Under the pieces are notes generated by a model that made no database searches, was not told the DNA's origin, and worked only from the letters and a program-made list of their open reading frames with translations. 64,000 bases of DNA, taken from NCBI RefSeq assembly GCF_014199305.1, contig NZ_JACIJK010000005.1, positions 268,517 through 332,516 on the forward strand, read 5' to 3'. This DNA comes from Sphingomonas aerophila (GTDB lineage: Bacteria > Pseudomonadota > Alphaproteobacteria > Sphingomonadales > Sphingomonadaceae). Both the position numbers and the translations under genes were made by a program. Of this stretch, positions 1-64,000 are shown piece by piece (within the stretch, counting starts at the first letter, position 1; every line of letters starts with the position of its first letter).

Positions 1-755
1 CCGGTGATCGTGCCATCGGCCTTCAGCGCGGCGATGTCGCCGGGGTGTAGGTCGGTCATCAGCGTGCCGTCCTTGGCCAGGACGCCCGGCACGTCGGTGA
101 GCAGGAAGAACCGCGCCGCGCCCAGCGCCGCCGCGACCGCGCCCGCCATGGTATCGGCGTTGATGTTATAGGTGTGGCCGTCATTGCCGGCCGCGACCGG
201 CGCGATCACGGGGATGATGCCCTCGCGCGAGAGGCTGTCGATCAGCCGCCGGTCGACCGCCACGGGTTCGCCGACAAAGCCCAGATCGACGTGCCGCTCG
301 ATCCCCTGAAGCGGGTCGGCGGCGCGGTGTGCGATCTTCTCGGCGCGGACCAGGCCCGCGTCCTTGCCCGACACGCCCACCGCGCGACCGCCGGCCTGGC
401 CGATCCAGCCGACGATTTCCTTGTTGATCGATCCCGCCAGGACCATTTCGGCGATATCAGCGGTCTGCTTGTCGGTAACGCGGAGCCCGCCGACAAAGGT
501 GCTGTCGACCCCCAGCCGCTTCAGCATGGCGCCGATCTGCGGGCCGCCGCCGTGCACCACGACCGGATTGATCCCGACCTGCTGCAACAACACCACGTCC
601 TCGGCGAAGTCGCGCTGCAACTCGGGCGCGCCCATCGCGTGGCCGCCATATTTCACCACGAACGTCTGCCCGGCATAGCGCTGGAGATAGGGCAGCGCTT
701 CCGTCAGCGTTTCCGCCTTGGCAAGCAGTTGGGCACTGGGAGCGTAGTCGGTCAT
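1..755 (-). CDS. argB: Acetylglutamate kinase (ArgB), C-terminus beyond the window
   Basis: Phosphorylates N-acetyl-L-glutamate in arginine biosynthesis (cytoplasm). Reading the minus strand from the ATG at 755 gives [17 protein letters not shown] and stays open to base 1. About 251 residues are visible, so roughly 45 residues of the usual ~295-300 are missing beyond the edge. The amino-acid-kinase signatures are clear: [10 protein letters not shown] at residues 33-42 (Lys35 in the phosphate-binding loop), [10 protein letters not shown] at 66-75, and a YNINADT segment near 215-221 in the nucleotide/substrate region. The gene begins 11 bases after the stop of the upstream YhhQ-type transporter on the same strand, so the two are probably co-transcribed. 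Identification is secure. Confidence 0.95.
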
Positions 756-766
756 GGGCGCGCGCG

Positions 767-1453
767 TTACGCGGGCGTGGCGGTCCCGTCCAGCCGCCGT
801 CCCAGCGCGACAAAGACATAGATCAGCGGCGGCACCAGCACGGCGGACAAAACCACCTTCACCAGCATCTGTCCGACCAGCAGGGAGGTGATCGGGAATT
901 CGCCGTAAAAGGCGATGGTCACGAACAGCAGCGTGTCGACGATCTGGCTGAGCATCCCCGCTACCGCGGCGCGGAGCCAGAGCAACCGGCTGCCCTCGCG
1001 CCCCTTGAGCGCGGCGAAGATGGTGACGTTCAGTGATTGGGACACGCCATAGGCGATAATGCCGCCAAGCCAGATGCGCCACGTCGCGAACAGCACGAGC
1101 TGGATGGCATCGCGGTTCGCGGGCTGCATGTCCGGCGACGGCGGCAGGACCCAGACCAGCGCGGACAGCAGGATCGATACGATGAGCGGTATGAAGCCGA
1201 GCCGGACCAGCCGGGTCGCGACCTCTCCCCCATGAAGCTCCGCAATCGCGCTGGACGTCACCACCAGCAGCAGGAACGCGCTGATCCCCGCCTCGATCGC
1301 AAGCGGGGGCAGGCCCAGCACCGGCCCAAGCGCCGACAAGGGGCCAAGCGCCACCTGCTTGTTGCCCAGCACGCCCGCAATGCAGACCATGCCGCCGTAG
1401 AAGATCGAGAAGGCGAACAACGAACGCGAGATCGCGGGAGGGGGGGAAGCCAT
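767..1453 (-). CDS. Queuosine precursor transporter, YhhQ/VUT family
   Basis: Inner-membrane protein of 228 residues with about six hydrophobic segments. The family hallmark near residues 130-190 reads as [17 protein letters not shown] followed by a conserved [16 protein letters not shown] stretch. YhhQ proteins take up queuosine precursors (preQ0/preQ1), so this one would feed tRNA queuosine modification. The substrate is known for the family and only inferred here. ATG at 1453 has a weak upstream ribosome site. It lies directly upstream of argB with an 11-base gap, probably an operon of convenience. I see no convincing preQ1 riboswitch in the leader. Confidence 0.88.
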
Positions 1454-1770
1454 CGCTGGAGTGCTAGCGACTTTCGCCGCGCCGGCAAAGCGCCCGCTTT
1501 GTTCGATTTTTCTGTCCTACAACCCCCTGTACGGGGCAGACGACCCATGATGACGACCCGCCCTGCCCCACACCCTGCCGCCGCGGTCCGCGTGGAATTT
1601 GCGCCGGCGGACGGATTTCAGGGCGTCACCAGTGTCACGCCGCACGGCGCAGCGTCCCAATTCGCCAATGCACGACCGTGGCTCCGGCTTGCCCGACCCG
1701 CCTTCCCTTCCCTATGCTGCGCAGCGGTGAAGGGCGGACGCGTGCCGGGCCTCACGGGGGACTCAGCGCG
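1454..1770. other. Divergent intergenic region of 317 bases
   Basis: This gap separates the minus-strand YhhQ gene from the plus-strand nucleoside transporter, so it must hold both promoters. Short GC inverted repeats are present (CCCC/GGGG around 1523-1534 and an imperfect GGCGT/ACGCC pair around 1620-1640). I could not assign a riboswitch, operator or small gene. The open frame that starts at a GTG at 1678 is more likely an N-terminal over-extension of the transporter than a real leader. Confidence 0.4.
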
Positions 1771-3039
1771 TTGAACCGTATCCTGATCGGCCTGATCGGC
1801 ATTGTTGTCATTCTTTTGATCGCGTTCGCCCTGTCGACGAACCGTCGTGCCATCCGGCCGCGGATCGTGGGCGCGGCGTTTGCATTGCAGGCGGCGATTG
1901 CCGTGATCGTGCTCTATTGGTCGCCCGGCCGCAGCGCGCTGGCAGGCGCGTCGGCTGGCGTGTCGGCGCTGCTCGGCTATGCCAAGGCGGGGGTCGATTT
2001 CCTGTTCGGCCCGCTCGCCAGCCCGGCGATCGGCGGCAACAGCTTTGCGATCGCCGCGCTGCCGGTGATCATCTTCTTCGCCAGCCTGGTGTCGATCCTG
2101 TACTATCTGGGGGTCATGCAGTTGGTGGTGCGCTGGATCGGCGGCGCCATCGAATGGGTGATCGGCGCGTCCAAGGTCGAATCGCTGTGCGCGGCGGCGA
2201 ACATCTTTGTCGGCCAGTCCGAATCGCCGCTGGTGATCCGCCCCTATCTCGCCGGCCTCACGCCCGCTCAGCTATTCACGGTCATGACCAGCGGCATGGC
2301 GGGCGTCGCGGGGACGATCCTGGCGGCTTATGCCTCGATGGGGATCAGCATCGACTATCTGCTGGCGGCAAGCTTCATGGCGGCGCCGGGCGGCATCCTG
2401 ATGGCCAAGATCATCATGCCCGACACCGCGACCCCGGCCGAGCCGGAGCTGCCGCTGGGCGTTGCCGGTGGTGAGCCCATCCCGGGCGAGCCGCTGCCCG
2501 ATGCGACGCATGACGAGGAAAAGCCCGCCAACCTGATCATGGCGGCTGCACAGGGCGCACAGACGGGCGTGAAGCTGGCGGTGGCGGTTGGCGCAATGGT
2601 GCTCGCCTTTGTGGCGCTGGTCGCGCTCGCCAACGGCCTGCTCGGCAGCGTTGGCGGCCTGTTCGGTTATCCGCAGCTGAGCTTCCAGGGGCTGCTCGGC
2701 TACGTGTTCCAGCCGGTGATGTTCCTGCTCAACATTCCCTGGCGCGAAGCGGGGATCGCGGGCGGGCTTTTCGGCGAGAAGATCGTGCTGAACGAGTTCG
2801 TCGCTTACATCGACCTTGGCAAGCAGGCGGCGCAGCTGTCGCAGCGGACGGTGGCGATCGTCACCTTTGCCCTGTGCGGCTTTGCCAATTTCTCCTCCAT
2901 CGCGATCCAGATGGCGGTGACGGGCAGCCTGGCGCCCAACCAGCGGCCCCACATCGCGCGGCTGGGGCTACGGGCGCTGGCGGCGGGAAGCCTGGCCAAT
3001 CTGATGAGCGCGGCGCTGGCCGGGCTGCTGATCGGCTGA
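1771..3039 (+). CDS. Concentrative nucleoside transporter (CNT/NupC family)
   Basis: Cation-coupled nucleoside importer of about 422 residues in the inner membrane. Two family signatures are visible: [13 protein letters not shown] in the middle (typical GQxExPLLIRPYL) and [16 protein letters not shown] towards the C-terminus (typical GxKxxxNEFVAY). Multiple hydrophobic helices span the protein. I choose the TTG at 1771, about ten bases after a GGGGG ribosome-site-like run. It gives [16 protein letters not shown], a natural first helix. The longer frame from the GTG at 1678 adds a polar tail unlike the family. No nucleoside catabolic gene lies next to it. Confidence 0.9.
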
Positions 3040-3044
3040 CGGCG

Positions 3045-3680
3045 ATGTCGGCGCTCGACCACGGCTCCGCGCACCGGCTCGAACGGCTGGTCTTCTTCTC
3101 GGACGCCGTGTTCGCAATCGCCATCACCTTGCTGGTGATCGAGCTGCACCCGCCGCACCTGCACTATGGCCAGCCGTTTGCGGAACAGGCGCAGGCGCTG
3201 CTGCAACTGGTGCCGGAGTTCTGGGGCTTTGCGGTCAGCTTCTGGGTAATCGGCGCTTTTTGGGCAGGGCATCACCGCGCCTTTGCCCTGGCCGCGCGCT
3301 GGGACGAGCGGCTGATCGTCAGCAATTTGTGGTTCCTGCTGGCGATCGCGTCGACACCGTTCTTCACCGCGTTCATGAGCGCCAACACCTTCGCGAGGTT
3401 GCCGGTGATGCTGTATTGCGCGTGGCTGCTGGCGGCGGCGCTGCTCAACCTCAACCTGCAACGCCATGTGCTGCGCGCGCCGGTGGTGGCCGAGGATGCC
3501 CACCCGGCGCTGCTTGCCACCTATCGCCGGCGCGGGCGGGCGGTGGTGCTGGGCGCGGCGATTGCGCTGGTCGCATCGGCGCTGATGCCCTATCCCGCGT
3601 TCGGGCTCGCCCTGCTGCTCAGCATGCCCTTGTGGCGCATCCTTTTAGCGCGGGGCGGCAGGGGCGCTACCGCCGCCTGA
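3045..3680 (+). CDS. TMEM175-like (DUF1211) membrane protein, potential K+ channel
   Basis: A 211-residue protein with about six transmembrane segments. The start of helix 1 carries the diagnostic FSDAVFAIAITLL (residues 18-30) of the DUF1211/TMEM175 family, preceded by the usual arginine-rich RLERL. Characterised bacterial and lysosomal TMEM175 homologues conduct potassium, so channel function is a family-based inference. ATG at 3045 starts 5 bases after the transporter stop, suggesting co-transcription. It converges on a small minus-strand membrane protein gene and the ends overlap by 14 bases (3667-3680). Confidence 0.85.
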   Translation: MSALDHGSAHRLERLVFFSDAVFAIAITLLVIELHPPHLHYGQPFAEQAQALLQLVPEFWGFAVSFWVIGAFWAGHHRAFALAARWDERLIVSNLWFLLAIASTPFFTAFMSANTFARLPVMLYCAWLLAAALLNLNLQRHVLRAPVVAEDAHPALLATYRRRGRAVVLGAAIALVASALMPYPAFGLALLLSMPLWRILLARGGRGATAA

Positions 3681-3909
3681 TCGCAAGGCGGAGGAGGCCC
3701 AGCAGCGCGATCACCGCCCAGGCACCTTCCACGATGGCGGCGGACAGGTTCCAGTCGTGCCACAGGCTGGCGAGGATCAGGCTGGCGCCCGCGGCATTGC
3801 CCGCCAGCGCCGGTGCTCGTTTCGGGTCCGCTCGCCCGGCAACGGTCAGTGCATAGGTGCCAAGGATCAGCGCGGTGCCCACCAACCCGATGGCGTCGCT
3901 TCCCGTCAC
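3667..3909 (-). CDS. Small two- to three-helix membrane protein (CBU_0592-like)
   Basis: An 80-residue hydrophobic protein starting MTGSDAIGLVGTALILGTYA and ending in a basic LAIRRR tail. The pattern (glycine-rich first helix, ADPK loop, NAAGASLILASLW second helix, EGAWAVIALLG third helix) resembles the small CBU_0592-like membrane proteins; their function is unknown. I choose the GTG at 3909, which overlaps the TGA of the upstream 3-hydroxyacyl-CoA dehydrogenase gene as GTGA. That 4-base overlap indicates translational coupling. Its own end runs 14 bases into the convergent TMEM175-like gene. Confidence 0.7.
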   Translation of the reverse strand: MTGSDAIGLVGTALILGTYALTVAGRADPKRAPALAGNAAGASLILASLWHDWNLSAAIVEGAWAVIALLGLLRLAIRRR

Positions 3910-4775
3910 CGCGTTGGCACCGGTTCCGGCCCGGTCCAGTCGTAAAAGCCGCGGCCGACCTTTTTCCCGTACCAGCCCGCCTCGACATATTTGACCAGCA
4001 GGGGCGCCGGGCGGAACTTGGGATCGCCCGTGCCCTCGAACAGCACGCGGGTAATGTCGAGGCAGGTGTCCAGCCCGATGAAGTCGGCCAGCGTCAGCGG
4101 CCCCATCGGGTGATTGAGGCCCAGCCGGCAGGCGGTGTCGATATCGCGCACGCTCGCGACGCCCTCCCCCAGCGCAAAGCACGCCTCATTGAGCATCGGC
4201 ATCAGCACGCGGTTGACGATAAAGCCGGGCGCGTCGTTCGCATGGACGATCTCCTTGCCCAGCGTCCGCCCGAATGCTTCCACCCGCGCCACCGTCTCGT
4301 CGCTGGTCGCAAGGCCGCGGATCAGCTCGATCAGCCCCATGACCGGCACCGGGTTGAAGAAATGCACGCCCATGAAGCGCGCGGGATCGGGGGATGCCTG
4401 AGCCAGCCGGGTGATCGGGATCGATGACGTGTTGGAGGCGAGCACCGCGTCGGATGCCAGAACCGCGCCGACTTCGGTGAAGATCTGACGCTTCAACGGT
4501 TCGCGCTCGGTGGCCGCCTCGATCACCAGGCTGGCGGGTGCCATGGCGGACAGCGCGTCCACCGGCTCGATCAGCGCCAGCGCAGTATCGCGGGCGTCCG
4601 CGGTGATCTTTTCCTTGTCAACCTGACGCGCGAGCTGCTTGGCGATCCCGGCCTTGCCCGCCTCCGCCCGTTCACGCGAGACGTCGGACAGCAGCACGCG
4701 ATATCCTGCCTGGGCCGCGACCTGCGCGATCCCCGCGCCCATCTGCCCCGCCCCGATCACGCCCACGGTGTTCAT
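3906..4775 (-). CDS. 3-hydroxybutyryl/3-hydroxyacyl-CoA dehydrogenase
   Basis: Oxidises (S)-3-hydroxyacyl-CoA to 3-ketoacyl-CoA with NAD+ in fatty-acid or butanoate/PHB-related metabolism. The 289-residue chain begins with a Rossmann motif, VGVIGAGQMGAGIA (GAGQMG at residues 8-13). It also carries the MGVHFFNPVPVMGLIEL stretch of the family, where the catalytic histidine lies, and a C-terminal dimerisation domain with NHPMGPLTLADFIGLD. Two in-frame ATGs exist, at 4781 and 4775. AGGAG lies 2 bases before the first and 8 before the second, so 4775 is preferred. The last 4 bases overlap the next small membrane protein gene. Confidence 0.93.
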   Translation of the reverse strand: MNTVGVIGAGQMGAGIAQVAAQAGYRVLLSDVSRERAEAGKAGIAKQLARQVDKEKITADARDTALALIEPVDALSAMAPASLVIEAATEREPLKRQIFTEVGAVLASDAVLASNTSSIPITRLAQASPDPARFMGVHFFNPVPVMGLIELIRGLATSDETVARVEAFGRTLGKEIVHANDAPGFIVNRVLMPMLNEACFALGEGVASVRDIDTACRLGLNHPMGPLTLADFIGLDTCLDITRVLFEGTGDPKFRPAPLLVKYVEAGWYGKKVGRGFYDWTGPEPVPTR

Positions 4776-4841
4776 CAGCATCTCTCCTGTTCCCGCCCGC
4801 GCTTAGCCGCTAGCGTGGCCCCGGGGAACGGGGGAGACGAC

Positions 4842-5702
4842 ATGGATTTTGTGCCGATCGCGCTGGGCGACAACGGGATCCTGCGGCCAAGGCGCTGGCG
4901 CCCGGCGATTGCGTTCGGCTGGATGTTGGCGCTGTTCGCGGTGTTTATCGCGTTTTCCGCGGTCGGTTCGGTGCTGCGCGGGCCACTTCACCAGTCCGCC
5001 ACGGTGGCGAACATCGGGGGCACGCTGTCGCTGGTCGCGCTCTTTGTCGTGTACGCGGCGCTGGTTCGCCGGGTGGAGAAGCGCCCGGTCGAGGAACTGC
5101 GCCTGTCGGCGCTGCCGCGCGACCTGGGCCTTGGCCTGTTGATCGGGACGGGGATGTTCGCGCTGGTCTTTGCCAGCCTGCGGCTGCTCGGCGCGTACAC
5201 CCTTGCGCGGGCCAATTGGTATGACTGGCCGAACGACCTGTTGACCTACACCAAGGTCGGCCTGGTGGAGGAGTTGCTGACGCGCGCGATCATCTTTCGC
5301 CTGCTGATGCGCGCCGCCGGAGTGTGGCCGGCTATCATCCTGTCTTCGCTGCTGTTCGGCGGCGGTCACCTGGGCAATCCGAACGCGACCTGGCTGGGCG
5401 CGGTGGCGATCGCGATCGAAGCGGGTACGATGCTGGCGGGCTTTTACCTCCTGACCGGGCGGCTGTGGATGTCGGTCGGCGTGCACATCGCCTGGAACAT
5501 GATGCAGGGGCCGGTGTTCGGCGCGCGCGTGTCGGGCCATGTCGAGAATGGCAGCCTGTTCGCCAGCGCCCCCGTGAGCGGCGCCCCCGAGTGGCTGTCC
5601 GGCGGCATCTTTGGCCCCGAAGCATCGGTGTCGGCGATGGTCGTCGGGCTGGCCGTCTTCATCATCACCTGGATTGGCGCGCGGCGGCGCGGCTTCGTCT
5701 AG
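4842..5702 (+). CDS. CPBP-family intramembrane glutamic protease (CAAX/Abi-type)
   Basis: A 286-residue polytopic protein of the CPBP family (type II CAAX prenyl endopeptidase-like). Active-site motifs are intact: VEELLTR (Glu143, Glu144 and Arg148 of the EExxxR motif), FGGGHLGNP (His176) and the later HIAWNMMQG (HxxxN). Bacterial members act in immunity, bacteriocin handling or unknown roles, so the substrate cannot be named. ATG at 4842 follows GGGGAG. The TAG stop lies in a CTAG shared with the stop of the convergent egtD gene. Confidence 0.85.
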   Translation: MDFVPIALGDNGILRPRRWRPAIAFGWMLALFAVFIAFSAVGSVLRGPLHQSATVANIGGTLSLVALFVVYAALVRRVEKRPVEELRLSALPRDLGLGLLIGTGMFALVFASLRLLGAYTLARANWYDWPNDLLTYTKVGLVEELLTRAIIFRLLMRAAGVWPAIILSSLLFGGGHLGNPNATWLGAVAIAIEAGTMLAGFYLLTGRLWMSVGVHIAWNMMQGPVFGARVSGHVENGSLFASAPVSGAPEWLSGGIFGPEASVSAMVVGLAVFIITWIGARRRGFV

Positions 5703-6643
5703 GGCGCGAGCGGCGCCGGCTGCGCCTGGGCAAGATAAACCGCGAACAGGTCGTCGGGGTCGGTCCAGGCCGCAACAGGCGTCCAGTCGCCCGCCGCGAG
5801 CAGCAGCCGGGCATCGCGATCGCCATATTTGTGGCTGTTCTCGGTGTGGATCGTCTCACCTGCGTGCATGGCGAATGGCTGCCCTTCGACCTGGAAGGCG
5901 ATGTCACGCGTTGTTTCCAGATGCATCTCGATCCGCGCCTCCGCCTCGTTCCAGAGCGCGCGGTGACGAAAAGCGTCGAGCGGTAGGGTGCCGGCCAGCT
6001 CGCGGTTGATCCGGGCGAGCAGGTTAAGGTTGAAGGCAGCGGTGACACCGGCGGCATCGTCATAGGCGGAGACAAGGCGACCGGTGTCCTTGATCCGGTC
6101 CATGCCGATCAGCAGGAACGCGCCCTGCCCCAGCGTGTCGCGCATCGAACGCAACAGGTCGACCGCTTCGGACGGCCGCAGGTTCCCGATAGTGGAGCCG
6201 GGAAAGAAGCCGAGTTTGCCGAGCGGCGTAACTTCGGCGGGCAGGGTCACGGCATGGGTGAAGTCGGCTTCGACCGGCAGCACCGACAGTTCCGGATGCG
6301 CGGCGGCCAGCGCGGCCGAGGAGCTGCGCAGGAAATCGCCCGATATGTCGATCGGCACATAAGCGCTCGGCGCTACCGCCCCGAGCAGGATAGGCGTTTT
6401 GGTCGATGATCCCGACCCGAACTCCACCACCGCGCGTGCCGGGCCGACCGCGGCAGCGACCGCGGTACCGGCGGCATGCAGGATCGCCGTTTCGGTGCGG
6501 GTCGGGTAATATTCGGGCAGTCCGGTGATCGCTTCGAACAGCTCGGACCCCTGCCGGTCATAGAACCAGCGCGCCGGAATAGCCCGGGGCCGACGCCCCA
6601 GCCCTGCCAGCACGTCCGCGCGGAAGGCCGGATCCGCGCTCAC
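5699..6643 (-). CDS. egtD: L-histidine N-alpha-methyltransferase EgtD (ergothioneine)
   Basis: Trimethylates histidine to hercynine using S-adenosylmethionine, the first step of ergothioneine synthesis. The 314-residue protein has the EgtD N-terminus (WFYDRQGSELFEAITGLPEY, then YPTRTE) and an AdoMet-binding VVEFGSGSSTKT at residues 72-83. A conserved GMDRIKD stretch follows further on. It starts with GTG at 6643 inside the end of egtB (4-base overlap), so expression is probably coupled. The TAG stop is on the same CTAG as the convergent CPBP gene. Cytoplasmic. The pairing with egtB makes the assignment secure. Confidence 0.95.
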   Translation of the reverse strand: MSADPAFRADVLAGLGRRPRAIPARWFYDRQGSELFEAITGLPEYYPTRTETAILHAAGTAVAAAVGPARAVVEFGSGSSTKTPILLGAVAPSAYVPIDISGDFLRSSSAALAAAHPELSVLPVEADFTHAVTLPAEVTPLGKLGFFPGSTIGNLRPSEAVDLLRSMRDTLGQGAFLLIGMDRIKDTGRLVSAYDDAAGVTAAFNLNLLARINRELAGTLPLDAFRHRALWNEAEARIEMHLETTRDIAFQVEGQPFAMHAGETIHTENSHKYGDRDARLLLAAGDWTPVAAWTDPDDLFAVYLAQAQPAPLAP

Positions 6644-7902
6644 CGATCTCGGGCCAGGCGCAGGCCTGTCACCTGCCAGCGTTTGTCGGGCGCGAAGAAG
6701 TTGCGGTAGCTGGCGCGCAGGTGACCGCGCGGGCTGGCGCTCGACCCGCCGCGCAGGACGAACTGCCCGCTCATGAACTTGCCATTATATTCCCCGACGG
6801 CACCGGCTGCGGTACGAAAGCCGGGGTAGGGGCGAAAGGCGCTGCCGGTCCATTCCCAGGTGCCGCCGAAAAAGCCGGGCCGGGCACCGGGCCGGACCGG
6901 GGCGGGCGTAGCCGGTCCGGGGCCGTCGAGCTGGTCACCGCCGAGTGGGTCCGCTCCCGCCGCTGCCACTTCCCACTCCGCTTCGGTCGGCAGGCGGGCG
7001 CCCGCCCAGCTGGCATAAGCATCCGCTTCGTAGAAGCTGATGTGCGCGACCGGGGCGGCAGGGTCGACCGGGCGGCGGCCGTCGAGCGCGAAGCTGGTCC
7101 AGCCCTCGCCATCCCCCTCCCAATACAGCGGCGCGCGCACTGCGTTCGCGCGTGCCCATGCCCAGCCGTCCGCCAGCCAGTGGCCGGGCGAGTCATAGCC
7201 GCCGTCCGCGATGAACGCGGCCCATTCGGCGTTGGTGACGGCACGGTCGGCAACCGCGAAGGGCTGAAGCAGCACGGCGTGGCGCGGGGTTTCGCAGTCG
7301 AATGCAAAGCCCGCCCCGCCATGACCGATCTCGGCCACACCGCCCCCATGCTCGATCCAATTGGCGGGTCCGGGCACGGCAACGGGTGCCCGTGTCGATG
7401 CGGGCCACACCGCCGGCTCCAACGGGTTTTGCGCGAACAGGTGGGTAAGGTCGGTCAGCAGCAGCTCCTGATGCTGCTGTTCATGGTGGCAGCCGAGCTC
7501 GACCAATGCCCGCGCCTCGTCGGGCAGGTCGGGCCAGGCGCGAAGCACCGCGTGGTCGACATGGGCGCGATAGGCCCTGACCTCATCCAGCGTCGGCCGG
7601 GTGATCATGCCGCGGCGGTCACGCGCGTGACGCTCCCCCTCCGCTTCGTAATAGCTGTTGAACAGGAACGGCCAGCGCGGGTCGTGAAGCTGGTAGCCGG
7701 GGACATGGTCGCGCAGCACGAATGTTTCGAAGAACCAGGTCGTGTGCGCGAGGTGCCATTTCGCTGGGGACGCGTCCGGCATGGACTGCACCGTCGCGTC
7801 GGCATCCGACAGGTGCGCGGCAAGCTCCAGCGACAAGCGCCGGACCTTCTGGAACAAGGTCGGGGGGGAGGCCGCGTGCGGTGCGGGGGCGACCTCTGCC
7901 AT
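6640..7902 (-). CDS. egtB: Hercynine oxygenase EgtB (sulfoxide synthase)
   Basis: Non-haem iron enzyme that forms the C-S bond between hercynine and a thiol donor (gamma-glutamylcysteine or cysteine). About 420 residues. An N-terminal DinB-like half carries the iron ligands: WHLAHTTWFF (His53) and HHEQQHQE at 139-146 (His140, His144). The C-terminal FGE/sulfatase-modifying-factor fold ends in FVLRGGSSASPRGHLRASYR. I prefer the ATG at 7902, two bases after the pduO stop, over an upstream ATG inside pduO. No egtA, egtC or egtE is visible here, so the two-gene egtB-egtD layout must be completed elsewhere or by other lyases. Confidence 0.94.
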   Translation of the reverse strand: MAEVAPAPHAASPPTLFQKVRRLSLELAAHLSDADATVQSMPDASPAKWHLAHTTWFFETFVLRDHVPGYQLHDPRWPFLFNSYYEAEGERHARDRRGMITRPTLDEVRAYRAHVDHAVLRAWPDLPDEARALVELGCHHEQQHQELLLTDLTHLFAQNPLEPAVWPASTRAPVAVPGPANWIEHGGGVAEIGHGGAGFAFDCETPRHAVLLQPFAVADRAVTNAEWAAFIADGGYDSPGHWLADGWAWARANAVRAPLYWEGDGEGWTSFALDGRRPVDPAAPVAHISFYEADAYASWAGARLPTEAEWEVAAAGADPLGGDQLDGPGPATPAPVRPGARPGFFGGTWEWTGSAFRPYPGFRTAAGAVGEYNGKFMSGQFVLRGGSSASPRGHLRASYRNFFAPDKRWQVTGLRLARDR

Positions 7903-7904
7903 GA

Positions 7905-8453
7905 TCAGCGGTTCGCGCCAGGGCGCCACAGCACGTCGGCGGCACCCCCGTCATTGCAAAGGCGGGCGGCGACGAACAGATAGTCCGACAGCCGGTTGAG
8001 ATAGGCGAGCGCCAGCGGATTGAGCCCGACAACCGCCACCGCCGCCCGCTCTGCCCGCCGAGCCACCCCGCGGGCCAGGTGCAGCGCAGCGGCACCCGCA
8101 TTGCCGCCGGGCAGGATGAAGCTGGTCAGCGGCTGCAATTGCGCCGTGGCGGTGTCGATGGCCGCTTCGAGCCGGTCGACCTGAGCCTCCACCACCCGTA
8201 GCGCGCCCGGCTGGTCGCCCGGCGTTGCCAGGTCTGCGCCAAGGTCGAACAGGTCATTCTGGATCGTCAGCAGTTCGGCCGTAAGCGGGTGGCTGCCCAG
8301 CGTGGCAATCGCGACGCCGATGGCGCAGTTAGCCTCGTCGACTTCACCGATCGCCATCAGCCGCGCATCTTTCTTCGCCACGCGCGACCCATCAACAAGG
8401 CCGGTCGTGCCGTCATCCCCCGTGCGGGTGTAGATGCGGTTGAGCTTAACCAG
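7905..8453 (-). CDS. PduO-type cob(I)alamin adenosyltransferase, apparent CTG start
   Basis: Transfers adenosyl from ATP to cob(I)alamin to make coenzyme B12. The ATP-binding N-terminal motif TRTGDDGTTGL and the later GEVDEANCAIG, FILPGGN and ARGVARRAER motifs define the PduO family. The only standard start (GTG at 8381) would delete the ATP motif. The homologous start, MVKLNRIYTRTGDDG, corresponds to a CTG at 8451-8453; the frame back to the TGA of the preceding gene (8466-8468) has no ATG, GTG or TTG. I therefore annotate 182 residues from CTG. It lies 12 bases after the HIG1-type gene, in the same frame, and 2 bases before egtB. Confidence 0.88.
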   Translation of the reverse strand: MVKLNRIYTRTGDDGTTGLVDGSRVAKKDARLMAIGEVDEANCAIGVAIATLGSHPLTAELLTIQNDLFDLGADLATPGDQPGALRVVEAQVDRLEAAIDTATAQLQPLTSFILPGGNAGAAALHLARGVARRAERAAVAVVGLNPLALAYLNRLSDYLFVAARLCNDGGAADVLWRPGANR

Positions 8454-8465
8454 CGTTCGAACTCG

Positions 8466-8693
8466 TCAGGTGCGGCCGGCGGCAAACAGGAGCACAACCA
8501 CCACCAGCACCGCCAGCGCCTGAAACATGATGCGCATCTGCATCATCTTGTTCGACTTCACCGCGCTGGCGCTGGGCCCGGTGCCCTTCACCTCATTGGT
8601 CTGGTCCTGGAGAAAGGCGATGATGCCGCGGACCAGGGCGACCACCGTCGCGATCATCAGACCGACGAGGATGAGGATAAGCAGCGTTTGCAT
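8466..8693 (-). CDS. HIG1-domain-like twin transmembrane protein
   Basis: A 75-residue protein with two hydrophobic helices, MQTLLILILVGLMIATVVAL and MFQALAVLVVVVLLFAAG. They are joined by a polar loop ending in KSNKMMQMRIMFQ, which matches the hypoxia-induced (HIG1) domain pattern (NKMMxxRxxFQ). Mitochondrial HIG1 proteins support respiratory complexes; the bacterial role is not established. It sits second in the gluQ-HIG1-pduO-egtB-egtD operon, 5 bases after gluQ. Its TGA is in the same frame as the downstream pduO reading frame. Confidence 0.75.
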   Translation of the reverse strand: MQTLLILILVGLMIATVVALVRGIIAFLQDQTNEVKGTGPSASAVKSNKMMQMRIMFQALAVLVVVVLLFAAGRT

Positions 8694-8698
8694 GTCCG

Positions 8699-9586
8699 CT
8701 ATCTAGTATTGAGCGGTGTTAATTCCAATGGTGGTCCGCCGGCCCGGAGTGAGTTCGCGAGCGCAGGACCATCCCGCCCCGCCTGCCGCATCGCCTCCAG
8801 CGTCGGGCTGCCGTGGCGCTTGGCCAGACGGACGCCATCGGGACCGACCAGCAGCGGATGGTGATGGTAGCGGGGCGTCGGCAGGCCGAGCAGCGCCTGG
8901 AGCAGGCGATGAACATCGGTCGCGCGGAACAGGTCTAGCCCCCGTACCACATCGGTCACTCCCTGCGCCGCGTCGTCGATCGTGACCGCCAGATGGTAGC
9001 TGGCGGGCGCATCCTTGCGTGCGAGGATCACGTCACCCGCGGCAAGCGGGTCCGCTTCGACCCGGCCCGCCGCCTCGTCGTGCCAATCGAGCGGTCCCGC
9101 CTCCTCGGCCGCCCGCGCCATGTCGAGGCGCCAGCAGTGCGGTCGCGACAGGTCGGACGTGGTGAGGGCGCGGCAGGTGCCGGGGTAGGTCGGCTCGGCC
9201 CCGTGCGGCGCGTGGAGGCTCGCGGCCGCGATCTCTGCGCGGGTGCAGAAGCATGGATAGACCAGGCCGCGCGCTTTCAGCTTTTCCAGTGCCGCCGCGT
9301 AGCGATCCAGCCGGGCCGATTGAAAGGTGACCGGCCCGTCCCATTCCAGCCCCAGCCAGTGCAGGTCCGCCAGGATCGCCTCGACATGTTCGGGCCTGCT
9401 GCGGGTACCGTCGATGTCCTCGATCCGCAGCAGGAACTGCCCGCCCGCCAACCGCGCCAGGTCGTGCGCCCGGATAGCGGAAGCCGCGTGGCCGAGGTGG
9501 AGGCGCCCCGTCGGGCTCGGCGCAAAGCGGCTCACGACGGGCGCGGCAACATCCGCTTGACCCTGAATCGCCGGTCGTGCTGTCAT
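8699..9586 (-). CDS. gluQ: Glutamyl-Q tRNA(Asp) synthetase
   Basis: Glutamylates the queuosine in the tRNA(Asp) anticodon. It is a 295-residue truncated GluRS-like enzyme with no anticodon-binding domain, as expected for GluQRS (YadB). The class I motif is at the N-terminus (RFAPSPTGRLHLGHAASA), a CFCTRAEI segment marks the zinc-region remnant, and VRLAKRHGS stands in for KMSKS. It heads the minus-strand operon that continues into the HIG1-type gene. The queuosine link fits the YhhQ transporter at the left end, though the two are not adjacent. Divergent from the HNH gene, with about 92 bases between. Confidence 0.93.
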   Translation of the reverse strand: MTARPAIQGQADVAAPVVSRFAPSPTGRLHLGHAASAIRAHDLARLAGGQFLLRIEDIDGTRSRPEHVEAILADLHWLGLEWDGPVTFQSARLDRYAAALEKLKARGLVYPCFCTRAEIAAASLHAPHGAEPTYPGTCRALTTSDLSRPHCWRLDMARAAEEAGPLDWHDEAAGRVEADPLAAGDVILARKDAPASYHLAVTIDDAAQGVTDVVRGLDLFRATDVHRLLQALLGLPTPRYHHHPLLVGPDGVRLAKRHGSPTLEAMRQAGRDGPALANSLRAGGPPLELTPLNTR

Positions 9587-9678
9587 GCGGTCGTCATTCG
9601 CATCGGCAATGGGTCACCCGGACCTGGAACGCCGCCGTATGCTGGGCCGTTCGCCAGGCCGAGAACGAGGGAGAAGTC

Positions 9679-10245
9679 GTGTTTCATCCCGACCTGATCC
9701 GACATCCAGATTCGTGTCCCGCACTCGTGCTCAACGCCGATTACACGCCCTTGTCCTATTACCCGCTGAGCGTGTGGCCCTGGCAGACCGCCATCAAGGC
9801 GATGTTCCTCGACCGGGTCGACGTGATTGCGCATTACGAACGCGAGGTGCGCAGCGCCACCATCGCCGTCAAGCTGCCCTCGGTGATCGCGCTCAAGCAA
9901 TTCGTGAAGCCGTCGCAGTTTCCGGCCTTTACCCGGTTCAACCTGTTCCTGCGCGACCGGTTCGAGTGCCAGTATTGCGGCCGCGGGCGCGACCTGACGT
10001 TCGACCATGTCGTGCCGCGGGCCCAGGGTGGCCGCACCACATGGGAGAATGTCGTCACCGCCTGCGCCCCCTGCAACCTGCGCAAGGGCGGGCGCACCCC
10101 GCGTCAGGCCGCAATGCCGCTGCACCTGGAACCGATCCGCCCGACCAGTTGGCAATTGCAGGAACATGGCCGGTCCTTCCCGCCGGGGTATCTGCATGAG
10201 ACCTGGCGCGACTGGCTGTATTGGGACATCGAGCTGGAAGCTTGA
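9679..10245 (+). CDS. HNH endonuclease family protein
   Basis: A 188-residue protein with a C-terminal HNH nuclease domain. Two zinc-ligand CxxC pairs flank the active site: CQYC at residues 97-100 and CAPC at 129-132, with the catalytic FDHVVPRAQGG (Asp109-His110) and WENVV (Asn124) between. The N-terminal LVLNADYTPLSYYPLSVW stretch is typical of a widespread housekeeping HNH family in proteobacteria. The exact role is unknown and it does not look like a toxin or a group I intron enzyme. GTG at 9679 follows GAGGGAGAA, a good ribosome site, so the longer open frame upstream is not used. Confidence 0.88.
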   Translation: MFHPDLIRHPDSCPALVLNADYTPLSYYPLSVWPWQTAIKAMFLDRVDVIAHYEREVRSATIAVKLPSVIALKQFVKPSQFPAFTRFNLFLRDRFECQYCGRGRDLTFDHVVPRAQGGRTTWENVVTACAPCNLRKGGRTPRQAAMPLHLEPIRPTSWQLQEHGRSFPPGYLHETWRDWLYWDIELEA

Positions 10246-10329
10246 CCACCTGTCATCGGTTGCGCGGATGGCGGGGTGGAACCAGCGGCCGGTCCGCCGC
10301 TTAACACCGTTTAAGCCATGCGAGGTACC

Positions 10330-10713
10330 ATGCGATCCATTCCTGCCGCACTTCTCCTGTCTGCCTGTGCCGCGCTGACCGCGTGCGGCAACACCGCCAA
10401 GCAAGAGCAGGCGGAAGCCGACAAGCGCGCCGCGGGCTTCGTGCCGCCATCGGTCATGTCACGGCTGGACTATGGCTCCATGGTCGAGCGGCGCTTTCAC
10501 GCGCTTGATCGCGACGGCGACAACATGGTTTCCGCCGATGAGCTGCCGCGTCAGGATTCAAGGCTGACGGCGCTCGACAAGGACAAGGACGGGCGCATCT
10601 CGTCCGAGGAGTGGGGCCAGGGCATGATCGGACGGTTCGACCGGCTCGACGCCAATCGCGACGGCTCCCTGACCACCGATGAGCGCGCCGCCGAAGGCCG
10701 GATGAAGCGTTGA
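10330..10713 (+). CDS. EF-hand calcium-binding lipoprotein
   Basis: A small exported protein with a lipoprotein signal (hydrophobic helix, then LTAC lipobox; the mature protein would start at that cysteine). Three EF-hand-type loops follow: DRDGDNMVSADE, DKDKDGRISSEEW and DANRDGSLTTDE. It probably binds calcium at the inner face of the outer membrane or in the periplasm. The partner is unknown. Two starts are possible, ATG at 10318 (MRGTMRSIP) or ATG at 10330 (MRSIP); the second gives a more usual signal peptide of about 19 residues. It ends 34 bases before ppc. Confidence 0.82.
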   Translation: MRSIPAALLLSACAALTACGNTAKQEQAEADKRAAGFVPPSVMSRLDYGSMVERRFHALDRDGDNMVSADELPRQDSRLTALDKDKDGRISSEEWGQGMIGRFDRLDANRDGSLTTDERAAEGRMKR

Positions 10714-10747
10714 CCGGAGCTATCTTGCGCTGCAGCATCGGCGCACG

Positions 10748-13414
10748 ATGACCCAGCCCGCACCCCTCGCCAACAATCCCGACGTCCGTTTCCTGGGCGC
10801 GCTCCTCGGTGACGTGATCCGCGCTTATGGCGGGGAGCCCTTGTTCGAGGCGACGGAGGCAATCCGCAGCGCGTCGGTCGAGGGGCACCGGGGCGGCGAT
10901 GCGGGCGCGGCCGAACTGGAGCTGGGCAGGCTCGACCTCGACGCCACGCTGGAATTCACGCGCGGGTTCATGCTGTTCTCGATGCTCGCGAACCTGGCAG
11001 AAGATCGGCAGGGCATCAGCGCGGAACCGGGCGCCGATGTCGCGGCGGCGCTCGCCCGGTTGGACGAACATGGCGTGACGCGAGAGGCGGTGCTGGCGTT
11101 GCTGTCCGGCGCGCTGGTTGCGCCCGTCCTCACCGCGCACCCGACCGAAGTGCGCCGCAAGAGCATGATCGATCACCGCAACCGCATCGCGCAGTTGATG
11201 GCGATCCGCGACACGGGGGCGACCGAAACCCCGGACGGTGACGCGGTGGATGAGGCGATCCGGCGCCAGATCGCGCTGTTGTGGCAGACCCGGGTTCTGC
11301 GTCGTGAACGGCTGTACGTCACCGACGAGGTGGAAACCGCGCTGTCCTATCTGCGCGATGTCTTCCTGCCCGCGTTGCCGACGCTGTACCAGCGCTGGGA
11401 CCGCGCACTGGGCGAGCGCGTGCCATCGTTCCTGAAGCCGGGCAGCTGGATCGGCGGCGATCGAGATGGCAACCCGTTCGTCACCGCGGATTCGCTCCGC
11501 ACCGCCCTGTCCCGGGCGAGCGAGACGGTGCTGGGCCACTACCTCGACGCCGTGCACGCGCTGGGCGCCGAGCTGTCGATCTCGACCGAGCACCAACCGG
11601 CCGACGCGGCGGTGCAGGCGTTGGCGGACGCGAGCGGCGACAATGCGCCAAGCCGCGCGGACGAACCGTATCGCCGGGCGCTGTCGGGCATCTACGCGCG
11701 CCTGGTCGCCACCCATCGTGCGCTGACCGGCAAGGCGGCGCCCCGGCCCGGCGCACTGACAGGTGAGCCTTATGCCGATCCGGCCGCCCTGCGCGGTGAC
11801 CTGGTTGCGATCGCCCGCGCCCTGGCGGGTGGCGGAGACGGGGCGCTGGCGGGCAGCGGGGCGCTCGGCCGGCTGATCCGCGCGGTGGACACGTTCGGCT
11901 TCCACCTCGCCACGCTCGACCTGCGCCAGAACAGCGCGGTTCACGAGCGGACGGTGGCCGAGCTGTTCCGCGTTGCTGGCGTTGAGGACGACTATGCCGC
12001 GCTGGACGAGGACGCACGGGTTGCGCTGCTGCGGCGCGAACTCGCCAACGCCCGCCCGCTATCCAGCCGCTTCGCCTCCTACAGCGAGGAGACGGCAGGC
12101 GAACTCGCGATTTTCGCCGCTGCCGCCGAGGCGCAGGCGCGGCTTGGTCCCGATTGCATCCAGCGTTCGATCGTGTCGATGGCGAAGTCCGTGTCCGACC
12201 TGCTGGAAGTCAATCTGCTGCTGAAGGAGGTCGGGTTGTATCGCGCAGGCGACCCGCCGTCCGCGACGATCCAGGCCGTGCCGCTGTTCGAAACCATCGG
12301 CGACCTGGAGGCGGCGCCCGCGATCATGACCGCCTGGTTCGCCCTGCCCGAAGCCGCCGCCCTCGCCCGCGCGCGCGGCCATCAGGAGGTGATGATCGGC
12401 TATTCGGACAGCAACAAGGATGGCGGCTACCTGACGTCCACCTGGTCGCTGTCGCGCGCATCCACCGCCCTGCGGCCGGTGTTCGAGGAAGCTGGCGTGA
12501 CCATGCAGCTGTTCCATGGCCGGGGCGGCGCGGTGGGGCGCGGTGGCGGCTCTTCCTTTGCCGCGATCCGTGCGCAGCCGCCCGGCACCGTCCAGGGCCG
12601 CATCCGCATCACCGAACAGGGCGAAGTGATCGCCGGCAAATACGGCACCCGCGACAGCGCGATCACCAACCTGGAAGCGATGGCGTCGGCGACCCTGCTC
12701 GCGAGCCTGGAGCCAGAGGCGCTGTCCAACGCCGAGAACGAAAGCTTCACCGCGGCGATGGATGCCATGTCCGCGGCAGCGTTCGGGGCCTATCGTGACC
12801 TGGTCTACCAGACGCCCGGCTTTCGCACCTTTTTCCGGCAGATCACGCCCATTGGGGAGATTGCGGGGCTGAAGATCGGCAGCCGTCCCGCCAGCCGGAC
12901 CAAGTCGGACGCGATCGAGGACCTGCGCGCTATCCCCTGGGTGTTCAGCTGGGCACAGGCGCGGATCATGCTGCCGGGCTGGTATGGTGTCGGTCAGGCC
13001 ATTGCGGCGGCCGATCGCGGCCTGCTGTCCGAGATGGCGCAGGGCTGGCCGTTGTTCGCCGCAACCCTCGCCAACATGGAGATGGTGCTCGCCAAGTCGA
13101 ACATGAGCATCGCGGGCCGCTATGCCGAGCTGGTCGAGGACAGCGCGCTGCGCCCGATCTTTGGCACCATCCGCGACGGGTGGCAGCAGGCCCATGACGG
13201 GCTGCTCGCCATCACCGGGCAATCACGGCTGCTGGAACACCATCCGGCGCTCGACAACTCGATCCGCCTGCGCCTGCCCTATCTGGAGCCGCTGAACCTG
13301 CTCCAGATAGAGCTGCTGAAGCGGCATCGCGCGGGTGAGGACGATCCCCGCGTGGCGGAAGGTATCCTGTTGTCGATCAACGCGATCGCCACCGCCCTGC
13401 GCAATTCTGGCTGA
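10748..13414 (+). CDS. ppc: Phosphoenolpyruvate carboxylase
   Basis: Anaplerotic enzyme that carboxylates phosphoenolpyruvate to oxaloacetate. At 888 residues it is full length. Signatures: LTAHPTEVRRKS near residue 128 (catalytic histidine), GGDRDGNPFV near 236, the FHGRGGAVGRGGG phosphoenolpyruvate loop near 589, and a C-terminal segment ending LLSINAIATALRNSG, where the terminal glycine is part of the effector site. ATG at 10748 is the first in-frame start after the lipoprotein stop. Cytoplasmic, normally regulated by acetyl-CoA and aspartate. Identification is secure. Confidence 0.97.
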   Translation: MTQPAPLANNPDVRFLGALLGDVIRAYGGEPLFEATEAIRSASVEGHRGGDAGAAELELGRLDLDATLEFTRGFMLFSMLANLAEDRQGISAEPGADVAAALARLDEHGVTREAVLALLSGALVAPVLTAHPTEVRRKSMIDHRNRIAQLMAIRDTGATETPDGDAVDEAIRRQIALLWQTRVLRRERLYVTDEVETALSYLRDVFLPALPTLYQRWDRALGERVPSFLKPGSWIGGDRDGNPFVTADSLRTALSRASETVLGHYLDAVHALGAELSISTEHQPADAAVQALADASGDNAPSRADEPYRRALSGIYARLVATHRALTGKAAPRPGALTGEPYADPAALRGDLVAIARALAGGGDGALAGSGALGRLIRAVDTFGFHLATLDLRQNSAVHERTVAELFRVAGVEDDYAALDEDARVALLRRELANARPLSSRFASYSEETAGELAIFAAAAEAQARLGPDCIQRSIVSMAKSVSDLLEVNLLLKEVGLYRAGDPPSATIQAVPLFETIGDLEAAPAIMTAWFALPEAAALARARGHQEVMIGYSDSNKDGGYLTSTWSLSRASTALRPVFEEAGVTMQLFHGRGGAVGRGGGSSFAAIRAQPPGTVQGRIRITEQGEVIAGKYGTRDSAITNLEAMASATLLASLEPEALSNAENESFTAAMDAMSAAAFGAYRDLVYQTPGFRTFFRQITPIGEIAGLKIGSRPASRTKSDAIEDLRAIPWVFSWAQARIMLPGWYGVGQAIAAADRGLLSEMAQGWPLFAATLANMEMVLAKSNMSIAGRYAELVEDSALRPIFGTIRDGWQQAHDGLLAITGQSRLLEHHPALDNSIRLRLPYLEPLNLLQIELLKRHRAGEDDPRVAEGILLSINAIATALRNSG

Positions 13415-13552
13415 CCGGGCGCAGGCGGCTGGCCGGTGCCGCCGCGTCCTATCGTGCCCCGAAGTAAAAACATGGGGGAGTTTCGAGGCGTCTTCCCCCA
13501 TAGGGCCCGACCCCGTGCGATTATCGGTAGCTCCAGCAAAGTGCAGGACTTT

Positions 13553-14734
13553 TTGACGCAGCAACGAACCTTTCCCGCCGGCATCGTCCACCTCGCCCTC
13601 GCGCTCGGCGGGTTCGCCATCGGAACGACCGAATTCGCGACCATGAGCCTGCTGCCCTTTCTGGCGCAGGGCCTTGGTATCGACGAACCCACGGCCGGCC
13701 ATGTTATCAGCGCCTATGCTTCCGGGGTTGTCGTCGGGGCGCCGTTGATCGCCGTCCTGTCGGCGCGGGTCGCCCGGCGAACATTGTTGCTGGGGCTGAT
13801 GATCACCTTTGCGCTGGGCAACGCCGCCAGTTCACTCGCCCCCACCTATGGCTGGATGTTGGTCGCCCGGTTCGCGAGCGGGCTGCCGCATGGCGCCTAT
13901 TTCGGCATCTCGGCGCTGGTCGCGGCATCGCTGGTGCCCGCCGAGCAGCGCACCCGCGCGGTGGGCCGGGTAATGCTGGGACTGACCGTCGCCACCATTG
14001 TCGGCGTGCCGCTCGCCAACGCGCTGGGCCAGGCGCTGGGCTGGCGATGGGGCTTTGCGGTGGTGGCGCTGCTGGCGACAGCAACCGCCGCCGCGCTGTG
14101 GTTCGTGGCGCCTCATGACCGGCCGGAGCCTGGCGCCAGCCCGCTTCAGGAACTGGGCGCGCTGAAGAACGGGCAGGTCTGGCTGACGCTGGCGATCGGC
14201 GCCATCGGCTTTGGCGGCCTGTTCGCGGTGTACACCTATCTCGCCTCCACCTTGCTGGAAGTGACGCGAGTGGGACCCGCGGCGGTGCCGTTCGTGCTGG
14301 CGATCTTTGGCATAGGACTGACGCTCGGCAACCTGATCGTGCCGCGTTTCGCCGATCGCGCGCTGATGCCGACCGCGGGCGGGCTGCTGTTGTGGAGCGC
14401 GGCGTCGCTGGCGTTGTACACCGTCGCGACCACGTCGCTGTGGGCGATCTGCGTCGCGGTGCTGGCCATCGGGATTGGCGGGGCGCTCGGCACGGTGTTG
14501 CAAACCCGGCTGATGGACGTCGCCGGGCGGGCGCAGGGGCTGGCCGCGTCGCTGAACCATTCGGCGTTTAACACGGCCAATGCGCTGGGGCCGTGGCTCG
14601 GCGGGCTGGCCGTTGCGGGCGGCTATGGCTGGGCCTCGACCGGCTGGGTCGGCTGTGCCCTGGCGCTGGGCGGCCTTGCCATCTGGGGCCTGACGATGTT
14701 GGTCGACAACGGCATGGAGGCTGTGCCCGCCTGA
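13553..14734 (+). CDS. MFS transporter, DHA1 family (AraJ/YdhP-like exporter)
   Basis: About 393 residues with twelve hydrophobic segments. The first helix GGFAIGTTEFATMSLLPFL and the helix-2/3 region with YASGVVVGAPL and ARRTLLLGLM are typical of DHA1 sugar- or drug-efflux permeases such as AraJ and YdhP. The substrate cannot be read from sequence. The frame is open upstream to 13436, but conserved sequence begins only at TFPAGIVHLALALGG. The TTG at 13553, preceded by GCAGGA, or the GTG at 13541 are the best starts. About 140 bases follow ppc. Confidence 0.85.
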   Translation: MTQQRTFPAGIVHLALALGGFAIGTTEFATMSLLPFLAQGLGIDEPTAGHVISAYASGVVVGAPLIAVLSARVARRTLLLGLMITFALGNAASSLAPTYGWMLVARFASGLPHGAYFGISALVAASLVPAEQRTRAVGRVMLGLTVATIVGVPLANALGQALGWRWGFAVVALLATATAAALWFVAPHDRPEPGASPLQELGALKNGQVWLTLAIGAIGFGGLFAVYTYLASTLLEVTRVGPAAVPFVLAIFGIGLTLGNLIVPRFADRALMPTAGGLLLWSAASLALYTVATTSLWAICVAVLAIGIGGALGTVLQTRLMDVAGRAQGLAASLNHSAFNTANALGPWLGGLAVAGGYGWASTGWVGCALALGGLAIWGLTMLVDNGMEAVPA

Positions 14735-14816
14735 TTGGGGGAGCAAAGGTGGCGCTGTACGCGCCCTTGCGCCGCCCCTACACGCGCTGGCAGGCGAAGG
14801 GTGTTTGGGAAAGAGC

Positions 14817-15728
14817 ATGATCGGACGTATTCTGGCCGGGATGGCCGCGCTGATCGCCACCACAGCACCCGCCCAGCAGCGCGCCGTCGCCGCCCCGCCC
14901 GCTTCAACCGGAGCGCCGCGTTCCATCCTGTTCGTCGGCAACAGCTTCACGCAGGGTGCCTCCTCCCCCGTGCGCAACTGGCACGCGGCGACCGTCACCG
15001 ACCTCAATGGCGCCGGCTATGGCGGGGTCCCGGCCCTGTTCAAACAGTTCACGCTTCAGGCCGGGCTGAACTATGCCGTCAGCCTGGAAACACAGGGCGG
15101 CAAGACCCTTGGCTTCCATTATGACCAGCGCCGCCGGCTGATCGACCGCGCGTGGGATGTGGTGGTGCTGCAGGAATACAGCACGCTCGATCCCGATCGC
15201 GCAGGCGATCCGACCAACTATCTGCGTGATGCCGGGCGGCTTGCCGCGCTGGTGCGAGCGCGCAATCCTGCGGTGCAGACCTGGTTGATGGCGACCTGGA
15301 CCCGCGCGGATCAGACCTACAAGCCGGGCGGGCGATGGTTTGGCCAGCCCGTCACGCGCATGGCCGTCGACCTGCGCGCGGCCGCCGACCGGGCCGTTGC
15401 GACCACATCCGGCATCGCCGGGGTGCTGCCGGTCGGGCAGGCCTGGAACCGCGCCTTTGCTGCCGGCCTCGCAGACCCGAACCCTTACGACGGGAAGGCC
15501 TTCGGGCAGGTCGATTTGTGGGCGCACGACCAATACCATGCCAGCGCCTATGGCTATTATCTCGAAGCGCTGGTGGTGTTTGGCCGCGTCACGGGGATCG
15601 ACCCGCTGGTGTTAGGGCGCAGCGAGCGTGCGGCGGACGAGTTGGGCATTTCCGCCGACCAGGCCGCCGCGTTGCAGCAGGTCGCGCATGACCAGCTTGC
15701 GGCCGAGGCTCCTATCCGCGCCCGCTGA
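14817..15728 (+). CDS. Exported SGNH/GDSL-like hydrolase
   Basis: A 303-residue exported protein. The signal peptide is MIGRILAGMAALIATTAPAQ with likely cleavage near residue 20. The mature protein opens with ILFVGNSFTQG (Ser43 as the SGNH serine) and continues with VVVLQEYST and a late DLWAHDQYHASAYGYYLEAL block providing the Asp/His pair. This resembles the DUF4886/SGNH group, likely an esterase or deacetylase acting on glycans or lipids; the substrate is unknown. I choose ATG at 14817 over the one at 14805 because it gives a cleaner signal peptide behind GGGAAAG. Confidence 0.8.
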   Translation: MIGRILAGMAALIATTAPAQQRAVAAPPASTGAPRSILFVGNSFTQGASSPVRNWHAATVTDLNGAGYGGVPALFKQFTLQAGLNYAVSLETQGGKTLGFHYDQRRRLIDRAWDVVVLQEYSTLDPDRAGDPTNYLRDAGRLAALVRARNPAVQTWLMATWTRADQTYKPGGRWFGQPVTRMAVDLRAAADRAVATTSGIAGVLPVGQAWNRAFAAGLADPNPYDGKAFGQVDLWAHDQYHASAYGYYLEALVVFGRVTGIDPLVLGRSERAADELGISADQAAALQQVAHDQLAAEAPIRAR

Positions 15729-15814
15729 CGCCGTCGGCGCTCTTACATGGGCGCGAAGCACGGCCGGCCGGGACCATGCTTCGCTTTGATGGAAAGAGGC
15801 GCGTCAGCGGCAGG

Positions 15815-15832
15815 GCCGGGCGACGGCCCGGC
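15815..15832. terminator. Hairpin between convergent genes
   Basis: Perfect 7-base stem GCCGGGC/GCCCGGC with a GACG tetraloop, followed on the plus strand by a T-rich CGTTTCTGT. It lies 86 bases after the SGNH hydrolase stop and 47 bases before the end of the convergent DUF6481 gene, so it could end transcription from either side. Confidence 0.55.
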
Positions 15833-15879
15833 GTTTCTGTCCAGCCGACTGCGCCATCAGGCGCCGCGCCGGGTCAGAA

Positions 15880-16224
15880 CTACTTGCGCGCCTTGCGGGC
15901 GGCATAGCGGGCATCGCGGGCCGCTTTCATTTCTTCAGCCGTGGCGGGCTTCAGACGAGCAGCCTTCTTGGCAGCAGCCGCTTCGGCTTCTGCACGGGCG
16001 GCAGCGATCGCCGCTGCCTTTTCGGCCTTTGCCTCGGCAAGAGCCGCCGCCTTGGCCGCACGAGCCTCTGCCAGGGCCGCTTGTTCCGCTTCCCAGGCCT
16101 GGCGACGCTCCGCCAGCACCGCTTCATCAACCGGAGGCTTGGCCTTCAGCTTCTCCAGCGCCTTTTGCTTGGCCTCCTGGGCCAGCGCGATACGATCTTG
16201 AAAGGAAGGTACTTTGAACGCCAC
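15880..16224 (-). CDS. Alanine/lysine-rich coiled-coil protein, DUF6481 family
   Basis: A 114-residue highly charged protein beginning MAFKVPSFQDRIALAQEAKQ. A long AEARAAKAAALAEAKAEKAA-type helix and a basic KAARDARYAARKARK tail follow. The N-terminal FKVPSFQDR is the hallmark of the sphingomonad/alphaproteobacterial DUF6481 family, which has no known function; the basic tail might bind nucleic acid. I choose the GTG at 16224, six bases after AAGGA. The longer frame from 16281 adds serine-rich sequence outside the family. Confidence 0.78.
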   Translation of the reverse strand: MAFKVPSFQDRIALAQEAKQKALEKLKAKPPVDEAVLAERRQAWEAEQAALAEARAAKAAALAEAKAEKAAAIAAARAEAEAAAAKKAARLKPATAEEMKAARDARYAARKARK

Positions 16225-16470
16225 GTATGATCCTTGGTAATCTGAACTGCTTGTTCGCTGCCGCTTGGACCTGCGAACCACAAGAACAATCTGACATGCC
16301 CTTCCGTTGCAGGTCGGGGCAAGGCCGGGACAGATTCGGGTGATCCGTCGCGCAAGCGGCCTTGTTCCCTATGCCCCATTTGCGCCGCCACGTCCATGAA
16401 GGCTAACGCAGGCGTAACATTTGGCACAAAATGGGTTGGCCTCGGTTGGTACCGCCGGAAAGGATGTGCA

Positions 16471-16659
16471 GTGCCAAGAGAAAAAATCGTTGCCGTCGGA
16501 CTGCTCACCCAGCGTGACCTGGACACGCTGGGAAGTGGCTTCCAGCGGCTGTTCCGCGTCAGCCAGGACAACCCGTTCGACGACCTGTTGCGGGCGTTGG
16601 ACCAGGTTGAGGAGCCCCAGCCCGCTGACGCTCGCCGCGTTTCGCGACCGGTGCCGTAA
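16471..16659 (+). CDS. Small conserved hypothetical protein (62 residues)
   Basis: Short soluble protein reading MPREKIVAVGLLTQRDLDTL, then GSGFQRLFRVSQDNPFDDLL and a LDQVEE tail. The LLTQRDLDxLGxxFxRLF pattern is one I associate with small single-copy proteins in sphingomonads, but I know of no function. GTG at 16471 is preceded by GGAAAGGAT. The upstream extension from 16396 is less likely to be translated. The amphipathic LTQRDLDTLG helix suggests a regulatory or adaptor peptide; this is inference only. Confidence 0.6.
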   Translation: MPREKIVAVGLLTQRDLDTLGSGFQRLFRVSQDNPFDDLLRALDQVEEPQPADARRVSRPVP

Positions 16660-16952
16660 CCGGACGCGCGCACGGACAACCTTGCTGCCCGGCTCCGCCC
16701 CTGCGACCTCCTCGACCATGCGAGCCCCATGGCCGGGCCGGCAAGCAAGAGCGGGCTGACGTGCGCCATGCCATGATTTTTATCCGTCAGCCCTTCGCGC
16801 CGGCTCCAACCGCTTGTGCAGCTTGGGTCGTCACGACAACCGTACTCGACAAGGCTCCATCACCAATCCTCCGCCACGGGCACGCGCTTGCCAGCGGGCG
16901 GGCCGTCACGTTAGCACTGGGGCAAATGGGCGGCTGATCTGGGGGCAGGAAC
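16660..16952. other. 293-base gap with no supported gene
   Basis: Between the small conserved protein and the secreted esterase. No open frame here has family-like content on either strand. A promoter for the esterase is expected, but I could not pick out a convincing -35/-10 pair. GGGGGCAGGAAC just before 16953 supplies the esterase ribosome site. Confidence 0.4.
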
Positions 16953-18599
16953 ATGGGGCAGATTGGACTGATGACGGCTGCCGCGCTGCTGGCGGGCATG
17001 GCACCAGCGACGGCGCAGGTGCCGGTTCAGCCCCAAACCCAGATTCAGACCCAAACCCAGATCCAGTCCAATGACACGGTGACGGTTACGCTCGCGCCGT
17101 CGCTGACTCAGGCGCAATCGGGGCGCCTGCTCGTGTTCGCTCGCCGTATCGACCCTGCCGCCAAGCCAGACAGCAAGGAGGACAAGGCTGATGCCGACGG
17201 CGTCGACATCGACGCTTATGCGCCCGGCGACACCGTGCTTGCCGCGCGTGAGGTCGCCTCGCTCGCGCCGGGAGAGGTCGCGACGGTGGACACGGCAACG
17301 GACGTGTTCCCGTCCGCCTTCTCCAGATTGCCCGCCGGGCGCTATCGGTTCCAGGCGGTGCTCGATCGCAATCACGACTATGCTTATGGCGGTCGCGGTG
17401 AAGGCGACCTGCTGTCACCCGTCGTGGAAGCGGCGCTGCCCGGCGCCCAACCGCGGCTGGTGCTGACCACCGCCGTTCCGGCCCGCACGATCGAGCAGAA
17501 CCTCGCCCGGGTGCCCGAAAAGGAGCGCGGGGCGATGCGCGCCGCGCTGGCAAAGGTGCAGGCGGTCGACTTCACCAGCCCGGCCTTGTCGGCCTTCTGG
17601 GGACGGCCGACTCATATCCGTGGCTGGGTTGCGCTGCCGCCCGGCTATGGCCGCGATGGCGCGACCTATCCTACCGTGTTCTCGACAGGCGGGTTCGGCA
17701 GCAATCTTGCGTCCGCGCAAGGGTCCGCCGCGCGCATGACGGTGGAGATGACGTCGGCCAAGTCGCCGCCGATGATCTGGGTCTTCCTGGACGAAAGCTC
17801 TCCCACCGGCACGCATGAGTTCGCGGACTCGGTCAACAACGGCCCCTGGGGACAGGCGCTGACGACGGAGTTCCTGCCCTGGATCGAGGGCCGCTATGCG
17901 ATGGACGCGCGGCCGGGGTCGCGTTTCCTGACCGGCCATTCGTCGGGCGGCTGGGCGACCCTGTGGCTCCAGACGCGCTACCCGTCGGTCTTTGGCGGCA
18001 CCTGGTCGACGTCGCCCGACCCGAGCGATTTTCACGCCTTCACCAACGTCGACATCTACGCTCCCAACGCCAACGCTTATACCGGCCCGGATGGCAAGGA
18101 ACTGCCGCTGTCGCGCGACAAGGGCCAGGTCACCGCGACCCAGCGGCAGGTCGGGCGGGTGGAGCAGCTGCTCGGCGTTTATGGCGGGCAGAACGCGTCG
18201 TTCGAATGGGTGTTCTCGCCCAAGGGGCCGGACGGGCGCCCCCTGCCCCTGTTCGACCGCGCCACCGGCCGTGTCGATCCTGAGGTGGTCCGGTACTGGC
18301 GCGACAATTACGACATTGCGTACCGGGTGCAGCGCGACTGGCCGCAGTTGCGATCCGACCTGGACGGCAAGGTCCATGTTATCGTCGGAACAGCCGACAC
18401 ATTCTACCTCGATGCCGCCGCCCATCGGCTGCAATCGGTGATGGACGGTTTGGGCGCGCGATCGTCCTTCACCTACGTCCCGGGCAAGACGCATTTCGAC
18501 CTGTTCCAGCGGGGTGACGACCGGATGGCGTTGCTGCGCGACATCGCGTGGCAGATGTATGCGACGGCCCGCCCCGGCACCGCGAAAGCCGCGCGGTAG
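16953..18599 (+). CDS. Exported esterase-like alpha/beta hydrolase
   Basis: A 548-residue exported protein. The signal peptide is MGQIGLMTAAALLAGMAPAT, cleaving near AQ-V, followed by a Gln-rich linker made of two near-identical QTQIQ-type repeats. An N-terminal beta-rich domain (residues ~40-170) with a DRNHDYAYGG turn precedes an esterase_D/enterochelin-esterase-like catalytic domain. That domain has a GHSSGG nucleophile elbow near residue 331, an acid in VGTADTFYLD and the histidine in VPGKTHFDLFQR. It could act on feruloyl, acetyl or siderophore esters; neighbours do not decide which. ATG at 16953 sits behind GGGGGCAGGAAC. Confidence 0.8.
   Translation: MGQIGLMTAAALLAGMAPATAQVPVQPQTQIQTQTQIQSNDTVTVTLAPSLTQAQSGRLLVFARRIDPAAKPDSKEDKADADGVDIDAYAPGDTVLAAREVASLAPGEVATVDTATDVFPSAFSRLPAGRYRFQAVLDRNHDYAYGGRGEGDLLSPVVEAALPGAQPRLVLTTAVPARTIEQNLARVPEKERGAMRAALAKVQAVDFTSPALSAFWGRPTHIRGWVALPPGYGRDGATYPTVFSTGGFGSNLASAQGSAARMTVEMTSAKSPPMIWVFLDESSPTGTHEFADSVNNGPWGQALTTEFLPWIEGRYAMDARPGSRFLTGHSSGGWATLWLQTRYPSVFGGTWSTSPDPSDFHAFTNVDIYAPNANAYTGPDGKELPLSRDKGQVTATQRQVGRVEQLLGVYGGQNASFEWVFSPKGPDGRPLPLFDRATGRVDPEVVRYWRDNYDIAYRVQRDWPQLRSDLDGKVHVIVGTADTFYLDAAAHRLQSVMDGLGARSSFTYVPGKTHFDLFQRGDDRMALLRDIAWQMYATARPGTAKAAR
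17032..17067 (+). repeat. Two tandem 18-base units in the esterase linker
   Basis: Unit 1 is CCCAAACCCAGATTCAGA and unit 2 is CCCAAACCCAGATCCAGT, differing at two positions. They encode the low-complexity QTQIQ segment directly after the signal peptide. Such an in-frame repeat could change length by slippage without breaking the gene. Confidence 0.75.
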
Positions 18600-18683
18600 C
18601 GGAGTCGCCCTTGCCGCCCCCCGCTTTGCCCGTTTGCCGGAACGGGTGGGCCGGGGGCGTCCTCTCCGCTAGATCGCCGCACC

Positions 18684-19331
18684 ATGGCCCCGCGCTCCTC
18701 CCGTTCGTCCGCACGCGGCGCTCGCGATGCCGCGGCCGATCAATGGCTGTTCTTCCTGCTGGTCGTCGCCGGGATCGCCATCGCGATCGGGGTTCTCGGC
18801 CCATGGCCGCGCGCGATCGAGCCTCCTCGAACCGTGCCGTTGACCATGGCCCAGGCGCGGGTGTCGAACGCCGCCGTACCGGTGCAGCGCGATCGGCGTG
18901 GCCGGGCGGCCCCATTCCGCTTCCACGGCGGCGCGGCATCACGGGAGCAGGCGGCCGAGTGCCTCGCCACCGCGGCATTGTACGAGGCGGGTGACGACCG
19001 CCGCGGGCAACGGGCCGTGATCCAGGTCATCCTGAACCGCGTGCGCGCGCCGGGCTTCCCCAAGACAGTCTGCGGTGTCGTGTACCAGGGCCATGCGCGC
19101 GCGACCGGATGCCAGTTCTCGTTCACCTGCGACGGGTCGATACAGCGACGCACGGTGCACAGCGGCTGGGCGGCGGCGCGCCGGGCGGGCCGGCGTGCGC
19201 TGGACGGCTATGTCTTTGCCGAGGTGGGCAAGGCCACGCATTACCACACGGACTGGATGGTGCCCTATTGGCGCGACACCTTGACCAAGGTCGCCCGGGT
19301 CGACTCGCACCTGTTTTACGTGCGCTCCTGA
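18684..19331 (+). CDS. SleB/CwlJ-type cell wall hydrolase
   Basis: A 215-residue protein with one N-terminal transmembrane anchor (WLFFLLVVAGIAIAIGVLG) and a periplasmic Hydrolase_2 (SleB) domain. Family features: ATAALYEAGDDRRGQRAVIQ (catalytic Glu in YEAG), VILNRVRAPGFP, CQFSFTCDG and THYHTDWMVPYW. In alphaproteobacteria these non-sporulation homologues are thought to trim peptidoglycan during growth. The start at ATG 18684 agrees with the anchor. It converges on the glycerophosphodiesterase gene with a 12-base gap and no terminator visible between. Confidence 0.87.
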   Translation: MAPRSSRSSARGARDAAADQWLFFLLVVAGIAIAIGVLGPWPRAIEPPRTVPLTMAQARVSNAAVPVQRDRRGRAAPFRFHGGAASREQAAECLATAALYEAGDDRRGQRAVIQVILNRVRAPGFPKTVCGVVYQGHARATGCQFSFTCDGSIQRRTVHSGWAAARRAGRRALDGYVFAEVGKATHYHTDWMVPYWRDTLTKVARVDSHLFYVRS

Positions 19332-19343
19332 CCTGCGCGCGTC

Positions 19344-20477
19344 TTACGCCGCCTTTGCCCGCCGGACAGGCCCGGCCTTAGCCTGATCCGCCGCTTGCCG
19401 CCCCAGCCCCGGATCGTCGGTGAAGAATCCGTCGATCCCCGCGGCCAGATAAGCGCGCATCTCCGCAACCGACCCCGCCGGGTTTCGCGCAGTCGGGCCG
19501 TCGCCATTCTGGAAGTCCGCGGCGAGGAAGTAGTTTTCGGGCCGGAAGGTATAGGGCATCACGCTCAGCCCGGCCTTGTGCGCCAGCGCGGTGACCGGGC
19601 TCGGCGGCAGCAGCTTCTTGTCGGGTCCAAGCGGGATGATGCTGCGCGTATCGGGCGCCAGAATGTCGGCATAGCGGGCGATATCGTTGAGGCCCGCTGC
19701 CTCCATCATCGACGCTGACGTCAGGCTCCCGCCCTGCTTGACGATATCGGCCGGCGGGTGGCCCGGATCGATCAGCTGCATCAGCCGCAGGTTCGCGCGC
19801 CGGCCAAGCTTGCGGCGCAGATGCCGGAGGTTGCCGACCTCGAACGACTGGATGACCAAGGGGCAGCGCCGCACGAAGCCATCGTCCAGCGTCGAAAGGA
19901 AGCGATCCTCCAGCGGCAGTCCGAGGGCACGGAAATAGGTGGAGTGCTTCAGTTCGGGCACCAGCCCGATCGGCCGACCCCGCGCCCGCGACGCGGCTGC
20001 GGCAAAGTCGATCATCTCCTGCCACGTCACCAGGCCAAAGCGCCCGTCCATCGCCGCGTTTTGCGGGCGAAGCTGCGGCAGCCGTTCGATCGCCCGCAGG
20101 GTCTTTAGCTCGGCCAGCGTGAAATCCTCGACGAACCAGCCGACCTGGCCGACACCATCGATCACCTTTTCGGTCCTGCGGCCAGCAAACTCTGGATGCC
20201 GGGCGACGTCGGTGGTTTCGGCGATGTTGGGCTCATGCCGGATGATCAACACGCCATCCTTGCTGATGACCAGATCGGGTTCGATGAAGTCCGCCCCGTC
20301 CGCAATCGCCTTCTCGTACGACGCCAGCGTGTGTTCGGGGCGAAGTGCTGACGCACCCCGATGCCCGAACACCTCGACCCGCCGTTCCGCCGCCAGCGCG
20401 CGCGGGGCAAGCGCGGCCGCGCCGATGGCGGCGATGACCTCTCGCCGGTTAAGGCCACCGGCCGCCACCATCCTCAT
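19344..20477 (-). CDS. Exported glycerophosphodiester phosphodiesterase
   Basis: Hydrolyses glycerophosphodiesters to an alcohol and glycerol-3-phosphate. It has 377 residues with a twin-arginine-like signal (LNRREVIAAIGAAALAPRAL). The GDPD catalytic motifs are intact: VEVFGHRGASALRPEHT (His39-Arg40, Glu48), FIEPDLVISKDG and a second histidine in IRHEPN. The length and periplasmic location fit the GlpQ group. The start lies one base after the stop of the TonB receptor gene on the same strand, so the two form one transcription unit. That link suggests phosphodiester scavenging. Confidence 0.9.
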   Translation of the reverse strand: MRMVAAGGLNRREVIAAIGAAALAPRALAAERRVEVFGHRGASALRPEHTLASYEKAIADGADFIEPDLVISKDGVLIIRHEPNIAETTDVARHPEFAGRRTEKVIDGVGQVGWFVEDFTLAELKTLRAIERLPQLRPQNAAMDGRFGLVTWQEMIDFAAAASRARGRPIGLVPELKHSTYFRALGLPLEDRFLSTLDDGFVRRCPLVIQSFEVGNLRHLRRKLGRRANLRLMQLIDPGHPPADIVKQGGSLTSASMMEAAGLNDIARYADILAPDTRSIIPLGPDKKLLPPSPVTALAHKAGLSVMPYTFRPENYFLAADFQNGDGPTARNPAGSVAEMRAYLAAGIDGFFTDDPGLGRQAADQAKAGPVRRAKAA

Positions 20478-20478
20478 C

Positions 20479-23076
20479 TCAGTAGGCCGCCGACAGGGTC
20501 AGGAACCACTGGCGCGGCGCGATGGGATAGGCCGAATAGCTGTTGGTGGCTGATCCGATCGAAACGGTGGACCAGCCCTTCTTGTCCGTCAGGTTGGTGA
20601 CGTTCAGCGCGATCTCCGCCTTGCGCAGGGGTGCGATGAAGTCGTCGGGCATTCGCGCCGCGACCCGCAGCGACGCCTGGAAGAAGGACGGCACGGTGGC
20701 GTCGTTGCTGAACGTCGCATAGCGGCGGCCGACATAGTCGCCGATCACCTGCACCTCGAACGGCGCCACCGACAGGGTCGCGACCGTCTTGTTCAGCCAT
20801 TTGGGCACACCGGGCAGTTCCTTGCCACAGGTCGGCACGACACCCCCGGTGACTAGGTAGCCGCCGATACAGGAGTCGGTCGCCGCGCCGATGCCCGATG
20901 CCGCGGACGTGTAATCGCTCTGGTATTTGGACAGGTTGTACGACGCCGCATTGTACAGCGTCAGCGCCCGGCCAAGCCGCAAGGTGAACGCCGCATCGAC
21001 CCCGTTCGTCTTCACGTCGCCAACATTGACCAGGATCGATGTACCGCCCGTGATCCCGCTGCCGGCGATACCGCCCGGGTTGGTCGAGATGGCGAGCAGG
21101 CGGTCGCTGAAGTCGACATGGTAATAATTGACCTGCGCGCTGAGGCCAAAGCCGTTGTCAAAGGTGCGGTTGGTGCGAAGGCCGGCTTCATAGGTCCAGC
21201 TGCTTTCCGGCCTGCCATCGTCGCGGAACGCGTCAAAGGCTGCCTGGCTGCCGGTGAACCATGGGCCGCCACCGCCGGCCAGGTACGCCTGATACTGGCG
21301 CAGGTTTTTCTGGACATTGAAGTAAAGCTGCTCGTGGCCGTTGAAGTCATAGGTCGCACCGGCAGCCGGCAGGAACCAGCGCTTGGTATCTATGCGCCCC
21401 TGCGGCAGTCCGCCCGACAGGCCCGACAGCGACCCCGCGCGCGGCTGAACCGGATAACGGCCATTCGCCCATTGCGCGCTTGTCTTGAAACCCGCCTGGA
21501 CGACCAGCTTGTCGGTCGCCTGCCAGCTATCCTGGATGTGCAGCTGCAATTGCTCGATCGTCGCGTCGCCCTGATATTGGGTGAAGAGCGGCTGCGCGGC
21601 ATCGAGCGGGCGGATATAGGGCGTGCTGGAGGCCGGGTTGGTGACGTCCACGCCGTACCAGCGTCGCCACTGGGTCGTGCTGTTATGCTCGAACCAGCCG
21701 CCCAGCTCCACCTTGTGCGCGCCGAGATCCAGGTTGAGCGCGGAGATCACGCCCCAGCGATCGATCCGGTATTCGGTGGTGCGGGTGATCAGCCCCGATC
21801 CGCCCGTTGCCGCCACCAGCGCCGCGCCTGAGGCCGCAGCCTGTGCCGCCGTCAGCGCCGTGCAGGCGGCCGGCCTGACACCATTCGCGTTCCCGCCGAA
21901 CCGGCAGTTGGCGGGAAGGCTGGCATAGGCCGGGTCGAGGTAAGGCTGGGCGGTGGTGATCGACTGACCCAGCGGCCCCGCGACAACGCCCGCACCGTCA
22001 TTATGGTGGTAGTAGCCGGTGGTCGACAGGTTCGCCCAGCTCGCCAGGTGCGCGTCATAGCGAGCATAGGCGAGGTAATCGGTCCGCTGCGCGTCCGAAT
22101 AATAGTTGCGATAGTTGCTGCCCTCCGCGGCGGGCGAGTTGCCCTGCGCGGAAAGGTAGTTGTTCCGATAGCCCGCGAAGTCCGGGTAGAAGAACGGCTT
22201 GGTATAGGGCGTGTAGAGTTGGACCGGGGTCGCCGTGCCGCCGGTGGACGGCTTGAAGAAGACGGTGGCGTCCTCGTTCGGCTGGGCGAAGTCGTTATAG
22301 TCGAAATACACGGTCAGCTTGCCGATGCTGTCGTCATGCACGAACTTCGCATTGGCCTGCCAGCCGCCCTGGATGCCGCGGAAGTCCCAGGCGCGCGCAT
22401 GCTGGCGGGCGCCGGAGATGTAGGCCGAATTGTTGCCGCCGAAACTGCCCGTGTCGACCCGGACGAAGCTGCGCGAGGTGTCGTAGCTGCCAAAGGTCTG
22501 CGACGCCTGGATGCCCGGCCTGTCGAGCGGATTGGACGAGAAGGTCTCGATCGTGCCGCCCAGATTACTGTTCGACGCGGTCGCAAGGTCGCCCGCGCCG
22601 GCCGACACCACCACGCGCGCCACATTCTCGGAAATCACCGCACGCTGCGGGGACAGGCCGTTGTAGTTGCCATAGCTCTGGTCGCCCAGCGGCAGGCCGT
22701 CCATGGTATAGCCAAGCTGGTTAGCGGCGAAACCGTGGATGAAAAGCTGGGCGTTCTGTTCGTTGTAACCCCAGGGATCGGCAGTGATGTAAAGCACGCC
22801 GGGCAGTGTCTCGATCGCGCGCAGCGGGCTGACGCCGGGCAGGATCTTCTGCATCTCGGCTCCCGGCAGCGCGACGGAAGTGCGGGTTTCCCGGCCGGTG
22901 ACGACCACCGTCGGCGCGGCCGCATCGGCGTCACCGCCCGCCGCTTCCACATCCTGCGCGACAACAGCTGCGCCCGTTTCCTGCGCCTGGGCAGCGGCCA
23001 TGTCCTGTGCCTCGGCGGCAGCGGGCAAAGCCAGCGACATGGCCAAGGCGAACAGCGAAACCGACGATCGAACCAT
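20479..23076 (-). CDS. TonB-dependent outer-membrane receptor paired with GDPD
   Basis: An energy-coupled outer-membrane importer of about 865 residues. Signal peptide MVRSSVSLFALAMSLALPAA, then a Gln/Ala-rich spacer and a TonB-box-like VVVTGRE. The plug domain runs through IETLPGVLYITADPWGYNE, FIHGFAANQLGYTMDGLPLG and NLGGTIETFSSNP. A 22-strand barrel follows and ends in the aromatic AYPIAPRQWFLTLSAAY. I choose ATG at 23076 because GGGGG lies 6 bases upstream; a longer frame goes to 23139. The ligand is unknown. Coupling with a glycerophosphodiesterase points to phosphodiester, phospholipid head-group or phosphate-ester uptake. Confidence 0.9.
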   Translation of the reverse strand: MVRSSVSLFALAMSLALPAAAEAQDMAAAQAQETGAAVVAQDVEAAGGDADAAAPTVVVTGRETRTSVALPGAEMQKILPGVSPLRAIETLPGVLYITADPWGYNEQNAQLFIHGFAANQLGYTMDGLPLGDQSYGNYNGLSPQRAVISENVARVVVSAGAGDLATASNSNLGGTIETFSSNPLDRPGIQASQTFGSYDTSRSFVRVDTGSFGGNNSAYISGARQHARAWDFRGIQGGWQANAKFVHDDSIGKLTVYFDYNDFAQPNEDATVFFKPSTGGTATPVQLYTPYTKPFFYPDFAGYRNNYLSAQGNSPAAEGSNYRNYYSDAQRTDYLAYARYDAHLASWANLSTTGYYHHNDGAGVVAGPLGQSITTAQPYLDPAYASLPANCRFGGNANGVRPAACTALTAAQAAASGAALVAATGGSGLITRTTEYRIDRWGVISALNLDLGAHKVELGGWFEHNSTTQWRRWYGVDVTNPASSTPYIRPLDAAQPLFTQYQGDATIEQLQLHIQDSWQATDKLVVQAGFKTSAQWANGRYPVQPRAGSLSGLSGGLPQGRIDTKRWFLPAAGATYDFNGHEQLYFNVQKNLRQYQAYLAGGGGPWFTGSQAAFDAFRDDGRPESSWTYEAGLRTNRTFDNGFGLSAQVNYYHVDFSDRLLAISTNPGGIAGSGITGGTSILVNVGDVKTNGVDAAFTLRLGRALTLYNAASYNLSKYQSDYTSAASGIGAATDSCIGGYLVTGGVVPTCGKELPGVPKWLNKTVATLSVAPFEVQVIGDYVGRRYATFSNDATVPSFFQASLRVAARMPDDFIAPLRKAEIALNVTNLTDKKGWSTVSIGSATNSYSAYPIAPRQWFLTLSAAY

Positions 23077-23306
23077 TATTGCCCCCATCATTCTGCCGCG
23101 ATGCGTGCGGCAGTGTCGGGGGCCGACTAGGGCGGCCACGCGAGAGTTTCGTGACCGCTCCGTTGCAGATGAATGACAACGGGCCGATGAAAAGGTTTCA
23201 GGACGGTGTCGGGTTAACGCCTCACAGCCTGCCCGTCCTCAGCCGCCCTTCACATGGGATGGGCGGCCCTTGCTCGCTGTCGCCAGCACGGGCCGCCCCG
23301 TTCCCG

Positions 23307-25946
23307 TCAGCGGGGCAGCACTGCCTGCCCGGTAACCTGCAGCTTCGCCTCGCGTCCGGGAGCTGTGGTGCCGGGCTGTCCACCCCCGACCCACAGGCGA
23401 TAGCTGCCGGCCTTGACCCGCATGACCCCGTCCGCGTCCGCCAGCGCCAGGTCGCGCGGGTCGAGCTTGAACGTCACCGTCTTTGCCTCGCCCGGTTGCA
23501 GGTGAACGCGCGAATACCCCTTCAGCGAACGGATCGGCGCGCCGTCCCGGCCCGATGCGGAGATATATAGCTGTGCGACCTCATCACCGGCGACACGGCC
23601 GGTGTTCGTCACCGTGGCCGTGACACTGGTGCCCTGGCCCGCCGCCACGCTGGGCGTCGCCGGCTGCACCGCGCCATAAGCGAAGCTGGTGTAGCTCAGC
23701 CCATGACCGAACGGATATTCCGCCTTGCCGGTGAAGTAGCGATAGGTGCGGTTGTTCATCGAATAATCGGTGAACGCCGGCAGCTGGTCGGTGGAGGCGT
23801 AAAAGGTCACCGGCAGGCGGCCACTCGGGTTGACCTTGCCCGCCAGCACTTCCGCGATCGCCTGGCCGCCCGCTTCACCGGGGTACCATGCCTCCAGCAC
23901 CGCGCGCGCGGAGCGGCCGGCCTGGCCCAGCGCCACGGCCGAACCGCTTTGCAGCACGATCACCAGCGGCTTGCCCGTCGCCGCCAGGTCGTCCAGCAGC
24001 TTCAGCTGTGACGCGGGCAGCGCGATGCTGGTCCGGTCACCGCCGTCGAAGCCGGGGATCTGAAGCGGCATTTCTTCACCTTCCAGCCAGGCGTTGAGCC
24101 CGACAAACGCGACCACCACGTCTGCGCCGCGGGCCTGGCGCACCGCTTCTGCGCGCAGGGCGTCGGCCGGCGGGCGCCAGGAGAAGGTCACGTCGCCCGC
24201 GCCACTCGCGTTGTTGGCGAGTTCCAGGGTGAACGCACGCGGGCGGGTGTCGGTGAAGCGGACCTGCAACGGCGCCGGCTTCTCGCCGCTCTTGCAGTTG
24301 ATGGCGACGCGCTGTTCGGGCGCGCCCTCGATCCGGATCAGGTAGCTGCCGCCGCCATTGCCGATGTCGCACCCGCGCCGGGTTTCCAGCTCGAACTGGT
24401 AGTCGCCGGGCGCGGGCACGGCCAGCTGGCCCGTCCAGCGCACGCCGAACCCGCCGCGACCGACACCGGGTGCCGGCGCGATCTGCGCCCAGTTGACGTC
24501 GATCTCCTTGGCCCGGGCCGTTGTTGCCGGCGCGCCGGTCAGGGTGGTGTTGTTGAAATACTGAACGGTGAGCCCGCCCGGGAAGGCGGTCCGCGGCACC
24601 GCGACCGGCAGTTCCGCCGTCAGCTGAGCACCCTGGGCGTAGCTGACGCGGTTGGCGCCGAACACCTGCTCCATCCCGTCGAGCGGCAGCACATGGCCGA
24701 TCGGCGTGCCGTTGTAATTGCCTTCCAGCCCGATCAGCGAAGTCGCGGTCGGCCCCACCACCGCGATCTTCTGCGCCTGCTTCACAAGCGGCAGGGCGCC
24801 GTCATTCTTCAGCAGCACGATCGACTCACGCGCCGCGCGCAGGGCCAGCGCGCGGTGTTCGGCCGAATGGTTCTGGTCGATGCCGATGCTGGAAAAGGGC
24901 ACCTGGGCCGCGGGATCGAACATGCCGAGCCGCATGCGGGCGGTGAACAAGCGCACCAGCGCCTGGTCCATGTCGGCTTCGCGCAGGTATCCGGCCTTCA
25001 CCGCCTTGGGCAGGTCGAGCATTTCGTCCTTGAAGTCGCACCCGGTGTCGGTCCCCGCCTTCACCGCCAGCGCCGCGCCTTGCGGGTTGGTGGGCGTGTT
25101 CTTGTGGCCGGTCGTGATGTCGTCGATCGCGCCGCAATCGGATGTGACGAAGCCCTTGAAACCCCAATCCCCGCGCAGCGTCTTTTGCAACAGGTCCGAG
25201 TTGGCGCAGGCCGCCTTGGTGTCGACGGCATTATAGGCGCACATCACCGACTCCGCGCGCCCGTCGATCACCGTGCGACGAAACGCCGGCAGATAGGTTT
25301 CCGCCAGGTCGCGCGGCGTCGGATCGACGTTGAAGCCGTGGCGCAACCGCTCGGGCCCGCTATGCACCGCGAAGTGCTTGGGCGTTGCGACCGCCTTGTA
25401 ATAGCGCGGGTCGTCGCCCTGCACGCCGAGCACGAACTGCGTGCCCAGCGTCCCCGTCAGATACGGGTCCTCGCCCAGCGTTTCCTGCCCCCGTCCCCAG
25501 CGCGGGTCGCGGAAGATGTTGATGTTCGGGCTCCAGAAGGTGAGCCCGTAATATCGGGCATAGTTCTTCTCGGCCTGCGCCTGGTTGTACTTGGCGCGCC
25601 CTTCCGTCGCGACGGTCTGCCCTTCGGCGAACAGGAGGTCGCGGTCCCAGGTGGCGGCCATGCCGATCGCCTGCGGAAAGATGGTCGCCTCGCCTGCGCG
25701 GGCGACGCCGTGCAGGGCCTCGTTCCAGTAGTCATAGGGCGGGATCGCCAGGCGCGGGATCGCCGGCGCGGCGTTTTGCATCTGCGCTGCCTTTTCGTCC
25801 AGCGTCATGCGGCGCACCAGATCGGCGGCGCGCACGTCGGGCTTCGCGGCCGGGTCACGATACACCTGTGCGGTGCCGCCATGGGGCAGGCCTAGCAGCA
25901 CGGCGCCTGCCGTCATCAAACCGATGCGTCGCTTACGGATCATCAA
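23307..25946 (-). CDS. GH3 beta-glucosidase/beta-xylosidase with PA14 insert
   Basis: An exported 879-residue glycosidase. Signal MMIRKRRIGLMTAGAVLLGL. The N-terminal GH3 TIM barrel has the substrate-binding KHFAVHSGPE and the nucleophile in VTSDCGAID. The C-terminal sandwich domain is interrupted by a PA14 carbohydrate-binding insert around residues 455-590 (GGLTVQYFNNTTLTG to VTFSWRPP). A fibronectin-III-like tail follows (DEVAQLYISASG, LKGYSRVHLQPGE). This layout is common in xylan- and beta-glucan-degrading Bacteroidetes and sphingomonads, where it releases terminal glucose or xylose. The donor acid/base glutamate in GLNAWLEGEE is present. Precise specificity cannot be read. Confidence 0.92.
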   Translation of the reverse strand: MMIRKRRIGLMTAGAVLLGLPHGGTAQVYRDPAAKPDVRAADLVRRMTLDEKAAQMQNAAPAIPRLAIPPYDYWNEALHGVARAGEATIFPQAIGMAATWDRDLLFAEGQTVATEGRAKYNQAQAEKNYARYYGLTFWSPNINIFRDPRWGRGQETLGEDPYLTGTLGTQFVLGVQGDDPRYYKAVATPKHFAVHSGPERLRHGFNVDPTPRDLAETYLPAFRRTVIDGRAESVMCAYNAVDTKAACANSDLLQKTLRGDWGFKGFVTSDCGAIDDITTGHKNTPTNPQGAALAVKAGTDTGCDFKDEMLDLPKAVKAGYLREADMDQALVRLFTARMRLGMFDPAAQVPFSSIGIDQNHSAEHRALALRAARESIVLLKNDGALPLVKQAQKIAVVGPTATSLIGLEGNYNGTPIGHVLPLDGMEQVFGANRVSYAQGAQLTAELPVAVPRTAFPGGLTVQYFNNTTLTGAPATTARAKEIDVNWAQIAPAPGVGRGGFGVRWTGQLAVPAPGDYQFELETRRGCDIGNGGGSYLIRIEGAPEQRVAINCKSGEKPAPLQVRFTDTRPRAFTLELANNASGAGDVTFSWRPPADALRAEAVRQARGADVVVAFVGLNAWLEGEEMPLQIPGFDGGDRTSIALPASQLKLLDDLAATGKPLVIVLQSGSAVALGQAGRSARAVLEAWYPGEAGGQAIAEVLAGKVNPSGRLPVTFYASTDQLPAFTDYSMNNRTYRYFTGKAEYPFGHGLSYTSFAYGAVQPATPSVAAGQGTSVTATVTNTGRVAGDEVAQLYISASGRDGAPIRSLKGYSRVHLQPGEAKTVTFKLDPRDLALADADGVMRVKAGSYRLWVGGGQPGTTAPGREAKLQVTGQAVLPR

Positions 25947-26107
25947 GCATCCTCTTCCGGAACTGGTCGGCCTTTACTGGCCGTCGAATATCGCAGCGCC
26001 GCGATATACCACCTCCGCCGCGCCTGCCACTACCGGGTCAGGCAAGATGCGACACGGTAACGCTTCGTCACACGAGGTGGGATATCGGGCGGAACGGCGA
26101 CATGGGG

Positions 26108-26527
26108 TCAGCGCCGGTAGGGGTTGCGCATGTCCCCGGCCCAGCCCGCCTTCAGCGGCGCCGCGGCGGACGGGCGCAGGGTCCGCTGCTTCTGGTCGGC
26201 CTTTGGCGTGATAACGGCGCGCGCGCGGGCAGCATCGGGATCGATGGAGGTCGCGAACTTCAGGCCGGCCCAGCCATCGGCCAGCCACACCACGGTGGCG
26301 CCGACCGCCTCCAGTGCCCCCACGGTCACCAGGATGGTTGCGCCGTGGCGAAGCAGGTGAGCCTGGTCGATCCGCATGCCGCCGGTCGACAGGTCGCGGA
26401 CGCGATGCGTGGTCACCGCCGCTGCGCCGAACTGCTCCACGGTCGCCTTCAGCAGCACGCTTGCCCGCGGGACGCGCTCGGCGCGCTCACGGGTGGGCTC
26501 TGCGTCGGGAGGAGTTTCGTCGGACAT
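26108..26527 (-). CDS. PilZ-domain protein
   Basis: A protein of about 139 residues with a single PilZ-type domain. RVPRASVLLKATVEQFG supplies the arginine region, and VRDLSTGGMRIDQAHLL the D/NxSxxG element, the usual cyclic-di-GMP contact. A further stretch, ATVVWLADGWAGLKF, matches the core W..G.. strand. A basic C-terminal tail ends DMRNPYRR. Stand-alone PilZ proteins act as c-di-GMP effectors; whether the motif here is complete enough to bind the nucleotide is uncertain because the RxxxR box is only partial. Starts at 26539 or 26527 are both possible. Confidence 0.75.
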   Translation of the reverse strand: MSDETPPDAEPTRERAERVPRASVLLKATVEQFGAAAVTTHRVRDLSTGGMRIDQAHLLRHGATILVTVGALEAVGATVVWLADGWAGLKFATSIDPDAARARAVITPKADQKQRTLRPSAAAPLKAGWAGDMRNPYRR

Positions 26528-26599
26528 AGGCGGGTGCACAATCGGTAGGGTTGCACCGCCCTAGGTCGGCCCGGTTAACAGGGCGTGGCCGCCTGTCGC

Positions 26600-26624
26600 C
26601 GCGCACCAGAAAAGAAGGTGCGCG
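26600..26624 (-). terminator. Hairpin after the Gfo/Idh gene
   Basis: An 8-base stem CGCGCACC/GGTGCGCG around an A-rich 9-base loop, immediately beyond the stop of the oxidoreductase gene on the minus strand. No strong U-tract follows, so this is a probable rather than certain terminator. Confidence 0.5.
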
Positions 26625-27815
26625 TCACGCGACCGGCACGGCCACGGCGGGGTCGTGAGCACGCTTGTACTGCCAGTCCACGGTAACCGTGCGCCCGCCT
26701 TCCCTTGTTGATTGCAGGATCGCGGCCATCAGACGCATGTCCTGAAGCCCTTCTTCACCCGGCGAAACCAATGGCACGCGCCCGCGCACCACATCGCCCA
26801 TCCAGTCCATCTCGCGCGCGAACTGGTCCACCTCGGCGATCTTTACCTCCCCCTCGTCTGGGCTGCTGAAGATCTCCAGGTGGTTGCCGTTGTAATAAGC
26901 CCCAGGATCGCCGCGCAGCCGCGCCTTGTCGCAGAAAACGTCCCACCGCATCGTGCCGCCGACAGAGAAGCTGGTCGAGCCATTCGCGATCGCGCCCGAC
27001 GGAAAGCGGAATTGCCAGGCGACCAGGTCGGGCACCGTCTTGAAGCGCGGATCGCTGCGATCGGTGTGCTCCCATGCCCGCACCTCGACCGGCTCTTCGT
27101 TCAGCAGGTATCGTGCGCCGTTGATGCCATAGATACCCATGTCCGCGAGCGCCCCGCCGCCCGACTTCACCATGTCCAGCCGCCAGGCATCCGACGGGTC
27201 GTTCAGGTCCGACCCTCGCAGCATGTCCGTCACGACCAGCCGGGGCTTGCCATAACGGCCAGAGCGGATGCGGCGCATCGCTTCCAGGTTCTTGGGCTCG
27301 TAATGGCAGCGATAGGCGATCATGAGCTGCCGGTTCGCCGCCTTGCCCGCCGCGATCATCGCCTCCGCGTCGGCCACCGTGGTCGCCATCGGCTTTTCGC
27401 ACAGCACGTGCTTGCCCGTCTTGAAGGCACGGATCGTGTATTCCTTGTGCAGGAAATTGGGCAGCACGATGTACACGATGCCGACCCGCGGATCGCGCGC
27501 GATGCGGTCGAAATCCTCATAGGAATAGATCGCGTCGGCGGGCAGGTTGTTCTCGGCAGCGACACGGCGCGCCTTGTCCGGATGGCCGCTGACCAGCGCG
27601 GCAAGCTTCACGCCCGTCGTCTTGCGCAGCGCCGGGATGATCTGTTCCAGCGACAACTTGCCCAGGCCCACGACGGCGACGCCGATGCGCTCGCCTTCGG
27701 GCAGCTTGGCCGCGGGCTGCTGAACCGCGGGCTGGGCCGACGCCACGTTGGTGATCAGGGCCGCGGACGTTCCCGCCAGGCCTAGTTCGATCAGGTCACG
27801 ACGGGACAGGCTCAT
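26625..27815 (-). CDS. Tat-exported Gfo/Idh/MocA family oxidoreductase
   Basis: A 396-residue NAD(P)-dependent sugar oxidoreductase of the glucose-fructose oxidoreductase type. The N-terminus has a twin-arginine signal (MSLSRRDLIELGLAG, then a hydrophobic core and VASAQP). The Rossmann motif is GVAVVGLGKLSLEQIIPAL, the conserved lysine lies in VLCEKPMAT, and the C-terminal beta domain carries FRFPSGAIANGSTSF. Periplasmic GFOR family members carry a tightly bound nucleotide and oxidise aldoses. I choose ATG at 27815 (MSLSRR) because it begins the Tat signal. Next to GH3 on the same strand but separated by PilZ, so not one operon. Confidence 0.88.
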   Translation of the reverse strand: MSLSRRDLIELGLAGTSAALITNVASAQPAVQQPAAKLPEGERIGVAVVGLGKLSLEQIIPALRKTTGVKLAALVSGHPDKARRVAAENNLPADAIYSYEDFDRIARDPRVGIVYIVLPNFLHKEYTIRAFKTGKHVLCEKPMATTVADAEAMIAAGKAANRQLMIAYRCHYEPKNLEAMRRIRSGRYGKPRLVVTDMLRGSDLNDPSDAWRLDMVKSGGGALADMGIYGINGARYLLNEEPVEVRAWEHTDRSDPRFKTVPDLVAWQFRFPSGAIANGSTSFSVGGTMRWDVFCDKARLRGDPGAYYNGNHLEIFSSPDEGEVKIAEVDQFAREMDWMGDVVRGRVPLVSPGEEGLQDMRLMAAILQSTREGGRTVTVDWQYKRAHDPAVAVPVA

Positions 27816-27978
27816 TGGCATTTCCTTCATGGGCCAGCGTGTCGGCCGTGCGCCTGCTTCTAACGTTGCAACAGGCGCTTGTCAGTTGATCTCGCCACGC
27901 GGCGGGTGACAGGGTCGGGCGCGCTGTCTACGCTGCGCCTTGAGCCGCAGGGATAGCGGCGTTCTGAAGGAGAAGCCG

Positions 27979-28908
27979 ATGTCGCGCTGGAAGATCGCCC
28001 TTGCTGCCACTGCCTTTGCTCTGGTGGGCGCGAAGGCGCCACCCGCGGTTCCGGCTGCGCGCCCCGCGATCACGGGCATTTCGCACCTCGCCGTGTATGC
28101 GCGCGACCTTGCAAAGACGGATCATTTCTACACGCACGTGCTTGGCGCGAAAAAGGGTGTTGATCCGGAGAACGCGGCCGGCGCCCGCTATTATTTCAGC
28201 GCGCAACAGTTCGTGGAGGTCCTGCCCGCCCCCGCGGGCCAAGGACCCAGCATGATGGCGCACGTCGCCTATCTGACGGCGGATGCCCCGGGCCTGCGCG
28301 CATGGCTGGCAAAGGGGGGCATGGCCGGGCTTGGCCCCGTTCAGCGCGGCGCGGACGGCGAGCAATGGTTCGCCCTTCGCGATCCAGAGGGCAACGCCGT
28401 GCAATTCGTGCAAGCCGCGACAAAGGACACGGCCGCGGTGCCCGGCGCGATCAGCGGGCGCATCATTCATGTCGGATACGCCGTGCATGACCGGGCGAAG
28501 CAGGACAGCTTCTATCGGCGCCTGCTCGGCTTTCGCCCCTATTGGTACGGCGCGTTTCAGCCCGACAAGGTCGACTGGATCTCACAGCAAGCGCCGGACG
28601 GGCGCGACTGGCTGGAATATATGATGGTCGGGCCAGGCTCCGACGTTCCGCTCGAAAAGGTCGATGCCAATCAGCTTGGCGTGCTCAATCACCTGTCGCT
28701 GGGCGTTCCCAACATGCAGGCGGCGGTCACCACGCTCTACCGGGAGGATCGGCTGAGCCCGCGCCATGACGGCCCGCAGATGGGCCTCGATGGCAAGTGG
28801 CAGGCGAACTTCTATGATCCGGACGGCACCCGGGTCGAGCTGATGGAGTTCCAGCCGGTGATGAAGCCATGCTGTTCGCCGTTCACTGCGGATAGTCCCA
28901 CCAACTGA
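27979..28908 (+). CDS. Exported two-domain VOC (glyoxalase/dioxygenase fold) protein
   Basis: A 309-residue protein with a signal peptide (MSRWKIALAATAFALVGAKA) and two vicinal-oxygen-chelate modules. The first starts ITGISHLAVYARDLAKTDHF and ends LRDPEGNAVQFVQ; the second starts GRIIHVGYAVHDRAKQDSF and ends NFYDPDGTRVELMEF. His and Glu metal ligands appear in both. VOC proteins include glyoxalases and ring-cleaving dioxygenases; an exported one is uncommon and its substrate is unknown. ATG at 27979 is preceded by AAGGAGAAG, a strong ribosome site. Divergent from the Gfo/Idh gene. Confidence 0.83.
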   Translation: MSRWKIALAATAFALVGAKAPPAVPAARPAITGISHLAVYARDLAKTDHFYTHVLGAKKGVDPENAAGARYYFSAQQFVEVLPAPAGQGPSMMAHVAYLTADAPGLRAWLAKGGMAGLGPVQRGADGEQWFALRDPEGNAVQFVQAATKDTAAVPGAISGRIIHVGYAVHDRAKQDSFYRRLLGFRPYWYGAFQPDKVDWISQQAPDGRDWLEYMMVGPGSDVPLEKVDANQLGVLNHLSLGVPNMQAAVTTLYREDRLSPRHDGPQMGLDGKWQANFYDPDGTRVELMEFQPVMKPCCSPFTADSPTN

Positions 28909-28922
28909 CGCGCCACACAGAA

Positions 28923-28946
28923 AGGGCAGGGTTCGCACCCTGCCCT
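28923..28946. terminator. Bidirectional terminator hairpin
   Basis: A perfect 10-base stem AGGGCAGGGT/ACCCTGCCCT with a TCGC tetraloop, in the 47-base gap between the convergent VOC gene and the small Asp/Arg-rich exported protein. Its position and symmetry suit termination in both directions. Confidence 0.75.
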
Positions 28947-28955
28947 GCCCTTGGT

Positions 28956-29237
28956 TTAGCGGCAGACCGTCACGCGGTCGTGATGCCGGTATTCGACCCA
29001 GCAACGCTGGTGGCCACGGCCACGACCCCGGTCCCATCCCACGTGCCGGCCACGATCATGGCCATAGCGGCGATCGTCTCCGCGATGGTTCCGGTCGTAA
29101 CCACGCCCATTGTCGCGATAATCACGGTCATGGTTGCTGTAATTGTCGCGCCCATAACGCTGGGCATCGGCAGTCGCGGTAACACCCAGGCTGGCAACGA
29201 CCAGGCCAGCGGCAGCAAACAAGCGAGCGATCTTCAT
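28956..29237 (-). CDS. Small exported Asp/Arg/His/Tyr-rich protein
   Basis: A 93-residue protein with a clean signal peptide (MKIARLFAAAGLVVASLGVT, cleavage near ADA-QR). The mature part is almost entirely D, R, G, H, Y and N, with repeats such as RDYRDNGRGYDRNHRGDDRR. It ends in RCWVEYRHHDRVTVCR with two cysteines, which could form a disulfide. I do not recognise a family. The His/Asp richness could bind metal or nucleic acid, or simply give a hydrophilic periplasmic coat. I choose ATG at 29237 behind AAAGGAG; an upstream ATG at 29267 adds non-signal residues. Confidence 0.68.
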   Translation of the reverse strand: MKIARLFAAAGLVVASLGVTATADAQRYGRDNYSNHDRDYRDNGRGYDRNHRGDDRRYGHDRGRHVGWDRGRGRGHQRCWVEYRHHDRVTVCR

Positions 29238-29410
29238 GTCGACTCCTTTCACCCGGGAAGCGGGCATGACGCTTATTTAGGCGGTGCTGTTATCACGCAG
29301 CCTGAACCGACCTGTTATCGCCGGTACATGTTTGACGACGACTTTGTCGCGGTCAGCAGTGTGCCGCCGGGATTGTTGTGGTAGGTCGTCGCTGACAAGG
29401 GAGAGCGGAC

Positions 29411-30361
29411 ATGCGGGCGTTGGGCTGGGCGGCGGCGTTGCTGGTGGGATCGTCGGGCATGGCGGCGACCAAGCCGATGTTGCAGGTCGCGCCGCCCGCG
29501 CCGGCCCCCGCGTTACAGGGGCGGCTTGAGGGCCCGTTTGAACTTCATTCCCGCTTCTATCCCGGCACGGTGCGGCGATACTGGGTGTACGTGCCCCGGA
29601 ACTATGATCCGAAGCGGCCGCCAAACCTGCTGTTGTTCCAGGACGGGCAACGCGCCGTTGCTGCACAAGGATCGCTGAAGGTGCCGGCGGTGCTCGACAG
29701 CCTGATCGCGCAGGGCGCCATTCCGGCCACGCTCGGCGTGTTTGTGACGCCGGGCAACCTGTCCGCCCGCTACCCGGACGACCTCGGGATGGAGAATCCC
29801 AATCACCGTCCGCAGGAGTATGACGCGCTGTCGGACGACTATGCCCGCATGACGCTGGACGAATTGCTGCCCGCGGTAGCGCAACGGTGGCGGTTCGCGG
29901 CGGATCCCAGGCGGCGGGCGATCGGGGGCACATCCAGTGGCGCGATTGCTTCGTGGACGGTGGCGTGGCGGCACCCGGACGCGTTCGGGAACGTCATCAG
30001 CTTTATCGGCAGCTATACCTCGATCGGCCTGAAGCTCGGGCCGGACGGCGCGCCGGTCGCCTATGGCGGGGACACCTATCCCGGCCTGATCCGCAAAAGC
30101 CCGATCCGCCCCATCCGCGTCTTCCTTCAGGACGGAACCCATGATCTCGACAACGAACATGGCAACTGGTTCCTGGCCAACCAGCAGATGCTGAAAAGCC
30201 TGGAATGGGCCAACAGCCATGCCGACGCGGAAAAGGTCGCCGGTCCGCGCTATGACGTGAAACATGCCTGGACTGAAGGCACCCATTCGGACGCCGATGG
30301 CGGCGCGATCCTGCCCGATGTCCTGCGCTGGATCTGGCGCGATCAACCTGCGCGCAACTGA
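29411..30361 (+). CDS. Exported enterochelin-esterase-like hydrolase
   Basis: A 316-residue exported alpha/beta hydrolase. The signal peptide runs to about MAA-TK. The fold resembles the esterase family (Fes/feruloyl-esterase-like): RRYWVYVPRNYDPKRPPNLLLF at the first strand, a GGTSSGAIASWTVAW nucleophile elbow, a DGTHDLDNEHG loop with acid residues and a terminal HSDADGGAILPDVLRWIW with the catalytic histidine. It is unrelated in detail to the other esterase at 16.9 kb. Substrate candidates are hydroxycinnamoyl or acetyl esters on plant polysaccharides, consistent with nearby glycosidases; this is inference. Confidence 0.8.
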   Translation: MRALGWAAALLVGSSGMAATKPMLQVAPPAPAPALQGRLEGPFELHSRFYPGTVRRYWVYVPRNYDPKRPPNLLLFQDGQRAVAAQGSLKVPAVLDSLIAQGAIPATLGVFVTPGNLSARYPDDLGMENPNHRPQEYDALSDDYARMTLDELLPAVAQRWRFAADPRRRAIGGTSSGAIASWTVAWRHPDAFGNVISFIGSYTSIGLKLGPDGAPVAYGGDTYPGLIRKSPIRPIRVFLQDGTHDLDNEHGNWFLANQQMLKSLEWANSHADAEKVAGPRYDVKHAWTEGTHSDADGGAILPDVLRWIWRDQPARN

Positions 30362-30380
30362 CGCGCCGTTCAGCCGCTCG

Positions 30381-32762
30381 TCAGCCCTGCCCGGCAGGGG
30401 CTGGCGCGGCCTCCGGCGCCCCGAACTCGATCCGCTGCGGGACGGTGCCGACGTCCACCTTCTCCGCCCGAAACCGGCGCAACAGGTCGGCCAGCACGTT
30501 GCTGCGCGCGCCATAGGCGGCGCGGGGCGTCTCCACGTGGCCAAAGCAGTTGAACAACACGCGTCCGTTCGCCAGCCCGTCGATGAACACCGCGGGCGCG
30601 GGCTGATCCAGGATAGCCGGCTCTGCCGCGAAGCACTCCGCCACGATGGCGAGCACCCGGTCCACGTCCACCCCGATCAGGGTGGAAAACTCGATCTGGA
30701 TGCGCCCCAGCGGGTTCGCCAGCGTCTTGTTGAGCACCGTCTTGGTAATCAATTCAGAATTGGGGACGATCAGCGTTGAATGATCGGCCAGCTCGATCTC
30801 GGTCGACCGCACGCTGATCCGTTTGATGTCGCCCTCGTCCGTGCCGACGCGGACCCAGTCGCCGATCTTCACCGGCCGCTCGGCGAGCAGGATCAGGCCC
30901 GATACGAAGTTTTGTGTGATCGCCTGCAAGCCGAAACCGATGCCAACCGACAGGGCCGACAGCAGCAGCGCGATCCGCTCGACGCCGATCCCCAGCGACG
31001 CCAGCGCCCAGATCACGGCCAGCGCGATCCCGACATAGCGGGCGATCAGGCCGACGGAGTTACGGCCCGACCCGTCGAGATCGGTCGCGGGCAGGAATCG
31101 CCGCTCCAGCCAGCCCATGAAGCCGCGCACCAGTGCAAGGCCCAGGCCCAGCACGATCATCCCCCGCACGATAGCGGCGGGAGAGATGGTCACGCCACCG
31201 ACGTCGACGCCCTGGGCCAGCACGCCCAGCCGGCCGAACACCGTACCCACGCCATTGCCCGCGCCAAAGGGCGACAACACCATGCCCAGCGCCGCCGTCC
31301 CGATCAGGACCCGCAGCACCGCGGACAACAGCACGCCGAACTGGTCCACGGTGCTGCCCCGCAGGCCCAGCCCACCGGTCAGGGCGCGGCCAACCGCGCT
31401 GTCACGCGTGAACAGGGTCGTGGCGAGGTCATCCACCGCCGCCATCGCAAGGTACGCGCCCGACCCGAGCACCACGGCCCAGGTGAGCAGTTGAACCAGG
31501 AACAGGCCGAACCCTACAAATCCGACCAGCACTGACAGCACCGCGATCGCCACGACCAGCCAGGCGAGCAGCGCCAGCGCGCCCAGCCCGGCCCGTCGGG
31601 TTTCGCCGTCCACGCCCTCCCCTTGCGCCGCACGGATGCGGCCCAGGGCAAACAGGGTAGCGCCGATCAACAGCGCGTGGAGCATCGCCTCGGCGGCCTG
31701 CGTCGCAATCCGCGCCGCGCCACTGGCCCCAACCGCGCGGTTGAACGCATCGATCATGATCGTCGCGAAGGCGAGCCCGGCGAGCAGCAGCGAAAAGGGG
31801 CGAAGCCGCTCCGCCGTCGGGTCGGCGATCGGCGCGACACGCCAGGACGGCTGCCGCCGCATCAGCAGCGCGCCCCCGATCGCCGCGATCATGCCGCTGA
31901 ACGTAATGGCGATCACCAGCCCATCGAGCAGCCCGCTCCAGCTCGGCGCGAGCAAGCCCGACCAGCGCAGTCCCTGCGCAAAAACCAGGCCGGCCAGAAG
32001 CGGGGACAGCGTGCCCGTGATGATCCGCCACAGCGAATAACCCGACCGCCGGACGCGATGGCCCGGCGCGCCTTCCACCAGCCAGCGCTGCCCAAAGCGC
32101 TGGGCGGCCGACCGGCCGGGGAACAGGAACATCAGCGCAAGCAGCAGTCCCACCAGCGCCTGCCAGGGAACCCCGCCCCGCCATTGCGCCGCGACCTGCC
32201 GGGATCCCGTGGACGCGAATTGGGCGATGTGGCGGGTATCGCGGGGCACGGACACCAGCACCGCCCGCCAGAATGCCGGCGACAGCGGCGACGGCACGCG
32301 GGTCGACAGCCTCTGCCCGAACTGCTCCACCTGACTTTGCTCGATCTCGTCAACCAGCTGGGCAGCGGTGATCCCCAGCAGGCGGCCCCTCTTCACGGCC
32401 GAATCGAGTGCGCTGTGCTGGCGGGCCAGGCTTGTGCGCTGGTTGCGGATGTCGGCCGCTTCGGCGTCGGCTGCGGCGCCAAGCTGGCCGGCGCGCGCGT
32501 CCACCAGCGTCAGTTGCTCCTGAAGCTGGCGGGTCACGTCATCGGCCGTCGCCTTCGCCGCCAGGGCCCGGCTCCTGAGCAACTGGCGCTCCTCCGCATC
32601 GACGCGCGCGTCCAGCGCGCGATCCACGGTCGTCAGGTCAGCCTCGGCCTGCCCCAGTTGGCGCGACAGCGTGGCGACGGGCGTTGCCTGCGCCGCGGCC
32701 ATCGTCGACCAACCGAGCATCAAGCAGACCAAAGCTGCCCACCACCACCGAACGTGCCGCAT
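30381..32762 (-). CDS. Large MscS-type mechanosensitive channel with DUF3772 domain
   Basis: About 793 residues. A signal peptide (MRHVRWWWAALVCLMLGWST, cleaving near AAA-QA) leads into a periplasmic coiled-coil DUF3772-type domain (heptads around AEADLTTVDRALDARVDAEE). Roughly ten membrane helices and a C-terminal MscS core follow. The pore helix region is SALSVGIGFGLQAITQNFVSG, and the cytoplasmic beta domain carries VRVGTDEGDIKRISVRSTEI and LIVPNSELI. It protects against hypo-osmotic shock. I choose ATG at 32762; an in-frame ATG at 32771 is equally possible. The long open frame beyond is antisense to the next genes. Confidence 0.9.
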   Translation of the reverse strand: MRHVRWWWAALVCLMLGWSTMAAAQATPVATLSRQLGQAEADLTTVDRALDARVDAEERQLLRSRALAAKATADDVTRQLQEQLTLVDARAGQLGAAADAEAADIRNQRTSLARQHSALDSAVKRGRLLGITAAQLVDEIEQSQVEQFGQRLSTRVPSPLSPAFWRAVLVSVPRDTRHIAQFASTGSRQVAAQWRGGVPWQALVGLLLALMFLFPGRSAAQRFGQRWLVEGAPGHRVRRSGYSLWRIITGTLSPLLAGLVFAQGLRWSGLLAPSWSGLLDGLVIAITFSGMIAAIGGALLMRRQPSWRVAPIADPTAERLRPFSLLLAGLAFATIMIDAFNRAVGASGAARIATQAAEAMLHALLIGATLFALGRIRAAQGEGVDGETRRAGLGALALLAWLVVAIAVLSVLVGFVGFGLFLVQLLTWAVVLGSGAYLAMAAVDDLATTLFTRDSAVGRALTGGLGLRGSTVDQFGVLLSAVLRVLIGTAALGMVLSPFGAGNGVGTVFGRLGVLAQGVDVGGVTISPAAIVRGMIVLGLGLALVRGFMGWLERRFLPATDLDGSGRNSVGLIARYVGIALAVIWALASLGIGVERIALLLSALSVGIGFGLQAITQNFVSGLILLAERPVKIGDWVRVGTDEGDIKRISVRSTEIELADHSTLIVPNSELITKTVLNKTLANPLGRIQIEFSTLIGVDVDRVLAIVAECFAAEPAILDQPAPAVFIDGLANGRVLFNCFGHVETPRAAYGARSNVLADLLRRFRAEKVDVGTVPQRIEFGAPEAAPAPAGQG

Positions 32763-32904
32763 CGCCACCATGGACCGCCCGGTAGCCAATCTGGGCTCCT
32801 GTAGGAAAGTGTTGGATATCGAACGACACAGATGCCGCGCCGTCATCCCGGCCGGCTTGCCCCGACGAACGGAACCGGCCGGCGGACGTGTGGGTACGGA
32901 CATC

Positions 32905-33111
32905 ATGAAGATCGCCGCTCCCCTGATCCCCCTTGCGCTGGTCTTTCCGGCAGCGCCGGCCTGGGCGTGCACGCTTTGCCACAGCCGGACCGCGGAAGAG
33001 GTTCGGGCCGCGATCTTCGGGGCCGACTTCCTGGGCAACGTCGCGGCGCTGGCCCTACCCGTGCCCGTGCTGGTCGCCGCCGTTCTCGCGGCCCGCAAAT
33101 ATCTACTGTGA
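32905..33111 (+). CDS. Small CxxC membrane protein upstream of DUF2243
   Basis: A 68-residue protein. Signal/anchor helix MKIAAPLIPLALVFPAAPAW, then a CTLCHS motif (CxxCH, haem- or metal-like), a short soluble stretch (RTAEEVRAAIFGADFLGN) and a C-terminal helix VAALALPVPVLVAAVLAARK. CxxCH invites a c-type haem or copper link, but the protein is too small for a standard cytochrome. It ends 10 bases before the DUF2243 gene on the same strand, so the pair are probably co-transcribed. Function is unknown. Confidence 0.65.
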   Translation: MKIAAPLIPLALVFPAAPAWACTLCHSRTAEEVRAAIFGADFLGNVAALALPVPVLVAAVLAARKYLL

Positions 33112-33121
33112 GGCGAGACTC

Positions 33122-33601
33122 ATGTCACAACCAGCAAAGACCACCGGGCCACTCACCACCGCGGGCATGGCGATTGGGATCGGCATGGGTGGGTTCGTGG
33201 ACGGGATCGTTTTTCACCAGATCCTCCAGATCCACAACATGCTGTCAGCCCGCATCGCGACCGACACGCTGGTGGGCGCCAAGGTCAACATGGTGTGGGA
33301 CGGGATCTTCCACGCCGCGGTCTGGATGGCGACCGCCATCGGCATCACCCTGCTATGGAAGGCGATCAAGCGGCCGGACGTGTTGCTGTCCGGCACGGCG
33401 CTGTTCGGATCGATCCTGTTCGGCTTTGGTCTGTTCAACCTGGTCGAGGGTCTGATCGACCATCATGTCCTGAACATCCACCACGTCTATGAACGGCTGG
33501 GCCAGTCGGTCTGGGACTATGTCTTCCTCGCCTCGGGCGTCGCCCTGATGCTGACGGGCTGGCTCATGATCCGGGACGTCCGGTCTCGGTCCGCAGCCTG
33601 A
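33122..33601 (+). CDS. DUF2243 membrane protein
   Basis: A 159-residue inner-membrane protein with four hydrophobic helices. The DUF2243 pattern is strong: GIGMGGFVDGIVFHQILQIHNML, MVWDGIFHAAVWM, LFGFGLFNLVEGLIDHHVLNIHHV and a late WDYVFLASG. The many conserved His and Asp residues in or near the helices look like metal ligands. No member is well characterised to my knowledge. ATG at 33122 follows GAGGCGAGACTC. It is paired with the small CxxC protein and converges on the HAD phosphatase gene, 19 bases apart. Confidence 0.85.
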   Translation: MSQPAKTTGPLTTAGMAIGIGMGGFVDGIVFHQILQIHNMLSARIATDTLVGAKVNMVWDGIFHAAVWMATAIGITLLWKAIKRPDVLLSGTALFGSILFGFGLFNLVEGLIDHHVLNIHHVYERLGQSVWDYVFLASGVALMLTGWLMIRDVRSRSAA

Positions 33602-33620
33602 GTCGGCGCGAACGACGGGG

Positions 33621-34313
33621 CTAACCGTCGGTCGGAGCTGAGCCGGTAATGGTGAGCCCGGCGGCGTCGGCCGAAATCGCCAGCCCGCGATAGTCGACGA
33701 TCGCCGGATGACCGGTGCCGATCGGATGGCTGTGGGTGACCGTGATCGCCAGGCCGGCGGCCCCGGCGGCATCTGCTGCCGTCAGCCCGGCGACAGTGTC
33801 CTCGAACACCAGGCACTCCGTCGGATCGACGCCCAGCTTCTTCGCGCCGAGCAGGAAGCAGGCGGGATCGGGCTTGCCGCGCTCCACGTCCTCCGACGTG
33901 ACCAATATCCGCGGCAGCGCGATGCCGGCCCGGGCAAGCCGCGCTTCGGCCAGCGGGCGCGATGCGGATGTCACGATGGCCCAGCGATCTGCCGGCAGGC
34001 CGGCCAGGAACGCCTTTGCGCCCGCAATGGCGCTGACGCCTTCCGTGTCGTCGATCTCCGTGCTTGTGATCCAGGCGGCTTCCTTTTCCGGATCGTCGAC
34101 GCCCAGCCGCTTCATCGTTTCCACCGTGCGCACGCCATGCATGATGGAGATGACATAGGCCGGGTCGAACCCATGCATCTGCGACCAGCGGGTCCAGGCG
34201 CGATTGGCGGACTCGATGCTGGTGATCAGCGTGCCGTCCATGTCGAACAGGAAAGCAGCGAAGCTTCGCCCCGCATAGGGCGGGGTGGCGGGCGCGGATG
34301 TGGAAAGCGTCAT
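33621..34313 (-). CDS. HAD-superfamily (subclass IA) phosphatase
   Basis: About 230 residues. HAD motif I FLFDMDGTLITS (nucleophile Asp), motif II in AIVTSASRP, motif III Lys in ERGKPDPACFLLG and motif IV VFEDTVAGLTAADAAG place it in subclass IA, alongside sugar-phosphatases and glycerol-3-phosphatases of the YfbT/HxpA type. It probably dephosphorylates a small sugar- or polyol-phosphate in the cytoplasm. I choose ATG at 34313 (MTLSTSAPATPPYAG); the frame is open to 34352. The 290-base stretch between this gene and the GH5 gene shows no other gene. Confidence 0.85.
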   Translation of the reverse strand: MTLSTSAPATPPYAGRSFAAFLFDMDGTLITSIESANRAWTRWSQMHGFDPAYVISIMHGVRTVETMKRLGVDDPEKEAAWITSTEIDDTEGVSAIAGAKAFLAGLPADRWAIVTSASRPLAEARLARAGIALPRILVTSEDVERGKPDPACFLLGAKKLGVDPTECLVFEDTVAGLTAADAAGAAGLAITVTHSHPIGTGHPAIVDYRGLAISADAAGLTITGSAPTDG

Positions 34314-34603
34314 GGGAACCGGCGTCAGTAGAGCCATGGCCGCCAAGTGCAATCACCCGGCCCTGCCGTCGTGACGGGACTGCCCCGGCGCCGCCAAGTC
34401 CCCGGGTAATTGTCCGGACTGATCGCGCCTGCTCCGGATGATAATCAGGGTCGGGGTTTACCCGCCACATACAGGCGGTCTCTCCGACGAGGTTTGCAGA
34501 TGATCTGGCGGCCGGCGGTGACTAGCCGTGAGCGCCCTGTCGATGATGGGAGTGTCATGCGTCCTGCGGCCGAGCTCAATCCAGCAATCAAGGGCCGTTC
34601 CCG

Positions 34604-36832
34604 ATGATCGGCGTCAACCTGGCCGGCGCCGAATTCGCCACCAACGCCGTGTACCCCACAACCGCGGAGATCGACTACTTCGCATCAAAGGGAATGGGGG
34701 TCATCCGCCTCCCCTTCAAATGGGAACGGCTGCAACCCACCCAGAACGGCCCCTTGGATCAGGCGGAGCTGGCCCAGATCAAGGCGGTAGTCGATTACGC
34801 CGGCAGCAAGGGCATCAACGTCGTTCTCGACGTCCACAATTTCGGTTCTGGCTACGGCAACGTCATCGGCAGCGCCGCCACCCCCGATACGGCCTTTGCC
34901 GACCTGTGGGGAAAGCTCGCGACCACTTTCAGGGACAGTTCGCAGGTCCTGTTCGGGCTGATGAACGAGCCCAATTCCCAGTCATCGAGCCAATGGGTCC
35001 TTTCCGCCAACGCTGCCATCGCCGCGATCCGCGATGCCGGCGCCGAACAGCGCATCCTTGTGCCAGGGGCCTATCATACGGGCGCGCATGACTGGATTTC
35101 GTCCGACAACGATACCGTGGTCGGCGCGGGCGTGGTGGATCCGCTCAACAATTACAGCTTCGAGGTGCACCAGTATCTCGACGCCAATAATTCCGGGACG
35201 AGCCGCACCGTCGCGTCGGAGGACGTCGGGGTGAGACGGCTCGCCGCCGTCACCCAATGGGCGATCGACACCGGCCACACCCTGTTCCTGGGCGAGTTCG
35301 GCGTGTCCAACGATCCCACCGCGGTCGTCGCGCTCGATCGCATGCTGCAGTTCATGGAGCAGAACGCCGCCGTGTGGGTCGGCGCGACCTATTGGGCGGC
35401 GGGGCCGAGCTGGGGCGATTACATGTACTCGGTAGAGCCGGACAACCTGGCGAACCCGGTCGACAAGGTTCAGTTGGACGTTCTCGAGAAATACGACCTC
35501 GACCCCAGCACGCCCGTTCCGGACATCAGCCCGCCCCCACCACTGCCCGACGGGATCGCGATGACGCGCGCGATCGATGCCCCGTCCGTGATCAACGAGG
35601 GGGAGGCGATGCAGCTGACCTTCTCGGTCAGGAATGCGGTCGCCGGCCAGACCTTCGACTTCTGGCAGCAAAGCGCCATCGACGCGGAGGATTTCGAGCA
35701 CAGCCTGGCGGCGGACTTCGCGGCCGCCCTGCCGGCAGGCGCGACCTATACGGAGATCACGCCGCTGCGCGGCACGATTACCCTGGCGCCGGGCACGTAC
35801 AGCTTCACCCTGAGCCGCCAGACCCGGATCGACGGCGTGGTCGAGTTGATCGACAAGGCGTCCTGGGCCGAGGGCAACCAGGAAAACACCGACATCCGGA
35901 TCGGCAGCTTCACGGGCGGCCTGAAACTCGTCAGCGAGTCCGCAATCACTAACTGGGTGACCGATCGCCCGTATGCCGATCCAAGCCCACCCTCGCCGAT
36001 GCCGGGGTCGGTATCCGGAACGGCTGCGGCGGACGTACTGAACGGTACGGCAGCAGCAGACTCCCTGTACGGCCTCGCCGGCAACGACACCCTGAATGGC
36101 CTTGGCGGCAACGATCGCCTCGTCGGTGGCGGCGGCAATGACCGGCTGGACGGCGGCGCCGGCGCGGACGAAATGTGGGGGGAGGCGGGCAACGACACCT
36201 ATTCCGTCGATGACCCGGGCGACCAGGTGTATGAAGGGTTCGGCGGCGGCACCGACACGGTTCAAAGCACGATCAGCTATCACCTGGGCGACAATGTCGA
36301 GAACCTGCTGTTGCGGACGGGCGCGGGCATCGATGGCACCGGGAATGCGCTGAGGAACCGGATCGAAGGCAATTCAGGCAACAACAGGCTGGTCGGCAAT
36401 GCCGGCGACGACACGCTTCTCGGCGGTGGTGGCAACGACATCCTGATCGGCGGGATCGGGCAGGATGTGCTGACTGGCGGCGCCGGGTCCGACCTGTTCG
36501 TGTTCGACGTGCCCCACGATACCGCGGCCGATCAGGTCACCGACTTCGCGCCCGGCATCGACCGTGTCGGGATCGACTCGCTCGCGTTCGGCCTTGGCAT
36601 CGGTTTCGGCATGGCAGGCGGCGGGTCGCTGGATCCCGACTGGTTCGCGGCCGGAGGCAGCGCTACCGCAGGGCATGGCCAATTCGTCTTCGATGCACCC
36701 AGCGCGACCCTGTTCTGGGATGCGGACGGGTTGGGCCCTGACCGGCCAACTGCGCTGGCCGTGTTCAAGCCCGGCGTGGTCCTAAACTCGCCGATTTCGC
36801 CGTGTTGGGTGAGGGCGTCTCGCGCGACGTGA
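34604..36832 (+). CDS. GH5 glycosidase with RTX repeats, part 1 of a frameshifted gene
   Basis: Residues 1-300 form a GH5 (cellulase-type) TIM barrel with no signal peptide. The acid/base is in GLMNEPN (Glu122), the nucleophile in FLGEFG (Glu231), and the substrate-binding VLDVHNFGSGYGN at about 74-86. A beta-sandwich module lies at ~320-450. RTX calcium-binding repeats (GGxGxDxLxGGxGND type) occupy about 478-625. Near residue 727 the frame breaks: conserved sequence continues one base earlier as LADFAVLGEGVS. The last 15 residues printed here are therefore out of frame. RTX repeats plus no signal peptide indicate type I secretion. See parts 2 and 3. Confidence 0.85.
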   Translation: MIGVNLAGAEFATNAVYPTTAEIDYFASKGMGVIRLPFKWERLQPTQNGPLDQAELAQIKAVVDYAGSKGINVVLDVHNFGSGYGNVIGSAATPDTAFADLWGKLATTFRDSSQVLFGLMNEPNSQSSSQWVLSANAAIAAIRDAGAEQRILVPGAYHTGAHDWISSDNDTVVGAGVVDPLNNYSFEVHQYLDANNSGTSRTVASEDVGVRRLAAVTQWAIDTGHTLFLGEFGVSNDPTAVVALDRMLQFMEQNAAVWVGATYWAAGPSWGDYMYSVEPDNLANPVDKVQLDVLEKYDLDPSTPVPDISPPPPLPDGIAMTRAIDAPSVINEGEAMQLTFSVRNAVAGQTFDFWQQSAIDAEDFEHSLAADFAAALPAGATYTEITPLRGTITLAPGTYSFTLSRQTRIDGVVELIDKASWAEGNQENTDIRIGSFTGGLKLVSESAITNWVTDRPYADPSPPSPMPGSVSGTAAADVLNGTAAADSLYGLAGNDTLNGLGGNDRLVGGGGNDRLDGGAGADEMWGEAGNDTYSVDDPGDQVYEGFGGGTDTVQSTISYHLGDNVENLLLRTGAGIDGTGNALRNRIEGNSGNNRLVGNAGDDTLLGGGGNDILIGGIGQDVLTGGAGSDLFVFDVPHDTAADQVTDFAPGIDRVGIDSLAFGLGIGFGMAGGGSLDPDWFAAGGSATAGHGQFVFDAPSATLFWDADGLGPDRPTALAVFKPGVVLNSPISPCWVRASRAT
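36035..36478 (+). repeat. RTX nonapeptide repeat block 1
   Basis: Codes for stacked hemolysin-type calcium-binding repeats such as LAGNDTLNGLGGNDRLVGGG, GNDRLDGGAGADEMWG and later GDDTLLGGGGNDILIGG. They fold as a parallel beta-roll outside the cell, where calcium is abundant. The two halves of the block are separated by a DTVQSTISYHLGDNVENLLL spacer typical of sphingomonad RTX proteins. Confidence 0.85.
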
Positions 36833-38490
36833 CGGGGCCGACCGCGGTGGCGGCTGTCACCGACCTGACGAGCCCGGTCGCGGCCCATCAGGTAGAGGTC
36901 ACCTATGTCGACACGGGAACGGGCATCGACCTCGCGTTGATCGGCGTCGAGGACCTGCTGGTTTCGGGGCCGACCAATGTGGCCGTCGAAGCGGTGTCGC
37001 TCGTGACCAACTTCGACGGATCGGTCACGGCCACCTATCGGCTCGGATCGACCGATGGGTTCAATGACGCGGACAATGGAACCTACACCATCGCCCTGGC
37101 CGCCGATGCCGTGACCGATCACGCCGGCAATGGCGTGGGCGGGGCGCCGTCGCTTGCGAGCTTCGCCGTCAACATCGCCCCGCCCTGGTCCGCGGGCGGG
37201 ATCGTCGCGGCGATAAATGCGGGCGGAGGCAGCTATGTTTCCGGCGCGACGACCTACGCCCCGGACACGGCATCCAGCCCGATCGCCTCCCTTATCGGCC
37301 CCGCCAAGATCACCAGCTTCACCAGCCAGATCGCGGGAACGGACGACGACTCCCTTTACCAGACCTACCGATACGGGAAGAGCTTTGGTTACGACATCGC
37401 CGGGCTCGCGGCCGGGGATTATCTGGTCGAATTGAGCTTCGCGGAGTCATACTGGACCGCGCCCGGCAAGCGTGTCTTCGACATTTTGGCCGAGGGACAG
37501 GAGATCGTGTCCGACCTCGACATCTATTCGGCCAGCGGCGGCAAGAACGTAGCACTCGACCTGTCCAGAGTGGTCACCGTGACCGACGGCACGCTGAACC
37601 TGCGTTTTGACGCGAGTGGAGCAGACGACAGGGACAATGCGCTGATCGGCTCGTTCGTCATCCGCAAGGTGTCGGGAGCGGCGGATTCCGCGCCTCCCCA
37701 GGCAAGCGCGCAGGTCGCGGACGTGACGGTGGCCGCCACCACGGCAGATGTGATCGTCACCTATACCGATCCGGGATCGGGACTGGCGCTAGGCACGATC
37801 GGAACCGACGACCTGCTGGTCACCCGTCCCGGCAATATTTCCGTCGAGAGCGTGTCGGTGCAGGTGCTGGGGAACGGCACGGTGGCGGCCACCTACAGGC
37901 TGGTCTCGCCAGGTGGCTTCACGGCGGCCGACAATGGCCAGCACCTGATCACCCTGGTCCCCGGAAGCGCCAGGGACCAGGCGGGCAACACAGTGGATCA
38001 TGCCGTCGACCTCGGCAGCTTTGCCGTGTCGATCGAGGCGAGCCAGATCAACGAGATCAGCGGCACCAGCGACGCGGACGCGCTGAACGGAACCGCTGCT
38101 GCTGACCATATCGTCGGCCTTGGCGGAAACGATGTCCTGAACGGCCTTGGCGGCGACGACATACTCGATGGTGGTGCGGGGAACGACAAGCTGAACGGCA
38201 ATGCCGGTGCCGACCTGATGCGTGGCGGCGCTGGCAACGACACCTATTTCGTCGACAATGCCGGCGATGTGCTGGTCGAGGAGGCTGGCGGCGGCACCGA
38301 CACGGTCAACAGCGACATCTCGTTCCAACTGGGGCCGAGATCGAGAACCTGGTCCTGCGAACCGGGGCCAGCCTCAACGGAACGGGCAACGCGTCGGACA
38401 ACCGACTGGAGGGCAACTCCGGCGCCAACATCCTGTCCGGCCTGGGCGGCAACGACGTTCTGTTCGGCAAGGGCGGCAGCGACATTTTGA
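36802..38490 (+). CDS. GH5/RTX gene part 2: Ig-like, malectin-like and RTX modules
   Basis: Continuation in the frame one base back. It begins VLGEGVSRDVTGPTAVAAVT (the GTG at 36802 is an internal codon, not a real start). Order: an Ig-like module; a malectin/CBM57-like carbohydrate-binding module (INAGGGSYVSGATTYAPDTA to DNALIGSFVIRKVSG); a second Ig-like module (VADVTVAATTADVIVTYTDP); and a second RTX block from NGTAAADHIVGLGGND. After DISFQLG at about 38331 the frame breaks again. The final ~50 residues (PRSRTWSCEPGP onward) are out-of-frame readthrough. Confidence 0.75.
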   Translation: MLGEGVSRDVTGPTAVAAVTDLTSPVAAHQVEVTYVDTGTGIDLALIGVEDLLVSGPTNVAVEAVSLVTNFDGSVTATYRLGSTDGFNDADNGTYTIALAADAVTDHAGNGVGGAPSLASFAVNIAPPWSAGGIVAAINAGGGSYVSGATTYAPDTASSPIASLIGPAKITSFTSQIAGTDDDSLYQTYRYGKSFGYDIAGLAAGDYLVELSFAESYWTAPGKRVFDILAEGQEIVSDLDIYSASGGKNVALDLSRVVTVTDGTLNLRFDASGADDRDNALIGSFVIRKVSGAADSAPPQASAQVADVTVAATTADVIVTYTDPGSGLALGTIGTDDLLVTRPGNISVESVSVQVLGNGTVAATYRLVSPGGFTAADNGQHLITLVPGSARDQAGNTVDHAVDLGSFAVSIEASQINEISGTSDADALNGTAAADHIVGLGGNDVLNGLGGDDILDGGAGNDKLNGNAGADLMRGGAGNDTYFVDNAGDVLVEEAGGGTDTVNSDISFQLGPRSRTWSCEPGPASTERATRRTTDWRATPAPTSCPAWAATTFCSARAAATF

Positions 38491-38516
38491 CGGGCGGCGG
38501 GGGGAGCGACCAGTTC
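38068..38516 (+). repeat. RTX nonapeptide repeat block 2
   Basis: Encodes GLGGNDVLNGLGGDDILDGG, AGNDKLNGNAGADLMRGG and, after the second frame break, GLGGNDVLFGKGGSDILTGG. With block 1 it gives the protein two separate calcium-binding beta-rolls, the second directly before the C-terminal secretion domain. Confidence 0.8.
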
Positions 38517-38816
38517 GTCTTCGACACGGTGCCCGGGGCCGGGAACGTGGACACGCTTACCGACTTCGAGAGCGGCACCGACAGGATCGTCCTTGAAAAC
38601 GCCGTTTTTCAGGCGCTGGGCGCCAATGGTGCCCTGTCGGCAACGATGTTCGAGATCGGAGCAGTCGCGACTCGACCCGATACGCACGTCCTCTTTGACC
38701 CGACCACCGGCGTGATCAGCTACGATGCGGACGGTAGTGGCGCAGTCGCTGCGGTGGCGTTCGCCCTCTTGCCGTTCGGCGTGACGGTGAACGCGTCCGA
38801 TTTCCTGATTATCTGA
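38334..38816 (+). CDS. GH5/RTX gene part 3: last RTX repeats and secretion domain
   Basis: In the third frame (codons from 38334) the sequence reads AEIENLVLRTGASLNGTGNA and completes the RTX repeats. It then follows the serralysin-type C-terminus: GGGGSDQFVFDTVPGAGNVD, TLTDFESGTDRIVLEN, VISYDADGSGAVAAVAFALL and a final ASDFLII. That hydrophobic end is the usual uncleaved type I secretion signal. Internal ATG/GTG codons such as 38487 are not likely real starts. The sequence makes sense only as the end of the upstream gene. Confidence 0.75.
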   Translation, partial: AEIENLVLRTGASLNGTGNASDNRLEGNSGANILSGLGGNDVLFGKGGSDILTGGGGSDQFVFDTVPGAGNVDTLTDFESGTDRIVLENAVFQALGANGALSATMFEIGAVATRPDTHVLFDPTTGVISYDADGSGAVAAVAFALLPFGVTVNASDFLII

Positions 38817-38830
38817 CTTCGCCCCCAGCG

Positions 38831-38858
38831 GAGCGTCTGTTCCGCTTACGAGACGCTC
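38831..38858. terminator. Hairpin after the GH5/RTX gene
   Basis: An 8-base stem GAGCGTCT/AGACGCTC around a 12-base loop, starting 14 bases after the last stop. There is no clear T-run, so termination is possible but not certain. Confidence 0.5.
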
Positions 38859-38931
38859 TGTCCAAACTGCGCGGCTTATCGCCCATCGCCGGATCGCTAC
38901 CTTGCCTTCAGTCGAACAGATGGAGGCGGTC

Positions 38932-39582
38932 ATGGCGAACTCATCACCCGTAGCACGAAAGATCCTGGTCCTCGGTGCAAGCGGCGGGACAGGCCGGCTG
39001 ATCGTTGCCGACGCTCTTTCGCGCGGCCATCAGGTCACCGCCCTTGTCCGCTCGCCGGACAAGGTGGACCTGAAGGGAGCCCGGATCGTGACCGGCGACG
39101 CCCGCGACGAGGCGTCGTTGCGTCAGGCGCTTGCAGGCCAGAACGCCGTGGTGAGCGCGCTCGGCACACCGGCGAGCCCGTTTCGTGAGGTGACCACCCT
39201 CTCGACCGCGACACGGGCGCTGATCGCCGCGATGAAGGCCGAAAGCGTGTCGCGGCTGGTGGCCATCACCGGCATCGGCGCCGGGAACAGTGCGGGGCAC
39301 GGCGGCTTCCTGTTCGACCGGCTGGTCTTTCCTCTGCTGCTGGCCCGCGTCTACGCCGACAAGAACCGGCAGGAGGCGCTGGTCCGCAACAGCGGGCTCG
39401 ACTGGGTGCTCGTTCGTCCCGCCGTTCTCAACAACAAGCGTGGCCGCCGCTCGGTTCGCGCGATCGAGGACCTGTCCGGATTTCATGGCGGCACGATCGC
39501 GCGGGAGGATGTCGCGCGCTTCGTGGTCGATCAAGTCGCGGACGACACATGGGTCCATCGCGCGCCGTTGATCGCGTGGTGA
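38932..39582 (+). CDS. NmrA-like NAD(P)-binding oxidoreductase (first copy)
   Basis: A 216-residue SDR-type atypical reductase. Rossmann motif ILVLGASGGTGRLIVADALS near the N-terminus, then the NADPH-selective VTALVRSPDK and conserved RPAVLNNK late in the chain. Members reduce flavins, biliverdin or quinones, or are redox sensors; the substrate is unknown. ATG at 38932 sits 5 bases after GGAGG, which decides against the start at 38902. It converges on the LysR gene. A second, different NmrA-like gene lies just beyond LysR. Confidence 0.85.
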   Translation: MANSSPVARKILVLGASGGTGRLIVADALSRGHQVTALVRSPDKVDLKGARIVTGDARDEASLRQALAGQNAVVSALGTPASPFREVTTLSTATRALIAAMKAESVSRLVAITGIGAGNSAGHGGFLFDRLVFPLLLARVYADKNRQEALVRNSGLDWVLVRPAVLNNKRGRRSVRAIEDLSGFHGGTIAREDVARFVVDQVADDTWVHRAPLIAW

Positions 39583-39618
39583 ACGGCGCCGCGATCGGAG
39601 GCGCTTCAGGCGGACGGC

Positions 39619-40509
39619 TCACCTGCCGATAAAGGCGGCGAGTTCGTCCGGCGTCCCGTTGGGAAAGGCGCGTTTCAGGTGATCGAGAAACGCCGACACG
39701 CGCGCGCTGAGCAGTCGCCGCGTGGGGTAAAGCGTCCACAGTGCGATCTCCGGCGCGTCCACCTCGCCCCACTCCACCAGCGTTCCATCGGCCAGATCGT
39801 GACTGACCAGGGAAATTGGCAGTCGCGCCGCGCCCACCCCCGTCCGCACCGCGTCGCGAACCATGATAAGCGATGACAGGGTGAGCACCGGCTCGATCCC
39901 GATACGCTCCTGACCGGCCGGCGCCTTCACCAGCCACGGCCCGCGCTCCCCGCCCGCCCGCACCACGGCAGGCGCGGCGACGCCGTTTTCAGGCCTCACC
40001 AGCCTCGGCCCCGCGACCACCACCAACCGATCCCGCAGAAAGGCGCGGCCGACCAGGCTCTCGTCCGGATCGGGGTTGACGCGGATGACGAGATCGAAGC
40101 CGTCCTCGACCATGTCCACCGCACGGTCTTCCGTGGTCACGTCGAGCCACACCTCCGGGTAGCGGAGGGCGAAATCGGCGGCAAGCCTGCCCATCGCGGT
40201 CTGGCAGAACAGCAGCGGCGCGCTGATCCGCAGCCGCCCTCGCGGTCGCTCACCGCCCGAGGCGATGGCGGCAGCGGTTTCCTCCAGATCCGTGAGAAGC
40301 TGCCCGGCGCGCTCGAACAACGCGCGCCCTTCCTCCGTCAGCTTCAGGTCACGCCGCCCCCGGTCGAACAGCCGCAGGCCCAGGCTGGCCTCCAGCTCAG
40401 CCACACGGCGGGACAGCGTCGCCTTGGGCCGGCCGGCGGCGCGCGATGCTTTTCCAAAGCCGCCATGGCGAGCGACGAGGTTGAAGTCGGCAAGCGCAAG
40501 AAGGTCCAT
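39619..40509 (-). CDS. LysR-family transcriptional regulator
   Basis: A 296-residue regulator. The N-terminal winged helix-turn-helix includes DFNLVARHGGFGKASRAAGR, then KATLSRRVAELEASLGLRLF, the usual LysR DNA-binding pattern. The C-terminal two-lobed effector domain carries RISAPLLFCQTAMGRLAADF and ALWTLYPTRRLLSARVSAFL. It belongs to the group (DsdC/CrgA-like) often divergent from a target oxidoreductase. It is divergent from the NmrA-like gene at 40614 across 104 bases, which makes that gene its likely target. ATG at 40509 is preferred over GTG at 40518. Confidence 0.9.
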   Translation of the reverse strand: MDLLALADFNLVARHGGFGKASRAAGRPKATLSRRVAELEASLGLRLFDRGRRDLKLTEEGRALFERAGQLLTDLEETAAAIASGGERPRGRLRISAPLLFCQTAMGRLAADFALRYPEVWLDVTTEDRAVDMVEDGFDLVIRVNPDPDESLVGRAFLRDRLVVVAGPRLVRPENGVAAPAVVRAGGERGPWLVKAPAGQERIGIEPVLTLSSLIMVRDAVRTGVGAARLPISLVSHDLADGTLVEWGEVDAPEIALWTLYPTRRLLSARVSAFLDHLKRAFPNGTPDELAAFIGR

Positions 40510-40613
40510 ACGTTCCACCCGTGAGACGGTGCGTCCAGATATACAGACTGTTGCCGCGAACGTGGGTCACCAATTTCCAGGATGCCAACCAGCTCAACCA
40601 AAGGAGTGCCCCC

Positions 40614-41477
40614 ATGACCATTCTCGTAACCGGCGCCACCGGTACCATCGGCCGCAACGTCGTCGACCAACTGCTGCGCCGGAGTGCGGATGTGCGCGCG
40701 CTTGTCCGCAATACAGCAAACGCCAATCTGCCGGCGGGTGTCGAGATCGCGCCGGGCGACCTGCTCGACGTGGACTCGGTTCGCGCCGCGATGTCGGGCG
40801 CGTCTACCTTGTTCCTGCTCAACGGCGTCGTCGCGGACGAATTCACCCAGGCGCTGATCGCCCTCAATCTGGCGCGGGAAGCGGGTATCGAGCGGGTGGT
40901 CTACCTGTCGGTGATCCACAGCGACATCTACGTCAACGTGCCGCACTTCGCCGGCAAGTTCGCCGTCGAGCGCATGATCGAGGCGATGGGCATCAACGCC
41001 ACCGTCCTGCGCCCCGCCTATTTCATGGACAACGAGATCACGATCCGCGACGTGGTGACCGGCCATGGCATCTATCCGATGCCGATCGGCAACAAGGGCC
41101 TGGCGATGGTCGACGCCCGCGACGTCGGCGAGGTTGCCGCGATCGAACTGGTCCGCCGCGAGCAGTCGCCCACGCCCCTGCCGCTGACCCGCGTCAACCT
41201 GGTCGGCCCGGACACGCTGACGGGCGCCGACGCTGCCGCGATCTGGTCCGACGTGCTCGGGCGCACCATCGTCTTTCCCGGGGACGACACGGGCGCTTTC
41301 GAGCAGAATCTGCGCCAGTTCATGCCAAGTTGGTCTGCCTATGACATGCGCCTGATGGCCGAACGCTTCGGGACCGATGGCATGATCCCCGACGGCGGCG
41401 ATACCGAGCGCCTGGTCGAGCTGCTGGGCCGACCGCTGCGTACCTATCGCGATCATGTGACGCAGATCGCGGGCTGA
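40614..41477 (+). CDS. NmrA-family NAD(P)-binding oxidoreductase (second copy)
   Basis: A 287-residue protein with the Rossmann motif MTILVTGATGTIGRNVVDQL. It has the NmrA/HSCARG features DVRALVRNTAN, GASTLFLLNG and VYLSVIHSD, with the substrate-loop sequence RPAYFMDNEI. Such proteins act as quinone reductases or redox sensors. ATG at 40614 follows AAAGGAGTG, a strong site. It is transcribed away from the LysR gene, so LysR-type control is likely. It shares only the fold with the copy at 38.9 kb (different length and loops), so this is not a recent duplication. Confidence 0.87.
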   Translation: MTILVTGATGTIGRNVVDQLLRRSADVRALVRNTANANLPAGVEIAPGDLLDVDSVRAAMSGASTLFLLNGVVADEFTQALIALNLAREAGIERVVYLSVIHSDIYVNVPHFAGKFAVERMIEAMGINATVLRPAYFMDNEITIRDVVTGHGIYPMPIGNKGLAMVDARDVGEVAAIELVRREQSPTPLPLTRVNLVGPDTLTGADAAAIWSDVLGRTIVFPGDDTGAFEQNLRQFMPSWSAYDMRLMAERFGTDGMIPDGGDTERLVELLGRPLRTYRDHVTQIAG

Positions 41478-41579
41478 TCACCGGCGGCCCTGGCGAGCGC
41501 AAAGGAGGGTGCCCCTCCCGTCAAAAGCATGCCATCACGCCCTCGGGCTCGAAAAGCGGCCAGAGGGGTGGAGACCGAT

Positions 41580-43103
41580 ATGGCGGGACGAACAAGCCTT
41601 TACGGGATTGCGCTTGGGGCACTGCTGGCGACCTGTCCCGTCCTGGCGCAAACGACGGAACAGCCGGCCGCAGAGCCCGCGCCATCGACCAACGCCTGGG
41701 GCGAGCAGGCCCATGTCAACGCGCCGCTGGGCAATGTTCCGCGCTTCCCCGGCGCCGGCAAGGGCGCCTTTGCAAGCGGCCGTTACCGCAACATGTTCGC
41801 CGAGCATCTCGGCAAGACACCGGCGGAAACGCACGCCAGGATCGAGCAGGCGTTCAACCGCTTCTTCCACGGCGACGGCCAGGAAGAGCGGGTCTATTTC
41901 GAGACCGGTGCGAACGCGAACAGCACCCTCGCCTATGTCACCGACTGGGCCAACAACGACGCCCGTTCCGAAGGCATGAGCTACGGCATGATGATCGCCG
42001 TACAACTCGGCAAGAAACGCGAGTTCGATGCGTTGTGGAACTGGTCCAAGACGCACATGCAGGTGACAGATCCCGCCAATCCGTCGCTGGGATATTTCGC
42101 CTGGTCGATGAGCACGGACGGCTCCCCCCGCTCGGTCGGCGCGGCGCCCGACGGGGAAGAATTCTACGCCACGGCGCTGTACTTCGCGGCCAATCGGTGG
42201 GGCAACGGCACAGGGATCTACAACTACCGGGCCGAAGCCGACAAGATCCTGACCGGCATGCGCCACCGCGCGGTGATGGCGGGCAAGCCGCCGTTCCGCA
42301 TCCACCCCGGCGGGCCAGCCTTTGTTCCGCCCGCTGCCCCGTGGCCAAGCCCCAACAACCGGCGCGAAGCGGCCGAAGCGGCAAAGAAAGGCGAGCAATG
42401 GCCCCCCGCCTGGTTCGGCGCCGCTGGCCCGGCAGGCACGATGACGGTCGGCCCCATGGTGGAAGAGTCGCACAACATGATCCGGTTCGTGCCGGAAACG
42501 AACATCAACACGACCGATGCCTCTTATCACCTGCCCCACTTCTATGAGCTTTGGGCACGCTGGGGGCCGCAGGCGGATCGGGCGTTCTGGGCCAAGGCTG
42601 CGGACGTCAGCCGCGACTTCCTGGTCAGGGTCACAGATCCGAAAACCGGGCTGTCTCCCGAACGCAGCAATTTCGACGGGTCCCGGGTCATCGGCCGCGA
42701 CGGGAAGCCGGTCGAGTTCGCCTATGACAGCTGGCGCACGGTCAGCAACTGGTCGGTCGATTGGGCATGGTTCGGCAAGGACGCCCGCCAGCGGACGCTG
42801 AGCGATCGCAACCAGGCCTTCCTTTTTGGTCAAGGGATCAAGACCTTTCGCGACCGTGACACCCTGAGCGGGCAGCCGATGTCCGACCGGCATTCGATCG
42901 GCATGCTTTCGGCCACGGCGGTGGGCAGCCTGGCAGCGTCGCCTGGCCCGGTGTCGAAGGCGTTCCTGCAGGAGCTTTGGGACACGCCGCTGCCGACGGG
43001 CGAGCAGCGCTATTTCGACGGCATGCTGTATCTGATGAGCATGATGCACCTGGCCGGCGAGTTCAGGGTCATTCAGCCCAAAACACCGCAGCCGCCCGCA
43101 TAG
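41580..43103 (+). CDS. Exported GH8 glycosidase (Rex-type oligoxylanase or endoglucanase)
   Basis: A 507-residue enzyme with a signal peptide (MAGRTSLYGIALGALLATCP, cleavage near VLA-QT). The GH8 alpha/alpha-barrel signature NDARSEGMSYGMMIAVQLG holds the acid Glu131. A later AAPDGEEFYATALYFAANRW carries the conserved Asp. The sequence order resembles the reducing-end xylose-releasing exo-oligoxylanase (Rex) branch more than BcsZ, and no cellulose-synthase genes are nearby. It probably trims xylo- or gluco-oligosaccharides in the periplasm. ATG at 41580 follows GGGTGGAGACC. Confidence 0.88.
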   Translation: MAGRTSLYGIALGALLATCPVLAQTTEQPAAEPAPSTNAWGEQAHVNAPLGNVPRFPGAGKGAFASGRYRNMFAEHLGKTPAETHARIEQAFNRFFHGDGQEERVYFETGANANSTLAYVTDWANNDARSEGMSYGMMIAVQLGKKREFDALWNWSKTHMQVTDPANPSLGYFAWSMSTDGSPRSVGAAPDGEEFYATALYFAANRWGNGTGIYNYRAEADKILTGMRHRAVMAGKPPFRIHPGGPAFVPPAAPWPSPNNRREAAEAAKKGEQWPPAWFGAAGPAGTMTVGPMVEESHNMIRFVPETNINTTDASYHLPHFYELWARWGPQADRAFWAKAADVSRDFLVRVTDPKTGLSPERSNFDGSRVIGRDGKPVEFAYDSWRTVSNWSVDWAWFGKDARQRTLSDRNQAFLFGQGIKTFRDRDTLSGQPMSDRHSIGMLSATAVGSLAASPGPVSKAFLQELWDTPLPTGEQRYFDGMLYLMSMMHLAGEFRVIQPKTPQPPA

Positions 43104-43149
43104 CCAGGGCCTTTTAGGGCCAGTCGTCGCTCTGCTCGCGAGAAGCAGT

Positions 43150-43610
43150 GACTTAGGGACCGTGGCCGCAGCCGCGACCCGGTATGCGTGACCTGCTTCT
43201 CGCCGCGACCGCTCCTCAGGCATTGCGAAGCCGGCAGCTCCGATCTCGCATCATTGGCTGGACAGCAGGCACGTGGCGTTCGGCGTCGCCACGGCTTACC
43301 TCGTCCACAAGGGGCTGAAGTTGGAGGTATCGGTGTTCACCGGACCCGAACCGGACGAGGACCGCTGGGACTCGCGCGACCGAGCATGGACAGTTGGTCA
43401 GTGCGCGCTACCGTGAAATCCGGCCGCCAACCTGTCGGCGCAGGCGAGCCACGGTTTCCTTCATAGTCCCGAGGGGCCGCACCCCGATGACGACGTTCGC
43501 CGCACGTCCGCGCCCGTTCTCTGAACCTGCCCTTGGATTGAGGAACCGCAACTCGCAATCGACGCTCGCCTGGGGAGCAACGGTCGTCCGTCGGGGCATC
43601 ATGGGTGGCG
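43150..43610 (+). pseudogene. Decayed fragment of a conserved exported protein, several frames
   Basis: No single frame is open, yet protein-like sequence runs on in changing frames. First PAAPISHHWLDSRHVAFGVA, then KLEVSVFTGPEPDEDRWDSR; after a shift DSWSVRAT; after another NPAANLSAQASHGFLHSPEG; finally NRNSQSTLAWGATV. This order (HHWxDSTHIxFGV, GxEPDxxRW, LDSxSxRLTWNP, SPE, LAWG) matches the C-terminal part of a conserved hypothetical family I recall near copper-resistance genes in sphingomonads; that family memory is unverified. At least two frameshifts are needed, and the N-terminal half is absent. The remnant runs right up to, and slightly into, the ABC permease end on the other strand. 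Confidence 0.6.
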
Positions 43611-45173
43611 GCGAGGTAGATTGCAGGTCAGCACAACCATGACCAGCGCGACCGATCCCCAGCCGAGCCGGTACCATCCGACGCCTTGCGCCCCGCTAAG
43701 CGCCGGCGGCAGTGGCGCGCCCGGGTAGCTTCCGAATCGAAAATGCGGATCCTGCCAGCCGAGCTTGTTGAGCGCGAGCGAGCCGATCAGGTAGAAGACC
43801 ATGTAGCCCCAGCCGGCGAGCTTGTTGGTCGCGATCGACTGGAGGAACAGCGCCAATATGCCGAGCAGCACCCAGTCGAAGCTTTGCGGGAGAACGTACC
43901 ACGTCAGGTAGGCAGTCAGCGAAGGCACGACGCCAAGAAGGCCTTGCGTCACCGCACCCGCCCCGCCGCTCACCACCCCCAGCAGGAACAGTATCATCGC
44001 GAGGGCAAGCAGCTTGGCGAGGATCAGCACCGAAGGGCGGGCGGAAGTGACCGAGATCAGGGGCGCCACCCTGTGCTCGCGTTCCGCCCAGAACAGTTCG
44101 CCCGCGAAGAACAGGACCACCACGACCGGGACCAGCTGAAAGGATCGCAGCAGCGCCTCCACCATGGCCGGCGTACCGTGTACCCGCGATGCAGCCGCCA
44201 CGGCGTTCGCCAGTCCTAGCCCGACGAGTACGGCGAAAACGGGGGTGCGGAACACTCGCGCGCTTTCGAACCGAACCTGCCACCACAGCTGGAATGCGGC
44301 TTCGCGCCACGCGGATGTCCGTTGTGATCGCTGGCGCGGTATCAGTTCTGCGCGAGGGCTGACAGAAGTGACTCGTTCCGTAGGGCGCGGGTGCACGCGC
44401 GGTGAGCTCCGCCCGCCCCTCCCCGACAATCCGAGCCCCACCGCGACCAGCAACGCGGCCATCCCGATCCACAGCACGCGGTTGACCAGCAACACGCCGG
44501 CCAGCGGCGGAGCGGCCGCATCCAGCCTTGCAGCACTCCATCCCAGCGTTGCCCGATGGACGGCGGCAAAGCCGAACGGATCTGCAAGGCCCGCCGCCGC
44601 GGCCCCACTATCACCTACCAATCCGTATATCGTCAGGATGCATGCCGCCCCGATCAGGCAGCCGGCCATGGAGCGCATTGCCGACGCAAGCGCAAAGAAC
44701 AGTGCGGCGGCGAACAGCAGGTTTGGCACAGCCAGCGCAAACAGGGCAAAGGCATAGCTTGCGACAGGTCCTGTGCCCGCGCCCAGCAGCAGGCCGCCCA
44801 TGGCCATGGCGGCAGGGACGGACAGGAAGCACACCAGCAGCGCTCCGATGCTGCCCGCCAAGCGGCCGAGTGCATAAGCCCGTGGGTCAACAGGCGTCGC
44901 GCCGACCAGATCCGCAAAGCGGCTGGTTCGGTCCCGCAGAACCGCTTCGCCGACCAGGGCGGCAGCCGTGAACAGGAAGAACAAGCTCCAGACCAGGTGA
45001 GTTCGCACGATCGCTGCCGCACCGGTGCGCGCACCCGTCGTCAGGAGCCCGACGCGCAATTCGTCGATCGCCATGGCACCGCCCACCATCAGCACCGACA
45101 CGGCGAACACGATCCAGAAGACGCGGCTGCCGATTTGCTGACGCAATTCCAGCCAGGCGAGACGGGCGATCAC
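43599..45173 (-). CDS. ABC-2 type permease, apparently truncated (lost M1 aminopeptidase)
   Basis: A 524-residue membrane protein with two six-helix ABC-2-like halves: MIARLAWLELRQQIGSRVFW, THLVWSLFFLFTAAALVGEA, then FESARVFRTPVFAVLVGLGL. The layout matches the membrane part of the ~1,150-1,200-residue ABC permease/M1 aminopeptidase fusions. In those, the segment ending LGWGSVALVMVVLT would continue into a zinc aminopeptidase domain (HExxH). Here it stops within ten residues (CNLPRRHP), in DNA shared with the gene remnant at 43150-43610. ATG at 45173 overlaps the ATPase gene by 4 bases. It may still pair with the ATPase. Confidence 0.8.
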   Translation of the reverse strand: MIARLAWLELRQQIGSRVFWIVFAVSVLMVGGAMAIDELRVGLLTTGARTGAAAIVRTHLVWSLFFLFTAAALVGEAVLRDRTSRFADLVGATPVDPRAYALGRLAGSIGALLVCFLSVPAAMAMGGLLLGAGTGPVASYAFALFALAVPNLLFAAALFFALASAMRSMAGCLIGAACILTIYGLVGDSGAAAAGLADPFGFAAVHRATLGWSAARLDAAAPPLAGVLLVNRVLWIGMAALLVAVGLGLSGRGGRSSPRVHPRPTERVTSVSPRAELIPRQRSQRTSAWREAAFQLWWQVRFESARVFRTPVFAVLVGLGLANAVAAASRVHGTPAMVEALLRSFQLVPVVVVLFFAGELFWAEREHRVAPLISVTSARPSVLILAKLLALAMILFLLGVVSGGAGAVTQGLLGVVPSLTAYLTWYVLPQSFDWVLLGILALFLQSIATNKLAGWGYMVFYLIGSLALNKLGWQDPHFRFGSYPGAPLPPALSGAQGVGWYRLGWGSVALVMVVLTCNLPRRHP

Positions 45174-46036
45174 GCCCCTGCCCTGCCCCGGGCGTCCACC
45201 GCAGCGAAGTACGCGTCCTCCAAGGTCGCCGACACGCGCTTAAAACCAGGTCCCGGGCAGGCCTCAGCCACCACCCGCGCGACCAGTTGTCCGCCGGACA
45301 GCCGCCGCGACAGCAGCGTCGCGCCACCGTTGAATGCGTCGGCCGGCCCCTGCCACACGCGCCCTTGCAGGGCCGATGCAAGCTCCGCCGGTGTACCCTC
45401 GGCCTGTATCGCGCCCTTTGCGAGCACGGCCACTCGCGTGCACAGGTCTGCCACGTCCTCGACGATATGGGTCGACACGATCACCGTCGCCTGCGCGCCC
45501 AGGCCGAACAGCAATTCGTGGACGCGATTGCGCTCGGCCGGGTCGAGGCCTGCCGTCGGCTCGTCCAGGATCAGCAGGTCCGGCCCGCCGATCAGCGCCT
45601 GGGCAAGTCCCCAGCGCTGCCGCATGCCGCCCGAAAAGGTGGACACGGCACGGTCACGCACATCCCACAGATTGACCAGTTGCAGAAGCCGTTCAACCTT
45701 GCCGCTGCGATCGGCGGCGTCGGTGATCCCCTTTAGCACGGCGATCTGTTCGAGCAGCGCCTGCGCCGATACGCCGGGGTACACGCCGAAGTCTTGGGGC
45801 AGGTACCCCAGCCGCCGCCGTAAGGAGCGGGGATGCGCAAGCGCGTCGAACCCATCGAACCAGACCTCACCCGAAGAGGGCGGCTGCAGGGTCGCCGCGA
45901 CGCGCATCAGCGACGACTTCCCAGCGCCATTCGGGCCCAGCAGCCCGAACAGTCCGCGTCCAATCGACAGTGTCACCTGATTTAGCGCGCAGGTCCCGTC
46001 GGGATAGGTGTGGGCGACGGCCTTGAGTTCCAGCAT
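45170..46036 (-). CDS. ABC transporter ATP-binding protein
   Basis: A 288-residue cytoplasmic ATPase. Walker A GLLGPNGAGKSSLMRVAATL, the Q-loop in LGYLPQDFGVYPGVS, ABC signature FSGGMRQRWGLAQALIG, Walker B DLLILDEPTAGLDP and the switch histidine in IVSTHIVEDVADL are all intact. It belongs to the DrrA/CcmA-like exporter ATPases usually paired with ABC-2 permeases. Its stop overlaps the start of the truncated permease by 4 bases. The leader begins about 170 bases from the divergent DUF6445 gene. Confidence 0.92.
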   Translation of the reverse strand: MLELKAVAHTYPDGTCALNQVTLSIGRGLFGLLGPNGAGKSSLMRVAATLQPPSSGEVWFDGFDALAHPRSLRRRLGYLPQDFGVYPGVSAQALLEQIAVLKGITDAADRSGKVERLLQLVNLWDVRDRAVSTFSGGMRQRWGLAQALIGGPDLLILDEPTAGLDPAERNRVHELLFGLGAQATVIVSTHIVEDVADLCTRVAVLAKGAIQAEGTPAELASALQGRVWQGPADAFNGGATLLSRRLSGGQLVARVVAEACPGPGFKRVSATLEDAYFAAVDARGRAGA

Positions 46037-46208
46037 CCTGTTCCGCTCGCGAGGTCAGCCTTGCAACGTCCAGGGCGTCCCAGGGATGCGCGCCGTTGTG
46101 CGCGCAGTTGCCCAAGACCGCTCACTCACCACCATGACAGCGCTGCTGCACTATGGAAGAAGAGACGCCACCAGCACTGGGCAACGCGGGCGATGGCGGA
46201 GTGAGGCG

Positions 46209-46907
46209 ATGACGCAATTCAGGTTCGCGCCGGGCGCACGACTAAGCGCAAGGCTGATCGGCGCCGACCATGAACCGCTGCTCCACGCGGAAGCGGCCTT
46301 TGCCAATCCCGACGAGCTGGTCGAGCTCGCGGCAACGGCCATTTTCAGCCCGGCTTTCGGCCCTGCCGGCGGGTACCCCGGCCTGCGGGCAGCGCTGCCC
46401 AACGAGTATATCCAAGCCGTGGTCAACGTCCTGACCCGGCCGCTGGCCGAGGCGTTCGCGCTTGGGCCGATCCGGCCGATCAGCGCGCAGGGCGCATTTT
46501 CCATCGTGACGCTGCCTGAAAACGCGCTGGCGGCCCCTCAGCGCGCGCCCCATGTCGATTCGGTCAACCCGATGCAGTTCGCTATTCTGCATTACCTTTG
46601 CGACAGCTCTTTTGGCGGAACAGCCTTTTACCGGCATCGCGCAACAGGCTTTGAGAAATTGAACGAGAGCCGGCTGCCTGGATACAACGCCATCCGTTCT
46701 GCCGAAGGTGCCCCGACCGGCTATGTCGGCGATGGCAGCCCATGGTTTGAACAGATCGGCCAGGTATCCGCCGCCATGAACCGCCTCGTCGCATACCGCA
46801 GTTGCGTGCTGCATTCCGGGCAGATTCCGTCGCCAGAACTGCTGACGGAGAACCCCCGCCATGGACGCCTGACCGCCAACGTCTTTGTGACATTCGCACC
46901 GGCCTGA
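46209..46907 (+). CDS. DUF6445 family protein of the halogenase cassette
   Basis: A 232-residue soluble protein with no signal peptide. FGPAGGYPGLRAALPNEYIQ, HVDSVNPMQFAILHYL and SFGGTAFYRHRATGFEK, plus a late SCVLHSGQI stretch, follow the DUF6445 pattern. The HVD and H (late) positions resemble a 2-oxoglutarate/Fe(II) dioxygenase-type double-stranded beta-helix, but that is inference. In sphingomonads and caulobacters DUF6445 genes recur next to TonB receptor/SapC/tryptophan-halogenase genes, as here. ATG at 46209 follows GTGAGGC. It is upstream of the receptor but separated by a promoter. Confidence 0.8.
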   Translation: MTQFRFAPGARLSARLIGADHEPLLHAEAAFANPDELVELAATAIFSPAFGPAGGYPGLRAALPNEYIQAVVNVLTRPLAEAFALGPIRPISAQGAFSIVTLPENALAAPQRAPHVDSVNPMQFAILHYLCDSSFGGTAFYRHRATGFEKLNESRLPGYNAIRSAEGAPTGYVGDGSPWFEQIGQVSAAMNRLVAYRSCVLHSGQIPSPELLTENPRHGRLTANVFVTFAPA

Positions 46908-46979
46908 GCCACTCGTAGAAACCACGATCAGGAAATCTGTGTCAGGTCCGGCGCCCACGTTCGCGCTAACATGACATCG

Positions 46980-47007
46980 TTGACACGGCGGGTTTTCGTG
47001 CTAGCTT
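46980..47007 (+). promoter_or_regulatory. Putative sigma-70 promoter of the TonB receptor gene
   Basis: TTGACA at 46980-46985 and TAGCTT at 47002-47007 with a 16-base spacer, in the 165-base gap before the receptor. Transcription would start near 47014, giving a leader of about 60 bases. AGGGGAGG at 47061-47068 then serves as ribosome site before ATG 47073. Confidence 0.6.
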
Positions 47008-47072
47008 CCACATAACGGGAAGGCTTACGGCTGTTCACGATAATCGGCGCCAACGCCGCAAGGGGAGGATGT

Positions 47073-50000
47073 ATGGGGGTTACCAAACTCGTGGGTACGC
47101 TTGTCCGCAGCACGTCTGCGGGCGCGATTGCGCTGTGTATTGCCAGCCCGGCCGCCGCTCAGGTGGTTGGCGGCGGCGATGACACGAACGCTCCTGCCAC
47201 CAATGCGCAGCCGGGCTCCGAGGATGCGCCCCGCGCAGCCCAGGATGGCGCCACCACCAGCCCAGCGACGGAAAGCGCTGAGGACGACGTCGTCGTTCGC
47301 GGTATCCGTGCATCGTTGAACCGCGCCATCGACATCAAGCGTAACTCCAACGGCATCGTTGACGCGATCTCGGCCGAGGACATCGGCAAGTTCCCCGACA
47401 CCAACCTTGCCGAATCGCTTCAGCGCGTGACCGGCGTGTCGATCAACCGCGTGAACGGAGAGGGCTCCGAAGTCACCGCTCGCGGCTTCGGCGGTGATTT
47501 CAACCTGGTCACCCTCAACGGCCGTCAGCTTCCGGCCACCAACCTGCAAGGCGTTGGCGGCGACCAGAGCGTCGATTTCACAACCGCGACCGGCCGCTCC
47601 TTCGACTTCGGCAACCTCGCCTCCGAAGGTGTCAGCACGCTGGAGGTCTACAAGACGGGTCGCGCGGCCATCCCGACGGGCGGCATCGGTGCCACCATCA
47701 ACGTCATCACCCGCAAGCCGCTCGATTCGCGCGAGGCCGGATTCTCGGGCTCGATCGGGGCCAAGGCGTCGTACGATACCAGCATCGAAAAGGACGAGGA
47801 TGGCCTTGCAAAGGTCACGCCCGAAGTGTCCGGCCTGCTGAACTGGAAGAATGAGGGCGACACATTCGGCGTCGCCGTGTTCGGCAGCTACCAGAAGCGT
47901 AACTCGGCGGCCGCAAGCTCCACGTCCAACGCCTGGAACATTCGCACGATCGATAATCCGGGCGATATCATCGGCGCCAACACGGTGGTCAACAACCGGC
48001 CGGCGGCAGGGAGCCTGATCGCATTCCCGAACGACGCGCGCTATCACTTCTCTGAGTCCACCCGCGAGCGCATCAACGCGTCGGGCGTCCTGCAATTCCG
48101 CCCCGTCGAGACGCTGCTGGTGACAGCCGACGTGTTGTGGGCGCAGAACAAGCAGAGCGAAGCGCGGCAGGATCAGACCAACTGGCTCAATCGCCCGTTC
48201 GGCACCGTCACCTTCGACGACAGCCCGGTTCCGACCGCCGCGGTGATCTCGCAGGCGGTGCCCGATCCCAAGGACACGGGATATGAGCAGCAGTTCCGCG
48301 CCACCAAGGACAAGCTTCAAGAATATGGCCTGAACGCCGCGTGGGACGTGACGGACACGTTCAAGCTCGTCGCGGACGTGCAGCATTCCAAGTCGCAGGC
48401 GCTGCCCAACGGATCGAACGGGGCGAGTTCCACCCTGTTCTCGATGGGTGCCAATGTGGTGAATGGCCAGAGCATCGACTGGTCACGCGGCTTCCCGCAG
48501 ATCAACGAAACGATCAACGATTGCTTCGATCGCAATGGTTCGGCTGCTGGCGGCCTTGTCGGCAACTGCAACAACCAGCTTGATGTCGGCGACCTCGGCA
48601 CTCAGGTGGCGCGTACCAACACGGCTCGGCAGATCCAGACCATCAACCAGGCACAGCTCGGGCTCGGTTGGGATCTGGGCGAAGGCAGCCGGGTCGACTT
48701 CGGCGGCAGCTACATCGACTCCAAGCTGCGCTCCACGCGGACGCAGACATCGCAGACCCTCGGCGACTGGAGCATCGGTAATCCGGGCGAAGTTGCTGCG
48801 CAGGCGGGTGACCTGATCAAGACGTTCTGCCTGGTCTGCAAGTTCGACCATTTCGAACCGGGCGTCACGGGCCCTGGCCTGAACGCGTTCCGCGGCAATG
48901 CCATCGCGCTTACCGACCTCTTCTCATCGCTGTATGCCGGTCGCGGCAACCCCGTCACCGCCGGATCGGCAAACGACGACAGCATCCGCGAGAAGATCGC
49001 AGCCGTTTACGGGCAGTTGACCTGGAAGGGCCAGATTGCCGGGGCGGACGCGACCCTGGTCGTCGGTGCACGGTACGAAGTGACGAAGGTTCGCGCCTTC
49101 TCGCTGGTCAACGGGCCAGCCGCCATCGTCTGGACGTCGGACAACGACTTCAACGTGCCGGGGTCGGCGTCGGCAACGCCGCTGTCGGGCCGAGGCAGCT
49201 ACGACAACCTGCTGCCGGCGATCGACTTCCAGATCTCGCCGTTTGAGAACGTGATCACCCGTGTGTCGTTCAGCCGGACGATCGCGCGGCCCACCTATGG
49301 CCAGCAGTTCGTCAGCTCGACTGCCGGCGCAGGAAGCCGGGCAACATTGTTCGGCGGCCAGCCGAACGGCTCGACCGGCAACCCGAACTTGAAGCCACTG
49401 GTATCGGACAATTTCGACGTGTCCGCCGAATGGTACTTCAAGCCGTCGAGCTATCTCTCGGCGGGGTTCTTTGACAAGCGCGTCCGCAACTTCGTCGGCA
49501 CCGGGCTTTCGACGGGTAACCTGTTCGGCCTGCGCGATGCGACGACTGGCGCCCCCGGATCGCGTTCGGGCACAGCGACGTCCGCGTTGACCCGCCTGGG
49601 CCTGGACCAGTCCGACATCAACCTGTTCAGCTACACGGCCAGGTTGATCCAGAACGGCGGCAACGTCACGCAGACCGATGCGGACATCCGCGCCAACAGC
49701 ACGGGAACCGCGGTCAACCAGGGCTATTTCGACAGCCTGTCGCGCGCCGTCGACATCACGCCTGACGCCAACGACCCGCTTGCGGTGTTCTCCATCGCGT
49801 CGCCGATCAACAATCGCGATGCGGAGATCTACGGCGCTGAATTCGCGGGCCAGTACTTCTTCGGCCAAACCGGCATCGGCGTCGCCGCGTCCTATACCTT
49901 GGTTCGTGGTAACGTCGGCATCGACGTGCTCGCCGCCCCAACCGCCGATCAGTTCGCGCTGCTCGGCCTGTCGGATAGTGCGAACGCGTCGCTGATCTAC

Positions 50001-50285
50001 GACAAGAACGGCATTTCGGCTCGCCTGACCTATAACTGGCGCGACAAGTTCCTGTCGGAAATAGGCCGCGGCGGCACGACTGACCGCAACCCGGTCTTCT
50101 TCGCGCCCTATAGCACGGTGGACCTGAACGTGAGCTGGGACATCAACCAGCGGATCGCGGTGTCGCTGGAAGGGATCAACCTCACCAGCGAGTCGGTCCG
50201 CAGCTATGGCCGCTCGAAGAATCAGACCTTCTTCGCTCAAGAGAACAAGCCACGCCTTCTGCTCGGCGCGCGCTACCGCTTCTAA
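47073..50285 (+). CDS. TonB-dependent receptor (TonB-Xanth-Caul type) of the halogenase cassette
   Basis: A 1,070-residue outer-membrane importer with a signal peptide ending IASPAAAQ and a Thr/Ala/Pro-rich spacer. The TonB box is likely DVVVRGIR, and the plug carries the group signature ASLNRAIDIKRNSNGIVDAI then DIGKFPDTNLAESLQRVTGV. The barrel ends in the aromatic LLLGARYRF. This receptor type is linked to carbohydrate or aromatic-like ligands in Xanthomonas and Caulobacter. The three genes behind it are transcribed the same way beyond a terminator. Its ligand is probably what the cassette enzymes act on; that is inference. Confidence 0.93.
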   Translation: MGVTKLVGTLVRSTSAGAIALCIASPAAAQVVGGGDDTNAPATNAQPGSEDAPRAAQDGATTSPATESAEDDVVVRGIRASLNRAIDIKRNSNGIVDAISAEDIGKFPDTNLAESLQRVTGVSINRVNGEGSEVTARGFGGDFNLVTLNGRQLPATNLQGVGGDQSVDFTTATGRSFDFGNLASEGVSTLEVYKTGRAAIPTGGIGATINVITRKPLDSREAGFSGSIGAKASYDTSIEKDEDGLAKVTPEVSGLLNWKNEGDTFGVAVFGSYQKRNSAAASSTSNAWNIRTIDNPGDIIGANTVVNNRPAAGSLIAFPNDARYHFSESTRERINASGVLQFRPVETLLVTADVLWAQNKQSEARQDQTNWLNRPFGTVTFDDSPVPTAAVISQAVPDPKDTGYEQQFRATKDKLQEYGLNAAWDVTDTFKLVADVQHSKSQALPNGSNGASSTLFSMGANVVNGQSIDWSRGFPQINETINDCFDRNGSAAGGLVGNCNNQLDVGDLGTQVARTNTARQIQTINQAQLGLGWDLGEGSRVDFGGSYIDSKLRSTRTQTSQTLGDWSIGNPGEVAAQAGDLIKTFCLVCKFDHFEPGVTGPGLNAFRGNAIALTDLFSSLYAGRGNPVTAGSANDDSIREKIAAVYGQLTWKGQIAGADATLVVGARYEVTKVRAFSLVNGPAAIVWTSDNDFNVPGSASATPLSGRGSYDNLLPAIDFQISPFENVITRVSFSRTIARPTYGQQFVSSTAGAGSRATLFGGQPNGSTGNPNLKPLVSDNFDVSAEWYFKPSSYLSAGFFDKRVRNFVGTGLSTGNLFGLRDATTGAPGSRSGTATSALTRLGLDQSDINLFSYTARLIQNGGNVTQTDADIRANSTGTAVNQGYFDSLSRAVDITPDANDPLAVFSIASPINNRDAEIYGAEFAGQYFFGQTGIGVAASYTLVRGNVGIDVLAAPTADQFALLGLSDSANASLIYDKNGISARLTYNWRDKFLSEIGRGGTTDRNPVFFAPYSTVDLNVSWDINQRIAVSLEGINLTSESVRSYGRSKNQTFFAQENKPRLLLGARYRF

Positions 50286-50311
50286 GCGTCAGGTTTGAAC
50301 TAGTCTCCCCT

Positions 50312-50339
50312 AAGGCCGCTCTCACGGGCGGCCTTTTTT
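50312..50339 (+). terminator. Rho-independent terminator after the TonB receptor
   Basis: A perfect 8-base stem AAGGCCGC/GCGGCCTT with an 8-base loop, running directly into a six-T tract (50334-50339). This is the clearest intrinsic terminator in the window. It sits 27 bases after the receptor stop and would insulate or attenuate expression of the sapC-cupin-halogenase genes behind it. Confidence 0.9.
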
Positions 50340-50399
50340 CTGCCAATTGCTAGCGCTCAGTTGCTAGTTGCTCATCAAAATCCCGTGCAGCATCAAGAG

Positions 50400-51155
50400 A
50401 TGCCGTTGGCCAGCCAGAGATGCCCCGAGTCGATGAACCGCGTTCTGCTCAACAATGTCGACCATGCCGACCTGCGCGTTGCGATCCGCGCCGGGGCCGA
50501 GTTCGGCGACAGCGTCAATCAATTGCCGATCTTCCCTGCCGAGTTCGAGGAAGTGCAGAGGTCTTTCCCGATCATCTTCCGGCAAGAGGGCGATGTGATT
50601 CAGGCCTATGCCCTGCTTGGCCTGGATCGTGACGAGAACCTGTTCCTCGACGGCGACCGGTGGAACAGCGCCTATGTGCCCGCATTCCAGCGGCGTGGGC
50701 CCTTCTCCATCGCGCTCGGCCAGGCGGAGCCCGGAGATGCAGAAACGAACGGGCCGATGATCCATGTCGACCTCGACGACCCGCGGGTCGGGGCAAGCGA
50801 TGGCCTGCCTGTCTTTCGGGAACATGGCGGCAACGCTCCCCTTCTCGACCATATGATCGGCGTGCTGGGCACGATCTATGACGGCCTGGAGGCCGCGCCG
50901 GCGATCTATGCCGCCTGGCAGGAAGCCGGGCTGTTCCAGCAGATCACGATCGAGGTGAGCCTGGACGATGAGCGCACCTACAAGATCCCCGATCTGCTCA
51001 CGATCAACCGGCAGGCGCTCTCCGACCTTTCGGGCGAGTTGCTCGAAAGGCTGCACCGCCGCGGCCTGCTGGAAGGGGCGGTGCTGGCCGCATCATCGCT
51101 CGGCAACGTACAGCGCTTGATCGAGCTGAAGAACAGGAAGCGATCGGCGGCGTGA
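50400..51155 (+). CDS. SapC family protein
   Basis: About 251 residues, cytoplasmic by sequence (no signal). SapC pattern: NNVDHADLRVAIRAGAEFGD near the N-terminus, VNQLPIFPAEFEEVQRSFPI, IVFR-like IIFRQEGDVIQAYALLGLDR, and NLFLDGDRWNSAYVPAFQRR. It was first named after an S-layer-associated Campylobacter gene, but its role in sphingomonads is unknown; it is a steady member of halogenase cassettes. The start is uncertain: ATG at 50361, 50400 or 50433 (MNRVLLNNVDH, nearest to the family). No strong ribosome site precedes any of them. It overlaps the cupin gene by 4 bases. Confidence 0.87.
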   Translation: MPLASQRCPESMNRVLLNNVDHADLRVAIRAGAEFGDSVNQLPIFPAEFEEVQRSFPIIFRQEGDVIQAYALLGLDRDENLFLDGDRWNSAYVPAFQRRGPFSIALGQAEPGDAETNGPMIHVDLDDPRVGASDGLPVFREHGGNAPLLDHMIGVLGTIYDGLEAAPAIYAAWQEAGLFQQITIEVSLDDERTYKIPDLLTINRQALSDLSGELLERLHRRGLLEGAVLAASSLGNVQRLIELKNRKRSAA

Positions 51156-52201
51156 ACGAGCCGACTGCCTCCCGGCCGATCACGCCCCGTCGCGTTCGCG
51201 AGATTGACGCCGCCGAGGCGGCTGCGCTCGACTTCAGCGCGATGATCGCAGCAGGAGAGCCGGTCGTGGTGCGCGGGCTGGCACGCGATTGGCCGCTGGT
51301 CGCCGCGGGTCGGGAAGGACCGCAGGCCGCCGCTGAGTATCTGTTGTCGTTCTATAATGGCCGGCCCGGCGTCGGCTACACGGCATCGCCGGATCATGGC
51401 GGTCGTTACTTCTACGACGAGAGCATGACCCGCCTGGATTTTGAGGCGGCGCGTGTGCAGCTGGACGAGTATATCGCCCTGATGCTGGCCAATCTCGGCA
51501 ATGCGAGATCCCCGTCCTTTTACGTCGGCTCGACCGATCTGGACGGCTATTTTCCGGGTCTGGCGGCGGCGGGAAACGACCTGCCGCTTGACGGGCCGGC
51601 ATTCGCGACAGCCTTGCGTAGCATCTGGATAGGCAACCGCACCATTGCGTCTGCCCATCACGACATGTCGAACAACATCGCCTGTGTTGCGGTAGGCCAG
51701 CGGCGTTTCACCCTGTTCCCGCCCGACCAGATCGGGAACCTGTATCCCGGCCCGCTGGAACCGACGCCGGGCGGGCAAGTGGTGTCGATCGTCGACTTCC
51801 GCGCGCCCGATCTCGACCGCTTCCCCAATTTCGCCAAGGCGGTGGAGGCGGCACAGGTTGCGGAACTCGGGCCCGGTGACGCGGTCATTTATCCGGCCCT
51901 ATGGTGGCATCATGTGGAAGCGCTGTCCGACTTCAACATGATGATCAATTTCTGGTGGAACGAGGCGCCCGGTTTCATGGACTCGCCCATGAACACGCTG
52001 TTGCACGGGCTGCTGAGCCTGCGCGATCGACCGGAGGGCGAGAAGAAGGCCTGGGCGGCGCTGTTCGACTATTATGTGTTCGGCCCCGCCGAGCGCCCGA
52101 TCGCCCACCTGCCACAGGGGGCAGCAGGCGCGCTGGCGCCGCTCGATGACCGATCCGCGCGCCAGTTGCGCGCTAAGCTCCTGCGACGGATCAACCGATG
52201 A
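51152..52201 (+). CDS. Cupin-like (JmjC-type) protein of the halogenase cassette
   Basis: A 349-residue cupin/JmjC-fold protein. The N-terminal GEPVVVRGLARDWPLVAAG matches the cupin_8 entry motif. The metal centre has an HxD in SAHHDMSNN near residues 169-171 and a late histidine in YPALWWHHVEALS, so the Fe(II)/2-oxoglutarate ligand triad looks intact. It is a candidate hydroxylase of an amino acid or the receptor ligand. GTG at 51152 overlaps sapC by 4 bases and the stop overlaps the halogenase ATG by 4 bases, so the three proteins are likely made in fixed ratio. Confidence 0.86.
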   Translation: MNEPTASRPITPRRVREIDAAEAAALDFSAMIAAGEPVVVRGLARDWPLVAAGREGPQAAAEYLLSFYNGRPGVGYTASPDHGGRYFYDESMTRLDFEAARVQLDEYIALMLANLGNARSPSFYVGSTDLDGYFPGLAAAGNDLPLDGPAFATALRSIWIGNRTIASAHHDMSNNIACVAVGQRRFTLFPPDQIGNLYPGPLEPTPGGQVVSIVDFRAPDLDRFPNFAKAVEAAQVAELGPGDAVIYPALWWHHVEALSDFNMMINFWWNEAPGFMDSPMNTLLHGLLSLRDRPEGEKKAWAALFDYYVFGPAERPIAHLPQGAAGALAPLDDRSARQLRAKLLRRINR

Positions 52202-53700
52202 CCACACCGGCGACCCCAACTCGTATCGTCATTGCTGGCGGGGGCACCGCCGGATGGCTGACCGCTGCGATCCTGACGCGACAATTGGGCGCGCTGGCCG
52301 ACGTAACGCTGGTCGAGTCCGAGGATATCGGCACCGTCGGTGTGGGCGAGTCCACCATCCCGACCGTCCGCGCGTTTCATGCGCTGCTCGGAATCGACGA
52401 GCAGGAGTTCATGCGTGCCACCGGCGCCAGCTTCAAGCTCGCCATCTCGTTCGAGAACTGGGCACGCGAGGGTGACCGCTACATCCACTCATTCGGCGAG
52501 GTCGGCAAATCGACCTGGATGAGCGATTTTCAGCATTTCTGGCTGGAAGCGCGCGAGAGGGGGTTGGCCAAGCCGTTAGGGGCCTACTGCCTGGAGCATG
52601 AGGCGGCGGCCGCCAAGCGGTTCGCGACGGGGCAGAGCACAGCGCTGAATTACGCGTACCATTTCGACGCTGGCCGTTACGCGCGTTACCTGCGTCACCG
52701 GTGTGAGGCGAATGGACTGACCCGCATCGAGGGCCGGATCGACCGGGTCGAGCAGGATGGCGAAAGCGGCGACATTGCTGCGCTGGTCATGGCGAACGGC
52801 ACCCGGGTCGAAGGTGACCTGTTCTTCGACTGCACCGGATTTTGCGCACTGTTGATGGGCGAAACGCTGGGCATCGGTTTCGAGGACTGGAGCCACTGGC
52901 TGCCGACCAATCGCGCGCTTGCGATGCAGACCAGGTCAACGGAGCCTGCCGTGCCCTATACGCGCGCGATCGCGCATGATGCGGGCTGGCGCTGGAAGAT
53001 CCCGTTGCAGCACCGGGTGGGCAATGGCCTGGTCTACTGCGCCGACTATCTCCACGATGATGCCGCCCGTGAGCGCCTGCTCCGCGACGTGGAAGGAGAG
53101 CATCTGATCGAGCCGCGGTTGATCAAATTCCGCACGGGACGGCGCCGGGCGGCATGGCACCGCAACTGCATCGCGCTGAGCCTTGCCAGCGGCTTCGTGG
53201 AACCGCTGGAGTCCACCAGCATCCACCTGATCATGATCGCGCTGACGCGCTTTCTGCAGCTTTTCCCCGCTGGGCGCCCAAGCCCGGCCACCGTTGCTCG
53301 CTTCAACGAACAGGCCGCGCTCGAGATCGAGGGCGTGCGCGACTTCATCATCCTTCATTATCATCTGAACGAGCGTGACGAGCCGTTCTGGCGCGACCGG
53401 CGCGAAATGAGCATCCCCGACACCCTCGCGGACCGGCTTGCCTTGTTCCGGGATAGCGCGAATACGTTCCAGGCGAACCACGACCTGTTCCGGATCGCGT
53501 CCTGGTTGCAGGTGATGCTCGGCCAGAGGCTGGAGCCGGCCACCCACCACCCGCTGATCAAGCTGATGCCACCGGATCAACTCAAGGCGGTGATGAAAAG
53601 CTTGAGCGACAGCATCGCCCGGTCGGTGCAGGACCTACCTTCGCACCAGAGCTTTCTCGACCGATATTGTCCGGAGATGCCGGCTCGGGTTGCCGCCTGA
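52198..53700 (+). CDS. Flavin-dependent tryptophan-halogenase-family protein
   Basis: A 500-residue flavoenzyme. FAD-binding RIVIAGGGTAGWLTAAILTR (GGGTAG at residues 14-19) and VGVGESTIPTVRAF. The catalytic lysine is in FKLAISFENWARE (Lys80, matching Lys79 of PrnA/RebH). The GWRWKIP halogenase motif is near residue 262, so it may halogenate rather than oxygenate. Homologues from TonB-linked cassettes (the BrvH/Xcc group) prefer free indole-like substrates over tryptophan. No partner flavin reductase is adjacent. It ends the cassette; the next gene is a MucR regulator. Confidence 0.9.
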   Translation: MTTPATPTRIVIAGGGTAGWLTAAILTRQLGALADVTLVESEDIGTVGVGESTIPTVRAFHALLGIDEQEFMRATGASFKLAISFENWAREGDRYIHSFGEVGKSTWMSDFQHFWLEARERGLAKPLGAYCLEHEAAAAKRFATGQSTALNYAYHFDAGRYARYLRHRCEANGLTRIEGRIDRVEQDGESGDIAALVMANGTRVEGDLFFDCTGFCALLMGETLGIGFEDWSHWLPTNRALAMQTRSTEPAVPYTRAIAHDAGWRWKIPLQHRVGNGLVYCADYLHDDAARERLLRDVEGEHLIEPRLIKFRTGRRRAAWHRNCIALSLASGFVEPLESTSIHLIMIALTRFLQLFPAGRPSPATVARFNEQAALEIEGVRDFIILHYHLNERDEPFWRDRREMSIPDTLADRLALFRDSANTFQANHDLFRIASWLQVMLGQRLEPATHHPLIKLMPPDQLKAVMKSLSDSIARSVQDLPSHQSFLDRYCPEMPARVAA

Positions 53701-53933
53701 TCGCGGCAGGTCCGGCCAAGTGGTGGTGAGGGGACGCAAGTTGTGCCGGGCCCGATGACAACCGTTTCGTCTGTCCCTCCGCAGTCCGGCACTGACTCCT
53801 AAATGCGGAAATTGTCGGGGCAGACGCAAAAAGCGAACCAAATCCGGTCAGAACCGGCGTTTGGCACGGCAAGTCTTTGTTGACGCGCGGATCGCCATGG
53901 CTGATCGACACTCCTCCATTCTGGAGGGAAATG

Positions 53934-54452
53934 ATGGCCGATACGCAGGACAGCACCAACGTCGAACTAGCTACCGAACTGACGATCGCTTGGCTGTCCA
54001 ATCCCAACACGCGGGCCAGTTCCGAAGAAGTGCCTTCATTTCTCCAGCGCATGCATGATGCGGTTTCGAGCCTGACCGCTCCGGCGCCCGAGCCGGAAGT
54101 TACAACCGATCCCGAGCACATGCCTGCAGTGTCGGTGCGCAAGTCTCTTGCGTCCAAGGACCACATCATCTCGATGATCGATGGCAAGCCGTACAAGACG
54201 TTGCGTCGTCACCTGAGCACGCACGGGCTCACCCCGGACGAATACCGGGCGCGTTACAATCTCAAACCAGACTATCCCATGGTGTCCGATACCTATTCGG
54301 AAACCCGTCGTGACATGGCCAAGAAGATCGGGCTCGGACGCAAGCCGCGGGTCGAGGCCGGGGAACCAGCGACGGGCGACCCAGCATCGCAAGCGCCCGA
54401 AGCTGCCGCTCCGACGCGGGGCCGGCGCAAGCTCGGCATTGCAACCGGGTAA
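53934..54452 (+). CDS. MucR/Ros-family transcriptional regulator
   Basis: A 172-residue DNA-binding protein. The N-terminal helix has VELATELTIAWLSNPNTRAS, and the Ros/MucR domain is DHIISMIDGKPYKTLRRHLS, then LTPDEYRARYNLKPDYPMVS. The zinc-finger cysteine is replaced by serine (Ser80) while Asp83, His93 and His97 remain, so zinc binding may be lost or altered, as in some MucR-like proteins. MucR controls exopolysaccharide, motility and surface genes in alphaproteobacteria. Of the two adjacent ATGs (53931, 53934) I choose 53934, five bases after GGAGGG. Confidence 0.88.
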   Translation: MADTQDSTNVELATELTIAWLSNPNTRASSEEVPSFLQRMHDAVSSLTAPAPEPEVTTDPEHMPAVSVRKSLASKDHIISMIDGKPYKTLRRHLSTHGLTPDEYRARYNLKPDYPMVSDTYSETRRDMAKKIGLGRKPRVEAGEPATGDPASQAPEAAAPTRGRRKLGIATG

Positions 54453-54648
54453 GCCAGGCCGGCGGCTTCGCCGGGACAGTTTGTGATCAGGGAGGCATTG
54501 CCCGCGCTTGCGTGGCGATTGCCTCCCTCGCCCGGTGCGGAATTCCTGGCGGGCATGGCTTGCCGTATCTGATTGCCGGCGGACATTTAGCTCTCGACTG
54601 CCGTTATGCCCGGGCACACCCCGCCATCTGGCACGAAGGGAGATCGGA

Positions 54649-54945
54649 ATGCCCGTCAAAGTGGTCGCGTTCGTGACGGTGAAGCCCGACGCAGATGATG
54701 CCTTCCTAGCGGCGGCAATGACCTGTGCCGCGGCCTCTCGCGAGGAGGCAGGCACCCTGCGCTATGATTTGTGGCGAGAGCCGGAGGGCGAGCGGCGCGT
54801 CGTCTTCAACGAATTGTACGTCGATGATGCGGCGGTGAAGCAGCATATGGCGTCTGACCATTTCAAGGCGTTCGGCAAGGCTGCCGGCGACCTGTGGGCC
54901 GCCCCGCCCACCATCATCGTCACCCATCCGATCGACGTCGCCTAA
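54649..54945 (+). CDS. ABM-domain monooxygenase (YgiN-like)
   Basis: A 98-residue protein with a single antibiotic-biosynthesis-monooxygenase (ABM) domain. MPVKVVAFVTVKPDADDAFL at the N-terminus, then REEAGTLRYDLWREPEGERR and VFNELYVDDAAVKQHMASDH. ABM proteins are small dimeric, often cofactor-free monooxygenases of quinols and polyketides; some are general stress proteins. The cellular substrate here is unknown. ATG at 54649 follows AAGGGAGATCGGA. It stands alone after MucR and is not obviously in the halogenase unit. Confidence 0.85.
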   Translation: MPVKVVAFVTVKPDADDAFLAAAMTCAAASREEAGTLRYDLWREPEGERRVVFNELYVDDAAVKQHMASDHFKAFGKAAGDLWAAPPTIIVTHPIDVA

Positions 54946-55391
54946 GATCAGGCTGCCACCTGAAGCTTTCCGGCGAGACTTTCGAAGTCTGCATTGCCGC
55001 TGCGTCCAGTCGTGGAGGGCGGAGATCGGCGGCAACTGCACCGTGACGTTGAGGACTTGGACGCGGTGCAGGGATGGACGTGGCGCTGGCCGAAATGGCG
55101 GATGGCCGCTCCCGGCGCCTTGCCCAGATCACGAACGGTCTGCTCCGATCGCGCGACCCAGCCCCGATATGGCTGCAGCGGCAGGTAGGGCGCTGTATCC
55201 AGCGACCAGCACCCGCAGGAACCGGCGCGCAAGGTCGCGCCTGTCCGGCGGCGCGAGGTTCCAAAAGACCAGGATCGCGCCCGACAAGGTCAGTTCCGCG
55301 CCGGCCTTAGCGGCTTGCACGACGGCGTACCGATATGCCCTTTTCGCCCGGGCCTCAGCCGTACTGCCCCGACGCCGCAGGGCCCGAGCGT
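54946..55391. other. 446-base gap without a supported gene
   Basis: Between the ABM gene and the end of the 790-residue protein. The only protein-like stretch is on the minus strand, GTG at 55320 to 55129 (63 residues, GAELTLSGAILVFWNLAPPD, hydrophobic then basic). It has no ribosome site I can see and the frame runs open upstream into the neighbouring gene, so I do not call it a gene. It could be the eroded C-terminal end of a small membrane protein. Confidence 0.4.
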
Positions 55392-57764
55392 TCAGTCCTT
55401 CATGGCGAGGAATGCGACCGCGTCCGGTTGGTCGCGCAGGGCCAGGGTCACTCGCCCATCTGCCGCGCGCGGCACTTGCAAGGTCGATCCCGTGAAACCG
55501 TCAGCCACCAGCATCCGGTTCCCGCCGACACCCAGGCTGTTGATCAGGAACAGGTTGGTGCCCTGCAGCGTGCACGGGCCCGAACCGGCCGGGCACTTGA
55601 ACGAAGTTATCGTCGGCAATCGGACCACCTTGGCAACCGATTGCCAGGCGCTGGCTACTCCGTTCTGCACGACCCTGAAACGGAGTGGACCAAAGGCGGA
55701 AGAACCAAGTGCGGTGCTGGGCCCGACCGTGGCGATCGCAACCTGTGCGTCCTGGAGTTGCAGCGGGACAGCAAGGGGGTCGCCCTCCCCCATCGCGATC
55801 TCCACCCGGTCACCGGCAGCCAAGCGGGTCGGCCCCACTGCCTTGAACGAGAACGTCAGGCGGGAGTCCGCGGGGATCAGGTTCGGATCGTCGAGTGTCA
55901 CGGCCAAGGCCGGAGCCGGTTCTACCCGCTCGGCGGATTTGGACAGCAGCGCGATCTTCGGACGGGAAGCACCGATCGATGCGCGTGATCGCAGCACCCG
56001 CCCGTCGGACAGGGTGGCCTCCACCGCGCGCGTCTCTCCCGCGCGCAGGGCAGCGACGCCGGACGGATCGCCCGCCATGACGAGTTCGTCCTTGCCGTTC
56101 ACGCGGCGCAGTGCTCCCGGGCGAAAAGTCACACCGCCGATGTCGAGGGACGCAACCTGATCAAGGCGCGTTCCGGTCAGCAAGCCTTCGTTATCGCCGG
56201 CCTGGATCGCGAACGCCGCAATGGAGCTGGTTTCCGCAAACGCGCGCAGATCGAAACGCTGGGGTTGCTCCACGCCGAAGTGGCGAACCAGTATCGTGAA
56301 AGGCCCAGCGGCAACACCGGCCAGCGGCACCTTTACCGAAACGCCGCCACCGGGCTCTGCTGCCCATTCAACGGGACTGGTCTGGGTGCCGCGCTGCATC
56401 ACGACGTCAGCGACGCAGGAGGCCGCACCTCCGCCCAACAACAAGTTGCCGTCGCGCCCGGCGACCAGCGAGGCTTCGCCGATCACCCGCCACGGGTTTA
56501 CCGGCGCCTCCAAGCGGAACTGCGCGCTCTGGAAGGGCTGGAAACCCCATAGGCCGTGCACGGTACCGGTCATCACCGCATCCATCCCCGCGGCACTGAT
56601 CTGCTCTTCGGCAAGGGCGTAACCGCCCCGCGCGGGGTCGGCGAGAAGCGGAAAGTCGAGCGTGCGGCCGCTCTTCAGCGGAACCGACAACGCCACCTGC
56701 CGCGCATAATCCGTCGCAAAGACGAGCGGGGCACCGCCCACGGGAAGAAACATTCCCGGCCGACTGATGCAGATCCCGCCCTCCACCTTCGACTTCAGCG
56801 GCGGCAGGCTTGGCTCGGCTACCGTGGGCAGCGCGGCGACCAACACCGATTGCGGCTTGCGAAAGGACGGGGCGGTGTTGAGCAGGAGCTTCGTCGCCGC
56901 GCCCTGCTGCACGCTCAGCGCCGGGATGAACTGAAGCTGCGCCGACTGAAACGCACCAAGGATGCGCGCCAGGTCCCGCACGACGCCGATATAGGGGCTG
57001 TAATAGCCAAAGCCGCCCTGCGGTGTCGCGCTGAGCTGAAGCGCGATATCGGCGGGCGCGCCGGCCAGGGTCTGTGCGATCGAGCTGGTCTGGCTGTCAG
57101 CCAGGACCATCGCGTTGCTGCCCTGCGTCAGGCAGGCTGCCTGCGTGTCCGGCTGGCGCAGCAGGCAATCGGCGTCCAGCTTTACGGCCAGGCTCTGGGC
57201 CAGTTGCGGCGACACGGCGGCCGTGCGGCCCTGCGCCTCGCCCCGGCGCACATGGTTCAGGAACGCTTCCAGTCGTGCCCGGTCGAGCATCGCCTGGTTC
57301 AGTTCCTGCGACGCGCGAACAAAGGCGCCGGGCTTTTCCCGCACGGCCTTGAACACCGCGTCCACCGCGCCGCCGACATCGGGCACGAGCAGCGCCAGCG
57401 CCTGTTGCGCACCGGGCGGGACGGCAACGTCGAGGGTCGCCTTCTTAAGCTTCCAGGTTTCTGCGTCGAATAGCCAGCCCTTGAGCGGCGGGTTAGTCGC
57501 GCCGCGCAGAAATACGAGCACCAGGTGATAGCGCGCGCTCTGGTCGGTCGGCAGCTCCGCGGCGATCCGCACCCGATCACCGGCCGTCAGGTTGGGAACC
57601 TTGGACAAGGGCAGCGTGACGCCGGCGTGAGTGACCGTTGCCCGAAGCGACGGGCCCGACAGATCGAACGCAGCGGATTGCGCGTGCAATGTGCTCAGAC
57701 CCGCGCCGAACAGGACAAGGCAGGCAAGGAACGAGACAAGGAGCGTCTTAAAGGCAGCGAACAT
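55392..57764 (-). CDS. Exported 790-residue protein of unknown function
   Basis: I do not recognise this family. The signal peptide is MFAAFKTLLVSFLACLVLFG, cleaving near LHA-QS. The mature protein is beta-rich: ATVTHAGVTLPLSKVPNLTA, a middle region of FGYYSPYIGVVRDLARILGA, then Ig-like repeats (VSVKVPLAGVAAGPFTILVR, VRLPTITSFKCPAGSGPCTL). Cysteines are few and paired, and there is no transmembrane anchor after the signal, so it is periplasmic, outer-membrane-attached or secreted. The start at 57764 begins the signal; the frame is open to 57863. No operon partner is visible. Confidence 0.75.
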   Translation of the reverse strand: MFAAFKTLLVSFLACLVLFGAGLSTLHAQSAAFDLSGPSLRATVTHAGVTLPLSKVPNLTAGDRVRIAAELPTDQSARYHLVLVFLRGATNPPLKGWLFDAETWKLKKATLDVAVPPGAQQALALLVPDVGGAVDAVFKAVREKPGAFVRASQELNQAMLDRARLEAFLNHVRRGEAQGRTAAVSPQLAQSLAVKLDADCLLRQPDTQAACLTQGSNAMVLADSQTSSIAQTLAGAPADIALQLSATPQGGFGYYSPYIGVVRDLARILGAFQSAQLQFIPALSVQQGAATKLLLNTAPSFRKPQSVLVAALPTVAEPSLPPLKSKVEGGICISRPGMFLPVGGAPLVFATDYARQVALSVPLKSGRTLDFPLLADPARGGYALAEEQISAAGMDAVMTGTVHGLWGFQPFQSAQFRLEAPVNPWRVIGEASLVAGRDGNLLLGGGAASCVADVVMQRGTQTSPVEWAAEPGGGVSVKVPLAGVAAGPFTILVRHFGVEQPQRFDLRAFAETSSIAAFAIQAGDNEGLLTGTRLDQVASLDIGGVTFRPGALRRVNGKDELVMAGDPSGVAALRAGETRAVEATLSDGRVLRSRASIGASRPKIALLSKSAERVEPAPALAVTLDDPNLIPADSRLTFSFKAVGPTRLAAGDRVEIAMGEGDPLAVPLQLQDAQVAIATVGPSTALGSSAFGPLRFRVVQNGVASAWQSVAKVVRLPTITSFKCPAGSGPCTLQGTNLFLINSLGVGGNRMLVADGFTGSTLQVPRAADGRVTLALRDQPDAVAFLAMKD

Positions 57765-58029
57765 CCGCACGGCAGGCGGTGTAACCGCTTGCACGAATGC
57801 CGCAATGCCTCCTTTCGCCAGACACGCTTGGTTACTCCGCGCGACGTACCGCACGGTGTTCATCCAGGTTGCGCGTGACGTGGACCGAGGCCGTCCACTC
57901 TACCTGCTCGGCAACCCCATTTCAGCAACCGCTCGCGTGACAGCGGGAGGTGTCACGGGATCATACGTAGCGCCTTGGTACCGGCGACGCTGGCCGCACT
58001 GACCGGGCCAGTTGACAGTGCAGGCTCGA

Positions 58030-58908
58030 TCATCTGCGTCCCACTGCGTTGCACAGGGCCTTGTAATAGATCTCGAACGGCTCTTTCACCCGTCCAACCT
58101 CGCTCCTGGCCTCATGATCGAAGGCGTGAAGCGCGAATAGCTTGTGCCCTTTGTGCTTGAGCTCGATCTTTCTCTTGTCGTTGCGATTGTTGAACTCGTC
58201 TATCGCAAGCCCCTCGCCCGCGAACCGCGAATAGGTCCAGTTGACGAACACGTCGTCCACATAAAGGACAGTCGCGGGCAGCAATCGGCTGGCCTCTACC
58301 TGTTCGAGAAAGGCGGTAATCGGCACCGTCGAACTGTATAGATCGACGTCGATCGAGCAGAACGCCAGCGCCGCACCATTCGCCTCTGACGCCCCCATCT
58401 CGCGGAGGAACGCGGGCAATGTGTCGGCAATGTCGCCAATGATGAGCCTGGCGCCGTTCGCTTTCGCAAAATCATCAAGCCCGTCGAAAAGGTCGTCCAT
58501 CGCGAACTGCGCGGACGACCAGATCTCCGGATGATCGCGATAGTCGGTGATGGCGGGAAGACCGTCCCGATTGTCGAAGCCGACAACCTCGACCTCGATG
58601 CCGAAGTGCGATCGGATCAGATCCCCCACCGCGACAAGCGACCTGAAGCCACCGCCTGTCGCCACGCCGAATTCGATCAGGTAAATCTTACGCAAGCCGA
58701 GCTTCTTTGCCTGGAGCGCTCCGATGATCGAGCCGCAGAGATAGTTGGCCCGCACCGTCGGGCTCCTCGCTCCAGCCCAAAGACAGTCGACCGCAACTCT
58801 CCACCAGCGCCCGAACTTGTCGGGGTTGTAATTCCGCAACCTCCTGCACGCCTGATAAGTGCGGGCGTCACGGCCCATTCGTAGGAAGTGGCCCCGAAGT
58901 GTTCCCAT
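58030..58908 (-). CDS. Putative class I SAM-dependent methyltransferase
   Basis: A 292-residue soluble protein. The first Rossmann strand and glycine loop read IYLIEFGVATGGGFRSL (typical EFGVxxGxS of the TylF/MycF-like group). FDNRDGLPAITDYRD follows the second strand, and LAFCSIDVDLYSST carries the metal-like DVDLY motif. The latter suggests a sugar- or small-molecule O-methyltransferase of the macrocin type. Context does not help: neighbours are an unknown exported protein and an ECF sigma factor. ATG at 58908 is used; GGGCGGGCGC lies upstream. Confidence 0.72.
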   Translation of the reverse strand: MGTLRGHFLRMGRDARTYQACRRLRNYNPDKFGRWWRVAVDCLWAGARSPTVRANYLCGSIIGALQAKKLGLRKIYLIEFGVATGGGFRSLVAVGDLIRSHFGIEVEVVGFDNRDGLPAITDYRDHPEIWSSAQFAMDDLFDGLDDFAKANGARLIIGDIADTLPAFLREMGASEANGAALAFCSIDVDLYSSTVPITAFLEQVEASRLLPATVLYVDDVFVNWTYSRFAGEGLAIDEFNNRNDKRKIELKHKGHKLFALHAFDHEARSEVGRVKEPFEIYYKALCNAVGRR

Positions 58909-59102
58909 GCGCCCGCCCCTCGCCCTTCGCGTTCCGAGTATACGGCCGGCGTGCCCCCTTTATTCCCAGGATCGTGGCGGCGTTTATCTCGGAATGGCTT
59001 ATGCGCGGTTAGTTTCCGGAGTTGACCCGGACTAGTGGCACGCCCGTACACAGAAGATCGTTGGTGGCGGCGCAAGAACTGATCTGACTCCCAAATGCTT
59101 CA

Positions 59103-59630
59103 ATGGTAGGCGACCAAGGCCCGGATTTCGTAGCCCTGCTGCCGGCGCTGCTTCGTTATGCGCGATCACTGACCCGCGACCCACTGGCGGCTGAGGACCT
59201 GGTCCACGATGCGCTGGTATCAGCATTGAACCACTTGGCATCTTTTGACGTGAACCGATCTATGCGGCCCTGGCTGTTCGGTATCATCCACAATCAATTC
59301 ATCAGCGATGTATGTCGCGAAGCCGTTCGCCAGGATTATCTCGGGCAACTGAAACATCCATCGGCCGCGAGCCCGGTTCAGGATCGACGCGAAGAGCTGA
59401 GGCGAGTGGACCTTGCCCTTGCCGAATTGCCGGTGCCGCAACGAGAGGCGCTGCACCTCGTCGCCGTGGAAGCGCTCACCTATCAGCAGGCAGCGGACGC
59501 GCTCGGCGTGCCGGTCGGCACGGTCATGTCGCGCGTATCGCGCGCACGCCGGTGCCTCCGCCAAGCCCAGGAACAGCAGGAACAGCCGCCCGCCGCACTC
59601 CGGCTGGTGGGCAAGGGGCAGGACCGATGA
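59103..59630 (+). CDS. ECF-type RNA polymerase sigma factor
   Basis: A 175-residue sigma-70 family (ECF) factor. Region 2: LPALLRYARSLTRDPLAAED, then VHDALVSALNHLASFDVNRS and RPWLFGIIHNQF. Region 4: LPVPQREALHLVAVEALTYQ, QAADALGVPVGTVMSRVSRA. Its stop overlaps the start of the anti-sigma gene by 4 bases, the usual ECF layout. The signal and the target promoters cannot be read from here. The start codon at 59103 is used. Confidence 0.92.
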   Translation: MVGDQGPDFVALLPALLRYARSLTRDPLAAEDLVHDALVSALNHLASFDVNRSMRPWLFGIIHNQFISDVCREAVRQDYLGQLKHPSAASPVQDRREELRRVDLALAELPVPQREALHLVAVEALTYQQAADALGVPVGTVMSRVSRARRCLRQAQEQQEQPPAALRLVGKGQDR

Positions 59631-60382
59631 CGGCGGAGATCACGGACGCGGAGCTCCAGGCATTCATCGACGACCAGCTCGACACCGAAGGTCGCATCGA
59701 CGTTCTGACCCACCTGCTCGACGATGCGCCCAGTTGCCGGCGGACATTGCTCGACCTGCGCAGCCGTGAAGTGATGCGGGCGCTTGCCGAACGCGCGGCC
59801 CTGCCGTCCGACCGGCTAGTCCTCCTCGCCAAACGGCTGCAACGCCGCGCAGAGCCCCGCCGGGCCGGATGGCGACACGCAGCGATCGCAGGCACCGCAG
59901 CCATGCTGGCGGCCTGGCCATTGGCGCTTGCGGTGATGCCGAGTTCGCCCAGGCCGGGAAGGCCAACCCTGCCGAGCTATTATGAGGAAGCGCTGGAGGC
60001 ACGGCGGGTCGCGCTGCTTCGGCAGGCGATGGTGTCGCAGGTGGAAACGCCGGATCTGGATCCCAAGGACATCCGAACCGCAACCCGCATCCGCATTCCC
60101 GTTCTACCTCATGGCTGGCAGATCGCGGACGTGCAGCTATTCCCCTCGGATTTCGGCCCTGCGGTGCAGGTGTCGATCAGGTCGGCGCAGGGCGGTTCGT
60201 TGTTCCTGTTTGCAACCCATGCCGACACCGGCGCGCCGGGACAGCCCAAGGTGAACAGGATCGGGGGAACCGATCTGGTGGCCTGGTCTGCGGGGGGGAA
60301 TACCTATGTGCTGGCGGGCGCTCGCCTTCGCGGCCGATTGATCGATATGGCGGACGACCTTGCCGACAACCGCTTTTCCTGA
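59627..60382 (+). CDS. Transmembrane anti-sigma factor
   Basis: A 251-residue protein translationally coupled to the sigma factor (ATGA overlap). The N-terminal cytoplasmic anti-sigma helix bundle is TAEITDAELQAFIDDQLDTE, then a single membrane segment (HAAIAGTAAMLAAWPLALAV) at residues ~85-105. A periplasmic sensor domain follows and ends with TYVLAGARLRGRLIDMADDL. No HxxxCxxC zinc motif is visible, so a ZAS redox switch is unlikely; release is probably by proteolysis. The frame is open upstream to 59312 but that part overlaps the sigma gene. Confidence 0.85.
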   Translation: MTAEITDAELQAFIDDQLDTEGRIDVLTHLLDDAPSCRRTLLDLRSREVMRALAERAALPSDRLVLLAKRLQRRAEPRRAGWRHAAIAGTAAMLAAWPLALAVMPSSPRPGRPTLPSYYEEALEARRVALLRQAMVSQVETPDLDPKDIRTATRIRIPVLPHGWQIADVQLFPSDFGPAVQVSIRSAQGGSLFLFATHADTGAPGQPKVNRIGGTDLVAWSAGGNTYVLAGARLRGRLIDMADDLADNRFS

Positions 60383-60506
60383 AGCGCCGGTTCGTCACCC
60401 GACAAGCTTGGAACGCCAGACGGACACCGGATTGTTTCGATATCGCCTAGGCTGACCGACCGGTTTTCCGCATGGTAGTCGCGGTCCAGCTTTGTTAGCC
60501 AGGCTT

Positions 60507-61742
60507 ATGAGCCTGATTGATCGTTTCCTGGCCGCGCAGGTCAAACGCGGGCGGCTTTCCGTCACATATGCCGATGGAACCAGCCGGAACTTTGGCGCTC
60601 CCGATCCCGCCTGGCCCGACATCGCCATTCGGTTCACGGACACGTCAACGCCGGGGAGGATCGTCCGGCATCCGGCGCTCGGCGCGGCAGAAGCCTTTAT
60701 CGATGGGCGACTGGTGATCGACCGGGGCGACATCCGCGGCCTGGTCACCCTGCTCAAGGGCAACAGCCCCTGGGAGCGAGGTGGTGGCCTGCGACCTTCG
60801 CCGCCGATCCGCCTGCTGGGGCAGGTCGTGCACCGTTTCGACAGGATCAACATGGCCCGCCGGTCGAAGCGGAACGTCGCGCATCATTACGACCTGTCCG
60901 ATCGCCTCTACGACCTCTTCCTCGATGCCGATCGTCAATATAGCTGCGCGTACTTCACCGATCCGGCGAACACGCTGGAACAGGCGCAGTCTGACAAGAA
61001 GGCCCATATCGGCGCCAAGCTGCTGCTTCGGCCAAGCATGCGCGTCCTGGACATCGGGTGCGGCTGGGGTGGCATGGCACTGTACCTGCACCGGGTCGCC
61101 GGCGTCGAAGTGCTGGGAATCACGCTTTCCGAAGAGCAGCTCAAGGTCGCCAGGAGGCGCGCCGAAGAGGCAGGCGTTGCCGACAAGGTCCGGTTCGAGC
61201 TGATCGATTACCGCGCGGTAACCGGCAGTTTCGACCGGATCGTGTCGGTGGGCATGTTCGAGCATGTCGGCCCCGCGCATTATGCCACCTTCTTCAGGAA
61301 ATGCCGTTCGCTGCTGACCGACGACGGGGTGATGTTGCTGCACACGATCGGCCGGATCGGCGGCCCCGGTGTCACCGACAAGTTCACGGCCAAATACATT
61401 TTTCCCGGCGGCTATAATCCCGCCCTGTCCGAGATCGTGCGCGGCTATGAGGGCACGAAGCTGTTTCCGACGGACGTCGAGATCCTGCGGACGCATTACG
61501 CGAGGACGATCGACCATTGGTATGATCGCACGGTGGCGAGCAAGGAGCAGATCGTCGCCCTGTACGACGAACGGTTCTTTCGCCTGTGGACCTTTTACCT
61601 CGCCGGCGCGGCCGCGGCCTTCCGGACCGGAGGCATGGTCAATTACCAGGTGCAACTCGCCAAGAGCCGCGCGGCGGTGCCGGAGATCCGTGATTACATG
61701 GTCGATGAGGAGCGGCAGCTGCGCGCGAGCGGCGGTGCCTGA
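60507..61742 (+). CDS. Cyclopropane-fatty-acyl-phospholipid synthase
   Basis: Adds a methylene bridge from S-adenosylmethionine to unsaturated acyl chains of membrane lipids. About 411 residues. An N-terminal lipid-binding domain carries IVRHPALGAAEAFIDGRLVI, and the methyltransferase domain reads NVAHHYDLSDRLYDLFLD, then VLDIGCGWGGMALYLHRVAG and MFEHVGPAHYATFFRKC, all family signatures. It lies downstream of the ECF/anti-sigma pair with a 124-base gap, so it may be one of their targets. ATG at 60507 is used; a TTG at 60492 adds five residues. Confidence 0.93.
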   Translation: MSLIDRFLAAQVKRGRLSVTYADGTSRNFGAPDPAWPDIAIRFTDTSTPGRIVRHPALGAAEAFIDGRLVIDRGDIRGLVTLLKGNSPWERGGGLRPSPPIRLLGQVVHRFDRINMARRSKRNVAHHYDLSDRLYDLFLDADRQYSCAYFTDPANTLEQAQSDKKAHIGAKLLLRPSMRVLDIGCGWGGMALYLHRVAGVEVLGITLSEEQLKVARRRAEEAGVADKVRFELIDYRAVTGSFDRIVSVGMFEHVGPAHYATFFRKCRSLLTDDGVMLLHTIGRIGGPGVTDKFTAKYIFPGGYNPALSEIVRGYEGTKLFPTDVEILRTHYARTIDHWYDRTVASKEQIVALYDERFFRLWTFYLAGAAAAFRTGGMVNYQVQLAKSRAAVPEIRDYMVDEERQLRASGGA

Positions 61743-61778
61743 TAGGCCGCTGGACGGATCGGCGGGCGCCGGACGGGT

Positions 61779-62900
61779 CTATGCTTCGCGGGCGAAGGTG
61801 AAGCGCGACCCGACATAGGGACGCACCACCTTGTCGGGCATCACGCGAAGCGCCTCGGCGATGAACACTTCGCCGGTGCAATGCATCGGGATGATGTAGG
61901 TCGGGTTGATCTGCGCCAATTCCGCAACCGTCCGCCGGGCCTCCGCATCGGTTCGGGGCCGGACGAGGTGAAAACCGCCGACGACCGCATGGACCTTCTC
62001 GATCCCTGACACGGCTTGCGCGCGGCGCACCGAGTTGATGACCCCACGGTGGCTGCAAGAGGCGATAACGACCAAGCCCAGGCCCTTTACAGCGTAGCAG
62101 GTGGCAAGTTCGTGCTCGCCGTCGTCGGCCAACTGAGTGGCTGCCTGCTTGGCCCCGGAAAGCAGTTTGCGATCGCAGCCGATGCCTGGTCGCATCTGGG
62201 TCGGGATGGCGGCGCGCTCAAAGCTGTTGAGCGGGATCATACCCGTCGTGAATGCGTGATCGGCGACGATCGTCGGTGTTGCGCGTACGCGAACGTCAAA
62301 ACCCGCTTTCTCCAGTGCGGCGCGATCCAGCGTACCCATGACCGGCGGCGGGTCCCCGATCAGCGCTACCCGTTCACAAAAGGCTTCTTCGCCGCCGACC
62401 AGCAGAGGGAGGCGATGCCCGCCCGGCGCGGTCTCCCCGAACAGCGCTGCATATCCGCCATAATGATCAAGATGTCCGTGGCTCAACACGGCGGCGTCGA
62501 TGCGAGACGGATCAATCCCGAGCAGGGCCAGGTTGTTGGCGAGTACCTCGCGCGAATAGCCGAAGTCGACCAGAACGCGGCGAACCTGGTCCGCGCTGCG
62601 GGACTCGGCCAGGATCGAAAGGCCGAATTCGCCAATCAACACGCGCGGCAGCATGCGTGGCGCGTGCGGCGGGCCACCATTGCCGGCGCGAACAACCGTC
62701 ATCCCCGGCAGATCGAGATTGGGCAGGAACGGCCCAAACGTGGCGGCATCGTCGACCACGGCCAGGGTCAGCGTGTCGATCAGTGGCACGGCCAGGGTTG
62801 CCGTTGCCTCACGCGCGCGGATCGCGGACGCGAGCAGTCCCAGAAGCCCCGCAGCCAGGACGGACCGACGCGAAGCGGGCAACGACCTTCGATCGGGCAT
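61779..62900 (-). CDS. Tat-exported MBL-fold hydrolase (COG1237-like)
   Basis: A 373-residue exported metallo-beta-lactamase-fold protein. The N-terminus MPDRRSLPASRRSVLAAGLL is a twin-arginine signal. The metal site is intact in VLSHGHLDHYGGY (HxHxDH: His141, His143, Asp145, His146), then SCSHRGVINSVRRA and a C-terminal PMHCTGE. LAESRSADQVRRVLVDFGYS is typical of the COG1237 group related to RFAP synthase. The physiological substrate is unknown. I use ATG at 62900; an earlier GTG/ATG at 62921 would extend the signal. Confidence 0.85.
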   Translation of the reverse strand: MPDRRSLPASRRSVLAAGLLGLLASAIRAREATATLAVPLIDTLTLAVVDDAATFGPFLPNLDLPGMTVVRAGNGGPPHAPRMLPRVLIGEFGLSILAESRSADQVRRVLVDFGYSREVLANNLALLGIDPSRIDAAVLSHGHLDHYGGYAALFGETAPGGHRLPLLVGGEEAFCERVALIGDPPPVMGTLDRAALEKAGFDVRVRATPTIVADHAFTTGMIPLNSFERAAIPTQMRPGIGCDRKLLSGAKQAATQLADDGEHELATCYAVKGLGLVVIASCSHRGVINSVRRAQAVSGIEKVHAVVGGFHLVRPRTDAEARRTVAELAQINPTYIIPMHCTGEVFIAEALRVMPDKVVRPYVGSRFTFAREA

Positions 62901-63065
62901 GACTACCCTCCTAACGATCATCTACCACGCGGCCCCGAGAGCGGCCACGCTGCTGTACGTGGGTAAGAACGCGTCGTCCGCTGATGGGCTATGTTCGGGC
63001 GAGCGGAGGCGATGCTTTATGGATCACACGAGAAGGCAGCTGCCGGCGGTGGTGCGCACCGCAAC

Positions 63066-63092
63066 AGGCGCACCGGATTCGCCGGTGCGCCT
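63066..63092 (-). terminator. Hairpin after the GH31 gene
   Basis: A perfect 11-base stem AGGCGCACCGG/CCGGTGCGCCT with a 5-base loop, 8 bases beyond the stop of the minus-strand GH31 gene. No strong U-run follows, but stem strength and position suit a terminator between GH31 and the MBL-fold gene. Confidence 0.6.
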
Positions 63093-63099
63093 GCCGACG

Positions 63100-64000
63100 T
63101 CAGCGGCTGATCGTGAAGCGCGATGCGCGCGGCTGGTCAGCGACCGTGAAGCTGACGGTTTCCGAGCCGACGTCCGTGTTGCTGGCCAAGGCGCTGGTAC
63201 CACGCGCGACGCGGGCCGCGCCCTGCCAGCCATGGACGGTGACAGCGACCTGCTTCCACCAAGGCTTGTAGCTGCCCTGCCGCTTGTCGAAGCTGATCTC
63301 CAGCCCCGTCGCCGTTAGCTGGCATCGGATCGCCTGCCGCATGTAACCGCCGCGCGTGAAAGCCATCGAGTGGCCGTCATCGGCGTAAAGGTCGCCCGCG
63401 CAGTTCTCGCCAGGGTAGATGTCGAGCTGCAATGGCCCCTGCGGCGTTTCGGCAGTGCTTTGAACCACTGCCTGGCGCGGCAGGATGGTGCCCGCGCGGA
63501 CAAATACGGGAAGATAGTCGAGCCGCGGCACTTCCCGCACGGTGTCGCCCTGTGTGGTCTGCTCGCCCGTCGCCTGGGTCGCGGACTGGATTTGCCCTTC
63601 CGTTGTTGCTTGCGCTGTGCCCGCGCGCTTGCCGGTCCAATAATCGTACCACCCGCCTGCCGGCAGGAACACGTCATAGGCCTGGGGTGACTCCATGCGC
63701 GGCGGCGGCGCGACCAGCAGCGAGCGGCCGAGCGTGAAGGTCGACGACTGGTCGCACGACATGGTGAGCGCGCCCGGATAGTCGTAGAATACCGGCCGCA
63801 TGATCGGGTCGCCGGTGCGGGAGTTCTGCTCGGCGAGCCCGTACAGATACGGCATCAGCTTGTAGCGTTCTTCCACGAAGCGGCGGCGGATCGCCAGGTG
63901 CTCCGGACCGTCCACCCATGGCTCGACACGCGGCGTGTCCTTGGCCGAGTGGTCGCGAAACACAGGGTAGAAGGCCCCGATTTCGAACCAGCGGGTCAGC
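63100..64000 (-). CDS. GH31 alpha-glycosidase, C-terminal part (N-terminus beyond the window)
   Basis: The last ~300 residues of a family 31 glycosidase, entering from the right edge in an open frame. It begins LTRWFEIGAFYPVFRDHSAK, which is the conserved end of the catalytic barrel, then RRFVEERYKLMPYLYGLAEQ and the domain DVFLPAGGWYDYWTGKRAGT. Beta-sandwich domains follow and end RASRFTISR. The layout fits alpha-xylosidases and related exo-enzymes. The catalytic aspartates lie outside the window. With GH3 and GH8 it would suit xyloglucan or related glycans; this is inference. Confidence 0.9.
   Translation of the reverse strand, partial: LTRWFEIGAFYPVFRDHSAKDTPRVEPWVDGPEHLAIRRRFVEERYKLMPYLYGLAEQNSRTGDPIMRPVFYDYPGALTMSCDQSSTFTLGRSLLVAPPPRMESPQAYDVFLPAGGWYDYWTGKRAGTAQATTEGQIQSATQATGEQTTQGDTVREVPRLDYLPVFVRAGTILPRQAVVQSTAETPQGPLQLDIYPGENCAGDLYADDGHSMAFTRGGYMRQAIRCQLTATGLEISFDKRQGSYKPWWKQVAVTVHGWQGAARVARGTSALASNTDVGSETVSFTVADQPRASRFTISR

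Follow-up and report, generated by a model that had tools for sequence, protein, structure and literature searches.

Flavin-dependent halogenases in the Sphingomonadales genomes examined are linked, far more often than chance would allow, to genes for TonB-dependent receptors of the TIGR01782 type, and the stretch of Sphingomonas aerophila DNA analyzed here (64,000 nucleotides, referred to as the window) carries a cassette of five genes on the + strand in which a receptor gene is preceded by a DUF6445 gene and followed by genes for a SapC family protein, a Cupin_8 protein and a halogenase (Table 1). Tentatively, and with some reserve, we favor the view that the enzymes of this conserved cassette may modify a protein or peptide linked to the receptor, most probably the receptor chain prior to its export, rather than imported sugars.

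Table 1. The cassette genes and the putative signals around the receptor gene, in positions of the window
Feature	Positions	Strand	Remarks
DUF6445 protein (PF20043), predicted 2OG/Fe(II) oxygenase	46209-46907	+	
Likely receptor promoter	46980-47007	+	TTGACA 46980-46985; GCTAGCTT 47000-47007
TonB-dependent receptor, TIGR01782 (TonB-Xanth-Caul)	47073-50285	+	NCBIfam 619.7 bits vs cut-off 310
Intrinsic terminator, receptor/enzyme-gene boundary	50312-50335	+	10-pair stem, T run
SapC family protein (PF07277)	50433-51155	+	ATG start; Pfam E 3e-60
Cupin_8, FIH-like predicted 2OG oxygenase	51152-52201	+	GTG start; Pfam E 4e-67
Flavin-dependent halogenase (PF04820), Xcc4156/BrvH-like	52198-53700	+	Pfam E 1e-181

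The coordinates and family matches agree with the place and order of the five same-strand genes given in a preliminary description of this DNA, as do the overlaps of 4 bases between SapC and Cupin_8 and of 4 bases between Cupin_8 and the halogenase gene. The receptor contains both plug and barrel domains (PF07715, PF00593) and exceeds the curated TIGR01782 cut-off. The remaining gaps in the cassette are of 165 and 147 bases, and the terminator lies inside the latter. The earlier statement that no flavin reductase is adjacent agrees with the subset of flanking ORFs that was scanned, and no glycoside hydrolase, sugar transporter or sugar regulator was found among six ORFs scanned in the flanks of the window's cassette. 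An ABC transporter adjoins the cassette, and a gene for an antibiotic-biosynthesis-type monooxygenase (ABM, 54508-54945) lies downstream of it. Relatives of the cassette had been said to occur in sphingomonads, caulobacters and xanthomonads, and were found in sphingomonads and Caulobacterales as well as in gammaproteobacteria, two Lysobacterales/Xanthomonadales MAGs among them.

Linkage was counted in two sets of genomes, along the lines of the neighborhood comparison that the preliminary description had proposed, and co-occurrence of halogenase and receptor was evident in both. The first set, 40 genomes from the order with that of the window among them, has 104 halogenases, and a TIGR01782 receptor is encoded no farther than 5 kb from 84 of these and no farther than 10 kb from 90; by genome, 20 encode both families, one only the halogenase, five only the receptor and 14 neither. 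Among eight further genomes, picked for holding a DUF6445 locus, such a receptor lies within 10 kb of 77 of 90 halogenases. In the window's genome, 11 of the 14 full-length halogenases (a fifteenth match, of 40 residues, was excluded) are within 10 kb of a receptor as compared to 9% expected, a comparison in which tandem copies are not independent of one another. Fourteen of the 104 halogenases of the first set are more than 10 kb from a TIGR01782 receptor, and five such loci were retrieved (L142, L143, L151, L152 and L153). At L142 another TonB receptor lies about 3 kb from the halogenase; at L143 and L152, and also at L042, the halogenase has no TIGR01782 receptor and adjoins a TonB receptor of a different type (PF25183); at L151 and L153 no receptor was seen among the few ORFs scanned. 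Of 12 DUF6445 genes, one (L154, near thiC) lacks both a halogenase and a receptor within 10 kb. Of the 118 receptors, no more than 54 are encoded within 5 kb of a halogenase, and the enzymes are thus not needed for receptors in general. Among the papers listed by our literature searches, we saw none that ties such halogenases to SapC or to a TonB sugar locus, although earlier notice, e.g., in Xanthomonas, is possible; DUF6445 is named in no paper of the literature searched, which included few subscription journals.

The halogenase of the window matches PF04820 with 605 bits (cut-off 21) and keeps the GxGxxG FAD motif (as GGGTAG), Lys80, Glu338, GWRWKIP and EPLEST; Lys80 and Glu338 we take to be its catalytic pair. 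By sequence it is a flavin-dependent halogenase that retains its catalytic residues and would halogenate an aromatic substrate with FADH2 and halide: the FAD motif, Lys80 and GWRWKIP are all there, as had been claimed, and the loss of catalytic residues, named beforehand as grounds for rejection, was not seen. Halogenases often occur in tandem, with at least two copies at 39 of 54 halogenase loci, and 23 of these 39 multi-copy loci include a copy that lacks both catalytic residues; minimal loci consisting of a receptor and one halogenase only also exist (L149). Its best sequence matches of known structure are, in this order, Xcc4156 (6y1w, 567 bits), 9luq (552 bits) and BrvH (6frl, 446 bits). 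In the available text of the Xcc4156 study, the native substrates of Xcc4156 and BrvH are stated to be unknown, neither enzyme halogenates free tryptophan, and the open active site of Xcc4156 might accept peptides (PMC7336383); some tryptophan halogenases can halogenate peptides in vitro, according to the accessible part of another source (PMC9775415).

The structure prediction that had been suggested for DUF6445, with a view to an Fe(II) site, gave a confident model with the double-stranded beta-helix fold of 2OG/Fe(II) oxygenases and an HxD...H motif (H115, D117 and H202) that is invariant in 68 of 68 copies, R220 being present in 67 of 68. These four residues are the predicted ligands of iron and 2-oxoglutarate (2OG), and on the strength of the model DUF6445 is predicted, in both fold and chemistry, to be the second 2OG/Fe(II) oxygenase of the cassette. 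Its top fold match is OGFOD1, a protein hydroxylase, whose Z score of 15.2 leads by nearly 2 units; Tpa1 (13.3), P4H and PHD2 (12.7) come next. Scores on a par with those of Tpa1 and P4H are reached by the small-molecule oxygenases PasI (13.2), SnoN (12.8), PolD (12.5) and HygX (12.4), and HygX and SnoN are top-ranked by Foldseek; these matches count against a protein as the substrate. A search of the PDB by sequence gave no meaningful match to DUF6445. The other putative oxygenase of the cassette, the cupin, is predicted from sequence to be FIH-like, its matches being FIH (E 1.2e-20) and JMJD5. The HxD and late His previously described are present as H169-x-D171 and H253, and this iron triad, together with R184, is found in 40 of 40 copies of more than 150 residues; in the alignment with FIH, taken from a PDB search with an E cut of 1e-15, R184 presumably occupies the place of Lys214 (FIH numbering).

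SapC and DUF6445 had both been described as having no known function; DUF6445 is now a predicted oxygenase. Structure and sequence searches gave no worthwhile match to SapC, whose predicted structure has a pLDDT of 87.7. Standing alone, as 20 of 39 SapC genes do, counts against the receptor as the substrate. A lone SapC gene of the window's genome adjoins genes for an FAD-linked oxidase and an N-formylglutamate amidohydrolase, which offer no functional lead.

The sigma-70-like promoter proposed before the receptor gene holds for its -35 element only, since TTGACA is the sole invariant run of six bases in all six aligned upstream regions (the window and five relatives) and GCTAG, 14 bases past TTGACA in the window, differs between relatives. 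A strict sigma-70 scan listed no promoters, as compared to 1.6 expected, and so did not list the site at 46980-47007. The strong terminator reported after the receptor gene is present, and a hairpin with compensating changes occupies the same place in 9 of 9 loci (the window included), a raw count with no chance control. The whole 9-kb region contains nine terminator-like sites as compared to 6.7 in shuffled sequences, so that any single site of this kind is little proof.

Enrichment of tryptophan was considered as a mark of halogenase-linked receptors and rejected, as the signal of the first genome set was not replicated in the second. The first set provided 115 of 118 receptors (two partial and one below the cut-off were excluded), of which 55 had a halogenase within 10 kb and 60 did not; profile alignment kept 109. 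Linked receptors had 12.4 Trp residues each and unlinked receptors 8.4, and no other amino acid was raised as much (tree-corrected p 0.0022, not adjusted for the 20 amino acids compared; Met 0.0009). The top single residue, Trp989, was present in 35 of 52 linked receptors (17 lacking it) and in 5 of 57 unlinked receptors; on the first tree, nine independent pairs gave 5.0 for and 0.0 against (median p 0.0625), and with its own columns removed from the tree it dropped to rank six among 2895 traits, and scores at the opposite end of the ranking were larger. The second set consisted of 79 of 135 receptors from eight other genomes, drawn at random with a per-genome cap (39 of 55 linked and 40 of 77 unlinked full-length receptors, three partial ones being excluded and 76 placed on the tree). 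Here the means were 13.5 and 11.9 (p 0.43, tree-corrected 0.24), with two of seven genomes reversed and p 0.08 for both sets pooled; Trp989 gave p 0.09, and over both sets the independent pairs were 3.6 for and 2.0 against. Tryptophan was therefore dropped as support for the receptor as substrate.

The sugar enzymes found near relatives of the cassette vary from locus to locus (GH10, GH67, GH43, GH3, GH13-type amylase, GH16, GH1, GH92 and GH2), with neighboring genes of xylan, starch, beta-glucan and mannose types, and the receptor is the constant partner; an outer-membrane efflux protein is encoded near L003. As the same enzymes stand beside genes for different sugars, no single ligand fits. 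The preliminary description had the enzymes act on an imported ligand, a proposal that this variation weakens, and we regard it as doubtful, if still worth entertaining, that the receptor imports a small aromatic compound or an aromatic-bearing sugar to be hydroxylated and halogenated for use or signaling. Aromatic esters occur on xylans, MR_MLE-type enzymes, whose family includes aromatic and sugar-acid enzymes, recur at five loci, the ABM gene follows the window's cassette, and the Foldseek ranking of HygX and SnoN points the same way. Against such a ligand stand, besides the differing sugar genes, the hindrance that halogen substituents usually present to assimilation and the content of the recurrent neighbor groups (19 of 20 scanned, one member each), which included no clear aromatic catabolic family, the MR_MLE type aside. 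Indole and its derivatives, which would be in keeping with an aromatic ligand, are halogenated in vitro by Xcc4156 and BrvH in the part of the study available (PMC7336383).

It is unlikely, in our judgment, that upon sugar sensing the enzymes halogenate and hydroxylate a metabolite of the cell, and that the product diffuses as a signal or inhibitor and is recaptured by the receptor. The tandem halogenases could represent a multi-step pathway, LacI and ROK regulators lie near several loci, and an ABC transporter adjoins the window's cassette and an efflux protein is encoded near L003, but the 19 neighbor groups scanned included neither a carrier protein nor a synthetase nor a methyltransferase, and loci such as L149 make do with a receptor and a single halogenase. 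We consider it quite improbable that the substrate is a small peptide of ribosomal origin, with a gene located elsewhere or overlooked, that the cassette would modify in a RiPP-like manner and the receptor would handle. Two oxygenases with protein-hydroxylase kin would suit such a substrate, and the Xcc4156 study, in its available text, draws a comparison between this group and the peptide halogenase MibH, to which Xcc4156 is only 26% identical and with which it does not cluster (PMC7336383). The two gaps within the cassette are short, a weak argument against such a peptide given that the comparison between loci covered ORFs of at least 90 residues.

A receptor-linked protein substrate is favored by the linkage, the varied sugar genes, the protein-hydroxylase kin of the oxygenases, the open site of Xcc4156, which might accept peptides, and the conserved hairpin. 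The protein concerned, most probably the receptor chain before export, would be halogenated and hydroxylated in the cytoplasm, an unlinked reductase supplying the FADH2; SapC may present or bind it, and the conserved terminator would hold enzyme levels below receptor levels. The fuller version, i.e., that the polypeptides of TonB sugar receptors are modified post-translationally in both ways by the halogenases, pseudo-halogenases, DUF6445 and FIH-like cupin encoded alongside them, we find rather doubtful. With most halogenases of this family in the genomes examined beside TonB receptors, and often accompanied by two predicted oxygenases, the search for their substrate is narrowed to a few targets, and a group of halogenases that lacks a known natural target would gain a testable one. 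If the receptor is that target, the bacterial surface would carry a protein modification of a new kind. DUF6445 gains its first predicted function.

Among known systems, OGFOD1, Tpa1 and the prolyl hydroxylases are only about 10% identical to DUF6445, for which a number of small-molecule oxygenases come close to the same scores. FIH and JMJD5 are JmjC-type hydroxylases, and the window's cupin matches FIH with the HxD...H iron triad in position; FIH has Lys at the 2OG-binding place whereas the cupin has Arg, and the cupin, unlike these hydroxylases, is bacterial and belongs to a receptor cassette. Xcc4156 and BrvH, indole-type flavin halogenases that were purified and had their structures solved, have the same Lys and GWxWxIP as the window's halogenase; the main texts of the papers on them (PMC7336383, PMC5945002) mention neither TonB nor SapC, and their available text refers to a second halogenase gene upstream of BrvH and, in contrast to the window's cassette, to no oxygenase partners. 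With carbohydrate utilization loci the cassette has the TIGR01782 receptor in common, and LacI/ROK regulators, glycoside hydrolases and sugar transporters are found near its relatives; to these it adds halogenases, two oxygenases and SapC, i.e., families that do not cleave sugars.

Open reading frame (ORF) and profile searches bear out the preliminary description of a five-gene, same-strand cassette in the window, and each of its parts belongs to a known family. The 4-base overlaps claimed among the last three genes are likewise present, at the SapC/cupin junction and again at the cupin/halogenase junction.

Genes of the cassette, in window positions
Gene product	Position	Strand	Basis
DUF6445 protein	46209-46907	+	ORF and profile searches
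TonB receptor, TIGR01782	47073-50285	+	ORF and profile searches
SapC	50433-51155	+	ORF and profile searches
Cupin_8	51152-52201	+	ORF and profile searches
Trp_halogenase-family protein	52198-53700	+	ORF and profile searches

Bordering the cassette are genes for an ABC transporter and a Ros/MucR regulator, the latter (53877-54452) lying 3' on the same strand and being followed by an ABM-type monooxygenase gene (54508-54945). Of the sigma-70-like promoter proposed before the receptor, TTGACA is the part that stood, as the sole invariant run of six in an alignment of the window with five relatives, but the -10 part varies in the same alignment and a strict promoter scan listed no site. As for the terminator placed just after the receptor, a hairpin lies directly 3' of the receptor gene in the window and in all eight other loci compared, its stems being, for example, GGCCGC/GCGGCC, GGCCAC/GTGGCC and GGTCGC/GCGACC; single terminator-like sites are, however, common in the cassette region (9 versus 6.7 expected). 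Because the hairpin recurs at this place in every one of the nine, the receptor is likely separated from the enzyme genes by a conserved terminator, which may lower the dose of the enzymes.

Scanning GTDB species genomes by pattern turned up at least 64 loci with DUF6445, occurring in Sphingomonas, Caulobacterales, Alteromonas, Shewanella, Rheinheimera, Gilvimarinus and Marinimicrobium. Within about 10 kb of DUF6445, the 65 loci compared (window included) have a halogenase in 54, a TIGR01782 receptor in 51, a cupin in 41 and SapC in 24, and each of the 24 SapC loci holds all five families; the exact gene order of the window is repeated in seven (L002-L007 and L037). Five more loci have a PF25183-type TonB receptor (neighbour cluster 15, one member checked), which brings those with either type to 56 of 65; among the remainder, L001, L018 and L039 are cut by contig ends and others are not. 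Of the two DUF6445 proteins closest to that of the window, one (67% identity) is in L001, from a record titled Microvirga sp. SRT01, whereas Sphingomonas is the source of the remaining near relatives; either the record carries a wrong name or the gene may have been transferred.

Recurrent neighbours (19 of 20 groups profiled, one member each) include GH10, GH67, GH43, GH3, GH1, GH16, glucoamylase, LacI and sugar MFS transporters. Other cassettes in the window's own genome adjoin GH43 and GH3 (L147), alpha-amylase (L149), or GH92 and trehalase (L142). Among close relatives, L002 has GH1, GH92 and LacI nearby and L007 has GH2; no sugar gene was seen among four flank ORFs scanned in L003, nor any glycoside hydrolase among six in the window. 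A sugar locus alone does not call for the enzymes, since some halogenase-free receptors of the window's genome (L155, L156, L161) also have GH31 or GH43 neighbours.

The tie between halogenase and receptor was also tested across a set of 40 genomes from the order (that of the window among them), sampled without reference to DUF6445. Receptors occur in 25 of these, halogenases in 21 and both in 20 (Fisher p 7.5e-6, kinship ignored). A receptor lies within 5 kb of 84 of the 104 halogenases and within 10 kb of 90; conversely, a halogenase lies within 5 kb of 54 of at least 118 receptors (a lower bound, with up to 17 candidates scored per genome). For another eight genomes, selected through their DUF6445 loci, the corresponding counts for halogenases are 74 and 77 of 90. 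The genome of the window has 11 of its 14 halogenases within 10 kb of a receptor, where 9% would be expected. A receptor or halogenase stands no more than 10 kb from 11 of 12 DUF6445 genes and from 19 of 39 SapC genes, the other 20 SapC genes standing alone; one lone SapC in the window's genome (L150, G000:C9:93513-94175) adjoins an FAD-linked oxidase and an N-formylglutamate amidohydrolase. Among the 14 halogenases with no TIGR01782 receptor within 10 kb, five were inspected: at two of them the neighbour is a PF25183 receptor, at a third a different TonB receptor lies some 3 kb away, and the few ORFs scanned at the remaining two showed no receptor. Halogenase and DUF6445 genes stand beside PF25183 TonB receptors at L143, L152 and L042, and about 3 kb from a non-TIGR01782 TonB receptor at L142; the link thus extends beyond a single receptor family. 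In Gilvimarinus agarilyticus (the genome of L054), two TIGR01782 matches share one open frame of 1959 residues (G045:C1:1686162-1691942), pointing either to fused tandem receptors or to a boundary that was overlooked.

The closest solved relatives of the window halogenase are Xcc4156 (567 bits), 9luq (552) and BrvH (446), with the tryptophan 5-, 6- and 7-halogenases well behind at 293 bits or less. According to PMC7336383, neither Xcc4156 nor BrvH halogenates free tryptophan and their native substrates are unknown; the open active site of Xcc4156 might take peptides. The same paper gives the identity of Xcc4156 to the peptide halogenase MibH as only 26%. Among 143 halogenase ORFs of more than 350 residues in 54 loci, 39 of which hold two or more, the catalytic residues Lys80 and Glu338 are both kept in 115, both absent in 24, and Lys alone is absent in 4. 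At least one halogenase with both residues is present in 53 of the 54 loci, and a copy with neither in 23 of the 39 multi-copy loci, which suggests that tandem halogenases may be catalytic and non-catalytic partners. In xylan-type loci (e.g., L015, L016, L019, L021, L024-L029) the halogenases form arrays of three or four. Judged by score, the divergent copy is usually the second from the receptor, and it often lacks both residues.

The HxD and late His noted in the cupin hold up, H169, D171 and H253, together with R184, being kept in all 40 copies over 150 residues. Its best sequence matches are protein hydroxylases, FIH (E 1.2e-20) and JMJD5 being matched, and the best fold match of DUF6445 is also a protein hydroxylase, although small-molecule oxygenases fit nearly as well. 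Since the receptor is the constant partner of the enzymes while nearby sugar genes vary, since these best matches are protein hydroxylases, and since halogenases of this group may accept peptides, our preferred hypothesis is that the substrate is a protein or peptide linked to the receptor, most probably the chain of the receptor itself. Our confidence in this is limited, because of the near-equal fit of small-molecule oxygenases to DUF6445 and because a direct sequence test of the idea, with receptor Trp content and Trp989 as marks of halogenase linkage, was not replicated. In both genome sets, receptors linked to a halogenase are also richer in Met once the tree is corrected for (p 0.0009 for the first; 0.0002 and 0.026 for the second; uncorrected for 20 amino acids), an observation that was not predicted beforehand.

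Neither the cassette as a system nor DUF6445 as an oxygenase was found in the literature searched, which left most subscription papers outside, and the words TonB and SapC are absent, by word count, from the main texts of PMC7336383 and PMC5945002. The latter, the BrvH paper, reports that another halogenase gene lies upstream of brvH.
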